Part shown: positions 1 to 64,000 of the stretch, one piece after another
Numbering within the stretch: position 1 is the first letter of the stretch
Layout: each line of letters begins with the position of its first letter
Assembly (NCBI GenBank): GCA_025656675.1
Contig: JAHXHN010000001.1
Coordinates: 897,501-961,500 of the forward strand
DNA: 64,000 nucleotides
Source of the DNA: Candidatus Thiodiazotropha sp. (ex Codakia rugifera)
Lineage (GTDB): Bacteria > Pseudomonadota > Gammaproteobacteria > Chromatiales > Chromatiaceae
Direction: 5' to 3'
Position numbers and translations under genes: made by a program
The notes under the pieces: generated by a model
What the model was told of the DNA's origin: nothing
What the model saw: only the letters and a program-made list of their open reading frames with translations
Database searches by the model: none

Positions 1-1
1 G

Positions 2-931
2 ACACCACGCATTACTGAGACAGCCAAGGCACTCTGGTATATCTATCTCGGTTTAACCATCAGTTGCATGCTGGCCTATTGGATGGGGGGTATGAAACCT
101 TTTGATGCACTTGGGCATGCCTTCTCTACTGTAGCGATTGGTGGCTTTTCCACCCATGATGAGAGTATCGGTTACTATGACAGTACCCTGATCGAGATGA
201 TAGCTGTAGTCTTCATGCTGCTTTCGGGCGCTAATTTCGCGCTCCATTTTCTTGCAGTGCGACGGCGGTCACTGAAGACCTATTTTGAGGATTCTGAGTT
301 TCGTGGCTATATAACAACCCTGGCAGTGGTGATTATCTCAGTCTCTGTGGCCCTCTATCTGATGGGCGTCTATGGGACCTGGGGAGAGTCTATTACCCGT
401 GGTCTGTTTCAAGCTGTATCGATTGGCACAACCACAGGTTTTACCACGGCTGACTACTCATTGTGGCCTGGTTTCATATCTATTTTGTTATTGTTCTCAA
501 GCTTCGTTGGTGGTTGTGCCGGCTCTACCGGTGGTGGCATCAAGGTGATTCGGTTTCTGTTATTGATCAAGCAGGGAGTGCGGGAGATCAACCGACTGAT
601 CCATCCGAATGCGGAGATTCCGATTCGTATTGGGACCAAGACTATTCCCTGGCGTGTCGTAGAGGCAGTATGGGGTTTCTTTGCTCTCTATGTGGCAAGT
701 TTTGGGGTGATGTATCTGGCATTGGCATCAACCGGGTTGGATCTGATGACCTCTTTCTCGGCAGTGGCGGCGAGTATCAATAACCTGGGCCCGGGACTGG
801 CCGATGTGGGGGTGCACTACGCCAATCTCAACGACCCTGCCAAATGGATTCTATGTTTCGCTATGCTGCTGGGTCGACTGGAGATCTTTACCCTGTTGGT
901 GTTGTTGACCCCTGCATTCTGGCGTAAGTGA
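2..931 (+). CDS. trkH: TrkH-type potassium uptake membrane subunit (C-terminal part)
   Basis: The reading frame is open from the left edge, so the N-terminus is missing. What remains, about 309 residues, is the second half of a Trk/Ktr potassium-translocating subunit: repeated membrane segments alternate with pore-loop sequences, including STVAIGGFSTHD, SIGTTTGFTTADYSLWP and a GGCAGSTGGGIKVIR stretch, then a final loop SINNLGPGLADVG. These glycine-centred P-loops line the K+ filter in the family. TrkH works in the inner membrane with the cytoplasmic NAD-binding TrkA; trkA is often adjacent but would lie outside the window. The protein ends in a typical short tail after LVLLTPAFWRK. Family assignment is secure; coupling partner is inferred. 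Confidence 0.93.
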   Translation, partial: TPRITETAKALWYIYLGLTISCMLAYWMGGMKPFDALGHAFSTVAIGGFSTHDESIGYYDSTLIEMIAVVFMLLSGANFALHFLAVRRRSLKTYFEDSEFRGYITTLAVVIISVSVALYLMGVYGTWGESITRGLFQAVSIGTTTGFTTADYSLWPGFISILLLFSSFVGGCAGSTGGGIKVIRFLLLIKQGVREINRLIHPNAEIPIRIGTKTIPWRVVEAVWGFFALYVASFGVMYLALASTGLDLMTSFSAVAASINNLGPGLADVGVHYANLNDPAKWILCFAMLLGRLEIFTLLVLLTPAFWRK

Positions 932-1386
932 TTCTCAGTAGCTGAAGGCGTCGTCCTATACAAACGTATATTCAGGCGCTGTAATCAAAGCCTTGAATCA
1001 TCTATCTGACGAGTCCAATTCAAAAAACCAAATTCTGGTTGCCGCTGTCTCGGACGCCATCGCAGGTAGGCTTGTACAACTGATATGCAGATATTCAGGT
1101 GAGCAATGCAAGGAGTGGCCGCCTAGAGTAACAGATGCATAATTCATTGGTTATGATAGGAAAACCCTGACGGCTTATAATTGGTTTCCCCATTCGGGAA
1201 ACTGGTATCCAGGTTCTCGCCACATCCTAGGGTAAGTTGACGGCTGTCTGGTGACCTTGGGATACTCAAGGGACCTGGAAAGGGGGTGTTTATGCTGCTT
1301 ATAAATTTTCTGTTCTTCAACGGTGCTGAATCTGGGCGTCATGGGCAGGTCGATAGTCGATTGAATGGGAGTGGTCGTTCTGAAAC
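932..1386. other. 455-bp intergenic region with a hairpin and a possible promoter
   Basis: I see no convincing gene here. A short perfect hairpin lies at 1184-1202 (GTTTCCC, loop CATTC, GGGAAAC). A possible sigma70 promoter for the following gene is TTGACG at 1237-1242 and GATACT at 1261-1266, 18 bp apart; both boxes are only partial matches. The rest looks like ordinary non-coding sequence. Confidence 0.35.
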
Positions 1387-2190
1387 ATGTTTGGTCTGAT
1401 CAAAAACAAACCGCTGCTGAATCAGGCTTCCACGGATTGGTTGCATGAGGCTTTTGGCTGGTCATTAAGAAATTTTAATGCCGATTATTTTCATGCGGAT
1501 ACCCAACTTGTGTTGCCGACCAACGAGTACTTTCCAGGTGTGGTGGATAGCACTGAAGGCATGGCGAAACTGATCTTTGAACAGATTAAACAGTATGCCG
1601 GGGTCAGCCACTGGCCAACCTTGGTTATCGATCAAAACCAGTGTCCACTGATGGATCGGACACCGCTATTGTTACAAGGCGCTATCAGGGGCGGGGCTGA
1701 GGGGAGCGTTGTGACAGATCAGTCGCAACCTCTATCGATTCCCTATAACCCCCAGCAGATCAATAACCCGGAAGGGATGATTGCAAGTTTTGCGCACATT
1801 CTTGCCTACTATCTGGGACAAATGAGTCAGGAGCCGCCTCCCGGGGGTGCTGATCATTGGCCGGAAACCACGGAACTGTTAGCCATCTTTATGGGTTTCG
1901 GTCTGATGTTTGCCAACAGCGCTTTCACCTTTAAGGGTGGGTGCGGTAGTTGCTACAACCCAAACGCGGTTCGTCAGGCAGCGCTCAGTGAGTATGAGGC
2001 GACCTATGCGCTGGCACTCTTTGCGGTATTGAAAGAGATCCCGAACGCAACGGTGAACAGGCACCTGAAAAAGCATCTACGGGGGTTCTACAAAAAAGCG
2101 GTGAAGGAGATTCAAACCAGCCGGGAGGGTTTGTCGGAGTTGATGAGCATCGGGCGGGAACCGGCACCCCAGGCAGAAACCGGGCTGTGA
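1387..2190 (+). CDS. Conserved-looking hypothetical protein, 267 aa
   Basis: I do not recognise this family. The protein is soluble-looking, with no signal peptide. The middle (about residues 130-200) has a helix-rich stretch, MIASFAHILAYYLG, followed by a hydrophobic segment LLAIFMGFGLMFAN and a GGCGSCYNP motif with a CxxC-like pair that could bind metal or form a disulfide. The C-terminus is basic and helical. The ATG follows a GTTCTGAAAC context with no strong ribosome-binding site, so the start is less certain. It stands alone between trkH and a convergent minus-strand run. Codon use and absence of stops over 800 bp make a real gene likely. Confidence 0.7.
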   Translation: MFGLIKNKPLLNQASTDWLHEAFGWSLRNFNADYFHADTQLVLPTNEYFPGVVDSTEGMAKLIFEQIKQYAGVSHWPTLVIDQNQCPLMDRTPLLLQGAIRGGAEGSVVTDQSQPLSIPYNPQQINNPEGMIASFAHILAYYLGQMSQEPPPGGADHWPETTELLAIFMGFGLMFANSAFTFKGGCGSCYNPNAVRQAALSEYEATYALALFAVLKEIPNATVNRHLKKHLRGFYKKAVKEIQTSREGLSELMSIGREPAPQAETGL

Positions 2191-2199
2191 GGCTTGCCT

Positions 2200-2216
2200 G
2201 TGCCCTATTCGGGCAC
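2200..2216. terminator. Possible convergent hairpin
   Basis: GTGCCC and GGGCAC form a 6-bp stem with loop TATTC in the 73-bp gap between two convergent genes. There is no T-run on either side, so intrinsic termination is only a possibility. Confidence 0.35.
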
Positions 2217-2263
2217 GCCACCTGAAGCGCGCGTTTATCAGCGTTATAGCGTCATGCCAGTTC

Positions 2264-2716
2264 CTATATGATTATATCCGTAGCCCCAATCAGCAAGGCA
2301 TAGCGTATGGCTTTGCCAATCCCGATAAACAGTATTGCAGGCAGTATTCTGACGCCACTCCAACCAGCTGCCAGACAAAGGGGGTCTCCTATCACTGGTA
2401 ACCATGAGAAGAGTAATGCGGGACTGCCGTAACATCCTATACGATCCAGGGCCTGACGCTGCCGTTTATTGTGCAATCCTTTTCCAGGAAACCGTCGGGC
2501 CAGCCACCAGCCGATCAGCCAGCTACTGAGTCCACCCAAAGTGTTGCCGAGACTGGCTACCCCCCATAGCAGTACGGCCTGATCCGGGGTCTTTTGCAGC
2601 TCCCACAATAGTAGGGCCTCCGATCCGCCTGGCAGCAGGGTGGAGGCGAGAAAGCTGCCGATGAACAGCCCTGTGGGGCCGCCAGAGAGGTTCAATAATT
2701 GCGAAAAATCCAACAT
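2264..2716 (-). CDS. YqaA/DedA-like small inner-membrane protein
   Basis: The 150-residue protein has several hydrophobic helices and carries the features of the YqaA branch of the DedA/SNARE-associated (VTT) superfamily: an early GSFLASTLLPGGSEALL segment, a central GNTLGGLSSWLIGWW segment and a late amphipathic-helical FSWLPVIGDPLCLAAGW segment. The LPGG(S)E and glycine-rich re-entrant loops are typical of family members. Its molecular role in bacteria is not settled; DedA relatives act in lipid flipping or envelope homeostasis. Its start overlaps the end of the upstream methyltransferase gene by 25 bp, so the two are probably co-transcribed. Confidence 0.75.
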   Translation of the reverse strand: MLDFSQLLNLSGGPTGLFIGSFLASTLLPGGSEALLLWELQKTPDQAVLLWGVASLGNTLGGLSSWLIGWWLARRFPGKGLHNKRQRQALDRIGCYGSPALLFSWLPVIGDPLCLAAGWSGVRILPAILFIGIGKAIRYALLIGATDIII

Positions 2717-3627
2717 CGATGGGCAGGGTGGCGGTGAAAGTCTTCCGGCAGGGTATGGCGGGTTATCTCCTCACACTGGGGCATGGTTTCGATGGCCGGG
2801 TCGAGTTTAAATCGGCGTCGGTTGGTGGAAAAGAGCAATTCACCATTAGGCGTCAATAGTTTTAAGCAGGCCTTGATCAGTCGAGGATGGTCTCGTTGTA
2901 CATCGAGTATCTCAAGCATCTTCTTGGAATTGGAGAAGCTGGGCGGGTCCAGCACAATGAGTCCGAACTGCCGTCGTTCCCTGACAGCCCGCTCGAGATA
3001 GTTGAACACATCGTCTCTTACCCGTTCATGTTCTGGATTGGCGAAACCGTTGAGCTGCAAATTACGCCGGGTCCAATCCTGGTAGGTGTTGGAGAGATCG
3101 ACACTGACGCTGGCATGGGCTCCGCCGGCAGCGGCATAAACAGTGAAGCTGCCCGTATAGGCAAAGAGATTGAGCATCCGTTTGCCTGCTGCGCGTTCGC
3201 GCACCATCGCGCGCGTATTGCGATGGTCGAGAAACAGCCCCGTATCAAGATAGCTGCCCAGGTCCACTTCAAACCGCAAGCCGCTTTCCTCGACAATCAA
3301 TGGTCGGCCGGCTTCCCTGCTTTTTTCATACTGAGCCAATCCTCGCTGTCGCTGTCGGGTTTTGAAGGCCAGTGCATCGGCCTGAATCTGCAACACCTCG
3401 CAGATTATTTCACCCATGTGCTGCTGCTCCGATTCATCCAGTGGCTCGATACCCTTCCGGGCAAATAGCTGAGCGTGAACCTGGTCTTGATACCAGTCGA
3501 TCGCAACAGGAAACTCCGGAATGTCACGATCGTAGAGGCGATAGCAGGTGATCTTTCTGCGCCGTGCCCATTTGTTCCAGTGACGCTGGTTTTTGCGTAG
3601 TCGATTACTGAACGCCGTTAAGTCCAT
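2692..3627 (-). CDS. Class I SAM-dependent rRNA methyltransferase, RlmK type
   Basis: This 311-residue protein matches the C-terminal RlmK half of the fused RlmKL enzyme, which methylates N7 of G2069 in 23S rRNA. An N-terminal RNA-binding region with CYRLYDRDIPEFPVAID precedes a Rossmann methyltransferase domain: SAM motif I is LNLFAYTGSFTVYAAAGGA (about residues 152-170), an acidic ribose-contact segment SVDLSNTYQDW follows, and the catalytic-loop motif is LDPPSFSNS. The RlmL half and THUMP domain are absent, so it is a stand-alone RlmK-like enzyme. It abuts DUF423 upstream with a TGATG stop-start overlap and overlaps the YqaA-like gene downstream, which indicates an operon. Methyltransferase call is firm; the exact rRNA target is inferred. 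Confidence 0.85.
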   Translation of the reverse strand: MDLTAFSNRLRKNQRHWNKWARRRKITCYRLYDRDIPEFPVAIDWYQDQVHAQLFARKGIEPLDESEQQHMGEIICEVLQIQADALAFKTRQRQRGLAQYEKSREAGRPLIVEESGLRFEVDLGSYLDTGLFLDHRNTRAMVRERAAGKRMLNLFAYTGSFTVYAAAGGAHASVSVDLSNTYQDWTRRNLQLNGFANPEHERVRDDVFNYLERAVRERRQFGLIVLDPPSFSNSKKMLEILDVQRDHPRLIKACLKLLTPNGELLFSTNRRRFKLDPAIETMPQCEEITRHTLPEDFHRHPAHRCWIFRNY

Positions 3628-4001
3628 CAGCGGGGTAGGCGCCAGGCTGCCAATACGAGGGTAAGCCAGCCAGCAATAAAGGCAGTACCGCCTAGCGGGG
3701 TCAACATGGCCAACCCGCGCTGACCGGTGAGGGCCAGCAGATAGAGGCTACCGGAAAACAGTAGAATGCCCGCGGTAAAGAACCAACCGGCAAAGCGCAA
3801 GGATCGGCTCGGATGTTGGAGTGCGAGAAGGGCAGTACCAAAGAGGGCCAGGGTGTGTATTCCCTGGTAGCTCACTGCCTTTTGCCACCACACCAGATGG
3901 GTTGAGGGTACCCTGGTTTCCAGGGCGTGCGCCCCAAACGCACCGAGTAGCACCAGCAATAGGCCGCTCATGGCGGCTATAATCAGAAACTGTCTGGACA
4001 T
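3627..4001 (-). CDS. DUF423 (YgdD-like) membrane protein
   Basis: The 124-residue protein has four hydrophobic helices and the family hallmarks: an N-terminal MSGLLLVLLGAFGAHAL segment, then WWQKAVSYQGIHTLAL, then FSGSLYLLALTG and TPLGGTAFIAGWL. This is the usual DUF423/YgdD length and pattern. Function is unknown. Its stop overlaps the downstream methyltransferase start by one base and it begins 3 bp after the previous gene ends, so it sits inside a tightly packed minus-strand operon. Confidence 0.85.
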   Translation of the reverse strand: MSRQFLIIAAMSGLLLVLLGAFGAHALETRVPSTHLVWWQKAVSYQGIHTLALFGTALLALQHPSRSLRFAGWFFTAGILLFSGSLYLLALTGQRGLAMLTPLGGTAFIAGWLTLVLAAWRLPR

Positions 4002-4004
4002 CGT

Positions 4005-4553
4005 CTATTCCTGCTGCAGATGCTTCAATTCTTCAAGGATACCCAGTACAACCGCCTCGGTACGACTATCCATCTGTTTGCAGAGTTTTTCAGGGTCACG
4101 TTCACCATTGATGAGAGGACGAATGACTGAGGCCAATTTGGCCATTGGTCCACCGGCCCGGCTCATCTGATCTGCCATGCCGGCAATGATTTGTAGGGCC
4201 TGGGAATTACCGCTGCCTGCCGCATGGATCATCGAGGCAAGTCCCGGCGCAGCCATTGCCGGATCGGGCTTTGCATTCGGGTCCGGCAGGGTACTTGGAT
4301 CCTGCAGGCCCTGCAATATCGCTTCGGTAATTACCCGGTCCTCTTCGTCCAGGTTGTTTAGCAGTTCGATATCGCGGCGTCCTTTGTGAATGATCTTGCG
4401 GATGGCCGCAACCAGGTCATTCCAACCGCTTTCAGAGGCCATATTCAGTAGTTGTTCGAATTCATCCTGGTGATCGGGTTGAGGCCCGGTCATCACCACC
4501 TGATTGATGAAAGTGGCGTGAGCCGCCAGTATTTGCGCCTTCCTATCCATCAC
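4005..4553 (-). CDS. Hypothetical cytoplasmic protein, 182 aa
   Basis: I do not recognise a named family. The protein begins MMDRK and is helical and acidic in its first 90 residues (FEQLLNMASESGWNDLVAAIRKII). A proline/alanine-rich linker (LPDPNAKPDPAMAAPG) follows, and then a second helical region rich in glycine and methionine (ALQIIAGMADQMSRAGGPMAKLASVI). There is no signal peptide or membrane segment. The start shares an ATGA overlap with the stop of the thioredoxin-HEAT gene upstream, so the two are translationally coupled and probably work together. Confidence 0.7.
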   Translation of the reverse strand: MMDRKAQILAAHATFINQVVMTGPQPDHQDEFEQLLNMASESGWNDLVAAIRKIIHKGRRDIELLNNLDEEDRVITEAILQGLQDPSTLPDPNAKPDPAMAAPGLASMIHAAGSGNSQALQIIAGMADQMSRAGGPMAKLASVIRPLINGERDPEKLCKQMDSRTEAVVLGILEELKHLQQE

Positions 4554-5200
4554 TTCGTCTCCACTTGTAGCAGTTTCAAAGAGTCAGCTGCAATCTCTCT
4601 GACATCAGGGTTTTCATCATTGTGTAATTCACGTACCCGATCAATGGCTTCGCTGGAATGGGTCAAGCCCAGGTAATGAGCGGCATCAGCCCGGGTACTC
4701 GCTTGCGATGAATGACTTAACGCAATCAGGGTGGGTAGGGTGGATTGAAGCAGGTCACTGCCCTGTAGCGCTTCCAGGACCACGCCCACACCGATCCTGG
4801 CCGCCATCGGCGTCTGATCAGATTCAAGCAAACCAAGCAATAGCGGCAGTGTATCCGGCCTGCTCTTCACCCAATTCATCACTTTGTCGGGTCTTTGGGT
4901 CTCTAGCAGATGGCTGAAATAGGCATCAATCCCCTTGTTTTGACTTGCCAGATCGACCCATCGACTCAGTTCGGCAGGGGTTAGCATGCCTTCCAGTTCA
5001 AATGCCCCGATTCGGGTCCAGGGCACACTGCGTGTACCGACCTTTTGTGCGACCTCCGGATGCGCAACAATATTGACTGCCTCCAGGCGACTGATCTCAC
5101 CCTGTTTGAGAAGATGGCTCAAACTCTCCAATACGGATGGGCAATGCGCGCAGCCGGTGGCCAATAGAAATAGAACTTCTGGGGCTTCTCTGTTTGTCAT
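4550..5200 (-). CDS. Thioredoxin-like domain fused to HEAT-type repeats
   Basis: The first 80 residues look like a thioredoxin/glutaredoxin fold: VLFLLATGCAHCPSVL contains the redox motif CAHC, and the later GTRSVPWTRIG contains the cis-proline position expected in such folds. The remaining 135 residues form helical HEAT-like repeats, seen best in ARIGVGVVLEALQGS, TRADAAHYLGL and NPDVREIAADSLKLL. This combination suggests a cytoplasmic redox or partner-docking protein, since there is no signal peptide. It overlaps the next gene by ATGA. It is first in the minus-strand run, and its promoter must lie in 5201-5744, divergent from aprBA. Domain calls are from sequence; function is not known. Confidence 0.72.
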   Translation of the reverse strand: MTNREAPEVLFLLATGCAHCPSVLESLSHLLKQGEISRLEAVNIVAHPEVAQKVGTRSVPWTRIGAFELEGMLTPAELSRWVDLASQNKGIDAYFSHLLETQRPDKVMNWVKSRPDTLPLLLGLLESDQTPMAARIGVGVVLEALQGSDLLQSTLPTLIALSHSSQASTRADAAHYLGLTHSSEAIDRVRELHNDENPDVREIAADSLKLLQVETK

Positions 5201-5744
5201 CTATACACTCGAAAAGCGGCCACTTTAACCGATGATGATTGTTGTGCAAGTATTGGATGGGTGTGAAATTATCCTAAATATCGGAAAAAGCGCTGGAATT
5301 TCCAGGGAGATGCATATCTCCCATGGGATAGTGGAGGCGGATTAAAGGGGGTAGAAGAGGATCAAAGCCAAAAGACCATTCTTGCATAGTTGGTAATTTT
5401 GTTCGTATAAAGAGGAGGTTAGCAAACCGACTAAAATGCTTGGTTTTGCAACAGCTTAAGTCAATAAGCATATTTTATGCGCCCTCATTAAAAAATTGTC
5501 TGGATAAAGCAGGTGCAACCCATTAATGTTTGTCGCCCTGATTCCAGCTTGCGCGCCTGCGTGCGACGGAATGCCCGGCGATGTCGCCTGGCTGAATCGG
5601 GTTCGAATCATGGTTCGGGTGCCATAGGGCACGGATCAGGATAGAAACAATGAATTACGCCGGGTGTTACCCGGTTGTGCTTCAAAGTCGCGGCATCTAG
5701 CGGCGGCTGAATCACTGCAGTGAAACCCTTAGGAGATTAACACC
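5201..5744. promoter_or_regulatory. Divergent intergenic region; structured aprBA leader
   Basis: This 544-bp gap separates the minus-strand operon from aprB and contains no gene I can support. The 200 bp before aprB are rich in inverted repeats: GTGCC..GGGCAC around 5620-5632, CCGGGT-GTT-ACCCGG near 5660-5675, and a perfect 12-bp palindrome TCACTGCAGTGA at 5712-5723. The palindrome ends just before the ribosome-binding site AGGAG of aprB. These could form a folded 5' leader or be operator sites. No known riboswitch consensus was recognised. Promoter boxes are not clear. Confidence 0.45.
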
Positions 5745-6218
5745 ATGCCTACATTTGTGCGTACTGAGAAGTGCGATGGCTGTAAAGGCCAGGACAGGAC
5801 AGCTTGCATGTACATCTGTCCTCATGACCTGATGAAGCTGGATAAAGACGGCTCTGAGACCGGTCATGCTATGAAGTCATTCAACCAAGAGCCTGAGCAG
5901 TGCTGGGAGTGCTACTCCTGCATCAAGATCTGTCCTCAGCAGGCCATCGAAGCACGCCCTTATGCTGATATCGTACCTTTGGGTGCATCTGTCCAGCCTC
6001 TGCGTGGTACCGATTCAATCATGTGGACCATCAAGTTCCGCAATGGCACCATGAAGCGCTTCAAGTTCCCGATCCGCACCACACCTGAGGGTTCTATCGA
6101 TCCTTACGGCGGCAAGCCTGCTGCCGATATGGCGAAGATCAGTGAGCCCGGTTTCTTTAATCACAATGAGCAGAACGGCTACCGTGTCGGTGATGCCAGT
6201 GAGCTGATCCGTAAATAA
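5745..6218 (+). CDS. aprB: Adenylylsulfate (APS) reductase beta subunit
   Basis: AprB is the iron-sulfur electron-transfer subunit of dissimilatory APS reductase, which interconverts APS and sulfite plus AMP in the cytoplasm; in sulfur oxidisers it normally runs toward APS. The 157-residue protein has the family length. Two [4Fe-4S] ligand sets are visible: CDGCKGQ..ACMYICP at residues 9-26, with the AprB-specific insertion, and CWECYSCIKICP at about 55-66. The rest is the tail that wraps around AprA. An AGGAG site sits 8 bp before the ATG. It is 51 bp upstream of aprA and clearly in the same operon. Confidence 0.97.
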   Translation: MPTFVRTEKCDGCKGQDRTACMYICPHDLMKLDKDGSETGHAMKSFNQEPEQCWECYSCIKICPQQAIEARPYADIVPLGASVQPLRGTDSIMWTIKFRNGTMKRFKFPIRTTPEGSIDPYGGKPAADMAKISEPGFFNHNEQNGYRVGDASELIRK

Positions 6219-6269
6219 AACGGATTCAGACAGAATTTTAGAAACTAACGATAATTTGAGGAATTTAAA

Positions 6270-8255
6270 ATGGCTGAATTCGGAAATCCGGAAGTCGTCC
6301 AAGAAGAGGTAGACATCCTGCTGATCGGTGGTGGTATGGCCTGTAGTGGTGCCGCCTATGAGATCGGCCCTTGGGTAGATGCTGCCGGTGGCAACATTAA
6401 AGTAAAACTGGTTGATAAGGCTGCTATGGATCGCTCTGGTGCTGTTGCCCAGGGACTGTCCGCTATCAACACCTATATCGGTTCTGAGCAGGATCCTGCT
6501 GACTATGCTCGCATGGTCTCAAACGATCTGATGGGTATTACCCGTGATGACCTGGCTTATGACCTGGGTCGTCATGTTGATGAATCTGTTCACCTGTTTG
6601 AAGAATGGGGTCTGCCTATTTGGAAAACTGACGAGAACGGTGAGCGTCATGATGGTTCTAAAGGTATGGCACCTCTGAAGGACGGCGGCAAACCCGTACG
6701 CTCCGGTAAGTGGCAGATCATGATCAATGGTGAATCCTACAAGTGGATTGTCGCCGAAGCTGCGAAGAAAGCGCTGGGCATGGATAACATCCAGGAGCGT
6801 ATCTTCATCGTCAAGCTGGTCAACGACAAGAACGATTCCAACCGCATCGCTGGTGCTGTCGGTTTTTCTGTTCGTGAGCACAAGCTGTATGTCTTTAAGG
6901 CAAAAGCTATCCTGTTGGCAGCCGGTGGCTGCGTCAACATCTTCCGTCCCCGCTCTGTCGGTGAGGGTCAGGGTCGTGCTTGGTATCCTGTCTGGAATGC
7001 CGGTTCCACCTATGCCATGGCCGCTGAGGCTGGCGCAGAGCTGACCATGATGGAAAACCGCTTCGTACCGACCCGTTTCAAAGACGGCTACGGTCCTGTT
7101 GGCGCCTGGTTCCTGCTGTTCAAATCCAAAGCCACCAATGCTTTTGGTGAAGTCTACATGGACCGCAACAAGGAGATGCTGGACGACTATCCTCCTTATG
7201 GTCAGGCTGCTGTTCCTGCATCCTGCCTGCGTAACCACTTGATGCTGAAAGAGATGAAGGAAGGCCGTGGTCCTATCTGGATGGACACTGTCACTGCGCT
7301 TGCCAACCTGCGTGAGACCCTGTCTCCTCGTGAGGTAAAGCATCTGGAAGCTGAAGCCTGGGAAGATTTTCTGGATATGTGTATCGGCCAGTGCGGTATC
7401 TGGGCCGGTGAAAACATCGAGCCAGAGAAGAAGAACTCTGAGCTGATGCCTACCGAACCCTACCTGCTGGGCTCTCATTCTGGTTGTTGCGGCATCTGGA
7501 CCTCCGGTCCTGATGATGTTGGTGCACCGACTGACGAGACCGAAGCTGGCGTTCCTGATCACCTGCCAAAGGGCTGGAACTGGGGCTACCGTGGTATGAC
7601 CACCGTTTCCGGTCTGTTCACCGCTGGTGACGGCGTGGGTGCTTCCGGCCACAAGTTCTCATCCGGTTCTCATGCTGAAGGCCGTATGGCCGCCAAGGCG
7701 ATGGTCAAGTATGTCATGGATAACAAGGACTATAGCCCTGAGCTGGATACCGATGTGGATACCTTGATCGAAGAGATCTACCGTCCAGTCCGTAACTACC
7801 TGGAGCATAAGGACTACTCCACAGCAATCGACGTGAATCCTAACTACATTACTCCACGTATGCTGCAGTTCCGTCTGCAGAAGGTCATGGATGAGTACGT
7901 TGCCGGTGTTGCTACTTACTACACCACCAACGAGCATATGCTGGATCTGGCTGAGCAGAAGCTGGAAATGTTGAAGGAAGATGCATTGAAGATGCGTGCC
8001 AAGGACCTCCACGAACTACTTCGTGCGTGGGAAAACTATCATCGCATCCTGACTGCTGAAGCGCACATGAAACACATTCAGTTCCGTCAAGAGTCTCGTT
8101 ATCCTGGTTTCTACTACCGCATGGATAAGAACTTCGTTGACGAAGAGAACTGGAAGTGCTTCGTGAACTCTGTCTACGACAAAGAGGCCAAGACCTATAA
8201 GTGCTTCAAACGTGCACATGTAGACATCGTGGATAAGGCAAAGCTGTTCAAGTAA
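6270..8255 (+). CDS. aprA: APS reductase alpha subunit (FAD)
   Basis: AprA is the FAD-containing catalytic subunit of APS reductase, of the fumarate-reductase/succinate-dehydrogenase flavoprotein superfamily. The 661-residue length fits. The N-terminus has the FAD dinucleotide motif LLIGGGMACSGAAYEI (residues 15-30), followed by the substrate-loop region DRSGAVAQGLSAINTYIG. The conserved GHKFSSGSHAEGRMAAKA segment near residues 460-480 closes the flavin site. Start context is GAGGAATTTAAA-ATG. There is no aprM membrane-anchor gene after it; instead a strong terminator closes a two-gene aprBA unit. The apparent long antisense open frames in this gene are shadows of its biased codon use, not genes. 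Confidence 0.97.
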   Translation: MAEFGNPEVVQEEVDILLIGGGMACSGAAYEIGPWVDAAGGNIKVKLVDKAAMDRSGAVAQGLSAINTYIGSEQDPADYARMVSNDLMGITRDDLAYDLGRHVDESVHLFEEWGLPIWKTDENGERHDGSKGMAPLKDGGKPVRSGKWQIMINGESYKWIVAEAAKKALGMDNIQERIFIVKLVNDKNDSNRIAGAVGFSVREHKLYVFKAKAILLAAGGCVNIFRPRSVGEGQGRAWYPVWNAGSTYAMAAEAGAELTMMENRFVPTRFKDGYGPVGAWFLLFKSKATNAFGEVYMDRNKEMLDDYPPYGQAAVPASCLRNHLMLKEMKEGRGPIWMDTVTALANLRETLSPREVKHLEAEAWEDFLDMCIGQCGIWAGENIEPEKKNSELMPTEPYLLGSHSGCCGIWTSGPDDVGAPTDETEAGVPDHLPKGWNWGYRGMTTVSGLFTAGDGVGASGHKFSSGSHAEGRMAAKAMVKYVMDNKDYSPELDTDVDTLIEEIYRPVRNYLEHKDYSTAIDVNPNYITPRMLQFRLQKVMDEYVAGVATYYTTNEHMLDLAEQKLEMLKEDALKMRAKDLHELLRAWENYHRILTAEAHMKHIQFRQESRYPGFYYRMDKNFVDEENWKCFVNSVYDKEAKTYKCFKRAHVDIVDKAKLFK

Positions 8256-8278
8256 TACTTGATAGCCTATTGGCTTAG

Positions 8279-8313
8279 AAAAGTCCGGGTATCGAAAGGT
8301 GCCCGGACTTTTT
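8279..8313 (+). terminator. Rho-independent terminator of aprBA
   Basis: AAAAGTCCGGG pairs with CCCGGACTTTTT across a short loop, giving a GC-rich stem followed by a T-run 24 bp after the aprA stop. Confidence 0.9.
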
Positions 8314-8545
8314 CCGTCTTAACTAAGTGGATTTAATACAGTTTTCAAATGAACGGGAAGGGTTGAGCTGGATCAAACGGTATGATATCGGAGGAATACC
8401 GGTGTCCTAATCTATAGTTAAGCCACGGTGAACCATTTTTTAGTTGCTGTTGTTTGACTATCAGAAAGCAGATCATTGCATGACCATTTTCATCCATTTG
8501 AAGATTGATACACCCATCAGCCGATACTGATATCGGAGGCAAATC

Positions 8546-9436
8546 ATGAGTGAAAAATTCGATATTCCTTTTAAAAGCAGCTTTGTACCGGCCGTTCTGG
8601 AGCCAGGTGCCAAGATTAGTTTCAACTGCCATAAAGGGATCTCCTGTTTCAATGCCTGTTGCAAACATGCTGACATCCAACTGACTCCCTACGATATTCT
8701 GCGGTTGAAAGATAACCTGGGAAGCAGTGCGACCGATTTTCTGAAAAACCACACCGTACCTTATGAAATGGATAAGGACGGCATCCCGGGTGTGAAGCTT
8801 CGTACCGATAATGAAGGCGCCTGCCTGTTTGTTACCGATGAGGGATGCAGTGTCTACAAGGATCGGCCGACAGCATGTCGATACTATCCAGTTGGCCACA
8901 TGGCTATGCGTGAAGCAGGGGCTAGTGATGATGAAGCACGCTACTTTTTGGTCAAGGAAGATCACTGTAAAGGGCATGAGGAAGATCGGGAGATAGCTGT
9001 CGATGCTTACCGAAAGGAGCAAGAAGTAGAGGTCTACGACCAGATAAACAGGGAATGGCTTCAGTTGATGCTGAAGAAGAAATCGGCGGGACCTACCATT
9101 GGTCGCCCCTCGGATACCAGTCTGCAGTTCTTTTTCATGTGTTCATACGACGTAGACCGATTACGCCGCTTTGTATTGAATGATTCATTCAAGGCTTCCT
9201 ATGATCTGGACGAAAAATTCTATGAGACCATGGAGAAAGAGGATCTGGCGTTGATGCAATTCGGTACCCGTCTGTTGAAACAGGTCCTGTTTGGGGATGT
9301 CACTATTCCTGTCAAGGAACATGCCGTGGAGCAACGCATCGAGGAGCGTAAAGAGGTTCTGGAACTACGAAAAAAGGCAGAAATCGAGATTCACAAGCAG
9401 AAACAGGAACAGCAGATGAAGGATGCTCTTTCCTGA
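8546..9436 (+). CDS. YkgJ-family cysteine-cluster protein
   Basis: The N-terminal 110 residues carry the YkgJ/FliB-type zinc- or iron-chelating pattern: CHKGISCFNACCKHADI (residues 28-44), then ACLFVTDEGCSVYKDRPTAC and RYYPVGH. The spacing of eight or so cysteines is typical. The remainder is charged and helical and ends in a lysine/glutamine-rich coiled region (LRKKAEIEIHKQKQEQQMK). It has no signal peptide. The start is supported by GGAGG eight bases upstream. It is alone on the plus strand after the aprBA terminator. Metal-cluster biogenesis or protein modification are suggested for relatives, but no role is established here. Confidence 0.82.
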   Translation: MSEKFDIPFKSSFVPAVLEPGAKISFNCHKGISCFNACCKHADIQLTPYDILRLKDNLGSSATDFLKNHTVPYEMDKDGIPGVKLRTDNEGACLFVTDEGCSVYKDRPTACRYYPVGHMAMREAGASDDEARYFLVKEDHCKGHEEDREIAVDAYRKEQEVEVYDQINREWLQLMLKKKSAGPTIGRPSDTSLQFFFMCSYDVDRLRRFVLNDSFKASYDLDEKFYETMEKEDLALMQFGTRLLKQVLFGDVTIPVKEHAVEQRIEERKEVLELRKKAEIEIHKQKQEQQMKDALS

Positions 9437-9536
9437 TTTTTACTTCACAAATTAACCTGAAAACAGCTGATAAGAAGCCTGCAGGGTGTGGCTAGCCACA
9501 CTCTGCACCGGGGGCTATAGCAATGACGGTCCCACA

Positions 9537-9875
9537 TCAGCTGTAGATCTGGTCCGTCTTGGCAGACATGATAAAATCATTGCGGTGAAGGCCTTTGATT
9601 TTATGCGACCACCAGGTCACCGTGGTTTTACCCCACTCGGTCAACAGGGATGGATGATGGCCTTCTTGTTCTGCCATTAAGGCGACCTTATTGGTGAAAT
9701 CGAGTGCTTCTACGAAGTTCTTGAATTGATATGACTTCTCAAGTTGCATGACGCCGTTGCGTACCTCAATGTTCCAATCGGGAATGGCGCGTATCAACTC
9801 AGCCAGCTCATCATCAGTGACTTTTGGCGCGTCAGCGCGACAGGCCTCACACTTTTCTTCTATCAGTGCAGTCAT
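9537..9875 (-). CDS. phhB: Pterin-4a-carbinolamine dehydratase
   Basis: The 112-residue protein is the length of the PCD/DCoH family, which dehydrates 4a-hydroxytetrahydrobiopterin and is also linked to molybdopterin metabolism. The active-site pattern is visible: [29 protein letters not shown], with the paired histidines of EGHHP and the later TWWSHKI that bind pterin. A CxxC-like pair (CEACRA) occurs near the N-terminus. No phenylalanine hydroxylase gene is seen nearby, so the physiological substrate is unknown. It is transcribed convergently with the YkgJ gene and divergently from the receiver-transmembrane gene. Confidence 0.9.
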
Positions 9876-10000
9876 ATCGGTGTTTCCTCTATTCGAATAT
9901 GTCGGATATAGTTATCTACTAGAATTATCTTTCAGTTAGCTATAAATGCATACACAGAAACAATAGGGGATAGCGGCACATCAGTGCGGCCATAGGATCA

Positions 10001-11398
10001 GTGACCAAACGCGCGCTCATTGTTGACGACTCAAAAACCGCACGACAAGTACTGTCGGGCAAATTATCCAATTATGGTATTGCCGTGGATGCATTGGAAT
10101 CAGCAGCGGCAGCTATTGATTACCTCTACGAAAACGCCCCCGATGCCATCTTTATGGATTATGAAATGCCGGGAATGGATGGTTTTCAGGCACTTAAAGT
10201 CATAAAGTCCAATCCCCACACTGCACTGATCCCGGTGATGATGTACACCTCAAAAGAGGGCGGACTTGCACTTAGCCAGGCAAGGGCGCTTGGTGCTGTG
10301 GGGGTTTTACCCAAACAGCTTGAGGCACAGGATCTTGAGGGGGTATTGAATTCACTTCATTTGATGCCGGAGCAAGAGTCTCTGGTGCACGGTTTCAAGG
10401 ATGATGTACTCGATGGTGTGAGCACCCTCCGCAGGCGGGGCAATATTCACCCGATTAACGAGCATGACCGGCGTAAAACGACACCTGCTGAGCCAGTCAG
10501 CCTGCCAATGGATAATTTCCAGGATTCTGCAACCGGTGTAGAGTCACTGAGACGGTTTATCCATCGTGAGCAGGGCCAGTCAGAGGAGCGTTTACAGCTG
10601 ACACTTGAAAAGCAGTTTGCAGAGTTGCAAGGCGAGCTGTTTGAGTTAGAAGCTGTGCAGGAGGAGTCGGGAAAGCATGCCAGGCGTGGGCAGCTGTTGG
10701 GGATCTTAAGCATATTGTTTCTATTCGCTGGATTCATGCTGATCTACTATTTCTTGATGTTCTCTCCGCTGGCCCAGCAAAGTGGAAATTTTTCCCAGAA
10801 TGAGCTCAGTGAAGAGGCGGTTGGGCTGATTAATGCGCAAAGTGAAAAGATTGAACTGCTGACAGAGGCGTTCAATGTAGGCGGTTTTGGTCGTCAAGCT
10901 GATAATATTTCGGTTGTCCCCGTCAAGTTGATCGAGTGGGCAGCGAACCAGGGGGCTGAGTTCGACTATGGTGAGAGGCCCTTCAACGATCAACGTGCGC
11001 TGTGGCTCTCAGAACTGGTGGATCAGCTCAAGGATGCAGGATTTCGCGGTACGATCGAATTGCGCGCGACCCATGGCAACTTTTGTCTTGAGAAGAGTGG
11101 AGCAGGGGAGTTATCAATAGCAAATGAGGGACTTGATGTTAATGAGTGTCTTTTTGCAGCGGAACTTAGAGGGAACAATGAGTGGTTGAATGATCAATCA
11201 GTCGCCTTTGCCAACTATTTGAATGTGGAGTTGGCCAGAAGTGGCGGAGAATTGGAAATCCTTCTCTTCAGTAGTGGTTTTAACGATCCATTGATTACCT
11301 ATCCAGCACTCTATAATGTCAAGTCAGTGAATGAATGGAATAGGATTGCAGCACAGAATCAGCGGGTTCGGGTTAGCCTCTATACCAACCAGGAGTAG
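10001..11398 (+). CDS. Receiver domain joined to a transmembrane helix and unknown C-terminal domain
   Basis: The protein (465 aa) starts with GTG. Residues 1-125 are a full CheY-like receiver: the acidic pair in IVDDS, phospho-acceptor Asp in FMDYEMPGMDG, Thr/Ser in MMYTS and Lys in LPKQ are all present. A glutamine/glutamate-rich helical linker (EEQLQL..ELEAVQEE) leads to one strong membrane helix at about residues 230-253 (LLGILSILFLFAGFMLIYYF). The last 200 residues, which I do not recognise, would lie in the periplasm if the receiver is cytoplasmic. This inside-out layout is unusual for a response regulator. A bidirectional terminator follows. Receiver call is firm; topology and role are inferred. 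Confidence 0.82.
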   Translation: MTKRALIVDDSKTARQVLSGKLSNYGIAVDALESAAAAIDYLYENAPDAIFMDYEMPGMDGFQALKVIKSNPHTALIPVMMYTSKEGGLALSQARALGAVGVLPKQLEAQDLEGVLNSLHLMPEQESLVHGFKDDVLDGVSTLRRRGNIHPINEHDRRKTTPAEPVSLPMDNFQDSATGVESLRRFIHREQGQSEERLQLTLEKQFAELQGELFELEAVQEESGKHARRGQLLGILSILFLFAGFMLIYYFLMFSPLAQQSGNFSQNELSEEAVGLINAQSEKIELLTEAFNVGGFGRQADNISVVPVKLIEWAANQGAEFDYGERPFNDQRALWLSELVDQLKDAGFRGTIELRATHGNFCLEKSGAGELSIANEGLDVNECLFAAELRGNNEWLNDQSVAFANYLNVELARSGGELEILLFSSGFNDPLITYPALYNVKSVNEWNRIAAQNQRVRVSLYTNQE

Positions 11399-11435
11399 TG
11401 TTTGGCTGTAACTGATCATTACAATATCCCAGAGC

Positions 11436-11465
11436 AAAAAAAGCCCGCATGATGCGGGCTTTTTT
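11436..11465. terminator. Bidirectional intrinsic terminator
   Basis: AAAAAAAGCCCGCAT and ATGCGGGCTTTTTT form a stem flanked by an A-run on one side and a T-run on the other. It can end both the receiver gene on plus and the qmoAB-hdrCB operon on minus. Confidence 0.92.
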
Positions 11466-11494
11466 AATCACCGTGACTGTTTGGTGCTGCTGGA

Positions 11495-12394
11495 TTATTT
11501 GTTGGCGATCTCTTCCAGCTGCTTTGCAGGAATAACCTGACCATTCAGGGCGGCATCTGCACCGCTACGCCCAAAGGCGACACTCATCAATGTGGAGTAG
11601 TAGACCACCGGCATGTTGAACTTGGTGCCGTAGGTTTCATTGATGTTGTCCTGATAGATCTCCACGTTGGCCTGACACAAGGGGCAGGGTGTGACAATCA
11701 TATCAGCACCGTTATCGTAGGCGGCTTCAATGATACCTTTGATCATCTCCTGAGACTTTTCGGGCTCGGAGAAGGCCAGTGCACCGCCACAGCATTGGAC
11801 CTTTTTCTCATAGGTAGGAATCGAGTCGGCGCCCACGCTCTCAACAATCTTATCGAGGTACAGCGGGTTTTCGAAAGATTCACCTGCGATACCGAAAGGA
11901 CGGTTGGTCTGACAACCGATATAACCGGCAATCTTGATCCCCTCAAGGGGTTTCTTGACCTTTGATTTGATGCCGTCGAAACCGATATCCTCAACCAGTA
12001 CCTCCACCATGTGGCGGACATTGGACTCACCTTTGTATTTGAGACCAGCCTCTGAAAGCGCTGCATTGGCATCTTTGAACATCTGCTCATCTTCGTGCAA
12101 ACGCTCTTTCGCTTCACGTGTGGAGAGCCAGCATGCAGCACAGGTGGCCACGATCTCCTGGCCGGCATTGTGTTCCTCTGAAAGAGCAATGTTACGCGCA
12201 GAGAGCGTCAGGCGTGGCAACTCGCCACCACCGCCGTAGCCAATGGAGGCACCACAGCAGTTCCAGTCCGGGATCTCATTGAGCTGAATATCCAGCTCCT
12301 CGCACATGGTCTGTGCAGAGACGAGGTAGTTTGAAGAGGTTGCACCTTTCTGTGAGGAGCAACCCGGGTAGAATGAAAGTTCTATCTTAGCCAT
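11495..12394 (-). CDS. hdrB: Heterodisulfide reductase subunit B-like protein of the Qmo cluster
   Basis: HdrB proteins carry two CCG domains that bind unusual non-cubane [4Fe-4S] clusters and, in methanogens, reduce heterodisulfide. Both CCG units are complete here: FYPGCSSQKG, then WNCCGASIG and CAACW in the first, and GCQTNRP, then QCCGGAL and CPLCQAN in the second. The 299-residue length is typical. It is the last gene of the minus-strand cluster qmoA-qmoB-hdrC-hdrB, 12 bp after hdrC, and is followed by a terminator. Together with HdrC it stands where the membrane subunit QmoC is found in many sulfate reducers. The actual disulfide or electron partner is unknown. Confidence 0.93.
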   Translation of the reverse strand: MAKIELSFYPGCSSQKGATSSNYLVSAQTMCEELDIQLNEIPDWNCCGASIGYGGGGELPRLTLSARNIALSEEHNAGQEIVATCAACWLSTREAKERLHEDEQMFKDANAALSEAGLKYKGESNVRHMVEVLVEDIGFDGIKSKVKKPLEGIKIAGYIGCQTNRPFGIAGESFENPLYLDKIVESVGADSIPTYEKKVQCCGGALAFSEPEKSQEMIKGIIEAAYDNGADMIVTPCPLCQANVEIYQDNINETYGTKFNMPVVYYSTLMSVAFGRSGADAALNGQVIPAKQLEEIANK

Positions 12395-12406
12395 GTTGGT
12401 TTGTCC

Positions 12407-13030
12407 TCACTTGAATTCCTTGATGTTGCCTGCTTCGATCTCCTGGGCTTTCTTGATGATCTTTTGAAAGCCGGAGAGATCCTTGACGCTGTGTCCACCG
12501 AAGAATTCCATCGCATTCATGCGTTTGGCCTTCATCATGTTCTGCCCCAGTTTCTGGTTGGCCATGGCATTCTTGATGCCCTGTCCAAAGCCGTCTTTGA
12601 AATACATGGAGAGCCCCAGTTTCAACTCGTTGACGCGACCCTTCTTCATCAGATTGTCCCAGAAGATCTGTGAAAACTCAGCGGTAGGCTGTTTCTGCGG
12701 GGTCAGACCGAGGCGCTTGGAGTAGACTGCCAGGCCATGCATGATGTGGGTGATCGGCAGGCCGCGTGGGCAGCGTGCGATACAGTTGTAGCAGGAGGTA
12801 CACATCCACATCGAGTCTGAACTCAGGACGTCTTCGCGCTTACCGGCACGAATCATCATGAAGATCTCTTGGGGTGGGTGTTCCCAGTGTTTGCCGAGTG
12901 GGCAGGAGCCGGAGCACACGCCGCACTGCATGCACATCTTGACCCATTCGCCCTCCTCTACATTCGCCTCAACTTCCTTGAGGAAGCTGCTGCGGTATTT
13001 CTCAATCATTGCGGTGTTTAAATCACTCAT
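12407..13030 (-). CDS. hdrC: Heterodisulfide reductase subunit C-like ferredoxin protein
   Basis: This 207-residue protein has two classical [4Fe-4S] motifs, CMQCGVCSGSCPLG at about residues 33-46 and CTSCYNCIARCPRG at about 77-90, embedded in an HdrC-like helical protein. It has no membrane segments, so it is only the soluble HdrC part and lacks the cytochrome b-like half that QmoC carries. It would pass electrons between QmoAB flavins and the CCG clusters of HdrB. A GGGGAG site precedes the ATG, and the 121-bp gap to qmoB contains two strong hairpins. Confidence 0.93.
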   Translation of the reverse strand: MSDLNTAMIEKYRSSFLKEVEANVEEGEWVKMCMQCGVCSGSCPLGKHWEHPPQEIFMMIRAGKREDVLSSDSMWMCTSCYNCIARCPRGLPITHIMHGLAVYSKRLGLTPQKQPTAEFSQIFWDNLMKKGRVNELKLGLSMYFKDGFGQGIKNAMANQKLGQNMMKAKRMNAMEFFGGHSVKDLSGFQKIIKKAQEIEAGNIKEFK

Positions 13031-13044
13031 TTTTACTCCCCTTT

Positions 13045-13139
13045 GTAGGGTGCTTAGGGCGGTTGGCCAGGGCCACCCTACAAAAAGTAAAGTTGTTCAG
13101 GCCGTCTATCAGCTGCGGGGCCTGTGTCATCAGGCCCCG
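13045..13139 (-). promoter_or_regulatory. Two intercistronic hairpins between qmoB and hdrC
   Basis: One hairpin is at 13116-13139 (CGGGGCCTG, loop TGTCAT, CAGGCCCCG) and the second at 13045-13081 (GTAGGGTG...CACCCTAC). The second ends just before the hdrC ribosome-binding site. Neither has a T-run, so they look like mRNA stabilising, processing or REP-type elements rather than terminators. The second resembles the palindrome at 43597-43625. Confidence 0.7.
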
Positions 13140-13151
13140 TAGTGCCATATA

Positions 13152-15401
13152 TCAGAACTTGAATGGGCTCAGACCGATCTTCTCCACGGTCTCAGCCATG
13201 TCGTTGATCAACTGAGGCGCACGCTCAACATCGGTGATGGCAACCTCGTGCAGGATTACACGCTCCGGTTCCAGATTCAGCGTATCGAGGGTGTCACCCA
13301 CTTTGCTCATGCGTTCTGCCGCCATGGCCGAACCGCGTACAAAGTGACACTGATAGTCGTCATCGCGACGACAGCCCATCATGACGATCCCGTCGTATCC
13401 GTTGTTCAGCGCATCGGTAACCCAGGACAGGCTTACAGAACCCAAACAGCGGACCGGTATGACACGAGCCCATGGATTGATCTCGACGCCAGCCTGGGCG
13501 GCTTGATCAAGTGCCGGATAGGCATCGTTCTCACAGGCCAGTACCAGGATACGGGGTTTTTCATCCCACTCCTCTGGGATCTCGACGTTCTTGATTTGCT
13601 GGTTGACGGTCTCAACCGAGTAGTTCTCGAACGAGATGACGCGTACCGGACAGGCACCCATACAGGTGCCACAGCGACGACAACGTGACTCGTTGTACAT
13701 CGGGTAGCCTTCCTCATCCTCATTGATAGCGCCGAAGGGGCATTCCACCGTACAACGTTTACATTGTGTACAACCTTCCTTGCGAAAGCTTGGAAAGGAG
13801 AGGTCGCCGGAACGCGGATGCGCCGCCCGGCCGAGGCTTGCATTTTCAGCTGCTTGAATGGCTTTCAGCGCAGCACCGGTTGCATCGTCACGGGCCTGCT
13901 GTATATCCATCGGACGACGTACAGGGCCGGCGGAGTAGATGCCGGTGCGACGGGTCTCATAGGGGAAGCAGATAAAGTGTGAATCGGTGAAACCGTTCTT
14001 CAGATGAGGCAGATCGGTACCCTGACGATACTGCAGGTTGAGTATCGATGGGGGGGCGTTCTCCAGTATTGCCTGGGCCTTGGCTTTCTCTTCCTCATCT
14101 TCCGCCTCGTCTACCATCAACTGGGCGTAGGGATCGGGGCCTGAGTTGGGCTCCATGCCGGTCGCCAGGACTACAAGGTCACAAGCCATTTCGGTCTGTT
14201 CATTGAGGATCTTGTCCTCAAACTTGACGGTGAGACTGTCGCCGGGGACTACTTCAGAAGCAATACCCTTGGAGAAGGTGACCATCGCATTCTGACCGGC
14301 GCGGTAGAAGTCTTCTCCGCCCGCACCCGGCGTACGCAGGTTGTCGAACAGAATGGTGGTATCGCACTCACCGTTCAACTCTTTGAAGTACATCGCCTGC
14401 TTGATGGAGACCAGGTCGGTAACGCCGGCGAAGTAGGTCAGATGTCCATCCTTATCCGAGCATTGCCCCGCATTCTGGATGAAGCAGACCGATTTCACTT
14501 CCTTACCGTCAGAGGGGCGCTTGATGGGACCGCCACTGGCTGCCACTGCCAAAGCTTCCAGCTCATGGTTGGTGACCACATCCTGGCTCTTTCCATAAGC
14601 GAATTCGGGCAGTTGGTTGGCATCGTAAGGCTTCCAGCCGGAAGCCTGAATGATGGCACCAATTGAGACGGTTTCGGTAGTGCCTGATTCGGTGGCGATA
14701 TCGACACTGAAACGGCCGGGTGCGCCATCGGTTTTGGTGAGGGTGCTATTGAGGTGAACGGTAATGTTACCGTCTGCTTCAATGGCCTCACGCAATGCAG
14801 GTATTGGGTTCTCAGCCGGAGCGTCGTAGGGTGAGCGAGTGGGGATTACTTTGTAATAACTGCCCACTGCACCGCCCAGGGTACCGCTTTTTTCCACCAG
14901 GTGGACAGGGTAGCCAGCCGCCGCTGCCTCGATGGCTGCGGTCATGCCGGTGATACCGCCACCCACCACGAGAATGTTTTTGTTCAGAGACTGTTCACCG
15001 GATGCGCTGGGCTTGGCCATCGACTTCAACTCAGCACAGGCCATACGAATGTAGTCGTCTGCCATCTCCTGGGTGGTCTCTTTGTTCTCGTCCGTATCAG
15101 GTCGTACCCAGATGACACCCTCACGCAGATTAGCGCGGGTTAAGGCCACATCGGTAAAATTGAAGGCCTCCACCTTGGCACGGCGGGAGCAGGCGGCGAT
15201 CATGACGTGGGTGACGCCGTCATTGGCGATGTCGTCTTTGATCATCTGCACACCTTCTGCAGAGCAGAGCATCTCATGCTGTTTGCAGCTCTGCATCTTG
15301 CCGTCACGGGTGGCGGTGGTTTCAAGCTGACCGGCATCCAGGCGCTCGCCCAGACCACAGCCGGAACAGACATATCCAGCAAATTTCTTTTCGTCAGCCA
15401 C
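13152..15401 (-). CDS. qmoB: Quinone-modifying oxidoreductase subunit QmoB
   Basis: QmoB is an HdrA-like FAD and iron-sulfur protein fused to an MvhD-like C-terminus, and the electron partner of APS reductase. Domains in order: an N-terminal cysteine region (CSGCGLGE..CSRRAKVEAF), the FAD-binding motif LVVGGGITGMTAAIEAAAAGYPV near residue 145, a second flavoprotein half (ATGMEPNSG), two [4Fe-4S] motifs CTQCKRCTVECPFG and CRRCGTCMGACPV near residues 565-610, and an MvhD-like tail with CEND and GCRRDDDYQCHF. The 749-residue length matches the family. It starts 4 bp after qmoA. Confidence 0.95.
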   Translation of the reverse strand: MADEKKFAGYVCSGCGLGERLDAGQLETTATRDGKMQSCKQHEMLCSAEGVQMIKDDIANDGVTHVMIAACSRRAKVEAFNFTDVALTRANLREGVIWVRPDTDENKETTQEMADDYIRMACAELKSMAKPSASGEQSLNKNILVVGGGITGMTAAIEAAAAGYPVHLVEKSGTLGGAVGSYYKVIPTRSPYDAPAENPIPALREAIEADGNITVHLNSTLTKTDGAPGRFSVDIATESGTTETVSIGAIIQASGWKPYDANQLPEFAYGKSQDVVTNHELEALAVAASGGPIKRPSDGKEVKSVCFIQNAGQCSDKDGHLTYFAGVTDLVSIKQAMYFKELNGECDTTILFDNLRTPGAGGEDFYRAGQNAMVTFSKGIASEVVPGDSLTVKFEDKILNEQTEMACDLVVLATGMEPNSGPDPYAQLMVDEAEDEEEKAKAQAILENAPPSILNLQYRQGTDLPHLKNGFTDSHFICFPYETRRTGIYSAGPVRRPMDIQQARDDATGAALKAIQAAENASLGRAAHPRSGDLSFPSFRKEGCTQCKRCTVECPFGAINEDEEGYPMYNESRCRRCGTCMGACPVRVISFENYSVETVNQQIKNVEIPEEWDEKPRILVLACENDAYPALDQAAQAGVEINPWARVIPVRCLGSVSLSWVTDALNNGYDGIVMMGCRRDDDYQCHFVRGSAMAAERMSKVGDTLDTLNLEPERVILHEVAITDVERAPQLINDMAETVEKIGLSPFKF

Positions 15402-15405
15402 TCTC

Positions 15406-16680
15406 TTATCCCTCCGTCGCTGCTACGCGATTGACCACTTGGATGGCGCGCATTGCGGCGCCGGTGGCATGTTGAACGGCTCGGTTGACATCCAGTGCAT
15501 CGGATGAGCACCCGGCAGCGAAGACACCGCCGTTTTCTGGTGCCGGCTCGATGAAACCCTCTTCGTTGATGGTGATTTCCACCGGGAAGCTGGCTTTATC
15601 GACACTCGGTTCCATACCGACGGCCAGGACCACCAGGTCGTGTTCGTCGGCATAGCGGTTATAACCTTCAGTATCGACGCCATGCAGGGTTGGATTACCG
15701 TTCTCCTTATTCTCAACGATGGAGGCAACCTTGGACTTGATGAACTTGACGTTCTCTTTTGCCTTGACCTTCTGGTAGAAATCCTCGAAACGGTCAATGG
15801 CCCGGATGTCGATGTAGTAGATACTGATTGCCACCTCGTCGGCTGGGTAGGTGGCCTGCTTCAGAGAAGCCATGCAGCAGATGCGCGAGCAGTGCAGCAG
15901 GTGATTCTTGTCGCGGGAACCGGCGCATTGAATGAAGGCGACCGATTTGACCTCTTTGCCATCGGATGGACGTGTCAGCTTGCCGCCGGTCGGGCCATTA
16001 GGATCGGCCATGCGCTCAAATTCGACACTGGTGATAACGTTGGCGATGCGATCATAGCCGTAAGGCTGAATCTTGTTGGCATCATAAGGCTTCCAGCCGG
16101 TTGCCCAGACGACGGCGCCGGCCTTGAATTCGATCACCTCTTCCTGCATATCCAGATCGATAGCGTTGACCTTGCAGGCGTCTTTCGCTTTCTGTGCGTC
16201 ATCGGTACCGATGATGGCCGGATCGAGGACGTAGCGCTGGGGATGGGCCATGCGATGGGGGAGGTAGGCACCCTTGCGCTTACCCAGACCGTAATTGTAT
16301 TCGTCATCGAACTCTGCTTCGACAGCTTTGGCGCAATCGCCGCAAGCGGTGCAGTTTTCGTTAACGTAACGGGGACTGATCTTGACCGTGGCGGTGTAAT
16401 TGCCGGCCTCACCCTTGATGTCTGTCACCTCAGCCATCGAAATGATGTTGAGGTTGGGATTCATCTTCGCCCGACGCTGATTGATCTCCAACCCACAGGT
16501 TGGAAAGCAGAGCTTGGGAAAGTACTTGTAGAGTTGGGTGACGCGACCGCCGACATAGGGGCGCTTTTCAACCAGGACGACCTGCTTTCCCGTTTCGGCT
16601 GCTTCCAGCGCAGCGGTCATACCGCTGATGCCGCCACCGACCACGAGAATAGTCTCATTGGTTGCGATTACTTCCGTCAT
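15406..16680 (-). CDS. qmoA: Quinone-modifying oxidoreductase subunit QmoA
   Basis: QmoA is the smaller HdrA-like flavoprotein of the Qmo complex. The 424-residue protein has an N-terminal FAD motif LVVGGGISGMTAALEAAETG, the HdrA-type cysteine set FPKLCFPTCGLE, a CTACGDC cluster near residue 112, and the conserved HdrA signature CAGSRDKNHLLHCSRICCMASLKQ near 250. The C-terminal APENGGVFAAGCSSDALD segment closes the flavin site. I chose the ATG at 16680 because GGAGG lies six bases before it; an upstream in-frame ATG at 16734 lacks such a site. This is the first gene of the minus-strand cluster, located about 7 kb from aprBA. Confidence 0.95.
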   Translation of the reverse strand: MTEVIATNETILVVGGGISGMTAALEAAETGKQVVLVEKRPYVGGRVTQLYKYFPKLCFPTCGLEINQRRAKMNPNLNIISMAEVTDIKGEAGNYTATVKISPRYVNENCTACGDCAKAVEAEFDDEYNYGLGKRKGAYLPHRMAHPQRYVLDPAIIGTDDAQKAKDACKVNAIDLDMQEEVIEFKAGAVVWATGWKPYDANKIQPYGYDRIANVITSVEFERMADPNGPTGGKLTRPSDGKEVKSVAFIQCAGSRDKNHLLHCSRICCMASLKQATYPADEVAISIYYIDIRAIDRFEDFYQKVKAKENVKFIKSKVASIVENKENGNPTLHGVDTEGYNRYADEHDLVVLAVGMEPSVDKASFPVEITINEEGFIEPAPENGGVFAAGCSSDALDVNRAVQHATGAAMRAIQVVNRVAATEG

Positions 16681-16993
16681 GGATTGTCCTCCGTTGCGGA
16701 ATGGCTTTATAAAAAAATGGTTAACCGGCGGCACTCAATTATTGACTTGCCAGCTTGGTTATTTCATTATCTAGGGCGCGCACTTGCACCCAGGATTCTG
16801 GATTCGTTACCTTACCCGTCTTCTCGCACGCCTTCTATATCCCAGCTGGGAATAATCCATCGAATTTTCGAATGAGTTGATAGAATAGGATTATGATTTA
16901 TTAGCTATTGCTAATGAAAGAATGGGTATGTGGGGTCTTTCAAATCTAGGCTATGCGCAGAGCGCGCACGGATATTCACCACTTCGAGCTCGA
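16681..16993 (-). promoter_or_regulatory. Upstream region of the qmo operon with two dyads
   Basis: The 313-bp gap contains the qmoA ribosome-binding site and two clear dyads: ATTAGC-TATT-GCTAAT at 16900-16915 and TCGAA-TT-TTCGA at 16860-16871. Such short AT-rich palindromes resemble operators for dimeric regulators, though no specific regulator can be named. No gene is seen here. Confidence 0.45.
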
Positions 16994-19471
16994 CTATCTA
17001 CCGTAATTGGAGAAGTGATGGTGAAATGTCCTTCTTCCTTCCAGTAGCATCTCTTCGAAGGTTTCTGCGGGCACCGGGGGGCTGTAGAGGTAGCCCTGGC
17101 CCTCCTGGCAGCCCATTTTTTGCAGCAGTGACTGCTGGGCCATGGTCTCAATCCCTTCGGCTGTGATTCTCAATCCCAGGTTCTTGCCCAGTGAGACGAT
17201 TGCCTGGGTGATGGCTACGGCATCACTGTCGTGTGGCATGTCACGAATGAAAGACCGGTCGATTTTGAGTTTATCGATGGGCAGCTGCTTCAGGTAGGAG
17301 AGGGATGAGTAACCTGTTCCAAAGTCATCAATGGCTATCGATACGCCCAGTTTTTTAAAGACATCGAGTACCGGTACCGAATGCTGCATCTGTCCCATAA
17401 AGATGCCCTCGGTAACCTCTAGCTGCAACATGGTTGGAGGGCATCCGGAATCGGCTATGATCTGCTCGAAACGAAGGATTAAATCAGTCTGCATGATTTG
17501 TCTGACCGAGAGATTGATAGCCATTCGTCCCTGAAACAGTCCCTGTTTGTTCAAATAGCGGGTCTGTGCACAGGCTTCCCGTAAGACCCAATTGCCGATC
17601 TCATGAATGAGACCGGACTCTTCGGCGAGTGGAATAAAGCGTGCTGGAGGAATAATGCCAAGGCGTGGATGGTGCCATCGCAGAACAGCCTCAGCACCAG
17701 TCATCTCTCCATTATTGAGAGAGATTTGCGGTTGGTAGTAGAGTAGCAATTGATCTTGACGCAGTGCACTGCGAAGTTCTGTCTCCAGGAGCAGGCGTTC
17801 AAAAGCAGTTCGTGTCAATTCTGAAGTGTAGTAACGATAGTTGTTACGGCCCTGTTCCTTGGCTTGATACATTGCTGCATCTGCATTTTTGGTCAGATCT
17901 GCGACATCCTTACCATCCTCCGGATAGATGCTGATTCCGATACTGGTGGTTACATGGAGTTCTCGACCGGCTATCTTGAACGGTGCTTTGAACTTTTCCT
18001 GAATCTTGGCCGCAACCACGGCAGCCTGACTGGGGTCGTCGATATTCTCAACCAAAACAGTAAATTCATCCCCTCCAAGCCTTGCCGCCGTGTCATCATC
18101 GCGGAGGATTTTTTGTAGACGGGCAGCGACTTCTTTAAGCAGTTCGTCACCCATCGCGTGGCCAAGGCTGTCATTGATGTTCTTGAAACGATCCAGATCG
18201 AGAAACAGAACCGCCAGTTGACGTTTTTGGCGTTTTGCCTGGGCGATTGCGTGTTCAAGCCGATCTTCAAAAAGCAGACGATTGGGAAGATTTGTCAGGG
18301 AGTCATGGTGAGCCAGATGTTCGAGTTGAGATTGGGTCTGTTTGATACTGGTGATATCGGAAAAGACGGCCACATAGTGCATGACGCTTCCCTGCTCATC
18401 TCGCACGCAGCTGATGGTCATCCACACCGGGTAGACTTCACCATTTTTTCGTTGATTCCATATCTCGCCACGCCAGGAACCCGTATTGCGAACACTGTTC
18501 CAGAGTTCTTCAAAAAACTCGGGGGGGTGTCTGCCTGAAATCAGTATCTTTGGATGCTGGGTAATAATCTCCTGCTCTGAGTAGCCTGTGATCTCAGTAA
18601 ATGCTGGATTGACGGAATCGATGACGCCATTGCTATCAGTGATCAGTACCCCTTCCATGGTATGTTCAATTATCTGAACCGCCTGCTGTAGCTTAGCATC
18701 GGACTCCTTGCGCTGAGTGACATCTGTAAATACAAGTTGGGTGGCAGGTGCCCCCTCATGCTCGACCGGACTGACGAAGACTTCTACTTGAATAATGATC
18801 CCGTCAGCGCGACGAAAGGCGGCCTCGTAGGGTTGACTGTTATGGTTTCGCAGTGATTTTATCTGTGCCTCTAGAAGTTGTGGTGAAGCATCATGAAACA
18901 GTATGTGGGCCTGTTTGTTAATCAACGGTTTCTGGATAGATACTGCAAGGGTTTGTTTGGCAGCTTCATTGAGAAATACAATCTTATCTTCTTGTAGCAA
19001 AAGAATAGGTGTCGGTGAATCATCAACCAGCTGGCGATAACGATTTTCACTACGACGCAGGGCAACCTTGGTTTTTTCCGCCTCTCGACGTACTGCGGCC
19101 TCTTTGAGTTCACGCTCGATGGCCGGTACAAGGCGGGGAAGATTGTTAAAATGTACAAAGTCGTTGGCGCCCGCTTTCAGAAGAGATACAACTTTCTCTT
19201 CACCGATATGGTCGGATATCAGTATGAATGGGATATCCAATTGGCGGTCTTGCAGCAGTTTGAGGCTTTCGTGAGGAGAGAATCTAGGTATGTCGGTTTC
19301 TGACAGAATCAGGTCCCAGTTGTGAGACTTGAGGGCCTCCTTCATGGCTTCCAGTGTATCTATGCGCAGGGGAGATACATCCAGGCCTCCTCGAAGGAGT
19401 GTCCGGCAAAGCAGCTTGTGTTCACGTTCGGAGTCTTCGATTACGAGAACCCGCAGTTGTCCTGGCATCAA
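16994..19471 (-). CDS. Degenerate receiver-PAS-PAS-GGDEF-EAL cyclic-di-GMP protein
   Basis: Domains in order over 825 residues: a receiver-like domain (1-125), two PAS domains (about 135-255 and 265-385, the second ending with VFSDITSIKQTQ), a GGDEF domain (about 390-555) with intact RLGGDEF, and an EAL domain (about 565-820). In the EAL domain the signature is EAV instead of EAL, but NLSVRQ, the Glu of EVTEG, DDFGTGYSS, the Lys of KIDRSFI and AEGIE are kept, so both synthesis and hydrolysis of c-di-GMP are possible. The receiver has Glu58 where Asp is expected and lacks the conserved Lys (HFNNL), so it is probably not phosphorylated. It is divergent from cbbQ across a 278-bp gap. Confidence 0.93.
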   Translation of the reverse strand: MMPGQLRVLVIEDSEREHKLLCRTLLRGGLDVSPLRIDTLEAMKEALKSHNWDLILSETDIPRFSPHESLKLLQDRQLDIPFILISDHIGEEKVVSLLKAGANDFVHFNNLPRLVPAIERELKEAAVRREAEKTKVALRRSENRYRQLVDDSPTPILLLQEDKIVFLNEAAKQTLAVSIQKPLINKQAHILFHDASPQLLEAQIKSLRNHNSQPYEAAFRRADGIIIQVEVFVSPVEHEGAPATQLVFTDVTQRKESDAKLQQAVQIIEHTMEGVLITDSNGVIDSVNPAFTEITGYSEQEIITQHPKILISGRHPPEFFEELWNSVRNTGSWRGEIWNQRKNGEVYPVWMTISCVRDEQGSVMHYVAVFSDITSIKQTQSQLEHLAHHDSLTNLPNRLLFEDRLEHAIAQAKRQKRQLAVLFLDLDRFKNINDSLGHAMGDELLKEVAARLQKILRDDDTAARLGGDEFTVLVENIDDPSQAAVVAAKIQEKFKAPFKIAGRELHVTTSIGISIYPEDGKDVADLTKNADAAMYQAKEQGRNNYRYYTSELTRTAFERLLLETELRSALRQDQLLLYYQPQISLNNGEMTGAEAVLRWHHPRLGIIPPARFIPLAEESGLIHEIGNWVLREACAQTRYLNKQGLFQGRMAINLSVRQIMQTDLILRFEQIIADSGCPPTMLQLEVTEGIFMGQMQHSVPVLDVFKKLGVSIAIDDFGTGYSSLSYLKQLPIDKLKIDRSFIRDMPHDSDAVAITQAIVSLGKNLGLRITAEGIETMAQQSLLQKMGCQEGQGYLYSPPVPAETFEEMLLEGRRTFHHHFSNYGR

Positions 19472-19749
19472 CTTTCCCTGATGTATCTCTTAAAATTGAC
19501 TATTGCGGAAAAGGACTCACCTGCCCAGTTGTCGATGCTGGCCCTCAATACGCAATTTCCAGAGGGGTATCGTACTGCGATTCTACTGTAAACGCAGTGG
19601 GTATTACCTCTGATTGAGCTAAAAGTATAAACAGTATACCTCTCATGTGTTCCCTTAACCTGCTGATATATAGGCTTCGATGAGGCATGAAGTCTGAATT
19701 TTGCAGACTACTTAACACTCTTTATGGTTTTCTTGGGAACTAATTCCCT

Positions 19750-20634
19750 GTGTTATTTGAGATTGATGGGTTGCGCTTGTTGCGTTGCCCAGTTAACTTT
19801 TACGGCCGATATGTTGAAAACTTTAAAATCAGTACATTGAAACCAGAAGAATACTATTTCCATCAAGAACCCTACTATGAGTCGGTGAGTGACGAGATTG
19901 CAATATTCGAAGCCGCTTATCGAAACCAGTTGCCGGTACTGCTTAAAGGCCCTACCGGTTGTGGAAAGACACGTTTTATGGAGCACATGTCCTGGCGGCT
20001 GAAACGTCCCTTGATAACGGTTTCCTGCCATGATGACCTAACCGCCTCCGACCTGGTTGGACGCTTTCTGGTTAAGAATGGAGAGACAGTGTGGGTGGAT
20101 GGTCCCTTGGCAGCAGCTGTCAGAGTAGGGGGGATTTGTTATCTCGATGAAGTGGTGGAGGCACGTAAGGATACAACCGTTGTGATTCACCCATTGGCGG
20201 ATGACAGACGTGTATTGCCAATGGAAAAGGTTGGCGAATTGCTGGAAGCAACCAAGGATTTTTGTCTTGCCATTTCATTTAATCCTGGCTATCAGAGTGT
20301 TCTCAAAGATTTAAAGCAGAGTACACGCCAACGTTTTGTTGCTTTGGAGTTTGACTATCCTGAGCCGGGATTGGAAAAGAAGATCATTCAGAACGAAGCA
20401 TCCATTGAAAGTGAGATGGCTGCCAGATTAGTCAAATTTGCCCACATGACGCGAAATCTTAAAGGGAGTGGTTTGGATGAAGGTGCTTCTACTCGATTGT
20501 TGGTGCATGCGGCTAAATTAATTGCCAGTGGCGTAGAACCTGTAACGGCATGTCGATCATGTGTCGCTCAGGCTTTGACGGATGATTCTGATATGTTAGT
20601 CGCAGTAAATGAGTTGAGTGCATCTCTGTTTTAA
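19750..20634 (+). CDS. cbbQ: CbbQ-type MoxR AAA+ ATPase (RuBisCO activase component)
   Basis: CbbQ is a ring-forming AAA+ ATPase that, with CbbO, removes inhibitory sugar phosphates from RuBisCO. The core is unmistakable: [12 protein letters not shown] at the N-terminus, Walker [13 protein letters not shown], Walker [18 protein letters not shown], and sensor-region [22 protein letters not shown]. NorQ, used in nitric oxide reductase maturation, is closely related, so the name depends on the CbbO-like partner next door and the chemoautotrophic setting. The start is uncertain: GTG at 19750 gives an N-terminal extension of about 37 residues before the conserved EPYY motif, with no clear ribosome-binding site. 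No RuBisCO gene is in the window. Confidence 0.85.
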
Positions 20635-20812
20635 ACATAACTCAATATGTGTGTTCAGAGAGAGTGCGCCGTGCAAGATATTGATTCGGATGGGCTAATG
20701 AAAAATCGCAGCCATACACTTGAGTATGGCGATTATTTTGTATGGCCAAATGGATCAAGAGCTGGCGCGATGCACCCCTGATGAACGCATAGATTCAGAC
20801 AACAATAAGAAT

Positions 20813-22930
20813 ATGAAGCCAATACTTGACCAAGAGCAGTTACAGGAATTGCTCGATGATTATTTCGAGGTTGAATACAGCTTCCGAAATACCCTTACGA
20901 TCAGTGAAAAACTGGTACAGATGGGGGGTGATGAGCAGGCCTTCATTCTGGATTGGATAAGACGTACGGCAAGTACGCACATTGAAATTGCTTACCAGTT
21001 TGCACTGCAAGCGAGGCAGGCCTTGCAGCTTATGGATGATGCAATGATTGAGGCCTGGTTAGTGCAGGCTATGGATGTCTACGATCTCTCTGGACTGCAT
21101 GCTGCATTGACAGTGATTCGGGAGATGGATGTATTTGTACGACAAGGACGTGAACGTGCATCCGGATCATTATTCGCTGAACAGGTGAGTGTGCTTTTAC
21201 CTTTTGTGCAAGGGCTCTCCGGGCGAAAATTGAAGCTTGAGGAAGATGACAACCTCTATACCGATGGTGAGGTCATTTATCTACCCTCTGTTATGGCCCA
21301 TCTGCCGCACAAGAGAGATAATTTTTTACTCTATAAGGTTGCTGTAGCCTATCAATGGGCGCAGGTTCGTTTTGGTACCTTTCGGGTGGATCTGGTCGGT
21401 TATCTCGCCACTCATCCGTCACCGGATACAGCCTTACGTTATTTTCATGCTTTTGAAACTGAGCGCCTGAATGGTTGTATCAAACGTGAATTGCCCGGTC
21501 TCTACCGTGAGATGAAGCAATTGAAAAAAAAGCTGAATCAGGATGAGGCGCCCTCTGGATGGGATGATCAGGTTGCACCTCTGCATAAGCGCGCGGCAAC
21601 AGCAAAAGACGCTTTAAACCTGAGCAAAACTATGTTTGGTGAAGCAATACCTAAAACTACGGTATTTCATGGCCATTTAAGACCGAAGCTGGTTATGGCT
21701 GTAATGCAACGCCGGCTTGATCGAGAAAAGGCTCAATTGCGAGTGGCATTGAAGGCAATTGCAGATGATCTCAACCAAGGAAGGGATGATGAAAATGAAC
21801 CCTTGGAGCGGTTCATGATGGAACCTGTGGATGAAATCGAATTGAACGAAGAGATGCAAATGGAGCTGCAGGTCAATGGTAAATCGGTTCCGATTGCAGA
21901 AGATATCAAAGGTATCATGACATCAATCATCCTCGATCTGGGTGAAATTCCTGATGACTATTTGATTCCAGCAGGTGCAGGTGAATACGATTTGAGTGAA
22001 GTCGATGAGAAGATCTTGAAACCGGAAGAGGTGTGGAGTGGCGCCTACCATGAAGATGGTGCGTTCCTCTATAAAGAGTGGGACTATCGTCGTAAACACT
22101 ATCGTAAGAACTGGTGCGTGGTGCGGGAAATGCCTGTTAAGCAGGAGGATGACGGGTTTGTCGGACAGGTGATGGTTAAGTACCGGAGACTCCTCTCCAG
22201 TCTGCGTAAGACATTTGAAGCAATGCGCGATGAGGACCGGTTGTTAAAGCGCCAAGCGTACGGGGATGGAGTGGACATCGATGCCTTTGTGGAAGCCTGG
22301 GCGGATATGCATACAGGTTTAGAGATGACCGACCGCTTATTTACCCGTATGCATCGGGAAGAACGCAACATTGCAGTCATGTTTATGGTGGATATGTCCG
22401 GTTCCACGCAAGGATGGGTGAATGAGGCAGAGCGTGAAGCATTAATACTATTGGCTGAATCACTGGAAACCTTGGGGGATCGATACGCTATTTATGGTTT
22501 TACCGGAATGAGTCGTAAACGCTGTGAGGTGTTTCCGATCAAGACCTTTGACCAATCCTATGATGCAGAAGTTAAGGCTAGAATCAGTGGTATACGTGCT
22601 GGTGATTATACTCGAATGGGTGCGGCAATCCGTCATTTGAGTCATCGCCTGAACGAAGTAGAGGCCAGAACCAAGCTTCTGGTTACACTATCGGATGGCA
22701 AGCCAGATGATTATCATGATGACTACCGTAGCCAATATGGAATAGAAGATACACGCCAGGCCCTTTTTGAGGCGAGGCGGGAAGGTATTCACGCCTTTTG
22801 TATTACTATAGATGAACAAGGACAGGACTATCTACCGCATATGTATGGCGCCGCAAATTACACAGTCATCAATGAAATCGAAAAACTGCCACTGAAAGTT
22901 TCAGATATATATAAGAAAATAACCAGTTGA
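20813..22930 (+). CDS. cbbO: CbbO/NorD-type von Willebrand A protein
   Basis: CbbO is the adaptor that couples CbbQ to RuBisCO. This protein of about 705 residues has a long helical N-terminal part and a C-terminal VWA domain whose metal-binding MIDAS motif is complete: FMVDMSGSTQGW, a later Thr in GDYTRMGAAIRH, and Asp in TLSDGKPDDYHDDYRSQYG. The same layout occurs in NorD, so cbbO versus norD is decided mainly by context. I prefer the ATG at 20813; an upstream TTG at 20720 would add 31 unconserved residues. The gene lies 178 bp after cbbQ on the same strand. The isolated cbbQO pair suggests activation of a RuBisCO encoded elsewhere. Confidence 0.83.
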   Translation: MKPILDQEQLQELLDDYFEVEYSFRNTLTISEKLVQMGGDEQAFILDWIRRTASTHIEIAYQFALQARQALQLMDDAMIEAWLVQAMDVYDLSGLHAALTVIREMDVFVRQGRERASGSLFAEQVSVLLPFVQGLSGRKLKLEEDDNLYTDGEVIYLPSVMAHLPHKRDNFLLYKVAVAYQWAQVRFGTFRVDLVGYLATHPSPDTALRYFHAFETERLNGCIKRELPGLYREMKQLKKKLNQDEAPSGWDDQVAPLHKRAATAKDALNLSKTMFGEAIPKTTVFHGHLRPKLVMAVMQRRLDREKAQLRVALKAIADDLNQGRDDENEPLERFMMEPVDEIELNEEMQMELQVNGKSVPIAEDIKGIMTSIILDLGEIPDDYLIPAGAGEYDLSEVDEKILKPEEVWSGAYHEDGAFLYKEWDYRRKHYRKNWCVVREMPVKQEDDGFVGQVMVKYRRLLSSLRKTFEAMRDEDRLLKRQAYGDGVDIDAFVEAWADMHTGLEMTDRLFTRMHREERNIAVMFMVDMSGSTQGWVNEAEREALILLAESLETLGDRYAIYGFTGMSRKRCEVFPIKTFDQSYDAEVKARISGIRAGDYTRMGAAIRHLSHRLNEVEARTKLLVTLSDGKPDDYHDDYRSQYGIEDTRQALFEARREGIHAFCITIDEQGQDYLPHMYGAANYTVINEIEKLPLKVSDIYKKITS

Positions 22931-23201
22931 TGTAAGTAACCGCTGATCTAGGTTTGGATTTAAGTACTTTTGAACGTCATGCCTTCTCTTTCTTTGTGGG
23001 ATTGGCGAGTGCTCTACTCATAGGCAGTGATTCTGTTTCTTTCGTTTTCAATTACTTACCACAAATAAAAATCTAGGCCTGTCTGTCGGTCGAGAGCGTG
23101 GGCGAATGACCGGCCAGGGGATGTGCTTGATTTTACCGTCAGGCGTAGGCAACCTGACTATGAGGCCGCAAAGACGACCCAATTATCCTAATGGAGGAAA
23201 T

Positions 23202-23816
23202 ATGAATAGAACATTGATTACCATCGCTGCAATAACTTTGATGACATCAACAGCAATACAGGCAAACCCAGGCTATAACTATCCTCAACCTCAGTTGCGT
23301 GCACCCCATCATCAGGAGGTGGATCCAGGTACTGTATTACGTGAGGGGATGACCAATTTGTTGGGCTTTCTGCGACAGTCGGAAGAGCCAAACCCACAAA
23401 TGATTTCAGCCTATTTAGAGCAGGAGATTGCACCCTATTTCGACTTCGATTATATGGCCATATGGGCAGCAGGTCCCATGAATCGACATATGAATGATCA
23501 ACAACGTGCGGAGCTGGCACAGAAAATTAAAGTCATGCTGCTCAGTACGCTGACTGAAAGGCTTGCAAAGTACAACAATCAGGAAGTGCGCTTCTTCCGG
23601 CCGCGTCGTGCGGGTGAAAATGAGGTTAAGGTTAGGGTTGGCATACTGCAGTCAGGGGGTTATCCGGCTAATATCGACTTTCGCTTTTATCGCAGTAAAG
23701 CGGGTTGGAAAGTCTTTGATGTCTCAGCAAACGGCAATAGCGCTATAGCCTTTTATCGCCAGCATTTCGTTAACCAAATGCGCTCTCAGACAGCCAAAAG
23801 AGACTTCCGTCGTTAA
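23202..23816 (+). CDS. MlaC/Tgt2-family periplasmic phospholipid-binding protein
   Basis: A signal peptide (MNRTLITIAAITLMTSTAIQA) is followed by an MlaC-like domain of about 180 residues: the helical FDFDYMAIWAAGPMNRHMNDQQRAELAQ segment and the C-terminal beta region (NIDFRFYRSKAGWKVFDVSANGNSA) match the family. MlaC carries phospholipids between outer and inner membrane; this copy is not beside mlaD/E/F/B, so it may be an orphan paralog. The ATG at 23202 has GGAGGAA just upstream. A 271-bp gap after cbbO with several inverted repeats separates it from that operon, so it probably has its own promoter. Confidence 0.85.
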   Translation: MNRTLITIAAITLMTSTAIQANPGYNYPQPQLRAPHHQEVDPGTVLREGMTNLLGFLRQSEEPNPQMISAYLEQEIAPYFDFDYMAIWAAGPMNRHMNDQQRAELAQKIKVMLLSTLTERLAKYNNQEVRFFRPRRAGENEVKVRVGILQSGGYPANIDFRFYRSKAGWKVFDVSANGNSAIAFYRQHFVNQMRSQTAKRDFRR

Positions 23817-23865
23817 TAAATAACTTGCTAAAACAGTAGTCAGGTCAATAGCTGAGTTCTTTGGT

Positions 23866-24378
23866 ATGAATGAACAGCAGAAGTTTGGGCGTTGGATGGT
23901 AATCGGCGCTTGGCTTCTGTTGTTAGTGCTTTTAACACTGTTTTTTTCGCAGTGGCTCGAGCGACAACGGAATCCCAACCGACAGCTATCGGTTACGGTA
24001 AATGCTGAAAATGATGTAGCTGTGGTACTGAAGAGAAATCGAGCCGGACACTACATCGCTCCCGGTCTTATCAATGGCATTGCAGTGACTTACTTGCTGG
24101 ATACAGGAGCAACATTTGTGGCTGTATCATCTTCGTTGGCGGAAAAGGCGGGTCTCGAAAAGGGTATGCCTGCTCATAGCCGGACGGCGAATGGGGTGGT
24201 ACGCAGTTGGTTAACGGAGATTGATCAACTCCAATTGGGACCTATTGTCATGCGGAATGTAAAGGCATCGATTCTGCCAAGCATGCCGAACGACGAGGTG
24301 TTACTTGGTATGAGCTTTCTCAAGCATCTGTCATTGAAACAGCAGGGTGGTGAATTGGTGATTTCCCTGCCGCAATGA
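23866..24378 (+). CDS. Membrane-anchored retropepsin-like aspartic protease
   Basis: One N-terminal membrane helix (WMVIGAWLLLLVLLTLFFSQW) anchors a domain of about 120 residues with the single-domain aspartic protease pattern: catalytic YLLDTGATFVAVSS (the DTGAT motif) and a C-terminal LLGMSFLKHLSL. Proteins of this TIGR02281-type family are thought to dimerise like retroviral proteases, facing the periplasm. Substrate is unknown. The start ATG is 49 bp after the MlaC-like gene, suggesting co-transcription. Length (170 aa) is normal for the family. Confidence 0.85.
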   Translation: MNEQQKFGRWMVIGAWLLLLVLLTLFFSQWLERQRNPNRQLSVTVNAENDVAVVLKRNRAGHYIAPGLINGIAVTYLLDTGATFVAVSSSLAEKAGLEKGMPAHSRTANGVVRSWLTEIDQLQLGPIVMRNVKASILPSMPNDEVLLGMSFLKHLSLKQQGGELVISLPQ

Positions 24379-24434
24379 AGCATAGTTTATAGGCATTAAG
24401 TACTACGGAATTAAGGTGTAGATATGGAAACAGG

Positions 24435-24464
24435 TGCTGCCACTACAAATCTGTAGTGGCAGCA
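24435..24464. terminator. Convergent hairpin terminator
   Basis: TGCTGCCACTACA and TGTAGTGGCAGCA form a 13-bp stem with a very short loop between two convergent genes. There is no long T-run, so its strength is uncertain. Confidence 0.6.
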
Positions 24465-24472
24465 GGATAGTA

Positions 24473-24880
24473 TCAGCCAATTTTATCTTTTAAGGCCTTC
24501 AGTGCGGTAACTTTAACAACGGTTTTGGCTGGCTTTGCTGCAATCTTGATGGCTTCGCCAGTGGCTGGATTGCGTCCCATGCGTGCTTTAGTGCGTGGTT
24601 TGATGATGCGCCGGACCTTGATGCCGCTGTCTGGGATAGTGATTTCACCTGAGCCTCTACGTTGTAGATGACGTGAAATCAGGGAATTCATCGAGGCGAA
24701 AACAGATGCAACCTCTTTTCTTGTCAGACCTGTATCTTCAGCAATATCACTGATGATTTGGGTCTTTGTCTGTTTGGTTGTAATAGATTTGAGGCGGGGT
24801 GCTGCAACTGTTTTTTTAGCAACTACCTTCTTCTTTGCTGCTTTCTTTGCAGTCTTTTTTGCGGTCTTTTTGACGGCCAT
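24473..24880 (-). CDS. HU-family DNA-binding protein with histone H1-like N-terminal tail
   Basis: The first 28 residues are almost entirely lysine, alanine and valine (KKTAKKTAKKAAKKKVVAKK), like bacterial histone H1-like tails. Residues 35-125 form an HU/IHF domain: TKTQIISDIAEDTGLTRKEVASVF, GEITIPDSGIKVRRI, and the DNA-inserting arm with RMGRNPATGEAI, which holds the conserved proline. Together they make a nucleoid protein that would both bend and coat DNA. The same layout occurs in some Chromatiales and Legionella-group genomes, as far as I recall. It faces a 427-bp upstream gap. Confidence 0.88.
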   Translation of the reverse strand: MAVKKTAKKTAKKAAKKKVVAKKTVAAPRLKSITTKQTKTQIISDIAEDTGLTRKEVASVFASMNSLISRHLQRRGSGEITIPDSGIKVRRIIKPRTKARMGRNPATGEAIKIAAKPAKTVVKVTALKALKDKIG

Positions 24881-25307
24881 ATGGTTTGCTCCTTCTGAAC
24901 AAGATTATTGTGCATCTTAAAAATAACACAGATTTTAAATAGTTAAACAAGAAATGCAGGTTTTTTCATTGTTTTTTTATGATCTCGATTAGTTTCTCCT
25001 CTGTTTTATTAAAGATTTGACGATGGATACTGTTACGAATTGATCGGCATCTTGTTTATCGGCAGACTTTTTTCACGCTGTTCTGTACGGGGTGTCATGA
25101 AAGTCAATTGACAATCACTCAGATCATGTTCGATATTGAATGACTAAATCACAGAACACGATGTGAACCTGAGTAAGCTATGCTGTGTGAGCATATGTTG
25201 AATTTGTTCTATTGCTAAGGTTTGATACTTATCAAGATGTCTGCAATCTGGAATTTCGTTGCTAACGGCCGATTTCTTAAATAGTTGAGCATAAGGATGG
25301 AAATGAT
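24881..25307. promoter_or_regulatory. Divergent intergenic region with a possible sigma70 promoter
   Basis: The 427-bp gap between the HU gene and the chalcone-isomerase-like gene contains no convincing gene. A plausible plus-strand promoter is TTGACA at 25108-25113 and GATATT at 25132-25137, 18 bp apart. The region near 24930-25020 is AT-rich and probably serves the HU gene. Confidence 0.5.
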
Positions 25308-25874
25308 ATGAAAAACATATTTATCGCCTGCATATTCATATTCTGTATAGCGGTTAGCGAAGCCAGAGAGGTTGCCGGAGTCTCAATACCGGATCAGATT
25401 GTACGTGATGCTGATAAGGCTGAATTGGTATTGAATGGAGCGGGTGTCAGGAAAAAGTTCTTTTTTAGTGTCTATCTTGCCTCACTCTACCTACAACAGC
25501 CGAGCAGACAAATTGAGGCTGTCATTGATGCAGACAAACCAGCTCGTGTACAGATGCGGATACTCTACTCAAAGATTGATAAAGAGAAGTTCACCAAGGG
25601 TTGGGATGACGGATTCAGTGCGAATCTTTCTGCGGAGCAGTTACAGGCTGTGCGTCAAAGACTTGATCAGTTCAATGGGATGTTTCAGTCCTTGGTAAAG
25701 GGCGACACGATCGAGCTTGATTACATTCCTGGTGAGGGAACACATGTGACAATTAAGGGAGAGAAAAAAGGTATCGTACCAGGTGGTGATTTTTATCAGG
25801 CATTACTGATGGTCTGGCTAGGTGAGTCACCGATCAGTCAAACCCTTAAACAGGAGCTGCTTGGCCAGAAATAG
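25308..25874 (+). CDS. Periplasmic chalcone-isomerase-like domain protein
   Basis: A signal peptide (MKNIFIACIFIFCIAVSEA) precedes a bacterial chalcone-isomerase-like fold: VLNGAGVRKKFFFSVYLASLYLQ is the family's hallmark strand-helix region, followed by VQMRILYSKIDKEKFTKGWDDGF and GDTIELDYIPGEGTHV. Bacterial members are usually not flavonoid enzymes; they are periplasmic proteins of unknown, perhaps fatty-acid-binding, function. Length (188 aa) fits. It ends 3 bp before the convergent gamma-glutamyltransferase stop. Confidence 0.85.
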   Translation: MKNIFIACIFIFCIAVSEAREVAGVSIPDQIVRDADKAELVLNGAGVRKKFFFSVYLASLYLQQPSRQIEAVIDADKPARVQMRILYSKIDKEKFTKGWDDGFSANLSAEQLQAVRQRLDQFNGMFQSLVKGDTIELDYIPGEGTHVTIKGEKKGIVPGGDFYQALLMVWLGESPISQTLKQELLGQK

Positions 25875-25877
25875 AGG

Positions 25878-27416
25878 TCATGCAGTTTGACTGACCCCAC
25901 CACGTCGCTCATCTCCGATACCGGTCAGCCTTCCTTTGCTGTCCAACATAACGCAATGGGCGCCACCAAAAAAAAGATTCTTGCTGTGCCAGTGTTGCTG
26001 ATGGGGGAACTCGTCTTGCAGAGCCTGAGCAATCGAACCATTGATACCGGGTTCAAAACTCAGTAGATCATTTTCAAAGTGGATGCGAGGGTGGGATACT
26101 GCTTGCTCCAGCGGCATATTGTAATCGAGGAGATTTACGATTACTTGCAATATGGCACTACGGATTCGGTTAGAACCCCCTGACCCGGTTACGATTGAGC
26201 GGCCATCACTGGTGAGTATCAGGGTGGGCGCCATCATTGATGCAAGGCGGTGGTTATTCGGCCATTGATGGAATCCCGACGGGTTTAGGTCCTCTTCACC
26301 CAGCATGTTATTCATCATAATGCCTGTGCCTGGGATGATATAGCCACATCCCTCGCCATTGGACAAAGTCATACTGGCAAGGTTACCTTCGGTATCGGCA
26401 ATGCTGATCTGAGTGGTTCCACGGGTAGAGAGGCCGCCTTTAAGTAAGCGCTCACGGTATCGCGTACCAATATCTGAGTTGAGCACACGGTCCATGGACA
26501 GATGGTTTTCACCTCTTACATGCTGGGTGAGATGCATGGTGCGCGCCAACAGCCGTAGATGTTTCTCTTTACCGGCGTTTGTGGGTTGAGCAGTTTGGGA
26601 TGCCAACAATCCAAGAGAAAAGGCGATCAATGTTCCGCCGAGTGACGGTAGAGGGTTGGTGACTAATTGTGCATGGCGGTATGTGCGATGGAGAGGGGTA
26701 CGCATGGCTACCTGATAGTTGGTCAGGTCCTCCATTCGTAGATGGCCACCCTTCTCGCAGCAGTCCCTGATCAGCTGAGATCCTGCTTCCCCCTCATAGA
26801 AAAGTCTGTCTCCCTCATGCTGCAGGGTGTCCAGAAAGCTGGACAGTACAGGCTGTTTATGACGTTCATCCATCATGATCAGCTGACTGGGATCTTGTGG
26901 GGAGGCATTGATAGCCAATGCCTCTGGGGTTGCCCGCAGAATCGGGGCTACTATCGTTGTAATCAAATGCTGGAATGGGTTGATACTAACTCCGTCGCGA
27001 GCCAGGTGGATGGCCGGTTGGAACAGTGTCGAGAGGGGAAGTCGGCAGTGATTCCGGTGTATGGCGTAGAGTCCTCGAATAAATCCGGGGGTGGCTATCG
27101 ATCCCATGCCAATATGGAAGGTCTGACTGGCGGTGCCGAAATCGGCTTCGATTGGATAGAATCCTGATGCGGCCCCGGTCATTTTCTGCCGGGGTGTCTG
27201 GGCAAAAAAATCGTATACCAAGGGTTGTGCTTCGGCTGGTCGGGCAGTTAGAAATCCACCGCCTCCCAGTGAAGCAAGTACCGGCTCTGCCACGCATGCA
27301 ACGAGCATGGCAGCCACAGCGGCATCGAATGCATTCCCTCCGGCCTTAAGTATTTCGCAGGCCGCGTTGCTGGTTTCATGATGGCCAGTGGCGGCGATAC
27401 CTTTAATGTGTTTCAC
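25878..27416 (-). CDS. ggt: Gamma-glutamyltransferase family protein
   Basis: Gamma-glutamyltransferases hydrolyse glutathione and related gamma-glutamyl compounds after self-cleavage at a threonine. Here the nucleophile is the first Thr of TTQISIADTEGNLASMT, preceded by the expected linker; the downstream YIIPGTGIMMNNML and GSGGSNRIRSAILQ segments shape the active site. The N-terminus (MKHIKGIAATGHHETSNAACEIL) lacks a signal peptide, so this member is predicted to stay in the cytoplasm, unlike the classical periplasmic enzyme; an upstream signal sequence was not found. The 512-residue length is slightly short for the family. Confidence 0.88.
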   Translation of the reverse strand: MKHIKGIAATGHHETSNAACEILKAGGNAFDAAVAAMLVACVAEPVLASLGGGGFLTARPAEAQPLVYDFFAQTPRQKMTGAASGFYPIEADFGTASQTFHIGMGSIATPGFIRGLYAIHRNHCRLPLSTLFQPAIHLARDGVSINPFQHLITTIVAPILRATPEALAINASPQDPSQLIMMDERHKQPVLSSFLDTLQHEGDRLFYEGEAGSQLIRDCCEKGGHLRMEDLTNYQVAMRTPLHRTYRHAQLVTNPLPSLGGTLIAFSLGLLASQTAQPTNAGKEKHLRLLARTMHLTQHVRGENHLSMDRVLNSDIGTRYRERLLKGGLSTRGTTQISIADTEGNLASMTLSNGEGCGYIIPGTGIMMNNMLGEEDLNPSGFHQWPNNHRLASMMAPTLILTSDGRSIVTGSGGSNRIRSAILQVIVNLLDYNMPLEQAVSHPRIHFENDLLSFEPGINGSIAQALQDEFPHQQHWHSKNLFFGGAHCVMLDSKGRLTGIGDERRGGVSQTA

Positions 27417-27565
27417 ATTTCACCAATAGGATGTTACATATAGTTGATATCGGGCGTTGCATTAAAACCTCAATATGGTTATGGTTTCTGCTCTCAGAGA
27501 AAGTGCAAACCTGGTCAAGAATCAATCACGATATAGGTAAAATATCCGTTCAGCTTTTATAGTAT

Positions 27566-30500
27566 GTGCCGTTACATAAGGAGCGATGTGACCCTATCAA
27601 AAAAGGATCGAAATTCCTGAGCATTGAAAGAATGGCCGTGCCAAACAGTAAAAACGATGATGTCCTTCTCAAGAATCTGGTTCCGCTGAATACCCTTTCA
27701 GAGGAGCAGCTTGGACATCTACTAAGCCAGATTGTGGTCGAAAAGGCCAAAAAGGGCGATTATCTCTTTCGTGAAGGAGATACCGATCACCAGAATATCT
27801 ATCTTCTCTCTGGGACAGTTGCACTGCTCTCCGGGCAGAAAGAGATGGATCTGATCAGCAGTGGTACCCCAACGGCCCGCTTCGCCCTGGCTCATCAGCT
27901 ACCTCGTAAACACTCGGCTCAGGCGAGAACCGGGGTCTCCTACGTACGCATTGATAGTCGCATGCTCAGCGATATGCTAGCACGCAGCCATAGCGCCAGT
28001 TATGAAGTGAACGATCTTGAACAACCGAGCAGTGATGACTGGATGAGCCTATTGCTGCAATCCCCGGTTTTCCAGCAAATCCCCCCTGCAAATCTACAGC
28101 GTGTGATGATGCGAATGGAGGAGATTACTGTCAGTGCGGGGGATATCATCATCAACCAGGGGGAAGATGGGGACTATTTTTATCTGATCAGCAAGGGTGA
28201 GTGCAGCGTCTCACGAACCCCGGAGGCGGGTCATGCACCAGTAGAACTGGCTAAACTACGTGCCGGAAAGGGATTTGGTGAAGAGGCTTTGATCTCAGAC
28301 AAACCGCGAGGCAGTTCTGTTGTCATGGAGACAGACGGGGTGTTGGTTCGTCTGAGCAAGAGGGATTTTATCGAACTTGTCAAACAGCCTCTATCCCGCT
28401 CGCTCAGTTTCGATGATGCCACTGATATGATTGAAAAAGGGGCGCTTTGGCTGGATGTCAGGGCACCGGAAGAGTATGAAGAGGGCCATCTACCTGGGGC
28501 GATAAACCTGCCATTCTTTTCACTGCGTTTTCAGGCCTCCAGTCTTACCCTTGATCGGGCTTATGTCGTTTATGGTGAGGAGGTAGGTCAATCAGCCACT
28601 GCAGCTTACCTGTTAACAGAACGAGGTGCAGAGGTTTTCGTTGTCGATATCAGTTGGGTTCAGATTGCTGAGCTGGTTGGACTTCGACAACAGGAGGATG
28701 GACACCAGGCAGACAATGTTATTGATTTCAATCGAGAATCTGATGACGATACCTCGTCGTTAGCCGATTCATCAGATGAGCAGCGAGCGACACTCAACCG
28801 GTTGAAAAAAGAGCTTGCTGAGAGTCATCGTCAATTTGAACAGGAGCTCGAACAAAGACATACCGAAATCAAGTTGCTACGCCAGGCCCTGGCTGTGGCG
28901 AAAAGTCGGATGCAAACCGGTGAGGAGGGGGCACAAACTGCGCAGGCACTACAGCTTGAGGTCGATGAGTTGCGCGCTTCACTGGAAAAGGCTGAGTTCA
29001 AGGTATCTGTTGGGAGTGACCTCGAGATTGAAAAGAAGAGGCTGATGGATCAGGTTGCTGCATTGGAGCAGAGTCTGGATATTACCCGGGATGAACTCAG
29101 TAGTACCAAACAGCTTAACGATGAAGCCAAGCGGCATGGTAATGAGTTACGGGACCAGATAGATCAACTGCAGACTCGTCATGAACAGAGCGAGGGACGC
29201 CTTAAAGAGGAGATAACCGGTTTACAGATCCAGCTTGAGAGCGCCCATGAATCCTTGCAAGGAGATCAGGAAAAAAGCAGTCAACTAAGCACTGAGTTGG
29301 AAACGCTGCGCAATGAAGTGAGTCAACTGCAACAAGATGCCGAGGCTTCCCGTCTGCAGGCCGCAGAGGATCTGAGCCTGATTGCTCAGGAACGGGATGA
29401 ACTGCTAGAGGCGGGCCAGAAGGCGGAGATAGTGCATCAGGAGCTGTCTAATGATCTGCAGGGACTCACACAAGAGCGCGATGAGTTACTGCAGCGCTAC
29501 CAGGATAAGGAGAACCAAAGCCAACAGCTCACGAGTGAACTGAAGGAAATCATCGCGGAGCGTGATGAACTGACCCAGACTTTGCACCAGCAACAGGAAT
29601 CACAGGTTGCGGATGAAGCTGAACATCAACAGAAGATCGAATCGATACAGCAGTCATTGTCCCAGACTCAGGCCGAATTGGATCAAGAACAGTCACTTAA
29701 TCAGCAAGCGGTAGCAGATCTCCAGAGCCAGCTTCAGGAGATTACACAACAGTCTGAGAAAAACGCGCAGCAGGCAAAGGATGAGATTGCGATCCTCCAG
29801 CAAACACAACAGGCACTCCAGCAGCAATTAGAGAGTGCGGCGTCGGCGCAGGCGAATCTGCAGACTGAACGGGACGAATTGGAAGAGCATTTCAATCAGG
29901 AGCATGCCCAGGCCACATCCTTGCAACAGGAGCTGCAGGCATTGGAGGAGCGCCGCGCTGGACTGGATAAGGAGTTGGATGCAGTTCGTCAGGCAGGCAA
30001 TGACGCCGATGCGCAGTATTCGAATGCAATGGAATCGTTGCGTACCGATCTGGAGCAAGCCAGAGAAGGTCTCGATCTCCTTAGGCAGGAGAAGCAGCAG
30101 AATGAAGAGATGCTCTCTCATCGTGAAAGCGAGCTGAGCAACGCAGAATCCCAGTTGAGTGAGCTGCAAGCGGCGCTACAGTCCGAGAAAGAGCAATCCT
30201 CTGAAACACTGGCGGGTTTGCACAAACAGTTGGAAGACCTTGAGCAGGCTCAGACCCAAGCCAGGGAGAGAGAGGAGCAACTGGTTCTTGCCCTGGAAGA
30301 GTCCCAGAGCTGCAGCAATGATGAGCAGTTTCGTACAGCAGAGGCATTGACGTCACTCAGAAATCAGTTACAAGAGTCTGAGGTAGAGATCCGTAAACAG
30401 AGCGAAAAAAGGGTCGAGCTGGAGGCACTTCTGGAGCAGGAGCATCAGACGGCGAAATTTCTGAGGCAGTCCTTGGAAACCGCCGAGCAGGCAGTAGAGC

Positions 30501-32389
30501 TGACCAGCAGTGAACAAACTGAAGCAGAACAGCTGCGGCACTCTTTGGTAGAGCAGCTGAATGAACGTGAAGGGTTGCTACAAGCGCTTGAGCAACAGAA
30601 GGAAAGTTTAGAACAACAGCTGACAGAACAGCAGGCTGAATGGCAGGATCGTCTGCAGGGTATTGAAAGGGAGCTCAACGATAAGCAGCAATTTAGCGAA
30701 CAACTGGGTCAACAACTGGAGGAGGCCAGCGACTCGCTAGAGACATTGGGTCAATCCAAGTCCGACCTGGAAGCCAGTCATCAGCAGCTGCTCTCTGTTA
30801 AAGAAGAGCTGGAGCGACAACTCAGTGAAACCCAGGCGGATCTAAAGCAACATCAGCAAAGCCAGGAAGCTGCTTTAGCAGAGCAGGTTGTCGCTGTTGA
30901 GAAGCTGCAGCAAGAACTGGAAAGGGAAAAGGAGTCCTCCCTTACAGCCACCCAAGCCCAGTCAGCATTGGATGCGACACGACAGGAATTAGAGTCAGCC
31001 AAGTCGGATTTGGAAAGACAGTTGATTGATTTGCAGGCCAGTCTCGACGATCGGCAGCAACGTGAACAGGAACTGGACGATACTGTTGAGCAGCTACAGC
31101 GGCAATTGGATGAGTTACAGACATCACAGCAGCGCGTACAGCAGGAATTGGAAGAGACTCAAACCGCTTCTCAAGAGCAGACTGAAAGTCAGCAACAACG
31201 TGAGCAGGAGCTGAGCCAGACCATCGAGCAGCAACAGCATGAGATGGATGAATTGCATATTGCATTGGCAGCTGCTACTGAAGCCACAGAGAACTCGGTT
31301 GACAAAAATGAGTTGAAAGCGAGTAACCGGGCTCTGAAAAAAGCTGAGCAGAAGATTGCGGAATTGAAAAACAAAGTCCAGGGCTTGCGTGAAGTCCAGT
31401 TGGAGATGGAAAGTCAGCTGACGGACGATGTCGACACAGAGTTGTATGCTTTGCGAATGGAGTTGCAAAAAGAACAGAAGAAACGGGAAAAGACGGAGAA
31501 GCAGGCTCGCCAGGCGGATGTATTACGGCGTGAACGCCAGGTACAGGAAACAGCAATTGAGATGCTGGGAGAGGATCTTGAAACGCTCACAGCAGAGAAG
31601 GATCAGATGGCCAAAGAGCGCGATAGTCTGGCCAAACAGTTGGCAGAAATGCGCGACCAGTATACTGATCTGATCAACGAGAATGGACATCTTCACTCTG
31701 AAATGAGCGGTATGCGTGAGCAGGTTTCAGACTCCAGTCTGGCTGACGATCTTCTGGTGCAGATGGAGGAGCTGCGTTACAAGGCGGAAAATTTCGAGAT
31801 CGAGCGTGATGAGGCCAAGGCTGAAGCAGCCAAAATGCGCCGTGAAGTGAGTGAATTGCGTAGCGTTATCGAGACCTATGTAGAACAGATTCAGGATGTA
31901 CAATCATTTGGTGTTGACGATCAGGTGAATGCACTTCGCACCGAGTTGGATATGGTTCGAAGACAGGCAGCTCAGGACCTTGAACACATGCGTACCGAAT
32001 TGAGTACGACAAAATCCCGTTTAGAGGCCACCTCTGATCGAGATGTGGACGAGGTTGCGGCGCTACAGGCCAGTCGTCAGGAGATGGTATCCATGCAACA
32101 ATCTGTTTCTGAAAAAGAGCACTTGTTACGGATGTCACAGAGTCAATGTCGTTCTCTGGAAGATGCCATTGAAGACCGTGACAAAGAGGTAGACCAGCTG
32201 AAACGCAAGTTGGAGCTTTTACTAAGAAAGACGGGTGGAATGGACCATCCCTCAATGCAGCACAGTAACGATAATTCAATTGATGACTCGCATTTTAAAG
32301 TTAATTCACCCAGTTCCAGTAGAGATTCTCAACCGGCTGATACAGATCCCAAACGTTCCTCGCTGGGTCGACTGTTCCGTAGAAAATAA
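27566..32389 (+). CDS. Giant protein: two cNMP-binding domains, Cys-less rhodanese domain, long coiled coil
   Basis: Domains over 1607 residues: a degenerate cyclic-nucleotide domain (about 33-140), a second, better one (about 155-275) with the phosphate-binding pattern FGEEALISDKPRGSS, a rhodanese domain (about 283-375; LWLDVRAPEEYEEGHLPGAINLP), a coiled coil of glutamine- and glutamate-rich heptads (about 410-1555), and a basic low-complexity tail ending GRLFRRK. The rhodanese active-site Cys is replaced by Gly (YVVYGEEVGQS), so it should not transfer sulfur. There is no membrane segment or signal peptide. GTG at 27566 and ATG at 27632 are both possible starts; neither has a strong ribosome-binding site. 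It stands upstream of a PfkB kinase. I know of no named protein with this layout; a scaffold or cytoskeletal role is inference. Confidence 0.88.
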   Translation: MPLHKERCDPIKKGSKFLSIERMAVPNSKNDDVLLKNLVPLNTLSEEQLGHLLSQIVVEKAKKGDYLFREGDTDHQNIYLLSGTVALLSGQKEMDLISSGTPTARFALAHQLPRKHSAQARTGVSYVRIDSRMLSDMLARSHSASYEVNDLEQPSSDDWMSLLLQSPVFQQIPPANLQRVMMRMEEITVSAGDIIINQGEDGDYFYLISKGECSVSRTPEAGHAPVELAKLRAGKGFGEEALISDKPRGSSVVMETDGVLVRLSKRDFIELVKQPLSRSLSFDDATDMIEKGALWLDVRAPEEYEEGHLPGAINLPFFSLRFQASSLTLDRAYVVYGEEVGQSATAAYLLTERGAEVFVVDISWVQIAELVGLRQQEDGHQADNVIDFNRESDDDTSSLADSSDEQRATLNRLKKELAESHRQFEQELEQRHTEIKLLRQALAVAKSRMQTGEEGAQTAQALQLEVDELRASLEKAEFKVSVGSDLEIEKKRLMDQVAALEQSLDITRDELSSTKQLNDEAKRHGNELRDQIDQLQTRHEQSEGRLKEEITGLQIQLESAHESLQGDQEKSSQLSTELETLRNEVSQLQQDAEASRLQAAEDLSLIAQERDELLEAGQKAEIVHQELSNDLQGLTQERDELLQRYQDKENQSQQLTSELKEIIAERDELTQTLHQQQESQVADEAEHQQKIESIQQSLSQTQAELDQEQSLNQQAVADLQSQLQEITQQSEKNAQQAKDEIAILQQTQQALQQQLESAASAQANLQTERDELEEHFNQEHAQATSLQQELQALEERRAGLDKELDAVRQAGNDADAQYSNAMESLRTDLEQAREGLDLLRQEKQQNEEMLSHRESELSNAESQLSELQAALQSEKEQSSETLAGLHKQLEDLEQAQTQAREREEQLVLALEESQSCSNDEQFRTAEALTSLRNQLQESEVEIRKQSEKRVELEALLEQEHQTAKFLRQSLETAEQAVELTSSEQTEAEQLRHSLVEQLNEREGLLQALEQQKESLEQQLTEQQAEWQDRLQGIERELNDKQQFSEQLGQQLEEASDSLETLGQSKSDLEASHQQLLSVKEELERQLSETQADLKQHQQSQEAALAEQVVAVEKLQQELEREKESSLTATQAQSALDATRQELESAKSDLERQLIDLQASLDDRQQREQELDDTVEQLQRQLDELQTSQQRVQQELEETQTASQEQTESQQQREQELSQTIEQQQHEMDELHIALAAATEATENSVDKNELKASNRALKKAEQKIAELKNKVQGLREVQLEMESQLTDDVDTELYALRMELQKEQKKREKTEKQARQADVLRRERQVQETAIEMLGEDLETLTAEKDQMAKERDSLAKQLAEMRDQYTDLINENGHLHSEMSGMREQVSDSSLADDLLVQMEELRYKAENFEIERDEAKAEAAKMRREVSELRSVIETYVEQIQDVQSFGVDDQVNALRTELDMVRRQAAQDLEHMRTELSTTKSRLEATSDRDVDEVAALQASRQEMVSMQQSVSEKEHLLRMSQSQCRSLEDAIEDRDKEVDQLKRKLELLLRKTGGMDHPSMQHSNDNSIDDSHFKVNSPSSSRDSQPADTDPKRSSLGRLFRRK

Positions 32390-32506
32390 GTATCGACCCG
32401 GTAGTCTAATACGTTGTATTTAATCGATATGTGCGGCCCTATAAGGTGTGGCGAATAGCTTCTTGTCGTGTTGGTTCGTCAAACAGCATAGGATACTAAA
32501 CAAGTT

Positions 32507-33367
32507 ATGCGGGTGCTGGCGGTTGGTGTTGCAACCCTGGATATAGTCAATAATATTGCGGCCTATCCCCAAGAGGATGATGAACTGCGTGCATTGTCAC
32601 AACGTTGTTGTCGTGGTGGAAATGCTACCAATACCCTGGTGGTACTGAGCCAGTTAGGACATCGTTGCAGTTGGGCCGGTGTGCTGGGCGATGATCCTGC
32701 CAGTCAGCAGATCCAGCTTGATTTGAAAAGCCACCAGGTGGAAACCCAATGGGTATCTGTGCATCCCGGTGGCATTACGCCAACCTCCTATATACTCTCC
32801 AGTATGGCGACAGGTTCACGCACTATTGTTCACTATCGTGATTTGCCTGAGTATCAATCAGCTGCCTTCGAAAAGATAGACCTGGCATCCTTTGACTGGA
32901 TTCACTTCGAAGGGCGAAATGTGCCGGCCTGTGAAGCCATGCTCAAACATGCCAGGCAGGCCACTCAATCCGTTACCATCTCCCTCGAGATTGAAAAACC
33001 CAGGGAGAATATCGAGCGTCTTTTACCCTATCCCGATGTGGTGATGATTTCGCGGGCCTACGCTATAGGCAGTGGGTATCAAGATGCCGGGCAACTATTC
33101 AAGGGCATCAGGCCTGTGGCTGAATCGGCCTTGTTATACGCTGCTTGGGGGGAGGCTGGGGGATGGTTGCAGACAGCTGACGGTATGAGTATGCATCAGC
33201 CTGCTTATCAGCCCCCGGTTGTGGTCGACACACTCGGTGCAGGGGATGTTTTCAATGCTGGGGTGATAGATAGCTTAATGACAGGCCGGAAACCTGTAGA
33301 GGCTTTAGCTGCCGCCGTTTGTTTGGCCGGTAAAAAGTGTGCCAGGCAGGGGTTGAAAATTGCCTAA
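32507..33367 (+). CDS. PfkB-family sugar or nucleoside kinase
   Basis: The 286-residue protein matches the ribokinase/ketohexokinase branch of the PfkB family: N-terminal substrate-binding region RCCRGGNATNTLVVLSQLGH, lid strands TSYILSSMATGSRTIVHYRDL, and the C-terminal ATP/catalytic motif DTLGAGDVFNAGVIDSL containing the catalytic base Asp. It phosphorylates a small sugar-like substrate, which cannot be named from sequence. Its last 8 bases overlap the start of the Rieske gene, suggesting co-translation. It lies 117 bp after the giant coiled-coil gene on the same strand. Confidence 0.9.
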   Translation: MRVLAVGVATLDIVNNIAAYPQEDDELRALSQRCCRGGNATNTLVVLSQLGHRCSWAGVLGDDPASQQIQLDLKSHQVETQWVSVHPGGITPTSYILSSMATGSRTIVHYRDLPEYQSAAFEKIDLASFDWIHFEGRNVPACEAMLKHARQATQSVTISLEIEKPRENIERLLPYPDVVMISRAYAIGSGYQDAGQLFKGIRPVAESALLYAAWGEAGGWLQTADGMSMHQPAYQPPVVVDTLGAGDVFNAGVIDSLMTGRKPVEALAAAVCLAGKKCARQGLKIA

Positions 33368-33704
33368 GCGCCATGTTGTGTGTGAATTGAAATCCCTGGC
33401 AAACCCAGGCAGTCAGGGATTTACCCTTAAATATAACGAGGGGATAAAAGAGATTTTTGTTGTGCGCTGCGGGGAAGCTGTATATGCCTATCAAAATGAG
33501 TGTCCGCATACAGGTGTGAACTTAGAGTGGCTGAAAGATCAATTTCTTGATCTGAGCAACAGCTATATACAGTGTGCTACCCATGGTGCACTGTTCCGGT
33601 TGGAGGATGGATATTGTCTACGTGGTCCCTGTGCAGGCGAGTATCTAACCTCTGTGAAGGTCAAGCTGGAGGCAGGGCAGGTTGTGGTTTTCCTGAATAA
33701 CTGA
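33360..33704 (+). CDS. Rieske [2Fe-2S] protein
   Basis: This small protein (114 aa) has the two-part Rieske cluster signature: CPHTGVNLEW followed 15 residues later by CATHGALFRLEDGYCLRGPC. Ligands are thus two Cys and two His, as in NirD- or biphenyl-dioxygenase-type ferredoxins. There is no signal peptide or membrane anchor, so it is a soluble electron carrier. The likely start is TTG at 33360, overlapping the kinase gene by 8 bp; a later GTG is also possible. Its redox partner is not in the window. An intrinsic terminator follows. Confidence 0.88.
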   Translation: MPKRHVVCELKSLANPGSQGFTLKYNEGIKEIFVVRCGEAVYAYQNECPHTGVNLEWLKDQFLDLSNSYIQCATHGALFRLEDGYCLRGPCAGEYLTSVKVKLEAGQVVVFLNN

Positions 33705-33775
33705 TCGATGACAGCGACCCTGCCGGACCTGATAATGTAGTCAAGATGCAGTCAGGATTTGCAGAATACAATAAA

Positions 33776-33801
33776 AAAACCGGGTCCTGAGACCCGGTTT
33801 T
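33776..33801. terminator. Intrinsic terminator
   Basis: AAAACCGGGTC, loop CTGA and GACCCGGTTTT form a perfect stem with A-rich and T-rich flanks. It can stop both the kinase-Rieske transcript and the convergent minus-strand small gene. Confidence 0.9.
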
Positions 33802-33831
33802 GACATGCACACGAAAGAGTGCCTTAGCCCA

Positions 33832-34035
33832 TCAGCTCATTTTATCGAGGAAGGCGGTTAGGTCCGCCATGACCAGCTCGGGCGGAATCTCTCTCTCTGT
33901 GCAGATTTCTGGGCTTACCCGCTGCAATTGCAGTTCAGGCACGGATGTATCAGGCGCTACAGGCTGAGTGGCTTCTTTTGTCAGACCAAATTCAAGGATC
34001 TGCCCAGAGCCCATATCATAGACTGTTTTCATCAT
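33832..34035 (-). CDS. Small protein of unknown function, 67 aa
   Basis: I place the start at the tandem ATG at 34035/34032 because a perfect GGAGG lies directly upstream; a longer frame to 34080 has no such site. The protein (MMKTVYDMGSGQILEF...VMADLTAFLDKMS) is acidic, without signal or membrane segment. The short N-terminal DMGSGQILEFG segment looks conserved in character, but I cannot assign a family. It ends near the terminator of the plus-strand Rieske operon. Confidence 0.6.
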   Translation of the reverse strand: MMKTVYDMGSGQILEFGLTKEATQPVAPDTSVPELQLQRVSPEICTEREIPPELVMADLTAFLDKMS

Positions 34036-34378
34036 GCACCTCCTGCATCCTCGTTCTGTGTGGGGGTAGCTGTTACTCACTTTAGCGGCGATTTTTCAGC
34101 TAACTTTAACCTGGCTCAAAGATGCGCTTTAAACCTCAAGTATTCTGTTTCCTTACAAAGATTTACGTGTGTAGGTCTGAGTTGGTTTCATTTTCCAGTT
34201 AAGGTTGGGACGAATCAACGTAGGAAAATAGAGGATTAGATGCCGGTGCGACCATCGACAACCGGTAATATTGGAGGTGGTGAAGATGGATGAATCGGTG
34301 CTATTTGGATCATACCTTATGAGGCGGCAGTCTAGCGCTGTGTGATGCCGTTAGTGATGATATCGGTTCACAAGACGT

Positions 34379-34672
34379 CTAATCGGTATCCTCTATATGG
34401 TCCAGTGGATTAGGAATTGTCTCACCCGCCGGATGGTCCAGATCAACCCCATAGTCGTCCCGCGACAGGTCGTATGAGCCTGACCAATCCTCTGGTGGTG
34501 CGATGGGTTTTACCTCCAGTGCTTCCCAATCCTCCAGGTCATACTCTTCGACAGTTCCATCATAAAACTGGACTTCCACGGTGCCTTCATCGGCATCGAA
34601 TGCCACCACTTCAAGGTTATCGCCATCGACTGTTTTAAACCAGCCGCCAATACGGATTTTTGGTGAGTTCAT
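34379..34672 (-). CDS. Small acidic protein, DUF6763-like
   Basis: The 97-residue protein starts MNSPKIRIGGWFKTVDG and contains a beta-rich region (NLEVVAFDADEGTVEVQFYDGTVEEYDLEDWEAL) then a highly acidic tail (DWSGSYDLSRDDYGVDLDHP). This resembles a small gammaproteobacterial family of unknown function that I recall as DUF6763. It has no signal peptide. It is single, with about 300 bp of featureless sequence on each side; on its upstream side lies the MITE-like element. Confidence 0.68.
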   Translation of the reverse strand: MNSPKIRIGGWFKTVDGDNLEVVAFDADEGTVEVQFYDGTVEEYDLEDWEALEVKPIAPPEDWSGSYDLSRDDYGVDLDHPAGETIPNPLDHIEDTD

Positions 34673-34806
34673 ACTTTTGCTTCTCCGTTTGTTGTTGGTA
34701 GCATCGAGTACCTCTCGATTATGGTCCCGTTAAGTGGTCTTTACCAATACCAAAAACACTTTTTTTACAGAATCCTTCTCAACTGAACGCTTACTGAGTT
34801 CCCGTA

Positions 34807-35104
34807 CTAGGGCCTGTTAACACTCATCCAATCAGCCCTGTTACCCCTGAAAAAGCGTCAATTAAGGTGCGAGGAGTGAGGTTTGGTTAGTCCAAATGAA
34901 CGACAAGCAACGCTGAGTGACGCTTTTTCAGGGGCACCCCAAGGGCACTTCCTTCGGTGCGTAACCCGATGGGCTGGGGTTATTTTTCCATCCAGCGGCG
35001 TTATCATTTGCTCATGTAGAATAACTACACATCGCTCATTCTGCCTTGCCGGACGAAAAAATAGTCCCAGCAGGGCCGATTGGATGAGTGTTAACAGGCC
35101 CTAG
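34807..35104. mobile_element. MITE-like element, 290 bp, with CTAG target duplication
   Basis: Terminal inverted repeats of 23 bp are perfect: GGCCTGTTAACACTCATCC... at 34811-34833 and its reverse complement at 35078-35100; the match continues to about 30 bp with one mismatch. Each end is flanked by CTAG, which fits the YTAR target duplication of IS5-group transposases. An internal 17-bp perfect inverted repeat (34844-34860 with 34918-34934) and a smaller hairpin around 35010-35035 are present. There is no transposase gene, so it is a non-autonomous element that would need an element elsewhere. It ends 41 bp from the stop of the aldo-keto reductase gene. Confidence 0.88.
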
Positions 35105-35145
35105 TGTAGGACACTACACGCGTGTTTTGCATAGTCTGACGAGTC

Positions 35146-36192
35146 CTATGGGCTGGGATTCGGTTGTTGTCGATGGATTGCCTCGATGCGCTGAAGGGTT
35201 TCGTCAGGCAATGTCATATGGATACTCTCAATATTCTGATCCAATTGTGCCAGCGTGGTGGCACCTATGATGTTGCTGGTCACAAATGGGCGGCTTGTAA
35301 CGAATGCCAGGGCCATTTGTGCGGGACTTAAATCGTGTTCTTTGGCTAATGCAACATACCGTTGGACTGCTCGATCCGTTTCGGGATTGGAGTATCGATT
35401 GAACCGCTCAAAGAGGGTTAGACGCGCCTCTGCTGGTTTTTGGCCATCCAGATACTTGCCTGAAAGGACTCCAAATGCCATCGGAGAATAGGCCAGTAGA
35501 CCGCAGGCTTCCCGATGGGCGATCTCAGCCAGTCCTATTTCGAAAGTACGATTCAACAGATTGTAGGGGTTCTGTATGCTTACAACCCTGGGTAGACCCA
35601 ACTCTTCCGCGAGCTGCAGATAGTGCATCAACCCCCACGGGGTCTCATTTGAAACACCGATATGGCGTATTTTTCCAGTCTTTATTAGATCACTTAAAAC
35701 CTGCAGGGTTTCCAGGATTGGTGTGGTCTGCTCTTCTTTTGCGGGTCTATAACCGAGTTCACCAAAATAGTTGGTATGGCGGTCGGGCCAGTGCAGCTGA
35801 TAGATATCAATGTAATCTGTCTGTAGCCGTTGCAGACTCTGCTCCAGTGCCGCTTCGATGTTGCTTTTGTCGAGGTGTAGATTGCCGTCTCTGATGTAGT
35901 TTAACCACTCACCGGGACCGGCAACCTTGGTGGCGAGAATTACCCGATCACGTCTGCCCCGGCTGGCCAGCCATGTGCCTATATGACGCTCAGTCAACCC
36001 CTGGGTTTCTGCACGTGGTGGAACCGGATACATCTCTGCCGTGTCGATAAGATTGATACCGGCATCAAAGGCTTGGTCGAGTTGTTTGTGGGCTTCGGTT
36101 TCACTGTTCTGCTCGCCGTAGGTCATAGTGCCGAGACAGAGGGCGCTGACTTTAATATCAGTATTGCCGAGTGGACGGTATATCACTGGCAT
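35146..36192 (-). CDS. Tas-like NADP(H)-dependent aldo-keto reductase
   Basis: The 348-residue protein has the aldo-keto reductase tetrad: Asp and Tyr in INLIDTAEMYPVP, Lys in ILATKVAG and His in IYQLHWPDRHTNYFG. The latter, with the long insertion before it, is typical of the Tas/YghZ-like branch. The NADP-binding C-terminus (VTSNIIGATTLAQLDQNI) is complete. These enzymes reduce aldehydes and ketones in the cytoplasm; the natural substrate is unknown. It is transcribed divergently from the CbiM-like gene with only 78 bp between them. Confidence 0.93.
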   Translation of the reverse strand: MPVIYRPLGNTDIKVSALCLGTMTYGEQNSETEAHKQLDQAFDAGINLIDTAEMYPVPPRAETQGLTERHIGTWLASRGRRDRVILATKVAGPGEWLNYIRDGNLHLDKSNIEAALEQSLQRLQTDYIDIYQLHWPDRHTNYFGELGYRPAKEEQTTPILETLQVLSDLIKTGKIRHIGVSNETPWGLMHYLQLAEELGLPRVVSIQNPYNLLNRTFEIGLAEIAHREACGLLAYSPMAFGVLSGKYLDGQKPAEARLTLFERFNRYSNPETDRAVQRYVALAKEHDLSPAQMALAFVTSRPFVTSNIIGATTLAQLDQNIESIHMTLPDETLQRIEAIHRQQPNPSP

Positions 36193-36270
36193 CCTCCCTG
36201 GGATGAATTTGATTCAATCAACTATTATCAGCATAACTGAAATTACATGTGTGAAAAGGATTAAGAAGAG

Positions 36271-36936
36271 ATGGAACTGGATGGTGACCTGTTCTCCGCT
36301 AGCGTGCTGATTTGGCTGGCCGGTCTCTATATCGTAGTGACACTCTCTGCACTGCGCATGGCCCCTTGGAAGCGTCTTACCCAAAAGGGGCAGTTGCATG
36401 TCTTTCTGGGTGCGATTGTAGTGCTGATCGTGCTTTGGCATATACGGGGGCAATTGCAGCCAGGTCTCTCTTTTCACCTGCTTGGCGTCACGGCTATCAC
36501 ATTGATGTTCGGCTGGTCGATGGCAATGATTATCGCCAGTGTTGCCCTGGTTGCAGTGAGCCTGAACGCAGGCTATGGATGGCAGGACTATGTGGTTAGT
36601 TTTTTAACCGTCGCCCTGGCCCCGATAACCCTCTCACAGATTGCCTTGGTGCTCATACGCAGTTGGCTGCCCAAGCACTTTTTTGTGTACGTTCTGGGTA
36701 ATGGCTTTTTTACGGCCTGGTTGGTGGGTTATGTCAGTGGCTATCTGGCGATGCAGCTATTGGTTCTGTGCGGTGCCTATACCATGGCTGAACTGCAGGT
36801 CACGATCATACCCTTCTTCCCTTTGATGTTCTTTCCGGAGGCCTTGATCAATGGCTGGATCATTACCCTGATGGTGGTGTTCTTTCCTGCATGGGTCTAC
36901 TCCTTCAGTGACGAACAATATATCCACGGAAAATAG
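36271..36936 (+). CDS. CbiM/NikM-like energy-coupling-factor membrane protein
   Basis: The 221-residue protein is mostly membrane helices, about six, with the family's features: GVTAITLMFGWSMAMIIASVAL, LNAGYGWQDY and a late FFPLMFFPEALINGWIITLMVVFFP. This matches the energy-coupling factor permease family (CbiM/NikM S components for cobalt or nickel), but the usual N-terminal metal-binding loop is absent and no ECF ATPase is nearby. Its role as a solitary protein is unknown. The ATG follows a weak AAGAAGAG site. Confidence 0.78.
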   Translation: MELDGDLFSASVLIWLAGLYIVVTLSALRMAPWKRLTQKGQLHVFLGAIVVLIVLWHIRGQLQPGLSFHLLGVTAITLMFGWSMAMIIASVALVAVSLNAGYGWQDYVVSFLTVALAPITLSQIALVLIRSWLPKHFFVYVLGNGFFTAWLVGYVSGYLAMQLLVLCGAYTMAELQVTIIPFFPLMFFPEALINGWIITLMVVFFPAWVYSFSDEQYIHGK

Positions 36937-36978
36937 ATCCCTGAAGATTCACTGTGGAGTTTTTGCCGCTTCATCCAC

Positions 36979-36998
36979 CCTGAATCCACTGATTCAGG
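36979..36998. repeat. Palindrome CCTGAATC-CACT-GATTCAGG
   Basis: A perfect 8-bp stem with a 4-base loop lies in the gap before the DjlA gene. Its core (CCTGAATCC) recurs in the larger inverted repeat at 50328-50392, which suggests a dispersed palindrome family. Confidence 0.6.
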
Positions 36999-37049
36999 TA
37001 TAGTGTCAGACAATTTTATCAATCAGTTAGCGTATAGAGGGGTTACCTT

Positions 37050-37865
37050 TTGAGTTGGTGGGGAAAATTGGTAGGTGGTGCATTTGGCTATATGCTGGGT
37101 GGGCCGTTGGGTGCCGTGCTGGGTGCCGCCTTGGGTCACCGTTTCGATAAGGGGCTACAGGGCCTGCCTGAAGGTCAGGTCAGTTGGGGGCCAGGTGATC
37201 AGGAACGGGTCCAGACAGCCTTCTTTACTGCAACCTTCTCTGTCATGGGGCATCTGGCCAAGGTGGATGGCCGTGTCTCCCCCGATGAGATCAAGCTTGC
37301 CGAAGCCCTGATGGCGCAGATGTCGCTCTCCAGTGAGAAGCGCAAGACAGCCATTCGCCTGTTCAATGAAGGTAAATCGGATGACTTTCCCCTCGATGAA
37401 GTGGTGGAACAGTTCCGTCTGGAGTGTCATCGGCGCCAGACCCTGATTCAGATGTTTCTGGAGATTCAGATCCAGGCCGCCTACGCAGATGGGCAGATGG
37501 ACAAGGCGGAAGAGTTGCTGTTGTTGCATATATGCAGCCTCTTGAATGTTGCTGAATTCACTTTCCGACGACTGGAACGGATGGTACGCGCGCAGACTCA
37601 CTATGCCGGTGGTGGTCGGGGTGATCGTGCCCCTTCCAGGACCCAGGGGCTGTCGCTGGAAGATGCCTACGCCATCCTCAATGTTTCATCGAATGCTTCC
37701 GATAAAGAGGTCAAACGAGCCTACCGCCGTCTGATCAGTCAACACCATCCCGACAAGTTGGTTTCCAAAGGTCTTCCCGAGGAGATGATGAAGATGGCAG
37801 CGCAAAAGACAGATGAGATCAAGAAGGCCTATGAACGGGTAAAGGAGGCTCGGCGTATGGCCTGA
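37050..37865 (+). CDS. djlA: DjlA-like TerB and J-domain co-chaperone
   Basis: The start is TTG with a GAGGGG site 8 bp before it. A glycine-rich N-terminal membrane segment (LVGGAFGYMLGGPLGAVLGAALG) anchors the protein; residues about 60-170 form a TerB domain (MGHLAKVDGRVSPDEIKLAEALM), and residues about 200-271 are a J-domain with the essential HPD in ISQHHPDKLVSK. This is the DjlA arrangement, where the J-domain stimulates DnaK in the cytoplasm. The 271-residue length is normal. It is a single gene, 83 bp before the DUF350 gene. Confidence 0.93.
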   Translation: MSWWGKLVGGAFGYMLGGPLGAVLGAALGHRFDKGLQGLPEGQVSWGPGDQERVQTAFFTATFSVMGHLAKVDGRVSPDEIKLAEALMAQMSLSSEKRKTAIRLFNEGKSDDFPLDEVVEQFRLECHRRQTLIQMFLEIQIQAAYADGQMDKAEELLLLHICSLLNVAEFTFRRLERMVRAQTHYAGGGRGDRAPSRTQGLSLEDAYAILNVSSNASDKEVKRAYRRLISQHHPDKLVSKGLPEEMMKMAAQKTDEIKKAYERVKEARRMA

Positions 37866-37947
37866 TCCCCTTTTGTATTGATGAGCTACCTGTAAGACAT
37901 TTTTATATTCCTTTTAGCACCTCTTTTTCACGCCTTGGAGAGGAAAT

Positions 37948-38178
37948 ATGACTGACACTATCGATCCCATTATTCTCAACTTCATCTATGTCATCTTTGG
38001 GGGTGCATTGACAATCTTTTTTATGTGGTTTGGTTGCAAGGTTTTCAGTCATATCGTGAATTTTAGTATTCCTGACGAGTTGCAGAAGGGGAATATCGCC
38101 GTAGGCATCATGATTATGGGGATCTTTGTCGGTATCGGTACAGCCCTCGGGTTGGTGATAGGGCTTGGACTTAACTAA
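37948..38178 (+). CDS. Small DUF350-like membrane protein
   Basis: This 76-residue protein has two membrane helices (FIYVIFGGALTIFFMWFGCKVF and GIMIMGIFVGIGTALGLVIGL) with the conserved ELQKGNIAVGI turn between them, which resembles the DUF350 repeat (ELxxGNxAxAI). DUF350 proteins are inner-membrane proteins of unknown function, often longer; this one has a single repeat. An AGGAAAT site precedes the ATG. The next gene (lytic transglycosylase) starts 29 bp after its stop. Confidence 0.78.
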   Translation: MTDTIDPIILNFIYVIFGGALTIFFMWFGCKVFSHIVNFSIPDELQKGNIAVGIMIMGIFVGIGTALGLVIGLGLN

Positions 38179-38206
38179 TGTTTGTTTATCGTCCCTGAAC
38201 AAATTC

Positions 38207-38767
38207 ATGTTGACCCTGCGTTGGTTTCTGCTGTTGGTGTTAATCCCCGGATTGGCGTTTGCGGGGGTGTTTAAACACGTCAAGGACAACCACTGGAGCG
38301 ATCAATATGACAGCCACTTCCGTAAATACACAAAACACTATTTCGGGCCCCATATCGACTGGCACTGGTTCAAGGCTCAGGGTATAGCCGAATCCGGGCT
38401 TAAACCCAATGCAAAAAGCCCGGTTGGTGCAAAGGGTATTATGCAAATCCTACCAACCACCTATGCTGAGATACAGGAAGACAATCCACACTTCACCCAT
38501 ATCAATGATCCTCGCTGGAATATTGCAGCGGGTATCTACTACGACAGAATGCTCTACAGAAAATGGAAAAAAGGACTCCCCACAGAAGAGCGACTGGCCT
38601 TTGCTATGGCAAGTTACAATGCCGGATACGGTAACGTTCTAAAGGCCTATAAAAGGGCAAAAAAGCTCAAAGGTGAAATCAGGAACTGGGTACAGGTTGA
38701 ATCCCATGCACCTGGAGAAACCCGTCACTATGTCAGGCGGATCAAGGCACTTATGGGGGATGGATGA
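38207..38767 (+). CDS. Exported lytic transglycosylase (SLT domain)
   Basis: A signal peptide (MLTLRWFLLLVLIPGLAFA) precedes a Slt70-type domain of about 150 residues. Catalytic Glu62 sits in AQGIAESGLKP; GAKGIMQILPTTY, NIAAGIYYDRMLY and AMASYNAGYGNVLKAY are the other conserved motifs. It cleaves peptidoglycan glycan strands to 1,6-anhydromuropeptides in the periplasm. I chose the ATG at 38207 because the upstream start would disrupt the signal peptide. It lacks the extra domain of MltF, so it is a minimal enzyme of 186 residues. Confidence 0.9.
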   Translation: MLTLRWFLLLVLIPGLAFAGVFKHVKDNHWSDQYDSHFRKYTKHYFGPHIDWHWFKAQGIAESGLKPNAKSPVGAKGIMQILPTTYAEIQEDNPHFTHINDPRWNIAAGIYYDRMLYRKWKKGLPTEERLAFAMASYNAGYGNVLKAYKRAKKLKGEIRNWVQVESHAPGETRHYVRRIKALMGDG

Positions 38768-38779
38768 GTGGTGTAGGGA

Positions 38780-39562
38780 TTATTCTACTCGTTCTGTACC
38801 AGGGGTTGTTCCGTTTAACCAGGCACGGACTCTGATCAACAAGTTTTCCTGCAGACCTGAAAAATAGTGATCGGCACCGGCAACCCGGTCCTGTCGGTAT
38901 TTATTACGTTCAGCTTCCCTGGCAATGGAACGGCGTGCCATGGCACTTCTAACGACTGATGTAAGATCCCGGCTGCCATATAGATCGAGTAGAGGAATAT
39001 CCAGGCTCGATAATGCGAGTTGGACAGGATCCTGGCTATCATCCAGTGTCATTGGAAGACCGATCATTACAGCAGCGTTAAACGGTTCGGGTTGTTTTAG
39101 CAGATGGTTGAGAGCCATAGCAGCACCCAGACCGTGGCCGATAAGGGTAAGGTTCCTGTTCTGTTGGCTGGTGAAGTAATCGATAGCTGCCTGAATGCGG
39201 GGTGAGGCATCAGCGATCATCTGTTTCATCATGAGTTGGTCCGGCAGCCTATCTGAGACAGGTAGCTGCAGCGACAGCGTATCCCAGCCATGTGCGGTGA
39301 GCTGGGTTCTCAGCGGATTGATTACCTCACGCCAGTCAGCATGACCCCCTGCGTCATGCAGGAGAACGATGCCACCCTGTTTTTTTTTAGCCGTTGTCTC
39401 CTTGAGTAGGGCAAGAAACCGTATCGGGCCGGCATCGAGCCACACGGCCTTGCCGTCCAGGGTATCAGTATCGATAGTTTCGGAAATTCGCGCTTCAAGA
39501 CTCAGGTTGGATGCATGAATCAAGGTAGCAAAACAGGTGATCAGAAACAGTATTAATCGCAT
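38780..39562 (-). CDS. Exported alpha/beta-hydrolase-fold protein lacking the usual Ser (DUF3530-like)
   Basis: A signal peptide (MRLILFLITCFATLIHA) leads into an alpha/beta-hydrolase fold: oxyanion region GIVLLHDAGGHADW, nucleophile elbow LIGHGLGAAMALN, acid region LLDLYGSRD and terminal His in GADHYF. The elbow reads G-H-G-L-G, with Gly where a serine nucleophile is expected. Relatives (DUF3530) commonly vary here, so this may be a binding rather than catalytic protein. It is convergent with the lytic transglycosylase, 12 bp apart. The true start is likely 39562; an ATG at 39580 adds six residues. Confidence 0.78.
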   Translation of the reverse strand: MRLILFLITCFATLIHASNLSLEARISETIDTDTLDGKAVWLDAGPIRFLALLKETTAKKKQGGIVLLHDAGGHADWREVINPLRTQLTAHGWDTLSLQLPVSDRLPDQLMMKQMIADASPRIQAAIDYFTSQQNRNLTLIGHGLGAAMALNHLLKQPEPFNAAVMIGLPMTLDDSQDPVQLALSSLDIPLLDLYGSRDLTSVVRSAMARRSIAREAERNKYRQDRVAGADHYFSGLQENLLIRVRAWLNGTTPGTERVE

Positions 39563-39817
39563 CCGGACAGTATAGGCCACTACGCGGGTACGCTTTCAAT
39601 CTTTTATTGAAGGCGTATCTGAACAGTGCAATCACCTTTCAGGGTTGTACAGTTATGAGGGTATAAGATTGATTGGTGATGTCGTTAGCCACGATATTGC
39701 TGAAAACAGAGAGACTTTGGGTTAAAGTGACCTCCCTTTTTGACACAGGCGTGAAACTGGTTTTCCGCCGAATCCCGAGCCGCAAACGGCCGGGGTTGAA
39801 AACAGTAGGAGATAATC

Positions 39818-40510
39818 ATGGCCCGTCAATCCGATAAGATCGCACCTTCTATACTATCAGCGGATTTTGCCAAGCTGGGTGAAGAGGTGGATAAAGTCCT
39901 CGCCTCCGGTGCCGAGATCGTTCACTTTGACGTCATGGATAACCATTACGTGCCCAATCTGACCATTGGCCCGCTGGTCTGTGAGGCGTTGCGCAAACAT
40001 GGTGTTACTGCAGATATCGATGTCCATATGATGGTTAAGCCAGTGGATCGCATCATTCCCGATTTTGCCAAGGCCGGGGCTACCTACATTACCTTTCATC
40101 CAGAGGCTTCCGAGCATATCGACCGTAGTTTACAACTGATTCACAATGAAGGATGCAAGGCCGGCCTGGTGTTCAATCCGGCCACGCCCCTGTCTCATCT
40201 CGACTATGTGCTCGACAAGGTCGATATGATCCTGCTGATGTCGGTCAACCCGGGGTTTGGTGGCCAGAGCTTCATTCCTGCCACGATGGATAAACTGCGC
40301 CAGTGTCGCAAATTGATCGATGATTCAGGTTTGGATATCCGTCTTGAGATCGATGGTGGCGTAAAGGTTGACAATATCGCCGAGATCAAAGCCGCAGGTG
40401 CAGACACCTTCGTTGCCGGGTCAGGTATCTTCGGTTTTCCGGAAGAGAGTGACGCTAATCGATACGACACCATTGTGGGTAAGATGATGGCGGAGCTTGC
40501 CAAGGTTTAA
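39818..40510 (+). CDS. rpe: Ribulose-phosphate 3-epimerase
   Basis: Rpe interconverts ribulose-5-phosphate and xylulose-5-phosphate in the pentose phosphate and Calvin cycles. The TIM-barrel motifs are complete: [16 protein letters not shown], the metal-binding [20 protein letters not shown], the [11 protein letters not shown] phosphate loop, and LEIDGGV with the second catalytic Asp. The 230-residue length is standard. GGAG precedes the ATG, and a GC-rich hairpin (about 39773-39795) lies just upstream in the leader. It begins the rpe-gph-trpEGDC block that is conserved in many proteobacteria. Confidence 0.96.
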
Positions 40511-40655
40511 TCTGTTTGAGGGAATAACAAGTCCGCAATTAAACGCCAAGGAACACAGATGGTCCATCGGGTACAGCAGGCTGTGCCCTGCTTGAAACTT
40601 CATCTGTTTCAGTTGCGGAAGATGAAAGACCTAGGCCTGCAGGCGAGAAATAAAC

Positions 40656-41333
40656 ATGATCAATAAACCCGAAATGATTCTCATCGATGTGGACGGCACC
40701 CTGGTTGACAGTGTGCCAGACCTGGCTTACTGCGTGGATGAGATGATGAAGCAGCTGGGCCGTGCTCCCCATGGTGAGACCAAGGTACGTGACTGGGTCG
40801 GCAATGGTGTGGAACGCCTGGTGCGACGTGCCCTGATCGGTCAACTGGACGGTGAGCCTGAAGAGGCTGACTTTGAACGCGCCTACCCGATCTTTCTTGA
40901 TCTCTATGCAGTGAACACCAGTCAGCGCTCAGTGCTCTATCCTGGTATTCGGGAAGGATTGGACTATCTCAAGCAGCAGGGCTACCGGCTGGGTTGTGTG
41001 ACCAATAAAGCAGCCCAGTTCACCCTACCGCTGTTACAGGATCTTGGCATTCATGACGATTTCGAGATCATCATTGCCGGTGATACCCTGGCGAAGAAGA
41101 AACCCGATCCAATGCCACTGCTGCATGCGGCTGACAATATGGGTGTAGACCCGACCGCAGCCTTGATGGTTGGTGACTCTCAGAGTGATGTAAAGGCGGC
41201 CCGTGCGGCTGGTTTTCAGATTGTCTGCATGAGTTATGGCTACAACCATGGTGAGGATATCCGTCAGTACAATCCGGATGTTGTTATCGATTCGTTGACC
41301 GAGATCCGCACTATTCTGGAAAGTGCTGCTTGA
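40656..41333 (+). CDS. gph: Phosphoglycolate phosphatase
   Basis: Gph removes 2-phosphoglycolate, the product of RuBisCO oxygenation and DNA repair. HAD-family motifs are present: nucleophile Asp in LIDVDGTLVDSVPDL, Thr/Ser motif in CVTNKAAQF, Lys in DTLAKKKPDPM and the metal-binding MVGDSQSDVKAA. It has a cap domain of the expected size (225 residues in total). It is 145 bp after rpe and the stop is followed by the trp leader region. In a cbbQO-bearing organism a role in photorespiratory salvage is likely. Confidence 0.95.
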   Translation: MINKPEMILIDVDGTLVDSVPDLAYCVDEMMKQLGRAPHGETKVRDWVGNGVERLVRRALIGQLDGEPEEADFERAYPIFLDLYAVNTSQRSVLYPGIREGLDYLKQQGYRLGCVTNKAAQFTLPLLQDLGIHDDFEIIIAGDTLAKKKPDPMPLLHAADNMGVDPTAALMVGDSQSDVKAARAAGFQIVCMSYGYNHGEDIRQYNPDVVIDSLTEIRTILESAA

Positions 41334-41391
41334 GCACGGGTGTGGTTTTCGATTATGGTTAGCACCAACATTTGATACAGAACATAGCGAA

Positions 41392-41448
41392 ATGACCCTA
41401 CTTTCACACAACAAGACCTTGATGAACGGCGCACGATGGCGTTGGTGA
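41392..41448 (+). CDS. trpL: Candidate trp operon leader peptide (tandem Trp near the C-terminus)
   Basis: An 18-codon open frame upstream of trpE encodes [18 protein letters not shown], with tryptophan at codons 16 and 18 immediately before the stop. A shorter frame from the ATG at 41422 would give MNGARWRW. Two Trp codons in an 18-codon leader just before trpE is the pattern of transcription attenuation. The surrounding RNA can form alternative pairs: GTTGGTG (41441-41447) can pair with upstream CACCAAC (41363-41369), or GTTGG (41441-41445) with downstream CCAAC (41452-41456). I do not see a clear T-run terminator, so the effect may be on translation or folding. No strong ribosome-binding site precedes either ATG. 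Confidence 0.62.
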
Positions 41449-41497
41449 TTGCCAACCTAGTCAATCACGTCGTTTGGTCTATTGTGTGGAGAGGAAA

Positions 41498-42994
41498 ATG
41501 ACCCCCCAAGCATTCGCCGCCCTGGCGCAACAGGGCTACAATCGCATTCCTGTAGTTTGTGAAGTCCTGGCCGATCTCGAAACCCCCCTTAGCGTCTATA
41601 TGAAGCTGGCGCATGGTCCCTATTCCTATCTCTTTGAATCTGTACAGGGTGGGGAGAAATGGGGACGCTACTCGATCATTGGTCTACCCTGTCGTACACA
41701 GGTGCATGTTAAAGGGCTTCAGGTCGAAGTAGTGACCGATGGTGAGGTTATCGAATCCCATCAGGTGAATGACCCGTTGGCCTGGATAGAGCGCTTTCAG
41801 CAGCGTTATAAGGCGGCCGAGGTTGATGGTCTGCCACGTTTCAATGGTGGTTTAGTCGGTTATTTCGGTTATGACATCATTCGATATATTGAGCCGAAGC
41901 TGGCTGATTGTTCCAATCCCGACCTGCTGGGAACACCGGATATCCTGCTGATGGTCTCCGATGAGGTTGTGGTTTTCGACAATCTCTCGGGACGGATGTT
42001 TGTCATCATACATGTTGATCCCACCCAGGGCGGTACCCTGGCTTCAGCTGAACGACGCATACGCGAACAGATTCAGGCCATGCGTCAGCCGGTACCCCGC
42101 GACACCTGTGAACATGAGCGACAGATCAGCGAGTCCGACTTTGTCTCCGGATTCACCGAACAGGGTTACAAACGGGCCGTCGAGCGAATAAAGCAATACA
42201 TACTCGAAGGCGACTGTATGCAGGTGGTGGTCTCCCAGCGTCTCTCAATTCCTTTTCAGGCCCCGCCGCTCGATCTCTATCGGGCCTTGCGTGGACTCAA
42301 TCCCTCGCCCTATATGTACTACCTCAATCTGGAGGATTTTCATATCGTCGGCTCCTCTCCGGAAATACTTACCCGGTTGGAGGATGGTGTGGTCACTGTG
42401 CGGCCCATCGCCGGTACCCGACGGCGCGGTCATAACGAGGAGGAGGACAGGATCCTGGAGGCTGAGTTACTGGCCGATCCCAAAGAACTGGCTGAACACC
42501 TGATGTTGATCGACCTGGGGCGCAACGATACCGGCCGGGTGGCAAAGATCGGCAGCGTTGAGCTGACCGACAAGATGATCGTAGAGCGTTACTCCCATGT
42601 CATGCATATCGTCTCAAATGTCACGGGGGAGTTGCGCGACGGCATGAGTGCCATTGATGTATTGAGAGCCACCTTTCCGGCGGGTACCGTCAGTGGCGCG
42701 CCAAAGATCCGTGCAATGGAGATCATCGACGAACTTGAGCCGGTTAAACGGGGCGTCTATTCCGGTGCGGTGGGCTATCTCTCCTGGAACGGCAATATGG
42801 ATACCGCGATCGCGATCCGTACCGCTGTCATCAAGGATAAGACCCTGCATATACAGGCGGGTGCCGGGGTGGTTGCCGACTCAGTCCCCGAACTGGAGTG
42901 GAAGGAGACGATGAACAAAGGACGGGCCGTGTTTCGTGCTGTGGCCCTGGCTGAAGCCGGTCTTGACCGACATGCCTGTGATGAGGAGGCGTAA
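41498..42994 (+). CDS. trpE: Anthranilate synthase component I
   Basis: TrpE converts chorismate to anthranilate. The 498-residue protein has the feedback region [23 protein letters not shown], the chorismate-binding core [26 protein letters not shown], the [20 protein letters not shown] segment, catalytic His in [10 protein letters not shown] and [11 protein letters not shown]. The start at 41498 has GGAGAGGAAA directly upstream; a longer in-frame start at 41474 lacks this. It overlaps nothing but ends 2 bp before trpG. Regulation by the leader at 41392-41448 is proposed. Confidence 0.97.
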
Positions 42995-42996
42995 TC

Positions 42997-43575
42997 ATGC
43001 TGTTGATGATCGATAACTACGACTCCTTTACCTATAATCTGGTGCAGTATCTTGGTGAATTGGGCGTTGAGGTCAAGGTCGTGCGCAATGATGAGATCGG
43101 GGTGGCCGATATCGAAGCCATACAGCCCGACCATATCGTTATCTCTCCCGGACCCTGCACACCTAACGAAGCCGGCATCTCGGTGGAAACCATCCGCGCC
43201 TATGCCGGACGGATTCCCATTCTCGGGGTCTGTTTGGGACACCAGTCCATCGGCCAGGCATTTGGTGGCCAGATCGTCCATGCGCGGGAAGTGATGCATG
43301 GCAAGACATCACCTATCCACCACGCTGACACAGGCGTCTTCAGCGGACTGGAAAACCCCTTCCAGGCCACCCGTTATCACTCCCTGGTGATTGAAAAAGA
43401 GACCCTTCCGGACTGTCTGGAGATTACTGCCTGGATCGCGTTACAGGATGGGATGGATGAGATCATGGGTGTGCGCCATAAGACGTTGGCAATCGAGGGG
43501 GTGCAGTTTCATCCCGAATCGATTCTCACCCGGCATGGACACGATTTGTTGCGAAATTTTGTGGAAGGCGTTTAA
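42997..43575 (+). CDS. trpG: Anthranilate synthase glutamine amidotransferase component
   Basis: TrpG supplies ammonia from glutamine to TrpE. The class I amidotransferase triad is visible: Cys in [17 protein letters not shown], and His/Glu in [10 protein letters not shown]. The N-terminal [19 protein letters not shown] is typical of the family. Length is 192 residues. It starts two bases after the trpE stop, so the subunits are co-translated. The following 132 bp hold a strong palindrome before trpD. Confidence 0.97.
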
Positions 43576-43596
43576 TCCATCATTGAACACATTCTA

Positions 43597-43625
43597 TGTC
43601 GGGTGCGACCCTGCCGCACCCGACA
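43597..43625. repeat. REP-like palindrome between trpG and trpD
   Basis: TGTCGGGTGCG and CGCACCCGACA form a perfect 11-bp stem around a 7-base loop. It is not followed by a T-run. The arms resemble GTAGGGTG/CACCCTAC at 13045-13081, so both may belong to a dispersed REP-like family that sits inside operons. Confidence 0.72.
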
Positions 43626-43707
43626 TTATCTTTGAAAATGCAGGATGATTTGTGATCATTGGCGGACTGAAATAGATTCCGGGTACACAGATAGAGGAGA
43701 CTTATCC

Positions 43708-44730
43708 GTGGAAATGCAGCAAGCCATCAATAAAGTACTGGCCCGTCAGGATCTCACGGCTGATGAGATGACAGGCGTCATGCGCAATATCATGACCGGC
43801 TGTGCCACGTCGGCACAGATTGGTGGATTTCTTGTCGGCCTGCGCATGAAGGAGGAGACCGTCAGTGAAATTACCGCAGCTGCTTCGGTGATGCGTGAGC
43901 TGGCATCCGGGGTCTCTATTTCCGGTTTGTCGCATACGGTCGATATTGTCGGTACCGGTGGCGATTCATCGGCAACATTCAATGTCTCGACAGCCAGTAT
44001 GTTCGTCGCTGCTGCAGCCGGCTGTCATGTTGCAAAACACGGTAATCGTTCTGTCTCTTCCAAGTCGGGTAGTGCCGATGCGCTGGAGGCGGCTGGTGTG
44101 AGACTGGACCTGTCTCCTGACCAGGTTGAGCAGTGCGTACGTGAGTTGGGTGTCGGTTTTATGTTCGCCCCCGGCCATCACAGCGCCATGAAACATGCCA
44201 TCGGCCCGCGCAAGGAGATGGGGGTGCGTACCATCTTCAATATTCTTGGACCCTTGACCAATCCTGCCGGTGTGCCGAATCAGCTACTCGGTGTGTTTAG
44301 CAGCGACCTCCTGGAGCCGTTGGCAGAAGTGCTGCAGCGTCTTGGCAGCCGCCACGTCATGGTTGTTCACTCTCGCGATGGTCTGGATGAGATCAGCATC
44401 GGTGATGTCACCGATGTGGCTGAGTTGAAAGAGGGTCGGATTAGACGTTTTACACTCCAACCAGAGGATTTTGGACTGAAGCGCAATTCACTCGACACCA
44501 TTCGGGTGAAGGATGCAGCCGAGAGTCTGGCAATGATTCGTGGGGTTCTTGAGGATAACCCGGGACCGGCCCGTGACATCGTGGTGCTCAATGCCGGTGC
44601 AGCAATCTACACTGCTGGATTGGCAACTGATCTGAAGCAGGGGCTTGAGAAAGCCGACCAGGCTATCGCCAGCGGTGAGGCGCGCAACAGGCTCGATCGG
44701 TTGGTGGTCATGTCACAGAGTTTTGATTGA
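43708..44730 (+). CDS. trpD: Anthranilate phosphoribosyltransferase
   Basis: TrpD joins anthranilate to PRPP. The motifs are complete: VDIVGTGGDSSATFNVSTASMF for PRPP, KHGNRSVSSKSGSADALEAAGV for substrate and metal, and RKEMGVRTIFNILGPLTNPA. I start at GTG 43708, since AGAGGAGA lies 8 bp upstream; an ATG at 43714 is almost equally possible. The 340-residue length fits the family. It is separated from trpG by the REP-like palindrome, and from trpC by 110 bp. Confidence 0.96.
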   Translation: MEMQQAINKVLARQDLTADEMTGVMRNIMTGCATSAQIGGFLVGLRMKEETVSEITAAASVMRELASGVSISGLSHTVDIVGTGGDSSATFNVSTASMFVAAAAGCHVAKHGNRSVSSKSGSADALEAAGVRLDLSPDQVEQCVRELGVGFMFAPGHHSAMKHAIGPRKEMGVRTIFNILGPLTNPAGVPNQLLGVFSSDLLEPLAEVLQRLGSRHVMVVHSRDGLDEISIGDVTDVAELKEGRIRRFTLQPEDFGLKRNSLDTIRVKDAAESLAMIRGVLEDNPGPARDIVVLNAGAAIYTAGLATDLKQGLEKADQAIASGEARNRLDRLVVMSQSFD

Positions 44731-44840
44731 ATAATCCTGGATTCCGCAGTTGACCGCTGTAATCTGACATAAGGTAATGAAATGCCGTATCAAGTGATTG
44801 ATTTTTACCGTATCCATGTTCAACTGTGGATTCTGGGATA

Positions 44841-45638
44841 ATGACAAATATCCCCGATATCCTGCTCAAGATCACCCGCCGTAAACGGGAAGAGATTGCT
44901 GAAAGGGAAGCTTTGCAACCCGTTGAGAATCTGAAAACACTACTGGCTGAGGCTTCTGCTCCACGTGGCTTTTCAGCGGCAATTGCCCAGAAAGTAGCGA
45001 TAGGAGAGGCCGGGGTGATTGCTGAAATTAAAAAAGCCTCACCCAGCAAAGGCGTTTTAAGAGAGGATTTTCATCCCGCCAAAATAGCACAAAGTTATGC
45101 TGAAGGGGGGGCTGCCTGTCTCTCTGTATTGACCGATATCGACTTCTTTCAGGGGCATGATCGTTATCTGCAGCAGGCGCGGGAAGCCTGTAATTTGCCG
45201 GTGATCCGTAAAGATTTCATTATCGATCCCTATCAGGTCTATGAAGCGCGGGCCATCGGTGCTGACTGCATCCTGCTGATTGCGGCTTGTCTTGATGATA
45301 AACAACTCAGTGCACTCAACGATCTGGCCCATCGGTTGGGCATGGATGTGCTGATTGAAGTACATGATGCCGATGAGCTGGACCGAGCACTGCGGGTGAA
45401 TAACCGCCTGATTGGCATAAATAACCGTAACCTACGTACCTTCGATGTGCGTCTCGAAACCACATTGGAGCTGTTGTCGAGGATACCTGCTGAAAGGATC
45501 GTAGTGACTGAAAGCGGTATCCTGGCACCTGAGGATGTTGCATTGATGCGGGCCCATCAGGTGAATGCCTTTCTTGTCGGTGAGGCCTTTATGCGGGCTG
45601 ATGAACCGGGGGCAAAGTTGGCACAGCTGTTTGCCTGA
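44841..45638 (+). CDS. trpC: Indole-3-glycerol phosphate synthase
   Basis: TrpC closes the indole ring. The TIM-barrel motifs are intact: [19 protein letters not shown] with catalytic Lys and the phosphate-binding region, [34 protein letters not shown], the Asn/Glu of [12 protein letters not shown] and VVTESGI, and the final [14 protein letters not shown]. The 265-residue protein starts at ATG 44841, where GGGATA precedes it. trpF, trpB and trpA are not here. The WYL regulator follows 4 bp later. Confidence 0.96.
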
Positions 45639-45642
45639 TGTG

Positions 45643-46329
45643 ATGCGTCGGGCCGACCGTCTTTTTCGTATCACGCAAGAATTGGAAACTGAACGCTATC
45701 TGACTGCCCGTACACTCGCGCAAAGACTGGAGGTCTCGCAACGCACGATTTATCGAGACATCGATGATTTGTCTGCCTCGGGTGTACCCATAGAAGCGAT
45801 GGCGGGGGCCGGGTATCGTCTCTGCAAGGGTTTTCGTCTGCCACCGCTGATGTTCAAAGATGAGGAGCTGACTGCGCTGCTGCTCGGTATGCGCATGGTG
45901 CAAGGCTGGTCGGATCGGGAGCTTGCCGCTGCGGCGAGTCGGGCCTTACGTAAGATTGAGGCGGTTCTGCCGGAACGGTTAAGACCTGTGCTTGATCGGG
46001 AAGCATTGATGGTGCCCGACTATCACGTGCCAGATGAGGTACGTGAGCATGTGGCCTCATTGCGTAAGGCCATCACTGAACAACGCAAGGTATGTATCGC
46101 CTACCGTCGTGTAGATGGTGTCCCGTCAGAGCGGGTATTGTGGCCTCTCGGACTGTTTTACTGGGGACAGAAATGGACCCTCGGTGCCTGGTGTGAATTG
46201 CGTGGGGCTTTTCGCCACTTCCGACTCGACCGTATCGAGACATTGGTGATGACCGGTGCCCGCTATGAGGCGGTAGCTGGACGCACATTGCATGATTTTC
46301 TGATTGATGTAGGTGCCGATTCCATCTAG
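45643..46329 (+). CDS. YafY-type regulator: HTH plus WYL domain
   Basis: An N-terminal DeoR-like helix-turn-helix (ERYLTARTLAQRLEVSQRTIYRDIDDLSASG, about residues 15-50) is followed by a WYL domain (about residues 140-228) with LWPLGLFYWGQKWTLGAWCELRGAFRHFRLDRI, containing the Tyr/Trp/Leu-type ligand-binding core. WYL domains sense nucleic acid or nucleotide ligands in several families. It begins 4 bp after trpC (ATG 45643, or GTG 45640), so it is the last gene of the trp transcript, but its target genes are unknown. Length (228 aa) is normal. Confidence 0.9.
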   Translation: MRRADRLFRITQELETERYLTARTLAQRLEVSQRTIYRDIDDLSASGVPIEAMAGAGYRLCKGFRLPPLMFKDEELTALLLGMRMVQGWSDRELAAAASRALRKIEAVLPERLRPVLDREALMVPDYHVPDEVREHVASLRKAITEQRKVCIAYRRVDGVPSERVLWPLGLFYWGQKWTLGAWCELRGAFRHFRLDRIETLVMTGARYEAVAGRTLHDFLIDVGADSI

Positions 46330-46352
46330 TGTTACCCGGTAAATTATTGGGA

Positions 46353-47261
46353 CTAAATTTTCGGTGCCTGATGCACTGTCAGTGTGCGTTTGATAACCGG
46401 TTGCTTCATGCCGTCGATGCTGAGTTGTAGTCTGTGCTCTCCTTCCGGTAAGCCGGCAATCAAAACTTGCGGGCTTTTCCCCACGCACTTTCCATCTACA
46501 CGCCATCGCAGTGCAGCGGGGAGGCTGCGATCTCCCTGGGGATCATCCACCTCGGCCACGAGGGAGATCGGGGCTCCGGCGACCAGTTTCGTTTCCTCGC
46601 GGGGCTTAAGCATCCTGAGATGGGGTTTGAGCGGTGCCAGCGTGAAGGATGGACTGACCACAGTCTTGCTACGGAATCCGACCCTGTAGGTTACAGACAA
46701 GCGGCAGTTTTTACCCCCTGGCAGATTCTTTGGGTCGAAAGACAGTTTCTCGGACACCTCACTGACAGCCACCACACGATAGTGTTGAGCTCCCCAGTGG
46801 ATGGCCAGGGTAAGCAAGGCATCATTTCCTTTTTCCGGTTTGGACAGGTTCAACGAGAGACGGTATGACTTGCCCCTTTGCAATCGGCCCTTTGGCCATT
46901 TCACCTTGAGTTCAGGACTTTTACCGATCAGGCAACGGTAGATCTCACGCTCCTGTCGAAGTATCACGACAATCGCTGCACCCGGGAGGAGAGGGAGCCT
47001 GCCCATCAGTACTTTATGCGCTGGTTCAAACTCATGACAAACCACTGGGGTATGTATCATAGGGTGATCACGCATCAGAGTTTCACCCTCCTCATCGAGA
47101 AGGAGCAGACTATACTCGCTGGTTTTCTTGGCGCCTTTAGGCTTATGCGCTGATACCAGTTGTTGGCTGCGGCTGCTCAATAGGGAGAATTTTTCACCAG
47201 GGTCAATCAAGCCTTCAACGATCAGCCATTCAGATCCGGTACGCAGTTTTTCTTTGATCAT
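46353..47261 (-). CDS. Unknown beta-rich accessory protein of the metzincin cluster
   Basis: I do not recognise this 302-residue family. Four or so beta-rich segments are seen (EWLIVEGLIDPGEKFSLL, YRLSLNLSKPEKGNDALLTLAI, and two Ig-like stretches such as ISLVAEVDDPQGDRSLPAALRW and LPEGEHRLQLSIDG). The last half resembles Ig-like or PKD-like carbohydrate- or protein-binding folds. There is no signal peptide. It overlaps the 932-residue metzincin gene by an ATGA, so it is made together with it and probably binds it or its substrate. Confidence 0.7.
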   Translation of the reverse strand: MIKEKLRTGSEWLIVEGLIDPGEKFSLLSSRSQQLVSAHKPKGAKKTSEYSLLLLDEEGETLMRDHPMIHTPVVCHEFEPAHKVLMGRLPLLPGAAIVVILRQEREIYRCLIGKSPELKVKWPKGRLQRGKSYRLSLNLSKPEKGNDALLTLAIHWGAQHYRVVAVSEVSEKLSFDPKNLPGGKNCRLSVTYRVGFRSKTVVSPSFTLAPLKPHLRMLKPREETKLVAGAPISLVAEVDDPQGDRSLPAALRWRVDGKCVGKSPQVLIAGLPEGEHRLQLSIDGMKQPVIKRTLTVHQAPKI

Positions 47262-50056
47262 GGTGGTCCCACAAAGTCGAACATCTGTTGCCAGCGTTGT
47301 GCAGATACCCAGCGCCTGTCGCAGTAAGTCATCAAGTCAAAGATGGTGCCATTGAGGGCGCTATTGTTGAGGATATCGAAGGGAACTCCGGTGACCATGC
47401 CACTGTTTTCGAAGTCAGCCGGGTCGGATCCACCCGGTGCCTCACTGCCGTTGGGACACTGTACAGCCAGGTGTTGCTGGTTGAGGCAGTGGGCCAGTTC
47501 GTGGGCAGCTGTAACAGGGCGGTAGGGTGTCAGGTATTCCAATCCACCTATATGAGCCCGCCCCCAGCCACCGGTTGTCGGGACAACAATTGCCCAGTAG
47601 GCATCATCATCCTCCGGGCATAGAAGGCCGGTGATGTCGATGAAGGCGCAGATGCGGATGAGTCGAATCCACTCAAGATGGCTGTTGCCGAAAATGTCAT
47701 AGCCGAGGGAGCGGGAGAAATCGCCGAATGGCGTTTCGATGATGGTACGATCCAGAGAGATACGGATGGAATAGCTATCATGCCGGGAGATGGATTCAGC
47801 GGTTGTGGGTATCTGTTGTAGTGATTCCTCGATCAGGTCACGGCACTCCTGATCGGTGGGTGGGTTGCTGATTCCTTCAGCCATATTCAGGGTACCTGTT
47901 GTATCGGGATCAACGGTGACCGGAATATAGCGTATACGGACCGACTTCCGTTCCTCAAATTCGAACCCATCAAATCGCTGGGTGACTATTTCACTGAATC
48001 CCTCAATATCATCACTGCCGCCAGCCCCCTGGACCCGTAATTCCACCTCTATATCGAGCACGTCGTGACAGAGCGCTTCTGGAATGAGGAAGTTGACTGT
48101 GTCGTTTGTAATCCCCAGATTGGGACTGGTGGGGAGATCGATTCTTGCGTCGAAGTCGGCCTCCGGAGGTCGCTCACTCGAGTTGTTGATGGGGGCATCC
48201 CATCCAGTGCCGGTGGGGAATTCCTCATTGAAATAACGTATCCGGCCCCAAACGCCGGGTAAAGCGGGTTGGTTCATCTCGGCCATGGAATGGGTTCCGA
48301 TGAGGCGGACCACAGTTGATTTCCCTGCTACCAGCACCACATCGTCTTCTGGCGTCTGCATCCCTTGGGTGACTTCTATACCGATTATTTCCAGTTCAGG
48401 GGGTTTCGATAACAGAAACGTGACCCATTGATCCACCTGACCACAATCATTCTCGGCACGCAGGCGGTAGGTGGCGGTCGTAACAGCGGTATGGCTGCTC
48501 GGTTCGAGGGTGATGCTGTTCGTGCCTGTCACTGGAAGAAACTGCTGGAACCCGAACGGGTTACTGCCAGGAATGTCAGGACCAGCCGCCGTCTCACGGG
48601 AGAGGGTTAAACTTTCCGCATTCTCGACCTCCCATGACAACTCGAGCTGATCGCCGGGACCCACTACACCAGTTTGTGCCGCGTTACCTCCAAGGCTGCC
48701 CCGGAAATAGCGTATAACGGGTGGTCCGACGGCTATGACATTGACCGCGGTTTGTGGCGGGCAAGGTATTGCCAGGGTTGTCTGCAGGGTGGGGAAAATC
48801 AGTGGCCTGCCAAGACAGGTACTGGCAGCCAGGACCTGGGCAGCGGTTGTATTCATATCACCGACCCAGCTGTTGAAGGCATGCGTCGCCAGCTTGTCGT
48901 AAAATCCCACCGCCCCGGAAATGAGCTCATTCGGCATCTGCACACGGATTTCAGTTGAATGCCAGTTACCTGGATCGACTTCGAGTGCCCTGCAACCGTT
49001 CAGGGTATGTGCAATCAACGCGATATTGTCAGGCTGAGGGTCACCGAAGCCCTGGCCCTGGATGACCATCCAGTCACCATGACAGGGTCCCTCCAGCACG
49101 ATGCTTTCAATGTTATCAGCCCAGGCCCTGAGGCGGCCGAACACCTTCAGGCTGGGTGCTTCCGAGTTGAAGATGTCGATCAGCAAGCCTTCGCAACCCA
49201 GTCGGAGGACGTTGTCGTCACCAGGGAGAATGGGCCATGCGGGTTCATCACACGTTTCAGGGTCGTCCGGCTCAATCCAGCCCCCAGGTAGGCCGCCCCA
49301 AGGATCACCTTCAGGTTCGCCACCCCAGGGGTCTCCCTCAGGCCCTCCACCCCAAGGGTCACCTTCAGGTCCGCCACCCCAGGGATCACCTGAGGGATCA
49401 ATCTCAGGTCCACGTCCAGGAGAAGAACCGCCGCAAAATGGTCCCCTACCGGCAGCAACACCCCAGGCAAACTGATCGCCCAAGGCGGCCTGCCCCCCAC
49501 TTCCCAGGGTGTGGTGCAGGGATTCAAGGGTCTGCTCGGCATGACTGAGTGAAGCGATGTACCCAAAGGCCTCATGCATGATCTCGGTGTGGCCGCCACT
49601 GGCGAGGAATGCGGCTTGATAGAGGGGGGCAATAGCCTCGAAGGAGACCAGCTGAGACGATGGATATTTCCCGCGACCGCTTCGCCTTGTTCTGATCACC
49701 TTATCCATATTTGCCAGTGAGGCAGAGGGTGCTGGAAGGTGCTTCCGTAATGTGCGTAGTCCCTCGATAAAGCGATCAGGCGCGGTTGGTTCATAGCGTA
49801 AAACCGCATCGGCTTCCTTACGCATGAGAGTAAGCAGACGCAAGGGAAAAAACAGTCTGTTATGAACTGTACGGGCATAGCTGCGGGAAAGACCAAGATG
49901 GTTGGCTGTGATGCCCAACATCAAGGATAGGCGCTTGGCTGAATGTGGGTTATACAAAGGTGGCGGGGGAATGACTTCTTTGTCTGGTTTGTCATCCAGC
50001 GCTTTTTTGGCGGCCACTGATTTTTCTTTTTTTAAGTACTTCCTTTTCTTCTCCAC
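47258..50056 (-). CDS. Large metzincin-like zinc protein with GDPWGG repeats
   Basis: This 932-residue protein ends in a zincin domain: HELAHCLNQQH (His852 to His862) follows HExxHxxNxxH, so the three His that bind zinc and the Glu base are present, but Asn replaces the usual metzincin Gly; a Met-turn (DLMTYCD) follows about 60 residues later. Upstream are beta-rich domains (VRYFRGSL..LELSWEVENAESLTL, an Ig/TIG-like stretch), four 9-residue repeats of GDPWGG type near residues 220-256, and a basic helical N-terminus. No signal peptide is present. It is the central gene of three on the minus strand. Protease activity is inferred from the motif; substrate is unknown. Confidence 0.8.
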   Translation of the reverse strand: MEKKRKYLKKEKSVAAKKALDDKPDKEVIPPPPLYNPHSAKRLSLMLGITANHLGLSRSYARTVHNRLFFPLRLLTLMRKEADAVLRYEPTAPDRFIEGLRTLRKHLPAPSASLANMDKVIRTRRSGRGKYPSSQLVSFEAIAPLYQAAFLASGGHTEIMHEAFGYIASLSHAEQTLESLHHTLGSGGQAALGDQFAWGVAAGRGPFCGGSSPGRGPEIDPSGDPWGGGPEGDPWGGGPEGDPWGGEPEGDPWGGLPGGWIEPDDPETCDEPAWPILPGDDNVLRLGCEGLLIDIFNSEAPSLKVFGRLRAWADNIESIVLEGPCHGDWMVIQGQGFGDPQPDNIALIAHTLNGCRALEVDPGNWHSTEIRVQMPNELISGAVGFYDKLATHAFNSWVGDMNTTAAQVLAASTCLGRPLIFPTLQTTLAIPCPPQTAVNVIAVGPPVIRYFRGSLGGNAAQTGVVGPGDQLELSWEVENAESLTLSRETAAGPDIPGSNPFGFQQFLPVTGTNSITLEPSSHTAVTTATYRLRAENDCGQVDQWVTFLLSKPPELEIIGIEVTQGMQTPEDDVVLVAGKSTVVRLIGTHSMAEMNQPALPGVWGRIRYFNEEFPTGTGWDAPINNSSERPPEADFDARIDLPTSPNLGITNDTVNFLIPEALCHDVLDIEVELRVQGAGGSDDIEGFSEIVTQRFDGFEFEERKSVRIRYIPVTVDPDTTGTLNMAEGISNPPTDQECRDLIEESLQQIPTTAESISRHDSYSIRISLDRTIIETPFGDFSRSLGYDIFGNSHLEWIRLIRICAFIDITGLLCPEDDDAYWAIVVPTTGGWGRAHIGGLEYLTPYRPVTAAHELAHCLNQQHLAVQCPNGSEAPGGSDPADFENSGMVTGVPFDILNNSALNGTIFDLMTYCDRRWVSAQRWQQMFDFVGPP
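49290..49397 (-). repeat. Four 27-bp tandem repeats encoding GDPWGG-type units
   Basis: Four consecutive units encode GDPWGGGPE, GDPWGGGPE, GDPWGGEPE and GDPWGGLPG. The DNA copies differ at several third positions, so the array is not recent but is likely to vary in number between strains. The repeats link the N-terminal helical region to the beta-rich part. Confidence 0.85.
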
Positions 50057-50406
50057 CAGAGTCTCCCGTATACGCTTTCAAGATGGCTTTACTGGTGAAG
50101 CTGCCCTATGTCCAGATAGCGATTTCCCCTACACCTTCGACAACAATACCCACATGGAACGGCTGGAGGATGTAAAAACATTAAAAATAATACATATGGG
50201 TATACAAAAAAATAATAGAGTTCATTTCCCTATTGTCAACGCTGTAAACAACTACTGTCTGCGCGGTCTTTGTCCAGGAGGCGCCGGCATTAAAAATGAT
50301 GTCTGTCACTGTTTTTTTCTGTTTTTTACCTGAATCCGCAGGTTGGTGCTTATTGATATAAGGCCATCACGGCTAGACCTACGGATTCAGGTTTCAGTCA
50401 TCGTAT
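50057..50406. other. 350-bp gap between metzincin genes with a 16-bp inverted repeat
   Basis: The gap contains no gene. Its main feature is a 16-bp inverted repeat, ACCTGAATCCGCAGGT at 50328-50343 and ACCTACGGATTCAGGT at 50377-50392, with one mismatch and a 33-base spacer. On the plus strand T-runs precede it, so it is not a normal terminator for the minus-strand gene. The AT-rich part (50170-50220) may hold the promoter of the 932-residue gene. Confidence 0.6.
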
Positions 50407-52518
50407 CTACTTACGTCGCTTAACAGCCTTCAAGCGGCGTTGCAGATCTTCAATGGCGGTTTCAGCCGATTTCCGCTCTTTCATCTGTTTGATTGTACTC
50501 TCCAGGGTGGAGACCGCTTTCTCTTTGTTATCGAGTTCCATATGGCTGTCTGCAAGCTGTTTGATCAGTCGAGTCTCGGACAAGACGTCAAATGCAGCGT
50601 CTCTGCCATAACCACTGGACAATTGAGATGTGGCAGCGGTCAATTGTTCAACCGCAGTCTTGTGATCAGCGCAGTCTGCCACAATCACTCGCTTACCCTT
50701 TTTGATATCGACACGTTTGTGGATGCGTGCTGCGTTACGACCGAGTGCTGCCGCGATGTGTCGAACTGCAATCGGATCTGTGTCTGCATATCGCTCAGTT
50801 GCTTCGGTCAACTTGTCGATGACAGCCGGATCTCTTCGTGATCCCCCATAGTAGAGAAATTTTGCGGCTTCCGGACTGGTCATAAGATGGACGAGCTCTT
50901 CACTACCTCTGGATAGTGGATAGGCAATCCGGATACGTTGGGTCGCAGTGGCAATGAAACCAATTGGGAAACAGGGGTAATAGACCCTGAGCAGATACTC
51001 GCCAGGTTCGGCAAACTGATGTCCTTTGGCTCCGAAGCTGAGACTGATACTGGTCAATGTCGAGGCGCCAGGCGCAAGCTCGAATGGCTTCGGCGGTGCC
51101 ATCAGACGTCTTACCGGCGGGATAAAAGTAACAATATCACCGTTTGGCCGTTCAATGATGACCCTTAGCAGACCCTCTTCCGGTTGGAGGCGATCGATGA
51201 CATGGACTGGCTGGGTAGAGCTGTTGATCAGCTTCAGCCCGAGATTCACCGGAACCCCGACATCAAACACATGAGGTCCCTGCAGTTCCAGAGTGACGGG
51301 GGTCTGGAGCTGTTCGAATGAGGGCTTAAGCTCAGCACTGAGGTTGTTGCCTATCCAGTCCCTGCCACCGAAGATGACATCGTTACGGTCGGCATGACGC
51401 ATCCAGATCAGTTCCGGATCGTCGAATTCCCAACGGAAATTTGACCAAAAGTTAGTTTCACCGCCGCCATTGTCGGTATACCCCCATGGGTAGTTCATGA
51501 AGGATTCAGATCCACTATCCGGATTGACCGATCTGGACCAGGAATGCGGTAGGTTAAAGGCGTGACCGATCTCATGGATCAGCGTCTGCAGGATCAGCCG
51601 ATCCTTTTTATCGGAGGTGTCGTAGAGGCTGTCGACCTCCCTGCCCCGGATGGCATCTTCTGCAATGGCAGATCCTTGACGAAGGAAGGTGTCACCGGCC
51701 TGCCAGCCACCCCAGTCAAACATCGTGCCGTAGTAGCCGGCGTTGTAACCGGGGTCGCCAAATTTCGGCACGATGACACTGTAGAGGTTCCACTGCAGTG
51801 TATTGGAGAACTGGTCGAATCTGGCCTCCATCAGGTCATGCAGTTCAGCCTCACTCCAGTTCTCTTCTGCATCATTACTGTCCGCATCATTGAGCAAGTC
51901 ATCATGGACCACAGTGAGATCAATTCCGGAACGTAAAAATGTTTCACGGATATTCACCGAGCTTGGTAATCCACTGGGTGATGGATCGATATCCGGATCG
52001 AGAGTCGGTGGGAATACGGTCCCTTGAAAACGGTCGACTTCCAGCGTTGCAGTACGGAAATACTCGGATATCTTGGGGCAGATATAGGATTGCACCAGGT
52101 TGCCGTTACTGAGCCAGCTGACACAGGCTGCTGCTGGTGAGGCAAAATAGCCGACACGAGGAATACGCACCTCAATGGTATCTGCATTGTTGCCCGGATC
52201 GGCGTAGTAGATAACCGGACCCGAAAGAACCAGGGCAGAACTGTCTCCTGTCTCGGTAACAGCTTCCACAACGAAGGAACCGGTATAATAGGTAATCGGT
52301 ATGCCACAGAACGTAAAGTGGGTGTAAAGGTCGCCACTTAGACGCTCCTGGGGACGACGCTTATCTACATCAACGCGTAATTCGAGGATCGAACCATAGC
52401 CAGCGGGTGTGACATTGCGGTAGCTGCCGCTTACCGGCCGCTTTAGATACGCAACGATCCAATCGGGATTAAGTTCAGCAATCTGTTCGATGTTGAGCTG
52501 GGTAAGATCAGTAGGCAT
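50407..52518 (-). CDS. Large metzincin-like zinc protein, 703 aa
   Basis: The zinc motif HEIGHAFNLPH spans His315-His325 (again HExxHxxNxxH), followed by the Met-turn ESFMNYPWG about 25 residues later; before it is a substrate-cleft-like region (NLYSVIVPKFGDPGYNAGYY). The N-terminal 200 residues are beta-rich, and after the catalytic domain come Ig-like segments (VFDVGVPVNLGLKLINSST, GEYLLRVYYPCFPIGF) and a helical, lysine-rich tail. There is no signal peptide. It shares the unusual Asn with the neighbouring 932-residue protein, so the two are probably paralogous partners. Activity and substrate are inferred only. Confidence 0.82.
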   Translation of the reverse strand: MPTDLTQLNIEQIAELNPDWIVAYLKRPVSGSYRNVTPAGYGSILELRVDVDKRRPQERLSGDLYTHFTFCGIPITYYTGSFVVEAVTETGDSSALVLSGPVIYYADPGNNADTIEVRIPRVGYFASPAAACVSWLSNGNLVQSYICPKISEYFRTATLEVDRFQGTVFPPTLDPDIDPSPSGLPSSVNIRETFLRSGIDLTVVHDDLLNDADSNDAEENWSEAELHDLMEARFDQFSNTLQWNLYSVIVPKFGDPGYNAGYYGTMFDWGGWQAGDTFLRQGSAIAEDAIRGREVDSLYDTSDKKDRLILQTLIHEIGHAFNLPHSWSRSVNPDSGSESFMNYPWGYTDNGGGETNFWSNFRWEFDDPELIWMRHADRNDVIFGGRDWIGNNLSAELKPSFEQLQTPVTLELQGPHVFDVGVPVNLGLKLINSSTQPVHVIDRLQPEEGLLRVIIERPNGDIVTFIPPVRRLMAPPKPFELAPGASTLTSISLSFGAKGHQFAEPGEYLLRVYYPCFPIGFIATATQRIRIAYPLSRGSEELVHLMTSPEAAKFLYYGGSRRDPAVIDKLTEATERYADTDPIAVRHIAAALGRNAARIHKRVDIKKGKRVIVADCADHKTAVEQLTAATSQLSSGYGRDAAFDVLSETRLIKQLADSHMELDNKEKAVSTLESTIKQMKERKSAETAIEDLQRRLKAVKRRK

Positions 52519-52899
52519 AGCTATCTCCTTTTGCTATATCAATACGCCTGCCGCGTTACTGCACCCGGACAGCAAATTCGAAATACTGTCATCCTGCAAG
52601 GCTTGGTTTGAAACTTAATGCCGCCAAACCTATCAAGGCTTGCGCCAGATGTCCTGATGGATACAGGACTATTTGCTTTTTGGCCTATTTAGACTGCTGT
52701 TAATGGCCCACACTTGATATGTAAAAAGTCACATCCGTACTATGAACTATTTACCTTATCTTCCCTCTTTTTTCCCGATCCTGTTGATGGTTTTAGATAG
52801 GGTTATCGGGGAAACAGGGCAGGGGCTCCTGACACCCCGGTGTCAGTAAAGTATCGATAAACTTCTCTTCGCATAAAAAATTGAAAGAGGAGAATGCCT
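52519..52899. promoter_or_regulatory. Divergent intergenic region with an 18-bp palindrome
   Basis: This gap separates the metzincin gene from the small-ORF/VOC/tag group. A perfect palindrome CTGACACC-CC-GGTGTCAG lies at 52829-52846, about 55 bp before the small ORF; it could be an operator or a hairpin. GGTTTG...CAAACC also forms a loose hairpin near 52610-52640. No gene is apparent. Confidence 0.5.
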
Positions 52900-53043
52900 G
52901 TGAGTCTGCTTTCTTTTATCGAGCCCGATCAGGAGTATGATCTAATCACTGGAATCCATAGTGAGGTCAAGTCTGTCTTTGGTCTGAGACACAACCCGAT
53001 GACACTTCATAGCATGAGTCCCAAGGGACAGGAGGGGATCTGA
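52900..53043 (+). CDS. Candidate small protein upstream of the VOC gene, 47 aa
   Basis: A GTG at 52900 is preceded at a 7-base spacing by GGAG in AGAGGAGA, and the frame (VSLLSFIEPDQEYDLITGIHSEVKSVFGL...) stops two bases before the ATG of the VOC gene. The close coupling and good ribosome-binding site argue for translation. I do not recognise a family; the FIEPDQEYDLI stretch is acidic and helical-looking. It may be a real small protein or a translational leader for the following gene. Confidence 0.45.
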   Translation: MSLLSFIEPDQEYDLITGIHSEVKSVFGLRHNPMTLHSMSPKGQEGI

Positions 53044-53045
53044 TT

Positions 53046-53465
53046 ATGCAGCCAAGAATCAATCTGATTACACTCGGCGTGGGCGATCTGTCGAAATCCA
53101 TGGCCTTCTATGAGGCACTTGGTCTATCGCGCTATCCCTTTGACAGTGACTCGATCGCCTTTTTCGAGTTACAGGGTAGTTGGCTGGCCCTCTATCCCCG
53201 TGAGGCCCTTGCCGATGATGCAGGTGTGCCTGCTGGAGGTTCGGGATTTAGCGCTTTTACCCTGGCCCACAATGTCACAAGTCGGGAGGCGGTAGAGCGG
53301 GTCATGGCAGAGGCCCTGGCTGCCGGTGCGCGGCAGGTAAAGCCGGCTCAAGAGACCTTCTGGGGCGGTTATTCAGGATATTTTGCGGATCCTGACGGTT
53401 TTCTTTGGGAGGTTGCTCATGTGCCGCAGTTTTGGATAGGTCCGAAAGAGGGGGAGGCGACATGA
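53046..53465 (+). CDS. VOC (glyoxalase/bleomycin-resistance) family protein
   Basis: This 139-residue protein has the paired beta-alpha-beta-beta-beta pattern of the VOC superfamily: NLITLGVGDLSKSMAFYEALGLSRYP at the start and a WGGYSGYFADPDGFLWEVAH end with the C-terminal metal ligand Glu. The substrate cannot be assigned. It starts just after a small ORF, with GGAGGGG upstream, and overlaps tag by 4 bp (ATGA). Confidence 0.88.
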   Translation: MQPRINLITLGVGDLSKSMAFYEALGLSRYPFDSDSIAFFELQGSWLALYPREALADDAGVPAGGSGFSAFTLAHNVTSREAVERVMAEALAAGARQVKPAQETFWGGYSGYFADPDGFLWEVAHVPQFWIGPKEGEAT

Positions 53466-54049
53466 GCGGTGATCCCTGTCCCTGGTGCCTGGGACATGAT
53501 GAGTATGTCCAATATCATGATCAGGAGTGGGGCGTCCCCGCTTATGATCCGCAACACCTGTTCGAGATGCTTATCCTGGAAGGTGCCCAGGCCGGCCTCT
53601 CCTGGCTGACCATCCTGCGAAAGCGAGAAGGGTATCGAAATGCCTTTGACAATTTTAATGCAGAACGAATCGCCAGCTATGGTGAACGTGATGTTTCACG
53701 TTTGCTGGCCGATCCGGGTATAGTGCGCAACCGACTTAAAGTGGCTTCAGCAATAGGAAACGCTCAGGCCTTTCTGGCACTGGAGGCGGGTGAGGGTTTT
53801 TCAACACTGCTCTGGTCGTTTGTCGATGCCAAGCCAATCCAAAACCAATGGCGCACTTTGCAACAGGTACCGGCCTCGACAGCGGTTTCGGATGCCATGA
53901 GTCGTGAACTCAAGCGGCGCGGTTTCCGCTTTGTCGGAAGTACCATCTGCTATGCATTCATGCAGGCGGTTGGTATGGTCAATGACCACCTGCTGAGTTG
54001 TCCTCGTTATCAGCTGGTTGCCTCTCTGGCCTTGACAGGAAAATCGTAG
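53462..54049 (+). CDS. tag: DNA-3-methyladenine glycosylase I
   Basis: Tag removes 3-methyladenine from alkylated DNA. The 195-residue protein keeps the family's zinc set: Cys near the N-terminus (DPCPWCLGHDEY) and His in YHDQEWGVP with His-Cys in DHLLSCPRY. The helix-hairpin-helix-like core (EMLILEGAQAGLSWLTILRKREGYRNAF) and catalytic-site Glu in EMLILEGAQ are present. It starts with ATG overlapping the VOC stop, so the pair is coupled. A stop is followed by a short gap to the convergent crp gene. Confidence 0.95.
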   Translation: MSGDPCPWCLGHDEYVQYHDQEWGVPAYDPQHLFEMLILEGAQAGLSWLTILRKREGYRNAFDNFNAERIASYGERDVSRLLADPGIVRNRLKVASAIGNAQAFLALEAGEGFSTLLWSFVDAKPIQNQWRTLQQVPASTAVSDAMSRELKRRGFRFVGSTICYAFMQAVGMVNDHLLSCPRYQLVASLALTGKS

Positions 54050-54097
54050 AGAACGCCGCACCCGATGGTGCAGTTCTCTATTGATTTCATAGCGGAT

Positions 54098-54751
54098 TCA
54101 GCGTGTACCGAATACCACAATGGTCTTGCCTTTGACACTGATCAGTCCCTGCTCCTCCAGGTTTTTCAATACCCTGCCTGCCATCTCCCGTGAACAGCCG
54201 ACAATGCGTCCGATCTCCTGGCGCGTGATGCGGATCTGCATGCCGTCAGGGTGGGTCATGGCATCCGGTTCCTTACACAAATCGAGCAGCGTGCGGGCGA
54301 TCCGCCCAGTGACATCGAAAAAGGCAAGATGTCCGACCTTGTCGCTGGTTTGCGATAGACGCTGGGAGAGCTGTGCACCCAAGGCATAGAGGATATCCTT
54401 GGTGTACTCCTTGAGGTCATGGGTAAAGAGCTGTTCCAGCCGCTGATAGCTGATCTCTGCAATCTGGCAGGATGCGCGGGTGCGTACCATGACACTGCGT
54501 TTTGGTTCGGGTATGAATAGGCCCATCTCACCTACGAACTGCCCCTTGTTGAGGTAGGTGAGAATAATCTCACGACCGTCTTCATCTTCGATGTAGACAG
54601 CTACCGAGCCTTCCGTGATGTAATACAGGATGTCTGCCGGGTCACCGATATGGATAATCTCGGTGTTCTTGGGATAACGCCGACGGTGACAAAAGGAGAG
54701 GAATCGCTGAAGATACTCAGGATCCTGTGGTGGCGGTTTTATGATCGTCAT
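54098..54751 (-). CDS. crp: Crp/Vfr cAMP receptor transcription factor
   Basis: The 217-residue protein has a complete cAMP-binding domain: [20 protein letters not shown] matches the E. coli CRP phosphate-binding cassette including Glu, Arg and Ser, and the dimer-helix [21 protein letters not shown] keeps the Thr-Ser pair that contacts adenine. The C-terminal winged HTH ([28 protein letters not shown]) has the RE..GR recognition pattern. It should regulate transcription in response to cAMP. It is convergent with tag and divergent from osmC. Confidence 0.95.
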
Positions 54752-55072
54752 GATCTTGGGACTCTTAAGTGTTATGGGGAGAGATCAGCCTGCAGAGTGA
54801 TCCAGCTATCTGCCAATCGGCAGCCTCCGGTGATCTTCATCGCAGTTTTTCTGAGCCCTCTATTGTCAATTATATATGATGTTCGCTATTACAGAGTTTA
54901 GGATCAAGTTTAGCAACCCTTTTCAACTTGTCGAATTTACAGCCTTCTGTAGACTCAACTGTCACATAGTGTAACAAAAACAAGAGTCCATTAATTTAAC
55001 GCAATTCATACTTATCAACTATCCCGGATCGCACATCCCTGTGGTCTGGTGGGAAAACATTTGGAGCAGCAG
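54752..55072. promoter_or_regulatory. crp-osmC divergent region with an inverted repeat
   Basis: The gap holds a 17-bp dyad TGTCACA-TAG-TGTAACA at 54960-54976, with one mismatch between arms. The arms recall part of the CRP half-site (TGTGA/TCACA), but the spacing is not CRP-like, so the binder is unknown. No gene is seen. Confidence 0.45.
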
Positions 55073-55492
55073 ATGAAGGCACGGGTCGTATGGGTGGAGG
55101 CAACCACCATGATGGGGGAATCTGGCAGTGGCCACGCAGTGGTGATGGATGGGCCGCCAGAGCATGGAGGACGAAATCTGGGGGTCAGGCCAATGGAGAT
55201 GTTATTGCTGGGTATGGGCGGGTGCGCTGAATTCGATGTGCTGGCCATATTAAAGAAGTCTCGTCAGCAGGTGACCGGTTGTGTGGTGGAGCTGGAGGCA
55301 CAGCGGGCTGAGCAGGATCCAAAGGTATTTACCCATATTCATGCCCATTTTATCGTCACCGGAAAGGCATTAAGTGAAAAGCATGTAGCCCGTGCCATCT
55401 CCCTGAGTGCGGAAAAATATTGTTCCGCCTCCCTGATGCTTGGCAAGAGCGCCAAGATCACCCACGACTACGAGATATGTGATGAGCAGTGA
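55073..55492 (+). CDS. OsmC/Ohr-family protein
   Basis: OsmC-type proteins reduce organic hydroperoxides with two cysteines. Both are present: Cys in LLLGMGGCAEFDVLAIL and Cys in AEKYCSASLMLG, separated by about 65 residues as in the family. Residue count from ATG 55073 is 139; GGAG lies 7 bp before it, while an earlier GTG at 55049 has no such site. It overlaps the DUF885-like gene by 11 bp and so forms an operon with it and the following VOC gene. Confidence 0.92.
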   Translation: MKARVVWVEATTMMGESGSGHAVVMDGPPEHGGRNLGVRPMEMLLLGMGGCAEFDVLAILKKSRQQVTGCVVELEAQRAEQDPKVFTHIHAHFIVTGKALSEKHVARAISLSAEKYCSASLMLGKSAKITHDYEICDEQ

Positions 55493-57080
55493 AGCCGCTA
55501 CCTTTGATGAACTGGTAGCCGAGTACTATAGGGTCTGGTTCCGCTTCCATCCGGTGGCTGCAGTGTATGCCTCGGTATCGGGCTATGAAGGGCTTCTGAC
55601 TGCTGATGGGGATGATGACATGGGCGCCCTGGCAAGCCTGATAAGCAGCTTACTGGTCAGTCTCAAGGAGCTTGACTACGATGCCCTGGATGCTGATCGA
55701 CAGCTCGACCTGCAGCTGATCTACGGTGCTGCACTGGTCGAACATCGTATGCTGCTCGAACACGACTGGCGCCACCGAGACCCGGCCAGATATATCCCAT
55801 TGCATCTGCTCCAGGAACTGGTTGTACGTCAGTCCGAGAGGTTGTGTGAGGCCTTAATGGGCGTATTGGAGAAGACTCCCAACTATCTACGGGATGCGCG
55901 TGGCCGACTTGCGGAGCTACCTGGTCTGGTCTCCACCCTCTGGCTTGCCGATGCCCTCGAGACAGCGGAAAAGGGGGTGCCCTGGTTGAAGCGCCTCGGC
56001 AGGGACCTGCCGCAGACCCATGAATGCTGTGCCGACAAGGGGCGCCTGCAGGCACTCAGCAGTCAGGCCGCTGAATCAGTCGAAGATTTTAAGCAGGTAT
56101 TGATCAAGGAGCTGGCACCAGCGGCCACGGGAACCGCAGATTGTGGCAAGGCGTTACTCAATTGGCTGCTGAGACATCGGGATCAACTCGAACTCTCTGT
56201 GGATGATGCTTTGGTCTATGCTCGAAAACGCCTGCGCAAGACCTACGAAACGATGGAACAGCAAGGCTTGACACTGCAGACAGTGAAACAGTCCGGTGGC
56301 GAGCCACTCAGTGGTGATACCCGCCTGCAGGCCTACCACGAGGAGGCCCATACCCTAAGGTCGTTTCTGCAACAACATAGGCTCCTGCCCGATTCTGAAC
56401 AGCCCCTGGAGTTTCGTATTACAGACAGCTGTTTCAGACAGCCGGATTGCGGCAGCTATCTGCGCAGTGAGCAGGGAGGTGTCTTCCTGATTCCCCATGA
56501 TCAGCAGGTGGGTGGTGGAGAAACCCGCTCAGCTATTCGTATGCGCAACCTCTATAGCAGCTGGGCAGGTCGTCACTATCTGGCTTGGGCCGGAGGGGTG
56601 TCGGCGCATAGTCTGGTACGCCAGATCAACCCCTCAGCCGCATTCAAGCGGGGTTGGGCTCACTACATGAGCCGGATCCTGGAGGAACGAGGCTACTTCA
56701 ACGAGCAAGACCGTTTATTGCTTCATCAACGACGCCTCGCGCTTGCGGAGCAGGCCACCATCGATCTGGAGTTTCATGCCGGTGAGATCAACAGTCGCCA
56801 GGCCCTTGAACGGTTGAAAATGTTGTCAGATATCCCCTGCTGGGCTGAGGTCAGTCTGACCGCCATCTCAAGACGTCCAACCGACGCCTTCATGGCCCTG
56901 TTGGGTGCCGATCTGATAGAACATCTCACCCAGCAGCTGCTTGCACAAAGGCCCGGTGTGACCCTGCACTCACTCCACGAAGAGCTGCTGGCCCATGGTG
57001 CAGTCGCCCTGCCGTTGGTTGTTCAACGGGCATGCGGTCAGGAGACCTGGGAGAATGCGATACACGAGGTGCTGTCGTGA
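55482..57080 (+). CDS. DUF885-like protein with eroded metallopeptidase motifs
   Basis: The 532-residue protein is alpha-helical and follows the DUF885 plan: an N-terminal helical domain (LDADRQLDLQLI, typical 'LS..DRLDYELL' region) and a C-terminal domain. In active relatives the zinc motif is HEGxPGHH with EGWA.Y and a later Arg/His. Here the first reads HYLAWAGGVSAH (about residue 363) and the second KRGWAHYM, with Arg in place of Glu, so zinc ligands appear lost. FHAGEINSRQALERL near the end matches the family. It is likely a non-catalytic paralog. It overlaps both neighbours. Confidence 0.78.
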   Translation: MSSEAATFDELVAEYYRVWFRFHPVAAVYASVSGYEGLLTADGDDDMGALASLISSLLVSLKELDYDALDADRQLDLQLIYGAALVEHRMLLEHDWRHRDPARYIPLHLLQELVVRQSERLCEALMGVLEKTPNYLRDARGRLAELPGLVSTLWLADALETAEKGVPWLKRLGRDLPQTHECCADKGRLQALSSQAAESVEDFKQVLIKELAPAATGTADCGKALLNWLLRHRDQLELSVDDALVYARKRLRKTYETMEQQGLTLQTVKQSGGEPLSGDTRLQAYHEEAHTLRSFLQQHRLLPDSEQPLEFRITDSCFRQPDCGSYLRSEQGGVFLIPHDQQVGGGETRSAIRMRNLYSSWAGRHYLAWAGGVSAHSLVRQINPSAAFKRGWAHYMSRILEERGYFNEQDRLLLHQRRLALAEQATIDLEFHAGEINSRQALERLKMLSDIPCWAEVSLTAISRRPTDAFMALLGADLIEHLTQQLLAQRPGVTLHSLHEELLAHGAVALPLVVQRACGQETWENAIHEVLS

Positions 57081-57487
57081 AACGGCCGGAAGGGCATCTG
57101 GGAATGCGCCATGTAGCCCTCAATGTCAGGGATCTTGCCGCCAGTGAACACTTCTACGTCACCCTGATGGGTATGCAGATCGAGTGGCGACCCGATCCGG
57201 ATAACCTCTATCTCACCTCGGGACCGGATAATCTCGCACTGCACAAAGCGACTGGTAACAGCTTTGATGAGGCTGCCCAGCGCCTCGACCATATCGGTTT
57301 TTTTCTTACCCATCCTGAGGCGGTGGATACCTGGTACACCTACCTATCAGCGGAAGGGGTGAGGATGCGAAATGCCCCACGTACCCATCGGGACGGGGCA
57401 AGAAGTTTCTACTGTTTCGATCCGGACGGGACCACTGTACAGATCATCTACCATCCTCCTGTAGCGAGCCATGAGGCGAATCGGTGA
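57077..57487 (+). CDS. VOC family protein (glyoxalase-like)
   Basis: The 136-residue protein starts with GTG, overlapping the previous stop by GTGA, with GAGGT 6 bp upstream. The VOC pattern is clear: MRHVALNVRDLAASEHFYVTLMGMQIEW at the start, HIGFFLTHPEAVDTWYTYL in the middle and FYCFDPDGTTVQIIYHP at the end, where the acidic metal ligand would be. Substrate is unknown. It closes the OsmC-DUF885-VOC operon. Confidence 0.88.
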   Translation: MKRPEGHLGMRHVALNVRDLAASEHFYVTLMGMQIEWRPDPDNLYLTSGPDNLALHKATGNSFDEAAQRLDHIGFFLTHPEAVDTWYTYLSAEGVRMRNAPRTHRDGARSFYCFDPDGTTVQIIYHPPVASHEANR

Positions 57488-57549
57488 AAATGAAAAAACC
57501 AGGTTAAGCAACATCACCTCTCATGGATTGGCGGATTCTCTTTGACATC

Positions 57550-57600
57550 AAAAAACCCGCACTAGGCGGGTTCTTTAATGTTGGCTGGGGATGGAGGATT
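57550..57600 (-). pseudogene. Terminator plus tRNA-Gln 3'-tail remnant
   Basis: On the minus strand, 57580-57600 repeats exactly the last 21 bp of the tRNA-Gln gene and its 3' neighbour, and this is followed by an intrinsic terminator (AACCCGCCTAGTGCGGGTTTTTT). The arrangement copies the real tRNA-Gln end and terminator at 57722-57775 with few changes. It is best read as a leftover of a second tRNA gene lost by deletion. The stretch between is not a complete tRNA. Confidence 0.7.
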
Positions 57601-57721
57601 ATTCGGCCCATTGGGCCTCACCCCTTTGGGGCCAGCGCTGCCGCTGTTCGCCTTCACTTCGTTCAGACGTCGAACCTCGGTGGAGCTTCTCATCCTCCAT
57701 CTGGCAGATTCTGACAGGTAC

Positions 57722-57748
57722 AAAAAAACCCATACAATGACGGGTTCT
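57722..57748 (-). terminator. Terminator after tRNA-Gln
   Basis: On the minus strand, AACCC-N10-GGGTT is followed by a T7 run. It lies about 8 bp after the tRNA 3' end, so it closes the rplM-rpsI-tRNA transcript. Confidence 0.8.
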
Positions 57749-57755
57749 TTGGTGT

Positions 57756-57829
57756 TGGCTGGGGATGGAGGATTCGAACCTCCACATACGGAGTCAGAGT
57801 CCGTTGTCCTGCCGTTAGACGAATCCCCA
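57756..57829 (-). tRNA. tRNA-Gln (anticodon CTG)
   Basis: Read on the minus strand, the 74-base sequence folds as a cloverleaf: acceptor TGGGGAT/ATCCCCA, D-stem GTC/GAC, anticodon stem ACGGA/TCCGT with loop CTCTGAC, T-arm GAGG-TTCGAAT-CCTC, discriminator G and encoded CCA. Anticodon CTG reads CAG codons for glutamine. It lies 50 bp after rpsI on the same strand and probably is transcribed with it. Confidence 0.94.
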
Positions 57830-57879
57830 GTTGCAGACTCGGTGCAGGCAGAATCTCTGCCGGCAAGCTCGAGCCAGAC

Positions 57880-58269
57880 TTAACGTTTGGAGAACTGAGG
57901 ACGCTTGCGGGCCTTGTGCAGGCCGACCTTTTTGCGCTCGACAGCACGCGCATCGCGGGTCAGGAAGCCGGCTTTGCGCAGGGTGCCGTGTAAAGCGTCG
58001 TCATAGGCGTCAAGTGCGCGGGAGATGCCGTGACGTATGGCGCCTGCCTGTCCTGTGGTGCCGCCACCGCAGACCGTGACTTTGATATCGACCTTATTGC
58101 CGGTCTCGGTCGCATCCAGCGGCTGACGAACCACCATACGGGCGGTCTCGCGGCCAAAGTACTCGTCGAGAGGGCGATTGTTGACGATGATGTTTCCGCT
58201 GCCGGTGGTCAGGAAGACGCGAGCGGTGGAACTTTTACGGCGTCCGGTCGTGATGTGCATATCTGCCAT
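57880..58269 (-). CDS. rpsI: 30S ribosomal protein S9
   Basis: This 129-residue protein matches S9 in full: [15 protein letters not shown] at the start, the [12 protein letters not shown] segment, and the basic [14 protein letters not shown] tail that reaches the P-site tRNA in the ribosome. Start at 58269 is preferred by length; a second ATG two codons on is possible. It is downstream of rplM in the usual order, with a 23-bp gap, and upstream of tRNA-Gln. Confidence 0.97.
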
Positions 58270-58292
58270 ATTCTTAAGCTCTAAGTGTTTTC

Positions 58293-58721
58293 TCAGATTT
58301 CCAGCGGCTGTGGCTGCTGGGCCTGATGGGTATGTTCGGGACCGGCAAAGACACGCAGTTTCTTGAACATGGCGCGGCCGAGCGGGTTTTTAGGCATCAT
58401 GCCCTTAACTGCGTGCTCGATAGCACGTTCCGGCGTGTCCTTTAACAGTTTGTCCAGACTGATGGACTTCATGTTACCGATGTAGCCTGTGTGATGGTGA
58501 TACATCTTGTCAGTCAGTTTATTACCGGTTACACGGACCTTCTCAGCGTTGACCACGACGATATAGTCGCCGGTATCCACATGAGGGGTATATTCCGGTT
58601 TATGCTTGCCGCGCAGGTGTCGAGCAATTTCGGTGGACAGACGACCCAGGGTTTTGTCTGTTGCATCCACTAGATACCAATTGCGGCGTACCTCAGCCGG
58701 CTTTGCGCTTACAGTAGTCAT
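58293..58721 (-). CDS. rplM: 50S ribosomal protein L13
   Basis: The 142-residue protein matches L13: [55 protein letters not shown] in the first half and [11 protein letters not shown]-type [20 protein letters not shown] near the end. The start ATG at 58721 has GGAG 7 bp upstream; an extended frame adds 26 unrelated residues. A plausible own promoter (TTGTAC, then TAATAT 17 bp on, around 58760-58790 on minus) lies downstream of the small-RNA terminator. Confidence 0.97.
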
Positions 58722-58864
58722 CCGATGTCGCTCCAATGGAGAACTAATTATGCCTCGAAAAAGACGGCGGATATTACATGATCCTTGAAAGGGGTACAAG
58801 ACCTATCCTAGATAATTCATTCAGGGAAGTCGCTCTCACTTGGATAGGGATTTTAGGAGAGCGT

Positions 58865-58945
58865 AAAAAAAAAAGCGCGACAGGAGATGTCGCGCTTAAA
58901 TATATACCACCAAAGGAGGATTACTGTTACTCAACGTATCAGTAT
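58865..58945 (-). ncRNA. Candidate small RNA, about 80 nt, with anti-Shine-Dalgarno stretch
   Basis: On the minus strand a near-consensus promoter (58952-58980) is followed by about 80 bases ending in a perfect terminator: stem AAGCGCGACA/TGTCGCGCTT at 58873-58897, loop TCTCC, and a run of ten T at 58865-58874. Just before the stem lies ATCCTCCTTTGGTGG, which is complementary to a Shine-Dalgarno sequence. No open frame is apparent. It lies between rplM and the yrbG operon, and rplM has a possible own promoter further on, so this unit looks independent. It is otherwise a terminated leader of rplM. Confidence 0.68.
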
Positions 58946-58951
58946 GTGTGA

Positions 58952-58980
58952 ATTATCTAATATACTGACTTACTTGTCAA
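58952..58980 (-). promoter_or_regulatory. Near-consensus sigma70 promoter for the small RNA
   Basis: On the minus strand, TTGACA (58980-58975) and GATAAT (58957-58952) are separated by exactly 17 bp. This is five or six of six matches at each box and the best promoter in the window. Confidence 0.82.
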
Positions 58981-59044
58981 GTCAATTCATATTGCTTTCT
59001 GCTATTATCTCAGCCCTTTACACCACCCGCTATCAGGTGATCCA

Positions 59045-59073
59045 TTGACATAAAAACAAAGCGATCCTTTAAA
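59045..59073 (+). promoter_or_regulatory. Possible promoter of the yrbG-kds-lpt operon
   Basis: TTGACA at 59045-59050 is followed 17 bp later by TTTAAA. The first box is perfect, the second a 4-of-6 match; it lies about 50 bp before the yrbG-like start. Confidence 0.6.
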
Positions 59074-59120
59074 TGACGGTTTTAGATTCCCGTAACTTAT
59101 TGATTATATAGAAACTATTA

Positions 59121-60089
59121 ATGCTTCTCTTTAGTATTGCAATATTGGCCGGTCTTGTCATTCTGGTTTGGAGTGCGGACCGTTTCATCAGTGGTGCAGC
59201 AGCCCTGGCTGATAACCTGGGGGTCTCCCCTATGCTGATTGGGCTCACTGTCGTCGGTCTTGGCACCTCTGCACCCGAAGTGTTGGTTTCCACCATGGCG
59301 GCAGTGAATGGTAATCCGGGGTTGGCAATTGGTAACGCCATTGGCTCGAATATCGCTAACATTGGACTCATTCTCGGATTTACGGCCTTGATCATTCCTC
59401 TTTCTGTACATTCAAGCGTGTTGAAAAGGGAGTATCCGATACTGCTTGCAGTCTCACTTCTCTGCTTGTTGCTGATGTGGAATGGGGAGCTGAGTCGGTT
59501 TGATGGTGCCGTTTTGGCTATTACCCTGGTGGGGGTGCTAGGTTGGATGATCTATACCGCCAAGACAGGTGCTGCTGATCCTATTGCCGGTGAATTTGAC
59601 GCAGAGATCCCCCACGATATACCAACCCGTAAGGCCATTGTTCTGTTGTTGGTAGGATTGACTTTTCTGCTAGTGAGTTCCCGTCTGCTGGTTTGGGGGG
59701 CGACCAACGTGGCGGTTGCACTGGGGGTCAGCGATGTCATTATCGGTTTAACGATCGTTGCGATCGGCACCAGCCTGCCTGAATTGGCCGCCAGTATCAC
59801 CAGCGCCATGAAGGGTGAAGACGATCTGGCCATTGGTAATGTGATAGGTTCTAATCTCTATAATATGTTGGCAGTATTAAGTATTCCGGGTTTAGTGGCC
59901 CCGGGACCCTACACCCCCGAGGTGTTGACCCGTGATCTGCCTGTGATGTTGGGTTTGACGCTATTCCTTTTCTTTATGGGCTATGGTTTCGGAAAGCCGG
60001 GACGTATAAACCGAATGGAGGGGGCGATTCTGTTATTGGCCTTCGTCAGCTATCAGTCCTTTTTATTCTTCAACCTGGTCAACACCTGA
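59121..60089 (+). CDS. yrbG: Sodium/calcium exchanger family protein
   Basis: The 322-residue membrane protein has two homologous halves with the alpha-repeats of Na+/Ca2+ exchangers: GLTVVGLGTSAPEVLVSTMAAVNG and GLTIVAIGTSLPELAASITSAMKG, where the acidic Glu residues bind cation. About ten helices are expected, in inner-membrane orientation. E. coli yrbG heads the same kdsD-kdsC-lptCAB cluster, and this gene has the same place here. It is a likely transporter; the ion is inferred. Confidence 0.93.
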   Translation: MLLFSIAILAGLVILVWSADRFISGAAALADNLGVSPMLIGLTVVGLGTSAPEVLVSTMAAVNGNPGLAIGNAIGSNIANIGLILGFTALIIPLSVHSSVLKREYPILLAVSLLCLLLMWNGELSRFDGAVLAITLVGVLGWMIYTAKTGAADPIAGEFDAEIPHDIPTRKAIVLLLVGLTFLLVSSRLLVWGATNVAVALGVSDVIIGLTIVAIGTSLPELAASITSAMKGEDDLAIGNVIGSNLYNMLAVLSIPGLVAPGPYTPEVLTRDLPVMLGLTLFLFFMGYGFGKPGRINRMEGAILLLAFVSYQSFLFFNLVNT

Positions 60090-60115
60090 TCTACCTGTGT
60101 TGTGAAAGTATCTAG

Positions 60116-61114
60116 ATGACAAAACCGATTAACCCTCCAAAAGAAGTGATGAGCCAGATGATTGAGCTGGGTAGGGCGGTGATTGAGACTGAGGCAGATG
60201 CCGTCACCGCGCTCATTCCACGCCTGGATCGGGAATTCGCCCAAGCCTGTAGTTATCTGCTCCACTGTAAGGGACGTATTGTTGTGATCGGTATGGGTAA
60301 GTCGGGTCATATCGGCAATAAGATCGCAGCAACCCTGGCAAGTACCGGTAGCCCTGCCTTTTTTGTCCACCCAGGCGAGGCCAGTCATGGTGATCTTGGC
60401 ATGATTACCTGCCATGATGTTGTGCTTGCGTTATCCAATTCCGGAGAGACCGGCGAGCTGCTGGTTATCTTGCCGCTGTTAAAACGTTTGGGTGTACCGC
60501 TGATCGCTATGACCGGTAAACCGCATTCAACCCTGGCAAAGGAGTCTGAAGTGCATATCGATGTCAGTGTCGAGAAAGAGGCTTGCCCATTAGGACTGGC
60601 ACCTACTTCGAGCACTACCGCAACGCTGGTGATGGGCGATGCGATGGCTGTGGCTCTGCTTCAGGCACGTGGCTTTACGGCCAAGGATTTCGCTTTATCG
60701 CATCCCGGTGGCAGTCTTGGCAGGCGCCTCTTGCTGCATGTTAGCGACATTATGCATGTGGGAAAGGCATTGCCTTCTATCGATCTCAATGCCACCCTTC
60801 ACGAAGCCCTGGAAGTGATGTCAGTCAAAGGACTGGGTATGACGGCGATTGTCGATCGGGAAGGGATTGTTGCCGGTGTCTATACAGATGGTGACCTGCG
60901 GCGTACCCTCAATAAACCCATCGATATTCACCAGGTAAAAGTCAGTGAAGTGATGACAAAAAACTGTCTGACTGTGCAGCCGGAGATGCTTGCTGCTGAG
61001 GCCTTGCAGATGATGGATGAGAAAAAGATAAATGGCTTGCTTGTTGTCGATCACGAACAGCAATTGATCGGTGCATTCAATATGCACGATCTGTTGAGAG
61101 CCGGTGTAATGTAA
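60116..61114 (+). CDS. kdsD: D-arabinose 5-phosphate isomerase
   Basis: KdsD makes arabinose-5-phosphate for Kdo in lipopolysaccharide. The 332-residue protein has an N-terminal SIS domain with VIGMGKSGHIGNKIAATLASTGSPAFFVHPGEASHGDLG and ALSNSGETGE, plus SCPLGLAP-type ACPLGLAPTSSTTATL, followed by two CBS domains (residues about 205-330). All features of KdsD are kept. It is 26 bp after yrbG and 10 bp before kdsC. Confidence 0.96.
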   Translation: MTKPINPPKEVMSQMIELGRAVIETEADAVTALIPRLDREFAQACSYLLHCKGRIVVIGMGKSGHIGNKIAATLASTGSPAFFVHPGEASHGDLGMITCHDVVLALSNSGETGELLVILPLLKRLGVPLIAMTGKPHSTLAKESEVHIDVSVEKEACPLGLAPTSSTTATLVMGDAMAVALLQARGFTAKDFALSHPGGSLGRRLLLHVSDIMHVGKALPSIDLNATLHEALEVMSVKGLGMTAIVDREGIVAGVYTDGDLRRTLNKPIDIHQVKVSEVMTKNCLTVQPEMLAAEALQMMDEKKINGLLVVDHEQQLIGAFNMHDLLRAGVM

Positions 61115-61124
61115 GGGGAGTTTG

Positions 61125-61646
61125 ATGCAGGACATTCATACCAAAGCCAGTGGAGTCAAACTGGTGATCTTCGATGTGGACGGTGTGTTAACTGATGGCA
61201 GTCTCTATCTGGGGGATGACGGCCAGGAGTACAAGGCCTTCAACTCCCGGGACGGTCATGGCATGAAGATGCTGCAGAAATCGGGTGTGGTTATCGGCAT
61301 CATTACCGGCCGTACCTCGGAAGTGGTGCGTATCCGTATGGAAGGCCTGGGGATTGAGCACGTCTATCAGGGCAAACATGACAAGCTTCCCGCCTATGAG
61401 GAGCTGCGCGAAAAGTTGGGCCTGGCAGATGATCAGATCGCCTATGTGGGCGATGATGTGGTGGATCTGCCTATAATGCGGCGGGTCGGTTTAGCTATAG
61501 CAGTCAACGATGCCCATTCTTTTGTTATCCAGCATGCGCATTGGCAGACGCCCCATGCCGGTGGTCGGGGTGCGGGCAGGGATGTCTGTGAGATGGTGCT
61601 TGAGGCGCAGGGCAACCTACAGGCTGAGCTGGAAGGTTATCTTTGA
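61125..61646 (+). CDS. kdsC: 3-deoxy-manno-octulosonate-8-phosphatase
   Basis: KdsC removes phosphate from Kdo-8-phosphate. The HAD motifs are present: VIFDVDGVLTDGSLYLGDDG with nucleophile Asp, GIITGRTSEVV with Thr, and AYVGDDVVDLPIMRRVGLAIAVNDA with metal-binding Asp pair. No cap domain, as in this family, which acts as a tetramer. The start is ATG 61125 with GGGGAG upstream. Its stop overlaps lptC's TTG start by three bases. Confidence 0.95.
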   Translation: MQDIHTKASGVKLVIFDVDGVLTDGSLYLGDDGQEYKAFNSRDGHGMKMLQKSGVVIGIITGRTSEVVRIRMEGLGIEHVYQGKHDKLPAYEELREKLGLADDQIAYVGDDVVDLPIMRRVGLAIAVNDAHSFVIQHAHWQTPHAGGRGAGRDVCEMVLEAQGNLQAELEGYL

Positions 61647-62206
61647 AGCGTCGGCTGCTCGGTCTCTTACTCATGCTTGCGGCACTGCTGAGTTTGAGCT
61701 GGTGGATGAATGAATTGACCTACTCCCCTGAAACCAGGCCGCCGAGTGGCAAACGATTTCCGGACTCCTATGCCGAAGGTCTGGTGGTGCGAACGTATAG
61801 TGAACAGGGGACACTGAAGCAGAAATTAGTGTCAACCAGGATGCAGCACTACCAACAAACCGGAGTGACAGAGTTGCAGCAACCGGTCCTGTGGCAATTC
61901 AGTGAACAGACTCAGCCTTGGAAGATGCAGGCTGAGGAGGGATTGGTACGACGTCGTGAAGAGACGATTTATCTGCCTGGTAAGGTGGTCATAGACCGTT
62001 CAGGCGATAAAAATTTAGCGCCCTACCATATTCTCACCCGGGATCTTACCTTGCAGTTCAAAGATTCATTCGCTTCTACCGAGCAACCGGTTCGAATTGA
62101 AAGTGGCAGTCAGTGGATTACTGCAGTGGGTATGAGGGCCTGGTTAAAACAGCCTATGCGTCTAAATCTGCTGCATCAGGTGCGTGGGTACTATGATTTT
62201 AATTAG
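61643..62206 (+). CDS. lptC: LPS export protein LptC
   Basis: LptC is the bitopic inner-membrane protein that takes LPS from LptBFG and hands it to LptA. After a TTG start there is one membrane helix (LLGLLLMLAALLSLSWWMNEL) and then a periplasmic beta-jellyroll of about 150 residues with segments SYAEGLVVRTYSEQGTLKQKLVSTRMQHYQ and WKMQAEEGLVRRREETIYLPGKVVI. The size is right (187 aa). It overlaps lptA by 14 bp. Confidence 0.93.
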   Translation: MKRRLLGLLLMLAALLSLSWWMNELTYSPETRPPSGKRFPDSYAEGLVVRTYSEQGTLKQKLVSTRMQHYQQTGVTELQQPVLWQFSEQTQPWKMQAEEGLVRRREETIYLPGKVVIDRSGDKNLAPYHILTRDLTLQFKDSFASTEQPVRIESGSQWITAVGMRAWLKQPMRLNLLHQVRGYYDFN

Positions 62207-62708
62207 AAATACAATTGGATTGGTTTTTCCATTATTACTCTATTTGGGGTCCTGCCAGGTATTTGCGCTAAGCAGTGACAGTGATCAACCCATGCACTTG
62301 GAAGCTGATAGCTTATCTGTCGATGAGGCTACGGGCGTGATTCTCTACGAAGGGAATGTGGAGATATCTCAGGGCAGCCTGAAATTATGGGCCGATCGCC
62401 TGTGGGTTTTTCGCCGTCAAGGCAAGACTGAAAAGCTGGTCAGTGAAGGAACGCCGACCCATTTCCGTCAATTGATGGATGATAGGGAAGAAGAGGTTCG
62501 CGGCGAAGCCCTGAGGATGGAGCTGTATGTCGATCGTGATGAACTGTTGTTGATCGACGAAGCCTTGCTCGAGCAAGGGAGCAACCAGTTCAGGAACGAC
62601 CGCATAATCTACAATCGCACCAAAGCAATGGTCAAGGCGGGTACCAGTGCTCAAGGCAAGCAGCGCGTGCAGGTTGTGATTGAGCCCAATCAGAAACCGG
62701 CTCCATGA
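62193..62708 (+). CDS. lptA: LPS periplasmic bridge protein LptA
   Basis: LptA polymerises to form the bridge that carries LPS across the periplasm. A signal peptide ([25 protein letters not shown]) precedes an OstA-type jellyroll: [41 protein letters not shown] 62193 is preferred; a GTG at 62184 would add three residues. The product is 171 residues. It overlaps lptC and lptB by a few bases, so it is translationally coupled. Confidence 0.95.
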
Positions 62709-63430
62709 GTCAGTTACGGGTCGAGGGGCTACAAAAGCAGTACCGTAAGCGGAAGGTGGTGGACGGTGTCTCGCTTGTGGTCAACAGTGGCGAGGTGGTT
62801 GGGTTGTTGGGACCGAACGGTGCCGGGAAGACAACCAGCTTTTATATGATCGTGGGATTGATCCAGGCGGATAAGGGTGAGATTTTTCTCGACGGGGAAG
62901 CATTGACAGACCTGGCAATGCATAAGCGGGCCCGTATCGGAATCGGTTATCTCGCTCAGGAGCCATCGATTTTTCGCCGACTGAGTGTTGAGCAGAACAT
63001 TCTGGCGATTTTGGAGACACGCGCAGACCTGAGTGAGAGTGGACGTCGTGAGCGGTGTGATCAGCTTTTAGCTGAGTTCGGCATCGATCACTTACGGGAA
63101 AGCCAGGCGATGAGCCTCTCCGGCGGTGAACGCAGACGACTGGAGATTGCCCGTGCACTCTCGATCCAGCCCCGCTTTGTACTGCTGGATGAGCCATTTG
63201 CTGGAGTTGACCCAATTGCCGTGATAGATATCAAGAAAATTATTCAGCATCTCAAAGGTTTAAAAATAGGCGTTCTGATTACGGACCATAATGTCCGGGA
63301 GACCCTCGATATCTGTGATCGGGCCTATATCATCAATAGTGGCGAGGTTTTGGCTGAAGGCACTACCAGCGAAATTCTGCAAAACAGCGAGGTTCGTAGC
63401 GTATACCTTGGTGAAGACTTTTCAATGTAA
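62705..63430 (+). CDS. lptB: LPS export ABC transporter ATPase LptB
   Basis: LptB powers extraction of LPS from the inner membrane. All ABC motifs are present: Walker [16 protein letters not shown]-loop [16 protein letters not shown], signature [17 protein letters not shown], Walker [18 protein letters not shown] and the H-loop in [14 protein letters not shown]. Length 241 residues is typical. The start overlaps the lptA stop by ATGA. Confidence 0.98.
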
Positions 63431-63615
63431 ATTATTAATGGTTGCTAACCCCATTGAAATATAATGGATTCTTGGAAAGATACTGAGTCTGGGTGGGAAT
63501 GAAATGTGCTAAAAAACGGTCTCTCGACAAGAAATTTTTACCTCGGGCCTTTTTTTTAGCTAGAATGAAGTTAAAGACATACAAATAACATACCAGGTCT
63601 AAAGATATCTCTGCG

Positions 63616-64000
63616 ATGAAGCAGGCGCTGCAACTCCGACTCGGACAACATCTCACAATGACACCACAGCTGCAGCAGGCTATACGCCTGTTACAGCTTT
63701 CGGCGCTCGACCTCAGTCAGGAGGTACAAGAGGTGTTGGAAACCAACCCCATGCTGGAGGGGGAGGATGACTATGGGCATAATGGCGCTGGACCCGATGG
63801 TGAGTCTCAAGAGACCGCATTGGCACAACAATCGGCCAAGGATGATGCAAAGACCAACGATATCAACAATGAACGTGAGATCCAGACGGATACCCCACAA
63901 GTCACAGAGGATTTGCCGGTAGACAGTGAATGGACCGATGTCTACGAGAGCTATTTACCCAGTACGGGGGGTGGTGGAGAAGCGGCTGACAGTGATTTTC
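63616..64000 (+). CDS. rpoN: RNA polymerase sigma-54 factor, N-terminal part
   Basis: The gene begins at ATG 63616 and runs off the right edge. The first 55 residues match sigma-54 region [43 protein letters not shown], which contacts activators and melts promoter DNA. An acidic, variable region II follows ([20 protein letters not shown]). The genes before it (lptA, lptB) are the usual neighbours of rpoN. No DNA-binding part is visible in the window. The 185-bp gap after lptB may hold a promoter. Confidence 0.94.

Follow-up and report, generated by a model that had tools for sequence, protein, structure and literature searches.

The window, a stretch of 64,000 nucleotides of DNA from Candidatus Thiodiazotropha sp. 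(ex Codakia rugifera), contains two large adjacent genes with metzincin-like zinc motifs, followed by a smaller third gene. The locus raises the question of what these proteins are, and whether they act jointly as a set of toxins, as had been proposed. The open reading frame list contains three minus-strand frames at 46353-52518, encoding proteins of 703 (50407..52518), 932 (47258..50056) and 302 residues (46353..47261), the last two with an ATGA stop-start overlap (47258..47261). Selection between species is purifying, with dN/dS of 0.06, 0.15 and 0.18 for the 703-, 932- and 302-residue proteins, respectively. No hydrophobic N-terminal segment was found in any of the three with a simple hydropathy rule, used in place of a signal-peptide predictor (best 12-residue means of 0.78 to 0.92 over windows that begin within residues 1–40). 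The two large frames, both zinc motifs, the Met-turns, the absent signal peptides and the gene overlap are all found in the sequence as the original prediction had them. The region probably encodes two unrelated leaderless metzincin-type zinc endopeptidases, together with the tail of one of these, split off as a separate gene. This reading is based on sequence, on the modelled fold of the 703-residue protein, on conservation and selection, and, regarding the gene fission, on collinear matches; from these we infer zinc binding, proteolysis and complex formation.

The zinc motif of the 703-residue protein is HEIGHAFNLPH (residues 315–325; 51544..51576, minus strand), and its Met-turn residue is M341, in the stretch SFMNY that starts at residue 339 (51496..51498, minus strand). 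The 932-residue protein has HELAHCLNQQH (residues 852–862; 47471..47503, minus strand) and M909, in the stretch LMTY from residue 908 (47330..47332, minus strand). Both motifs conform to the metzincin consensus, given as HExxHxxG/NxxH/D in excerpts of PMC11674741 and PMC12237041. The Met of the Met-turn lies downstream of the motif in both proteins and is invariant among the aligned relatives (51 rows for M341, 5 rows for M909). About 5e-5 matches to the motif would be expected by chance per 1635 residues of the same composition, and the motif is also kept in relatives. Motif and Met-turn uphold the metzincin nature of the two proteins. The Asn had been considered unusual and non-standard, which it is not, as the published consensus allows Gly or Asn at that place; excerpts of PMC12237041 report the Asn variant in lower pappalysins. 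The motif spelled with Asn alone was absent from the literature searched, which shows a spelling habit only.

AlphaFold2 produced a confident multi-domain model of the 703-residue protein. According to this model and the alignment, the chain consists of an N-terminal helix (residues 10–24), a β-domain (31–164), a catalytic domain (about 185–385), an Ig-like domain (405–535) and a helical C-terminus (537–703). The catalytic part has the predicted fold of the metzincin clan and matches ADAM-8, ADAM17 and PAPP-A2 in the VIA structural comparison, where unrelated β-sandwiches reach similar Z-scores on another part of the model. With the whole model as the Foldseek query, Ig-like and other β-domains rank top and whole-chain scores are low. 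Profiles of the protein match solved metzincins with E-values of 0.04 at best, MHC class II chains scoring equally or better, which is surely due to chance; ulilysin and mirolysin are weak matches (E 0.5 to 0.9). The score for M66 (PF10462), 14.2 bits, is below the cut-off of 20.6. No curated family had been known to name these proteins, and the window proteins indeed reach no Pfam cut-off. Ig-like regions had been foreseen in both large proteins. They are borne out by the structure model in the 703-residue protein, and remain presumptive in the 932-residue protein, since it has no Pfam domain at E 1. In the proposed mechanism, His315, His319 and His325 of the 703-residue protein would bind zinc and Glu316 would activate the water molecule. 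Asn322 would provide the turn, with Met341 as the Met-turn residue. The front β-domain and the rear Ig-like and helical part may select the substrate or a partner.

By sequence comparison, the 703-residue protein is assigned to a broad family that spans many bacterial phyla and has no Pfam or NCBIfam model of its own. Relatives were found by tblastn in plasmid records of Nonomuraea, Arthrobacter, Embleya, Rhizobium, Halocatena and Methylobacterium. A scan with one genome per species yielded at least 174 relatives, belonging to Proteobacteria, Actinobacteria, Bacteroidota, Acidobacteria, Cyanobacteria, Chloroflexi and others, as judged from record titles. Eighty of these loci were retained and joined to eight earlier ones to give the 88 family loci examined, two of which (L007 and L022) are one gene. 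HExGHxxNxxH is present at 87 of the 88 loci, the motif of the exception (L017) lying outside the piece of sequence read. The Asn is invariant in the family as sampled, with scan patterns that favoured HE[AIL]GHAFN; 25 of the 87 deviate from that pattern, yet have the Asn. H315, E316, G318, H319, N322 and H325 are invariant in the 51-row alignment, and the best E-values of the 51 aligned members against Pfam and NCBIfam are 0.0034 and 0.0066. A member from Embleya, which is not part of the 51-row set, barely exceeds the Pfam Reprolysin_4 cut-off (22.7 versus 22 bits). This member (L013:5278-8013) has a long extra N-terminus, which may resemble hemopexin-like repeats; no Pfam match to such repeats was found there. 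None of the 85 scored starts among the 88 loci is signal-like, the start picked being internal for at least L008 and L015.

A small transthyretin-like partner gene was found at 43 of the 88 family loci. It is conceivable, as a tentative alternative, that the protease family and this partner, acting as inhibitor, anchor or substrate, work in or on the producing cell, with the window copy lacking the partner. The partner was not found within the window, nor at 45 of the 88 loci (13 of the 88 have fewer than 1500 bases on one side), and a common fold gives no proof of function. This alternative is compatible with the preferred reading of two leaderless endopeptidases and a split-off tail, and does not exclude it. 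As a matter of judgement, not of data, action outside the cell after non-Sec release seems slightly more probable than a role in the cytoplasm.

The second protease appears to be distributed over two genes. The C-terminal part of the 932-residue protein (residues ~556–932), which sequence comparisons indicate to be an M66-like metzincin module, and the 302-residue protein match one 742-residue ORF of Natrinema gelatinilyticum in collinear fashion, with E-values of 7e-12 and 1e-8. The C-terminal part of the 302-residue protein resembles the C-termini of single-chain relatives, and the protein matches in this way a 986-residue Bradyrhizobium protein (E 1e-9) that has HELGHQYGRSH in its middle. 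Because the matches to the single-chain Natrinema and Bradyrhizobium proteins are collinear, the 932- and 302-residue proteins together read as the two-gene form of an M66-like protein that is one chain in those organisms. The same split is present in the congener G001. A Thermus relative of the 932 type is above the Pfam M66 cut-off (33.9 versus 20.6 bits), and the profile of the metzincin module matches adamalysin II (E 1.4e-5). At E 1, Pfam gives no match for the 932-residue protein, M66 (PF10462) included. The place of the Asn is occupied by Gly in the 932-type relatives from Thermus, Bradyrhizobium and G174. The ATGA overlap would couple translation of the two genes, and the catalytic module and the C-terminal β-domains may re-form as a complex of the two products. 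A Gly/Asp/Pro/Trp-rich tandem repeat of the GDPWGG type in the N-terminal half of the 932-residue protein (residues ~223–257; 49286..49390, minus strand) is a probable flexible linker. In the Bradyrhizobium protein (L105:1484-4444), the M66-like metzincin and the 302-like domains are joined to an N-terminus that resembles adenylate/guanylate cyclases and scores at the Pfam cut-off.

The Natrinema relative (L103:7787-10015) has QEIGHNCIGSDH, in which the first zinc His is replaced by Gln and the motif contains one extra residue. It is possibly an inactive member, and so may be some others of the 932 type. That the proteins in general are metzincin-fold pseudo-enzymes serving as binding proteins would agree with the His missing from this relative; it is considered very unlikely, as the family of the 703-residue protein keeps all zinc ligands and the Glu unchanged, both over the 51 rows and at 87 of the 88 loci.

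The two large genes had been viewed as a related pair, and this view did not hold. BLASTP of the 703- against the 932-residue protein returned nothing better than E 0.70, and a profile comparison aligned 17 columns, solely around the motif. The other loci of the 703 family that were examined yielded neither a 932-like nor a 302-like gene. Nor is the trio supported as a general system: among 56 genomes, the present one included, searched with the 703- and 932-residue proteins, it was seen in congeners only. In this set, the 932-residue protein is full length in the present genome and G001, with a contig-end fragment in G011, and the 703-residue protein occurs in these three and also in G023 (32 percent identity) and G035 (25 percent). 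One further, distant match to the 932-residue protein came from a class-wide search of 369 genomes. In two congeners (G003 and G020), only 57 and 51 C-terminal residues of the 703-residue protein are left at the same chromosomal place (L009:1501-1657 and L010:1498-1653, equivalent to 50410-50566 of the window), so that the gene seems to have been lost in part of the genus. The G001 copy (L006:1498-3480) is missing 43 residues in the N-terminal β-domain, with the frame open. A toxin trio acting jointly, as in the original prediction, would account for three adjacent genes on one strand, in an order that is the same in G001 and, up to the contig end, in G011. No 932- or 302-like neighbours were found at the other loci examined, and the two proteases resemble each other in the motif alone, which renders a joint toxin trio highly improbable. 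The arrangement of the three genes appears to be local and partly lost.

The proteins had also been proposed to be injected. A locus of the extracellular contractile injection system (eCIS) type is present in the same genome, on a contig other than that of the window (G000:C2 ~47000-77000; L020, L021). It comprises two sheath genes (the second below the curated cut-off), tube, CIS_tube and baseplate J genes, and genes for a tape-measure protein (below its cut-off), an AAA ATPase and an eCIS_core protein. The stretch HELAHVMQQ occurs in a second open frame at this locus, which reaches the end of the fetched sequence. Peptidases are among eCIS-associated toxins according to excerpts of PMC8213781 and PMC11297309, and excerpts of the latter name an eCIS signal peptide.

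It was considered whether the 703-residue protein is cargo of such a system. Across three genera, the 703 family and CIS_tube co-occur in 10 genomes versus 3.5 expected, by a statistic that ignores kinship and with two of the three genera chosen for known carriers. Without the genomes of already known state the values are 6 versus 2.0 (p 0.002), and, with a weak match also removed, 5 versus 1.85 (p 0.01). This excess, the presence of the locus in the genome and the uniformly leaderless starts of the family argue for cargo. So does a DPT sequence, found within the first 16 residues in 26 of 81 members of the family across several phyla (for example L068, L073, L085 and L099); at the same loci, 9 of 1193 ORFs have it, and of the 9 listed, 7 belong to the family. 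The DPT stretch resembles a short tag for sorting or docking. In some members it is followed by an SVEDxA-like stretch, a loose pattern that matches 13 of 85. DPT is absent, however, from the 703-residue protein of the window. Six of 56 relatives have the CIS_tube marker. Of 49 other genomes with a relative of the 703-residue protein, 15 have it (14 above the cut-off) and 34 lack a match. Within the set of 56 relatives, the gene is present and the marker absent in G011, G023 and G035, and the reverse applies to G005, G006, G019 and G026. The stretches that cover 86 family loci, some of which end at contig ends, yielded no eCIS gene when searched with the eCIS proteins of the genome (E 1e-4). 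The proposal of an injected protein set is favoured by the eCIS locus in the genome and a co-occurrence above expectation, and is countered by the location of that locus on another contig and by the 34 carriers without the marker. A cargo role is weakly suggested by these data, and for the 703-residue protein we regard it as unlikely. A still broader reading appears improbable as well, in which a widespread unnamed leaderless metzincin family of many bacterial phyla and a haloarchaeon would be half of a conserved module with the transthyretin-like partner (inhibitor, immunity protein or surface anchor), exported where present by a contractile injection system via a short conserved N-terminal tag.

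Compared with known systems, the preferred pair of leaderless endopeptidases shares with the metzincin clan (adamalysins, ADAMs) the HExxHxxG/NxxH motif, the Met-turn and, in the model of the 703-residue protein, the catalytic fold, the Embleya member just entering Reprolysin_4. It differs by scores under all Pfam cut-offs, large extra domains and the absence of a signal-like start. The lower pappalysins (M43; ulilysin, mirolysin) also have Asn in the place of Gly; ulilysin and mirolysin turn up among the weak profile matches and PAPP-A2 among the structural ones, whereas no M43 Pfam match was obtained for the three window proteins (E 1) or the 51 family members (E 0.01). They are described in excerpts of PMC6949598 as secreted zymogens with a cysteine switch; the three window proteins and the 85 scored family starts have no signal-like N-terminus by the simple rule. 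The 932-type Thermus relative points to M66 (StcE-like) enzymes, from which the 932-residue protein departs by its missing Pfam match, its Asn for Gly and its two genes. The order of metzincin module and C-terminal β-domains is the same as in the Natrinema and Bradyrhizobium proteins, which are encoded by one gene instead of two, with a cyclase-like N-terminus added in Bradyrhizobium.

The kind of protein encountered here is already known, while the libraries searched contain no model specific to the 703 family or to its partner. The 932- and 302-residue proteins would represent a clear case of one protease chain split over two overlapping genes. The 703 family is large, strongly conserved, leaderless and without a Pfam or NCBIfam model, and has a recurring small partner. 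These traits lead to testable questions, namely what effect the partner may have on the protease, and how the protease would exit the cell, if it does.
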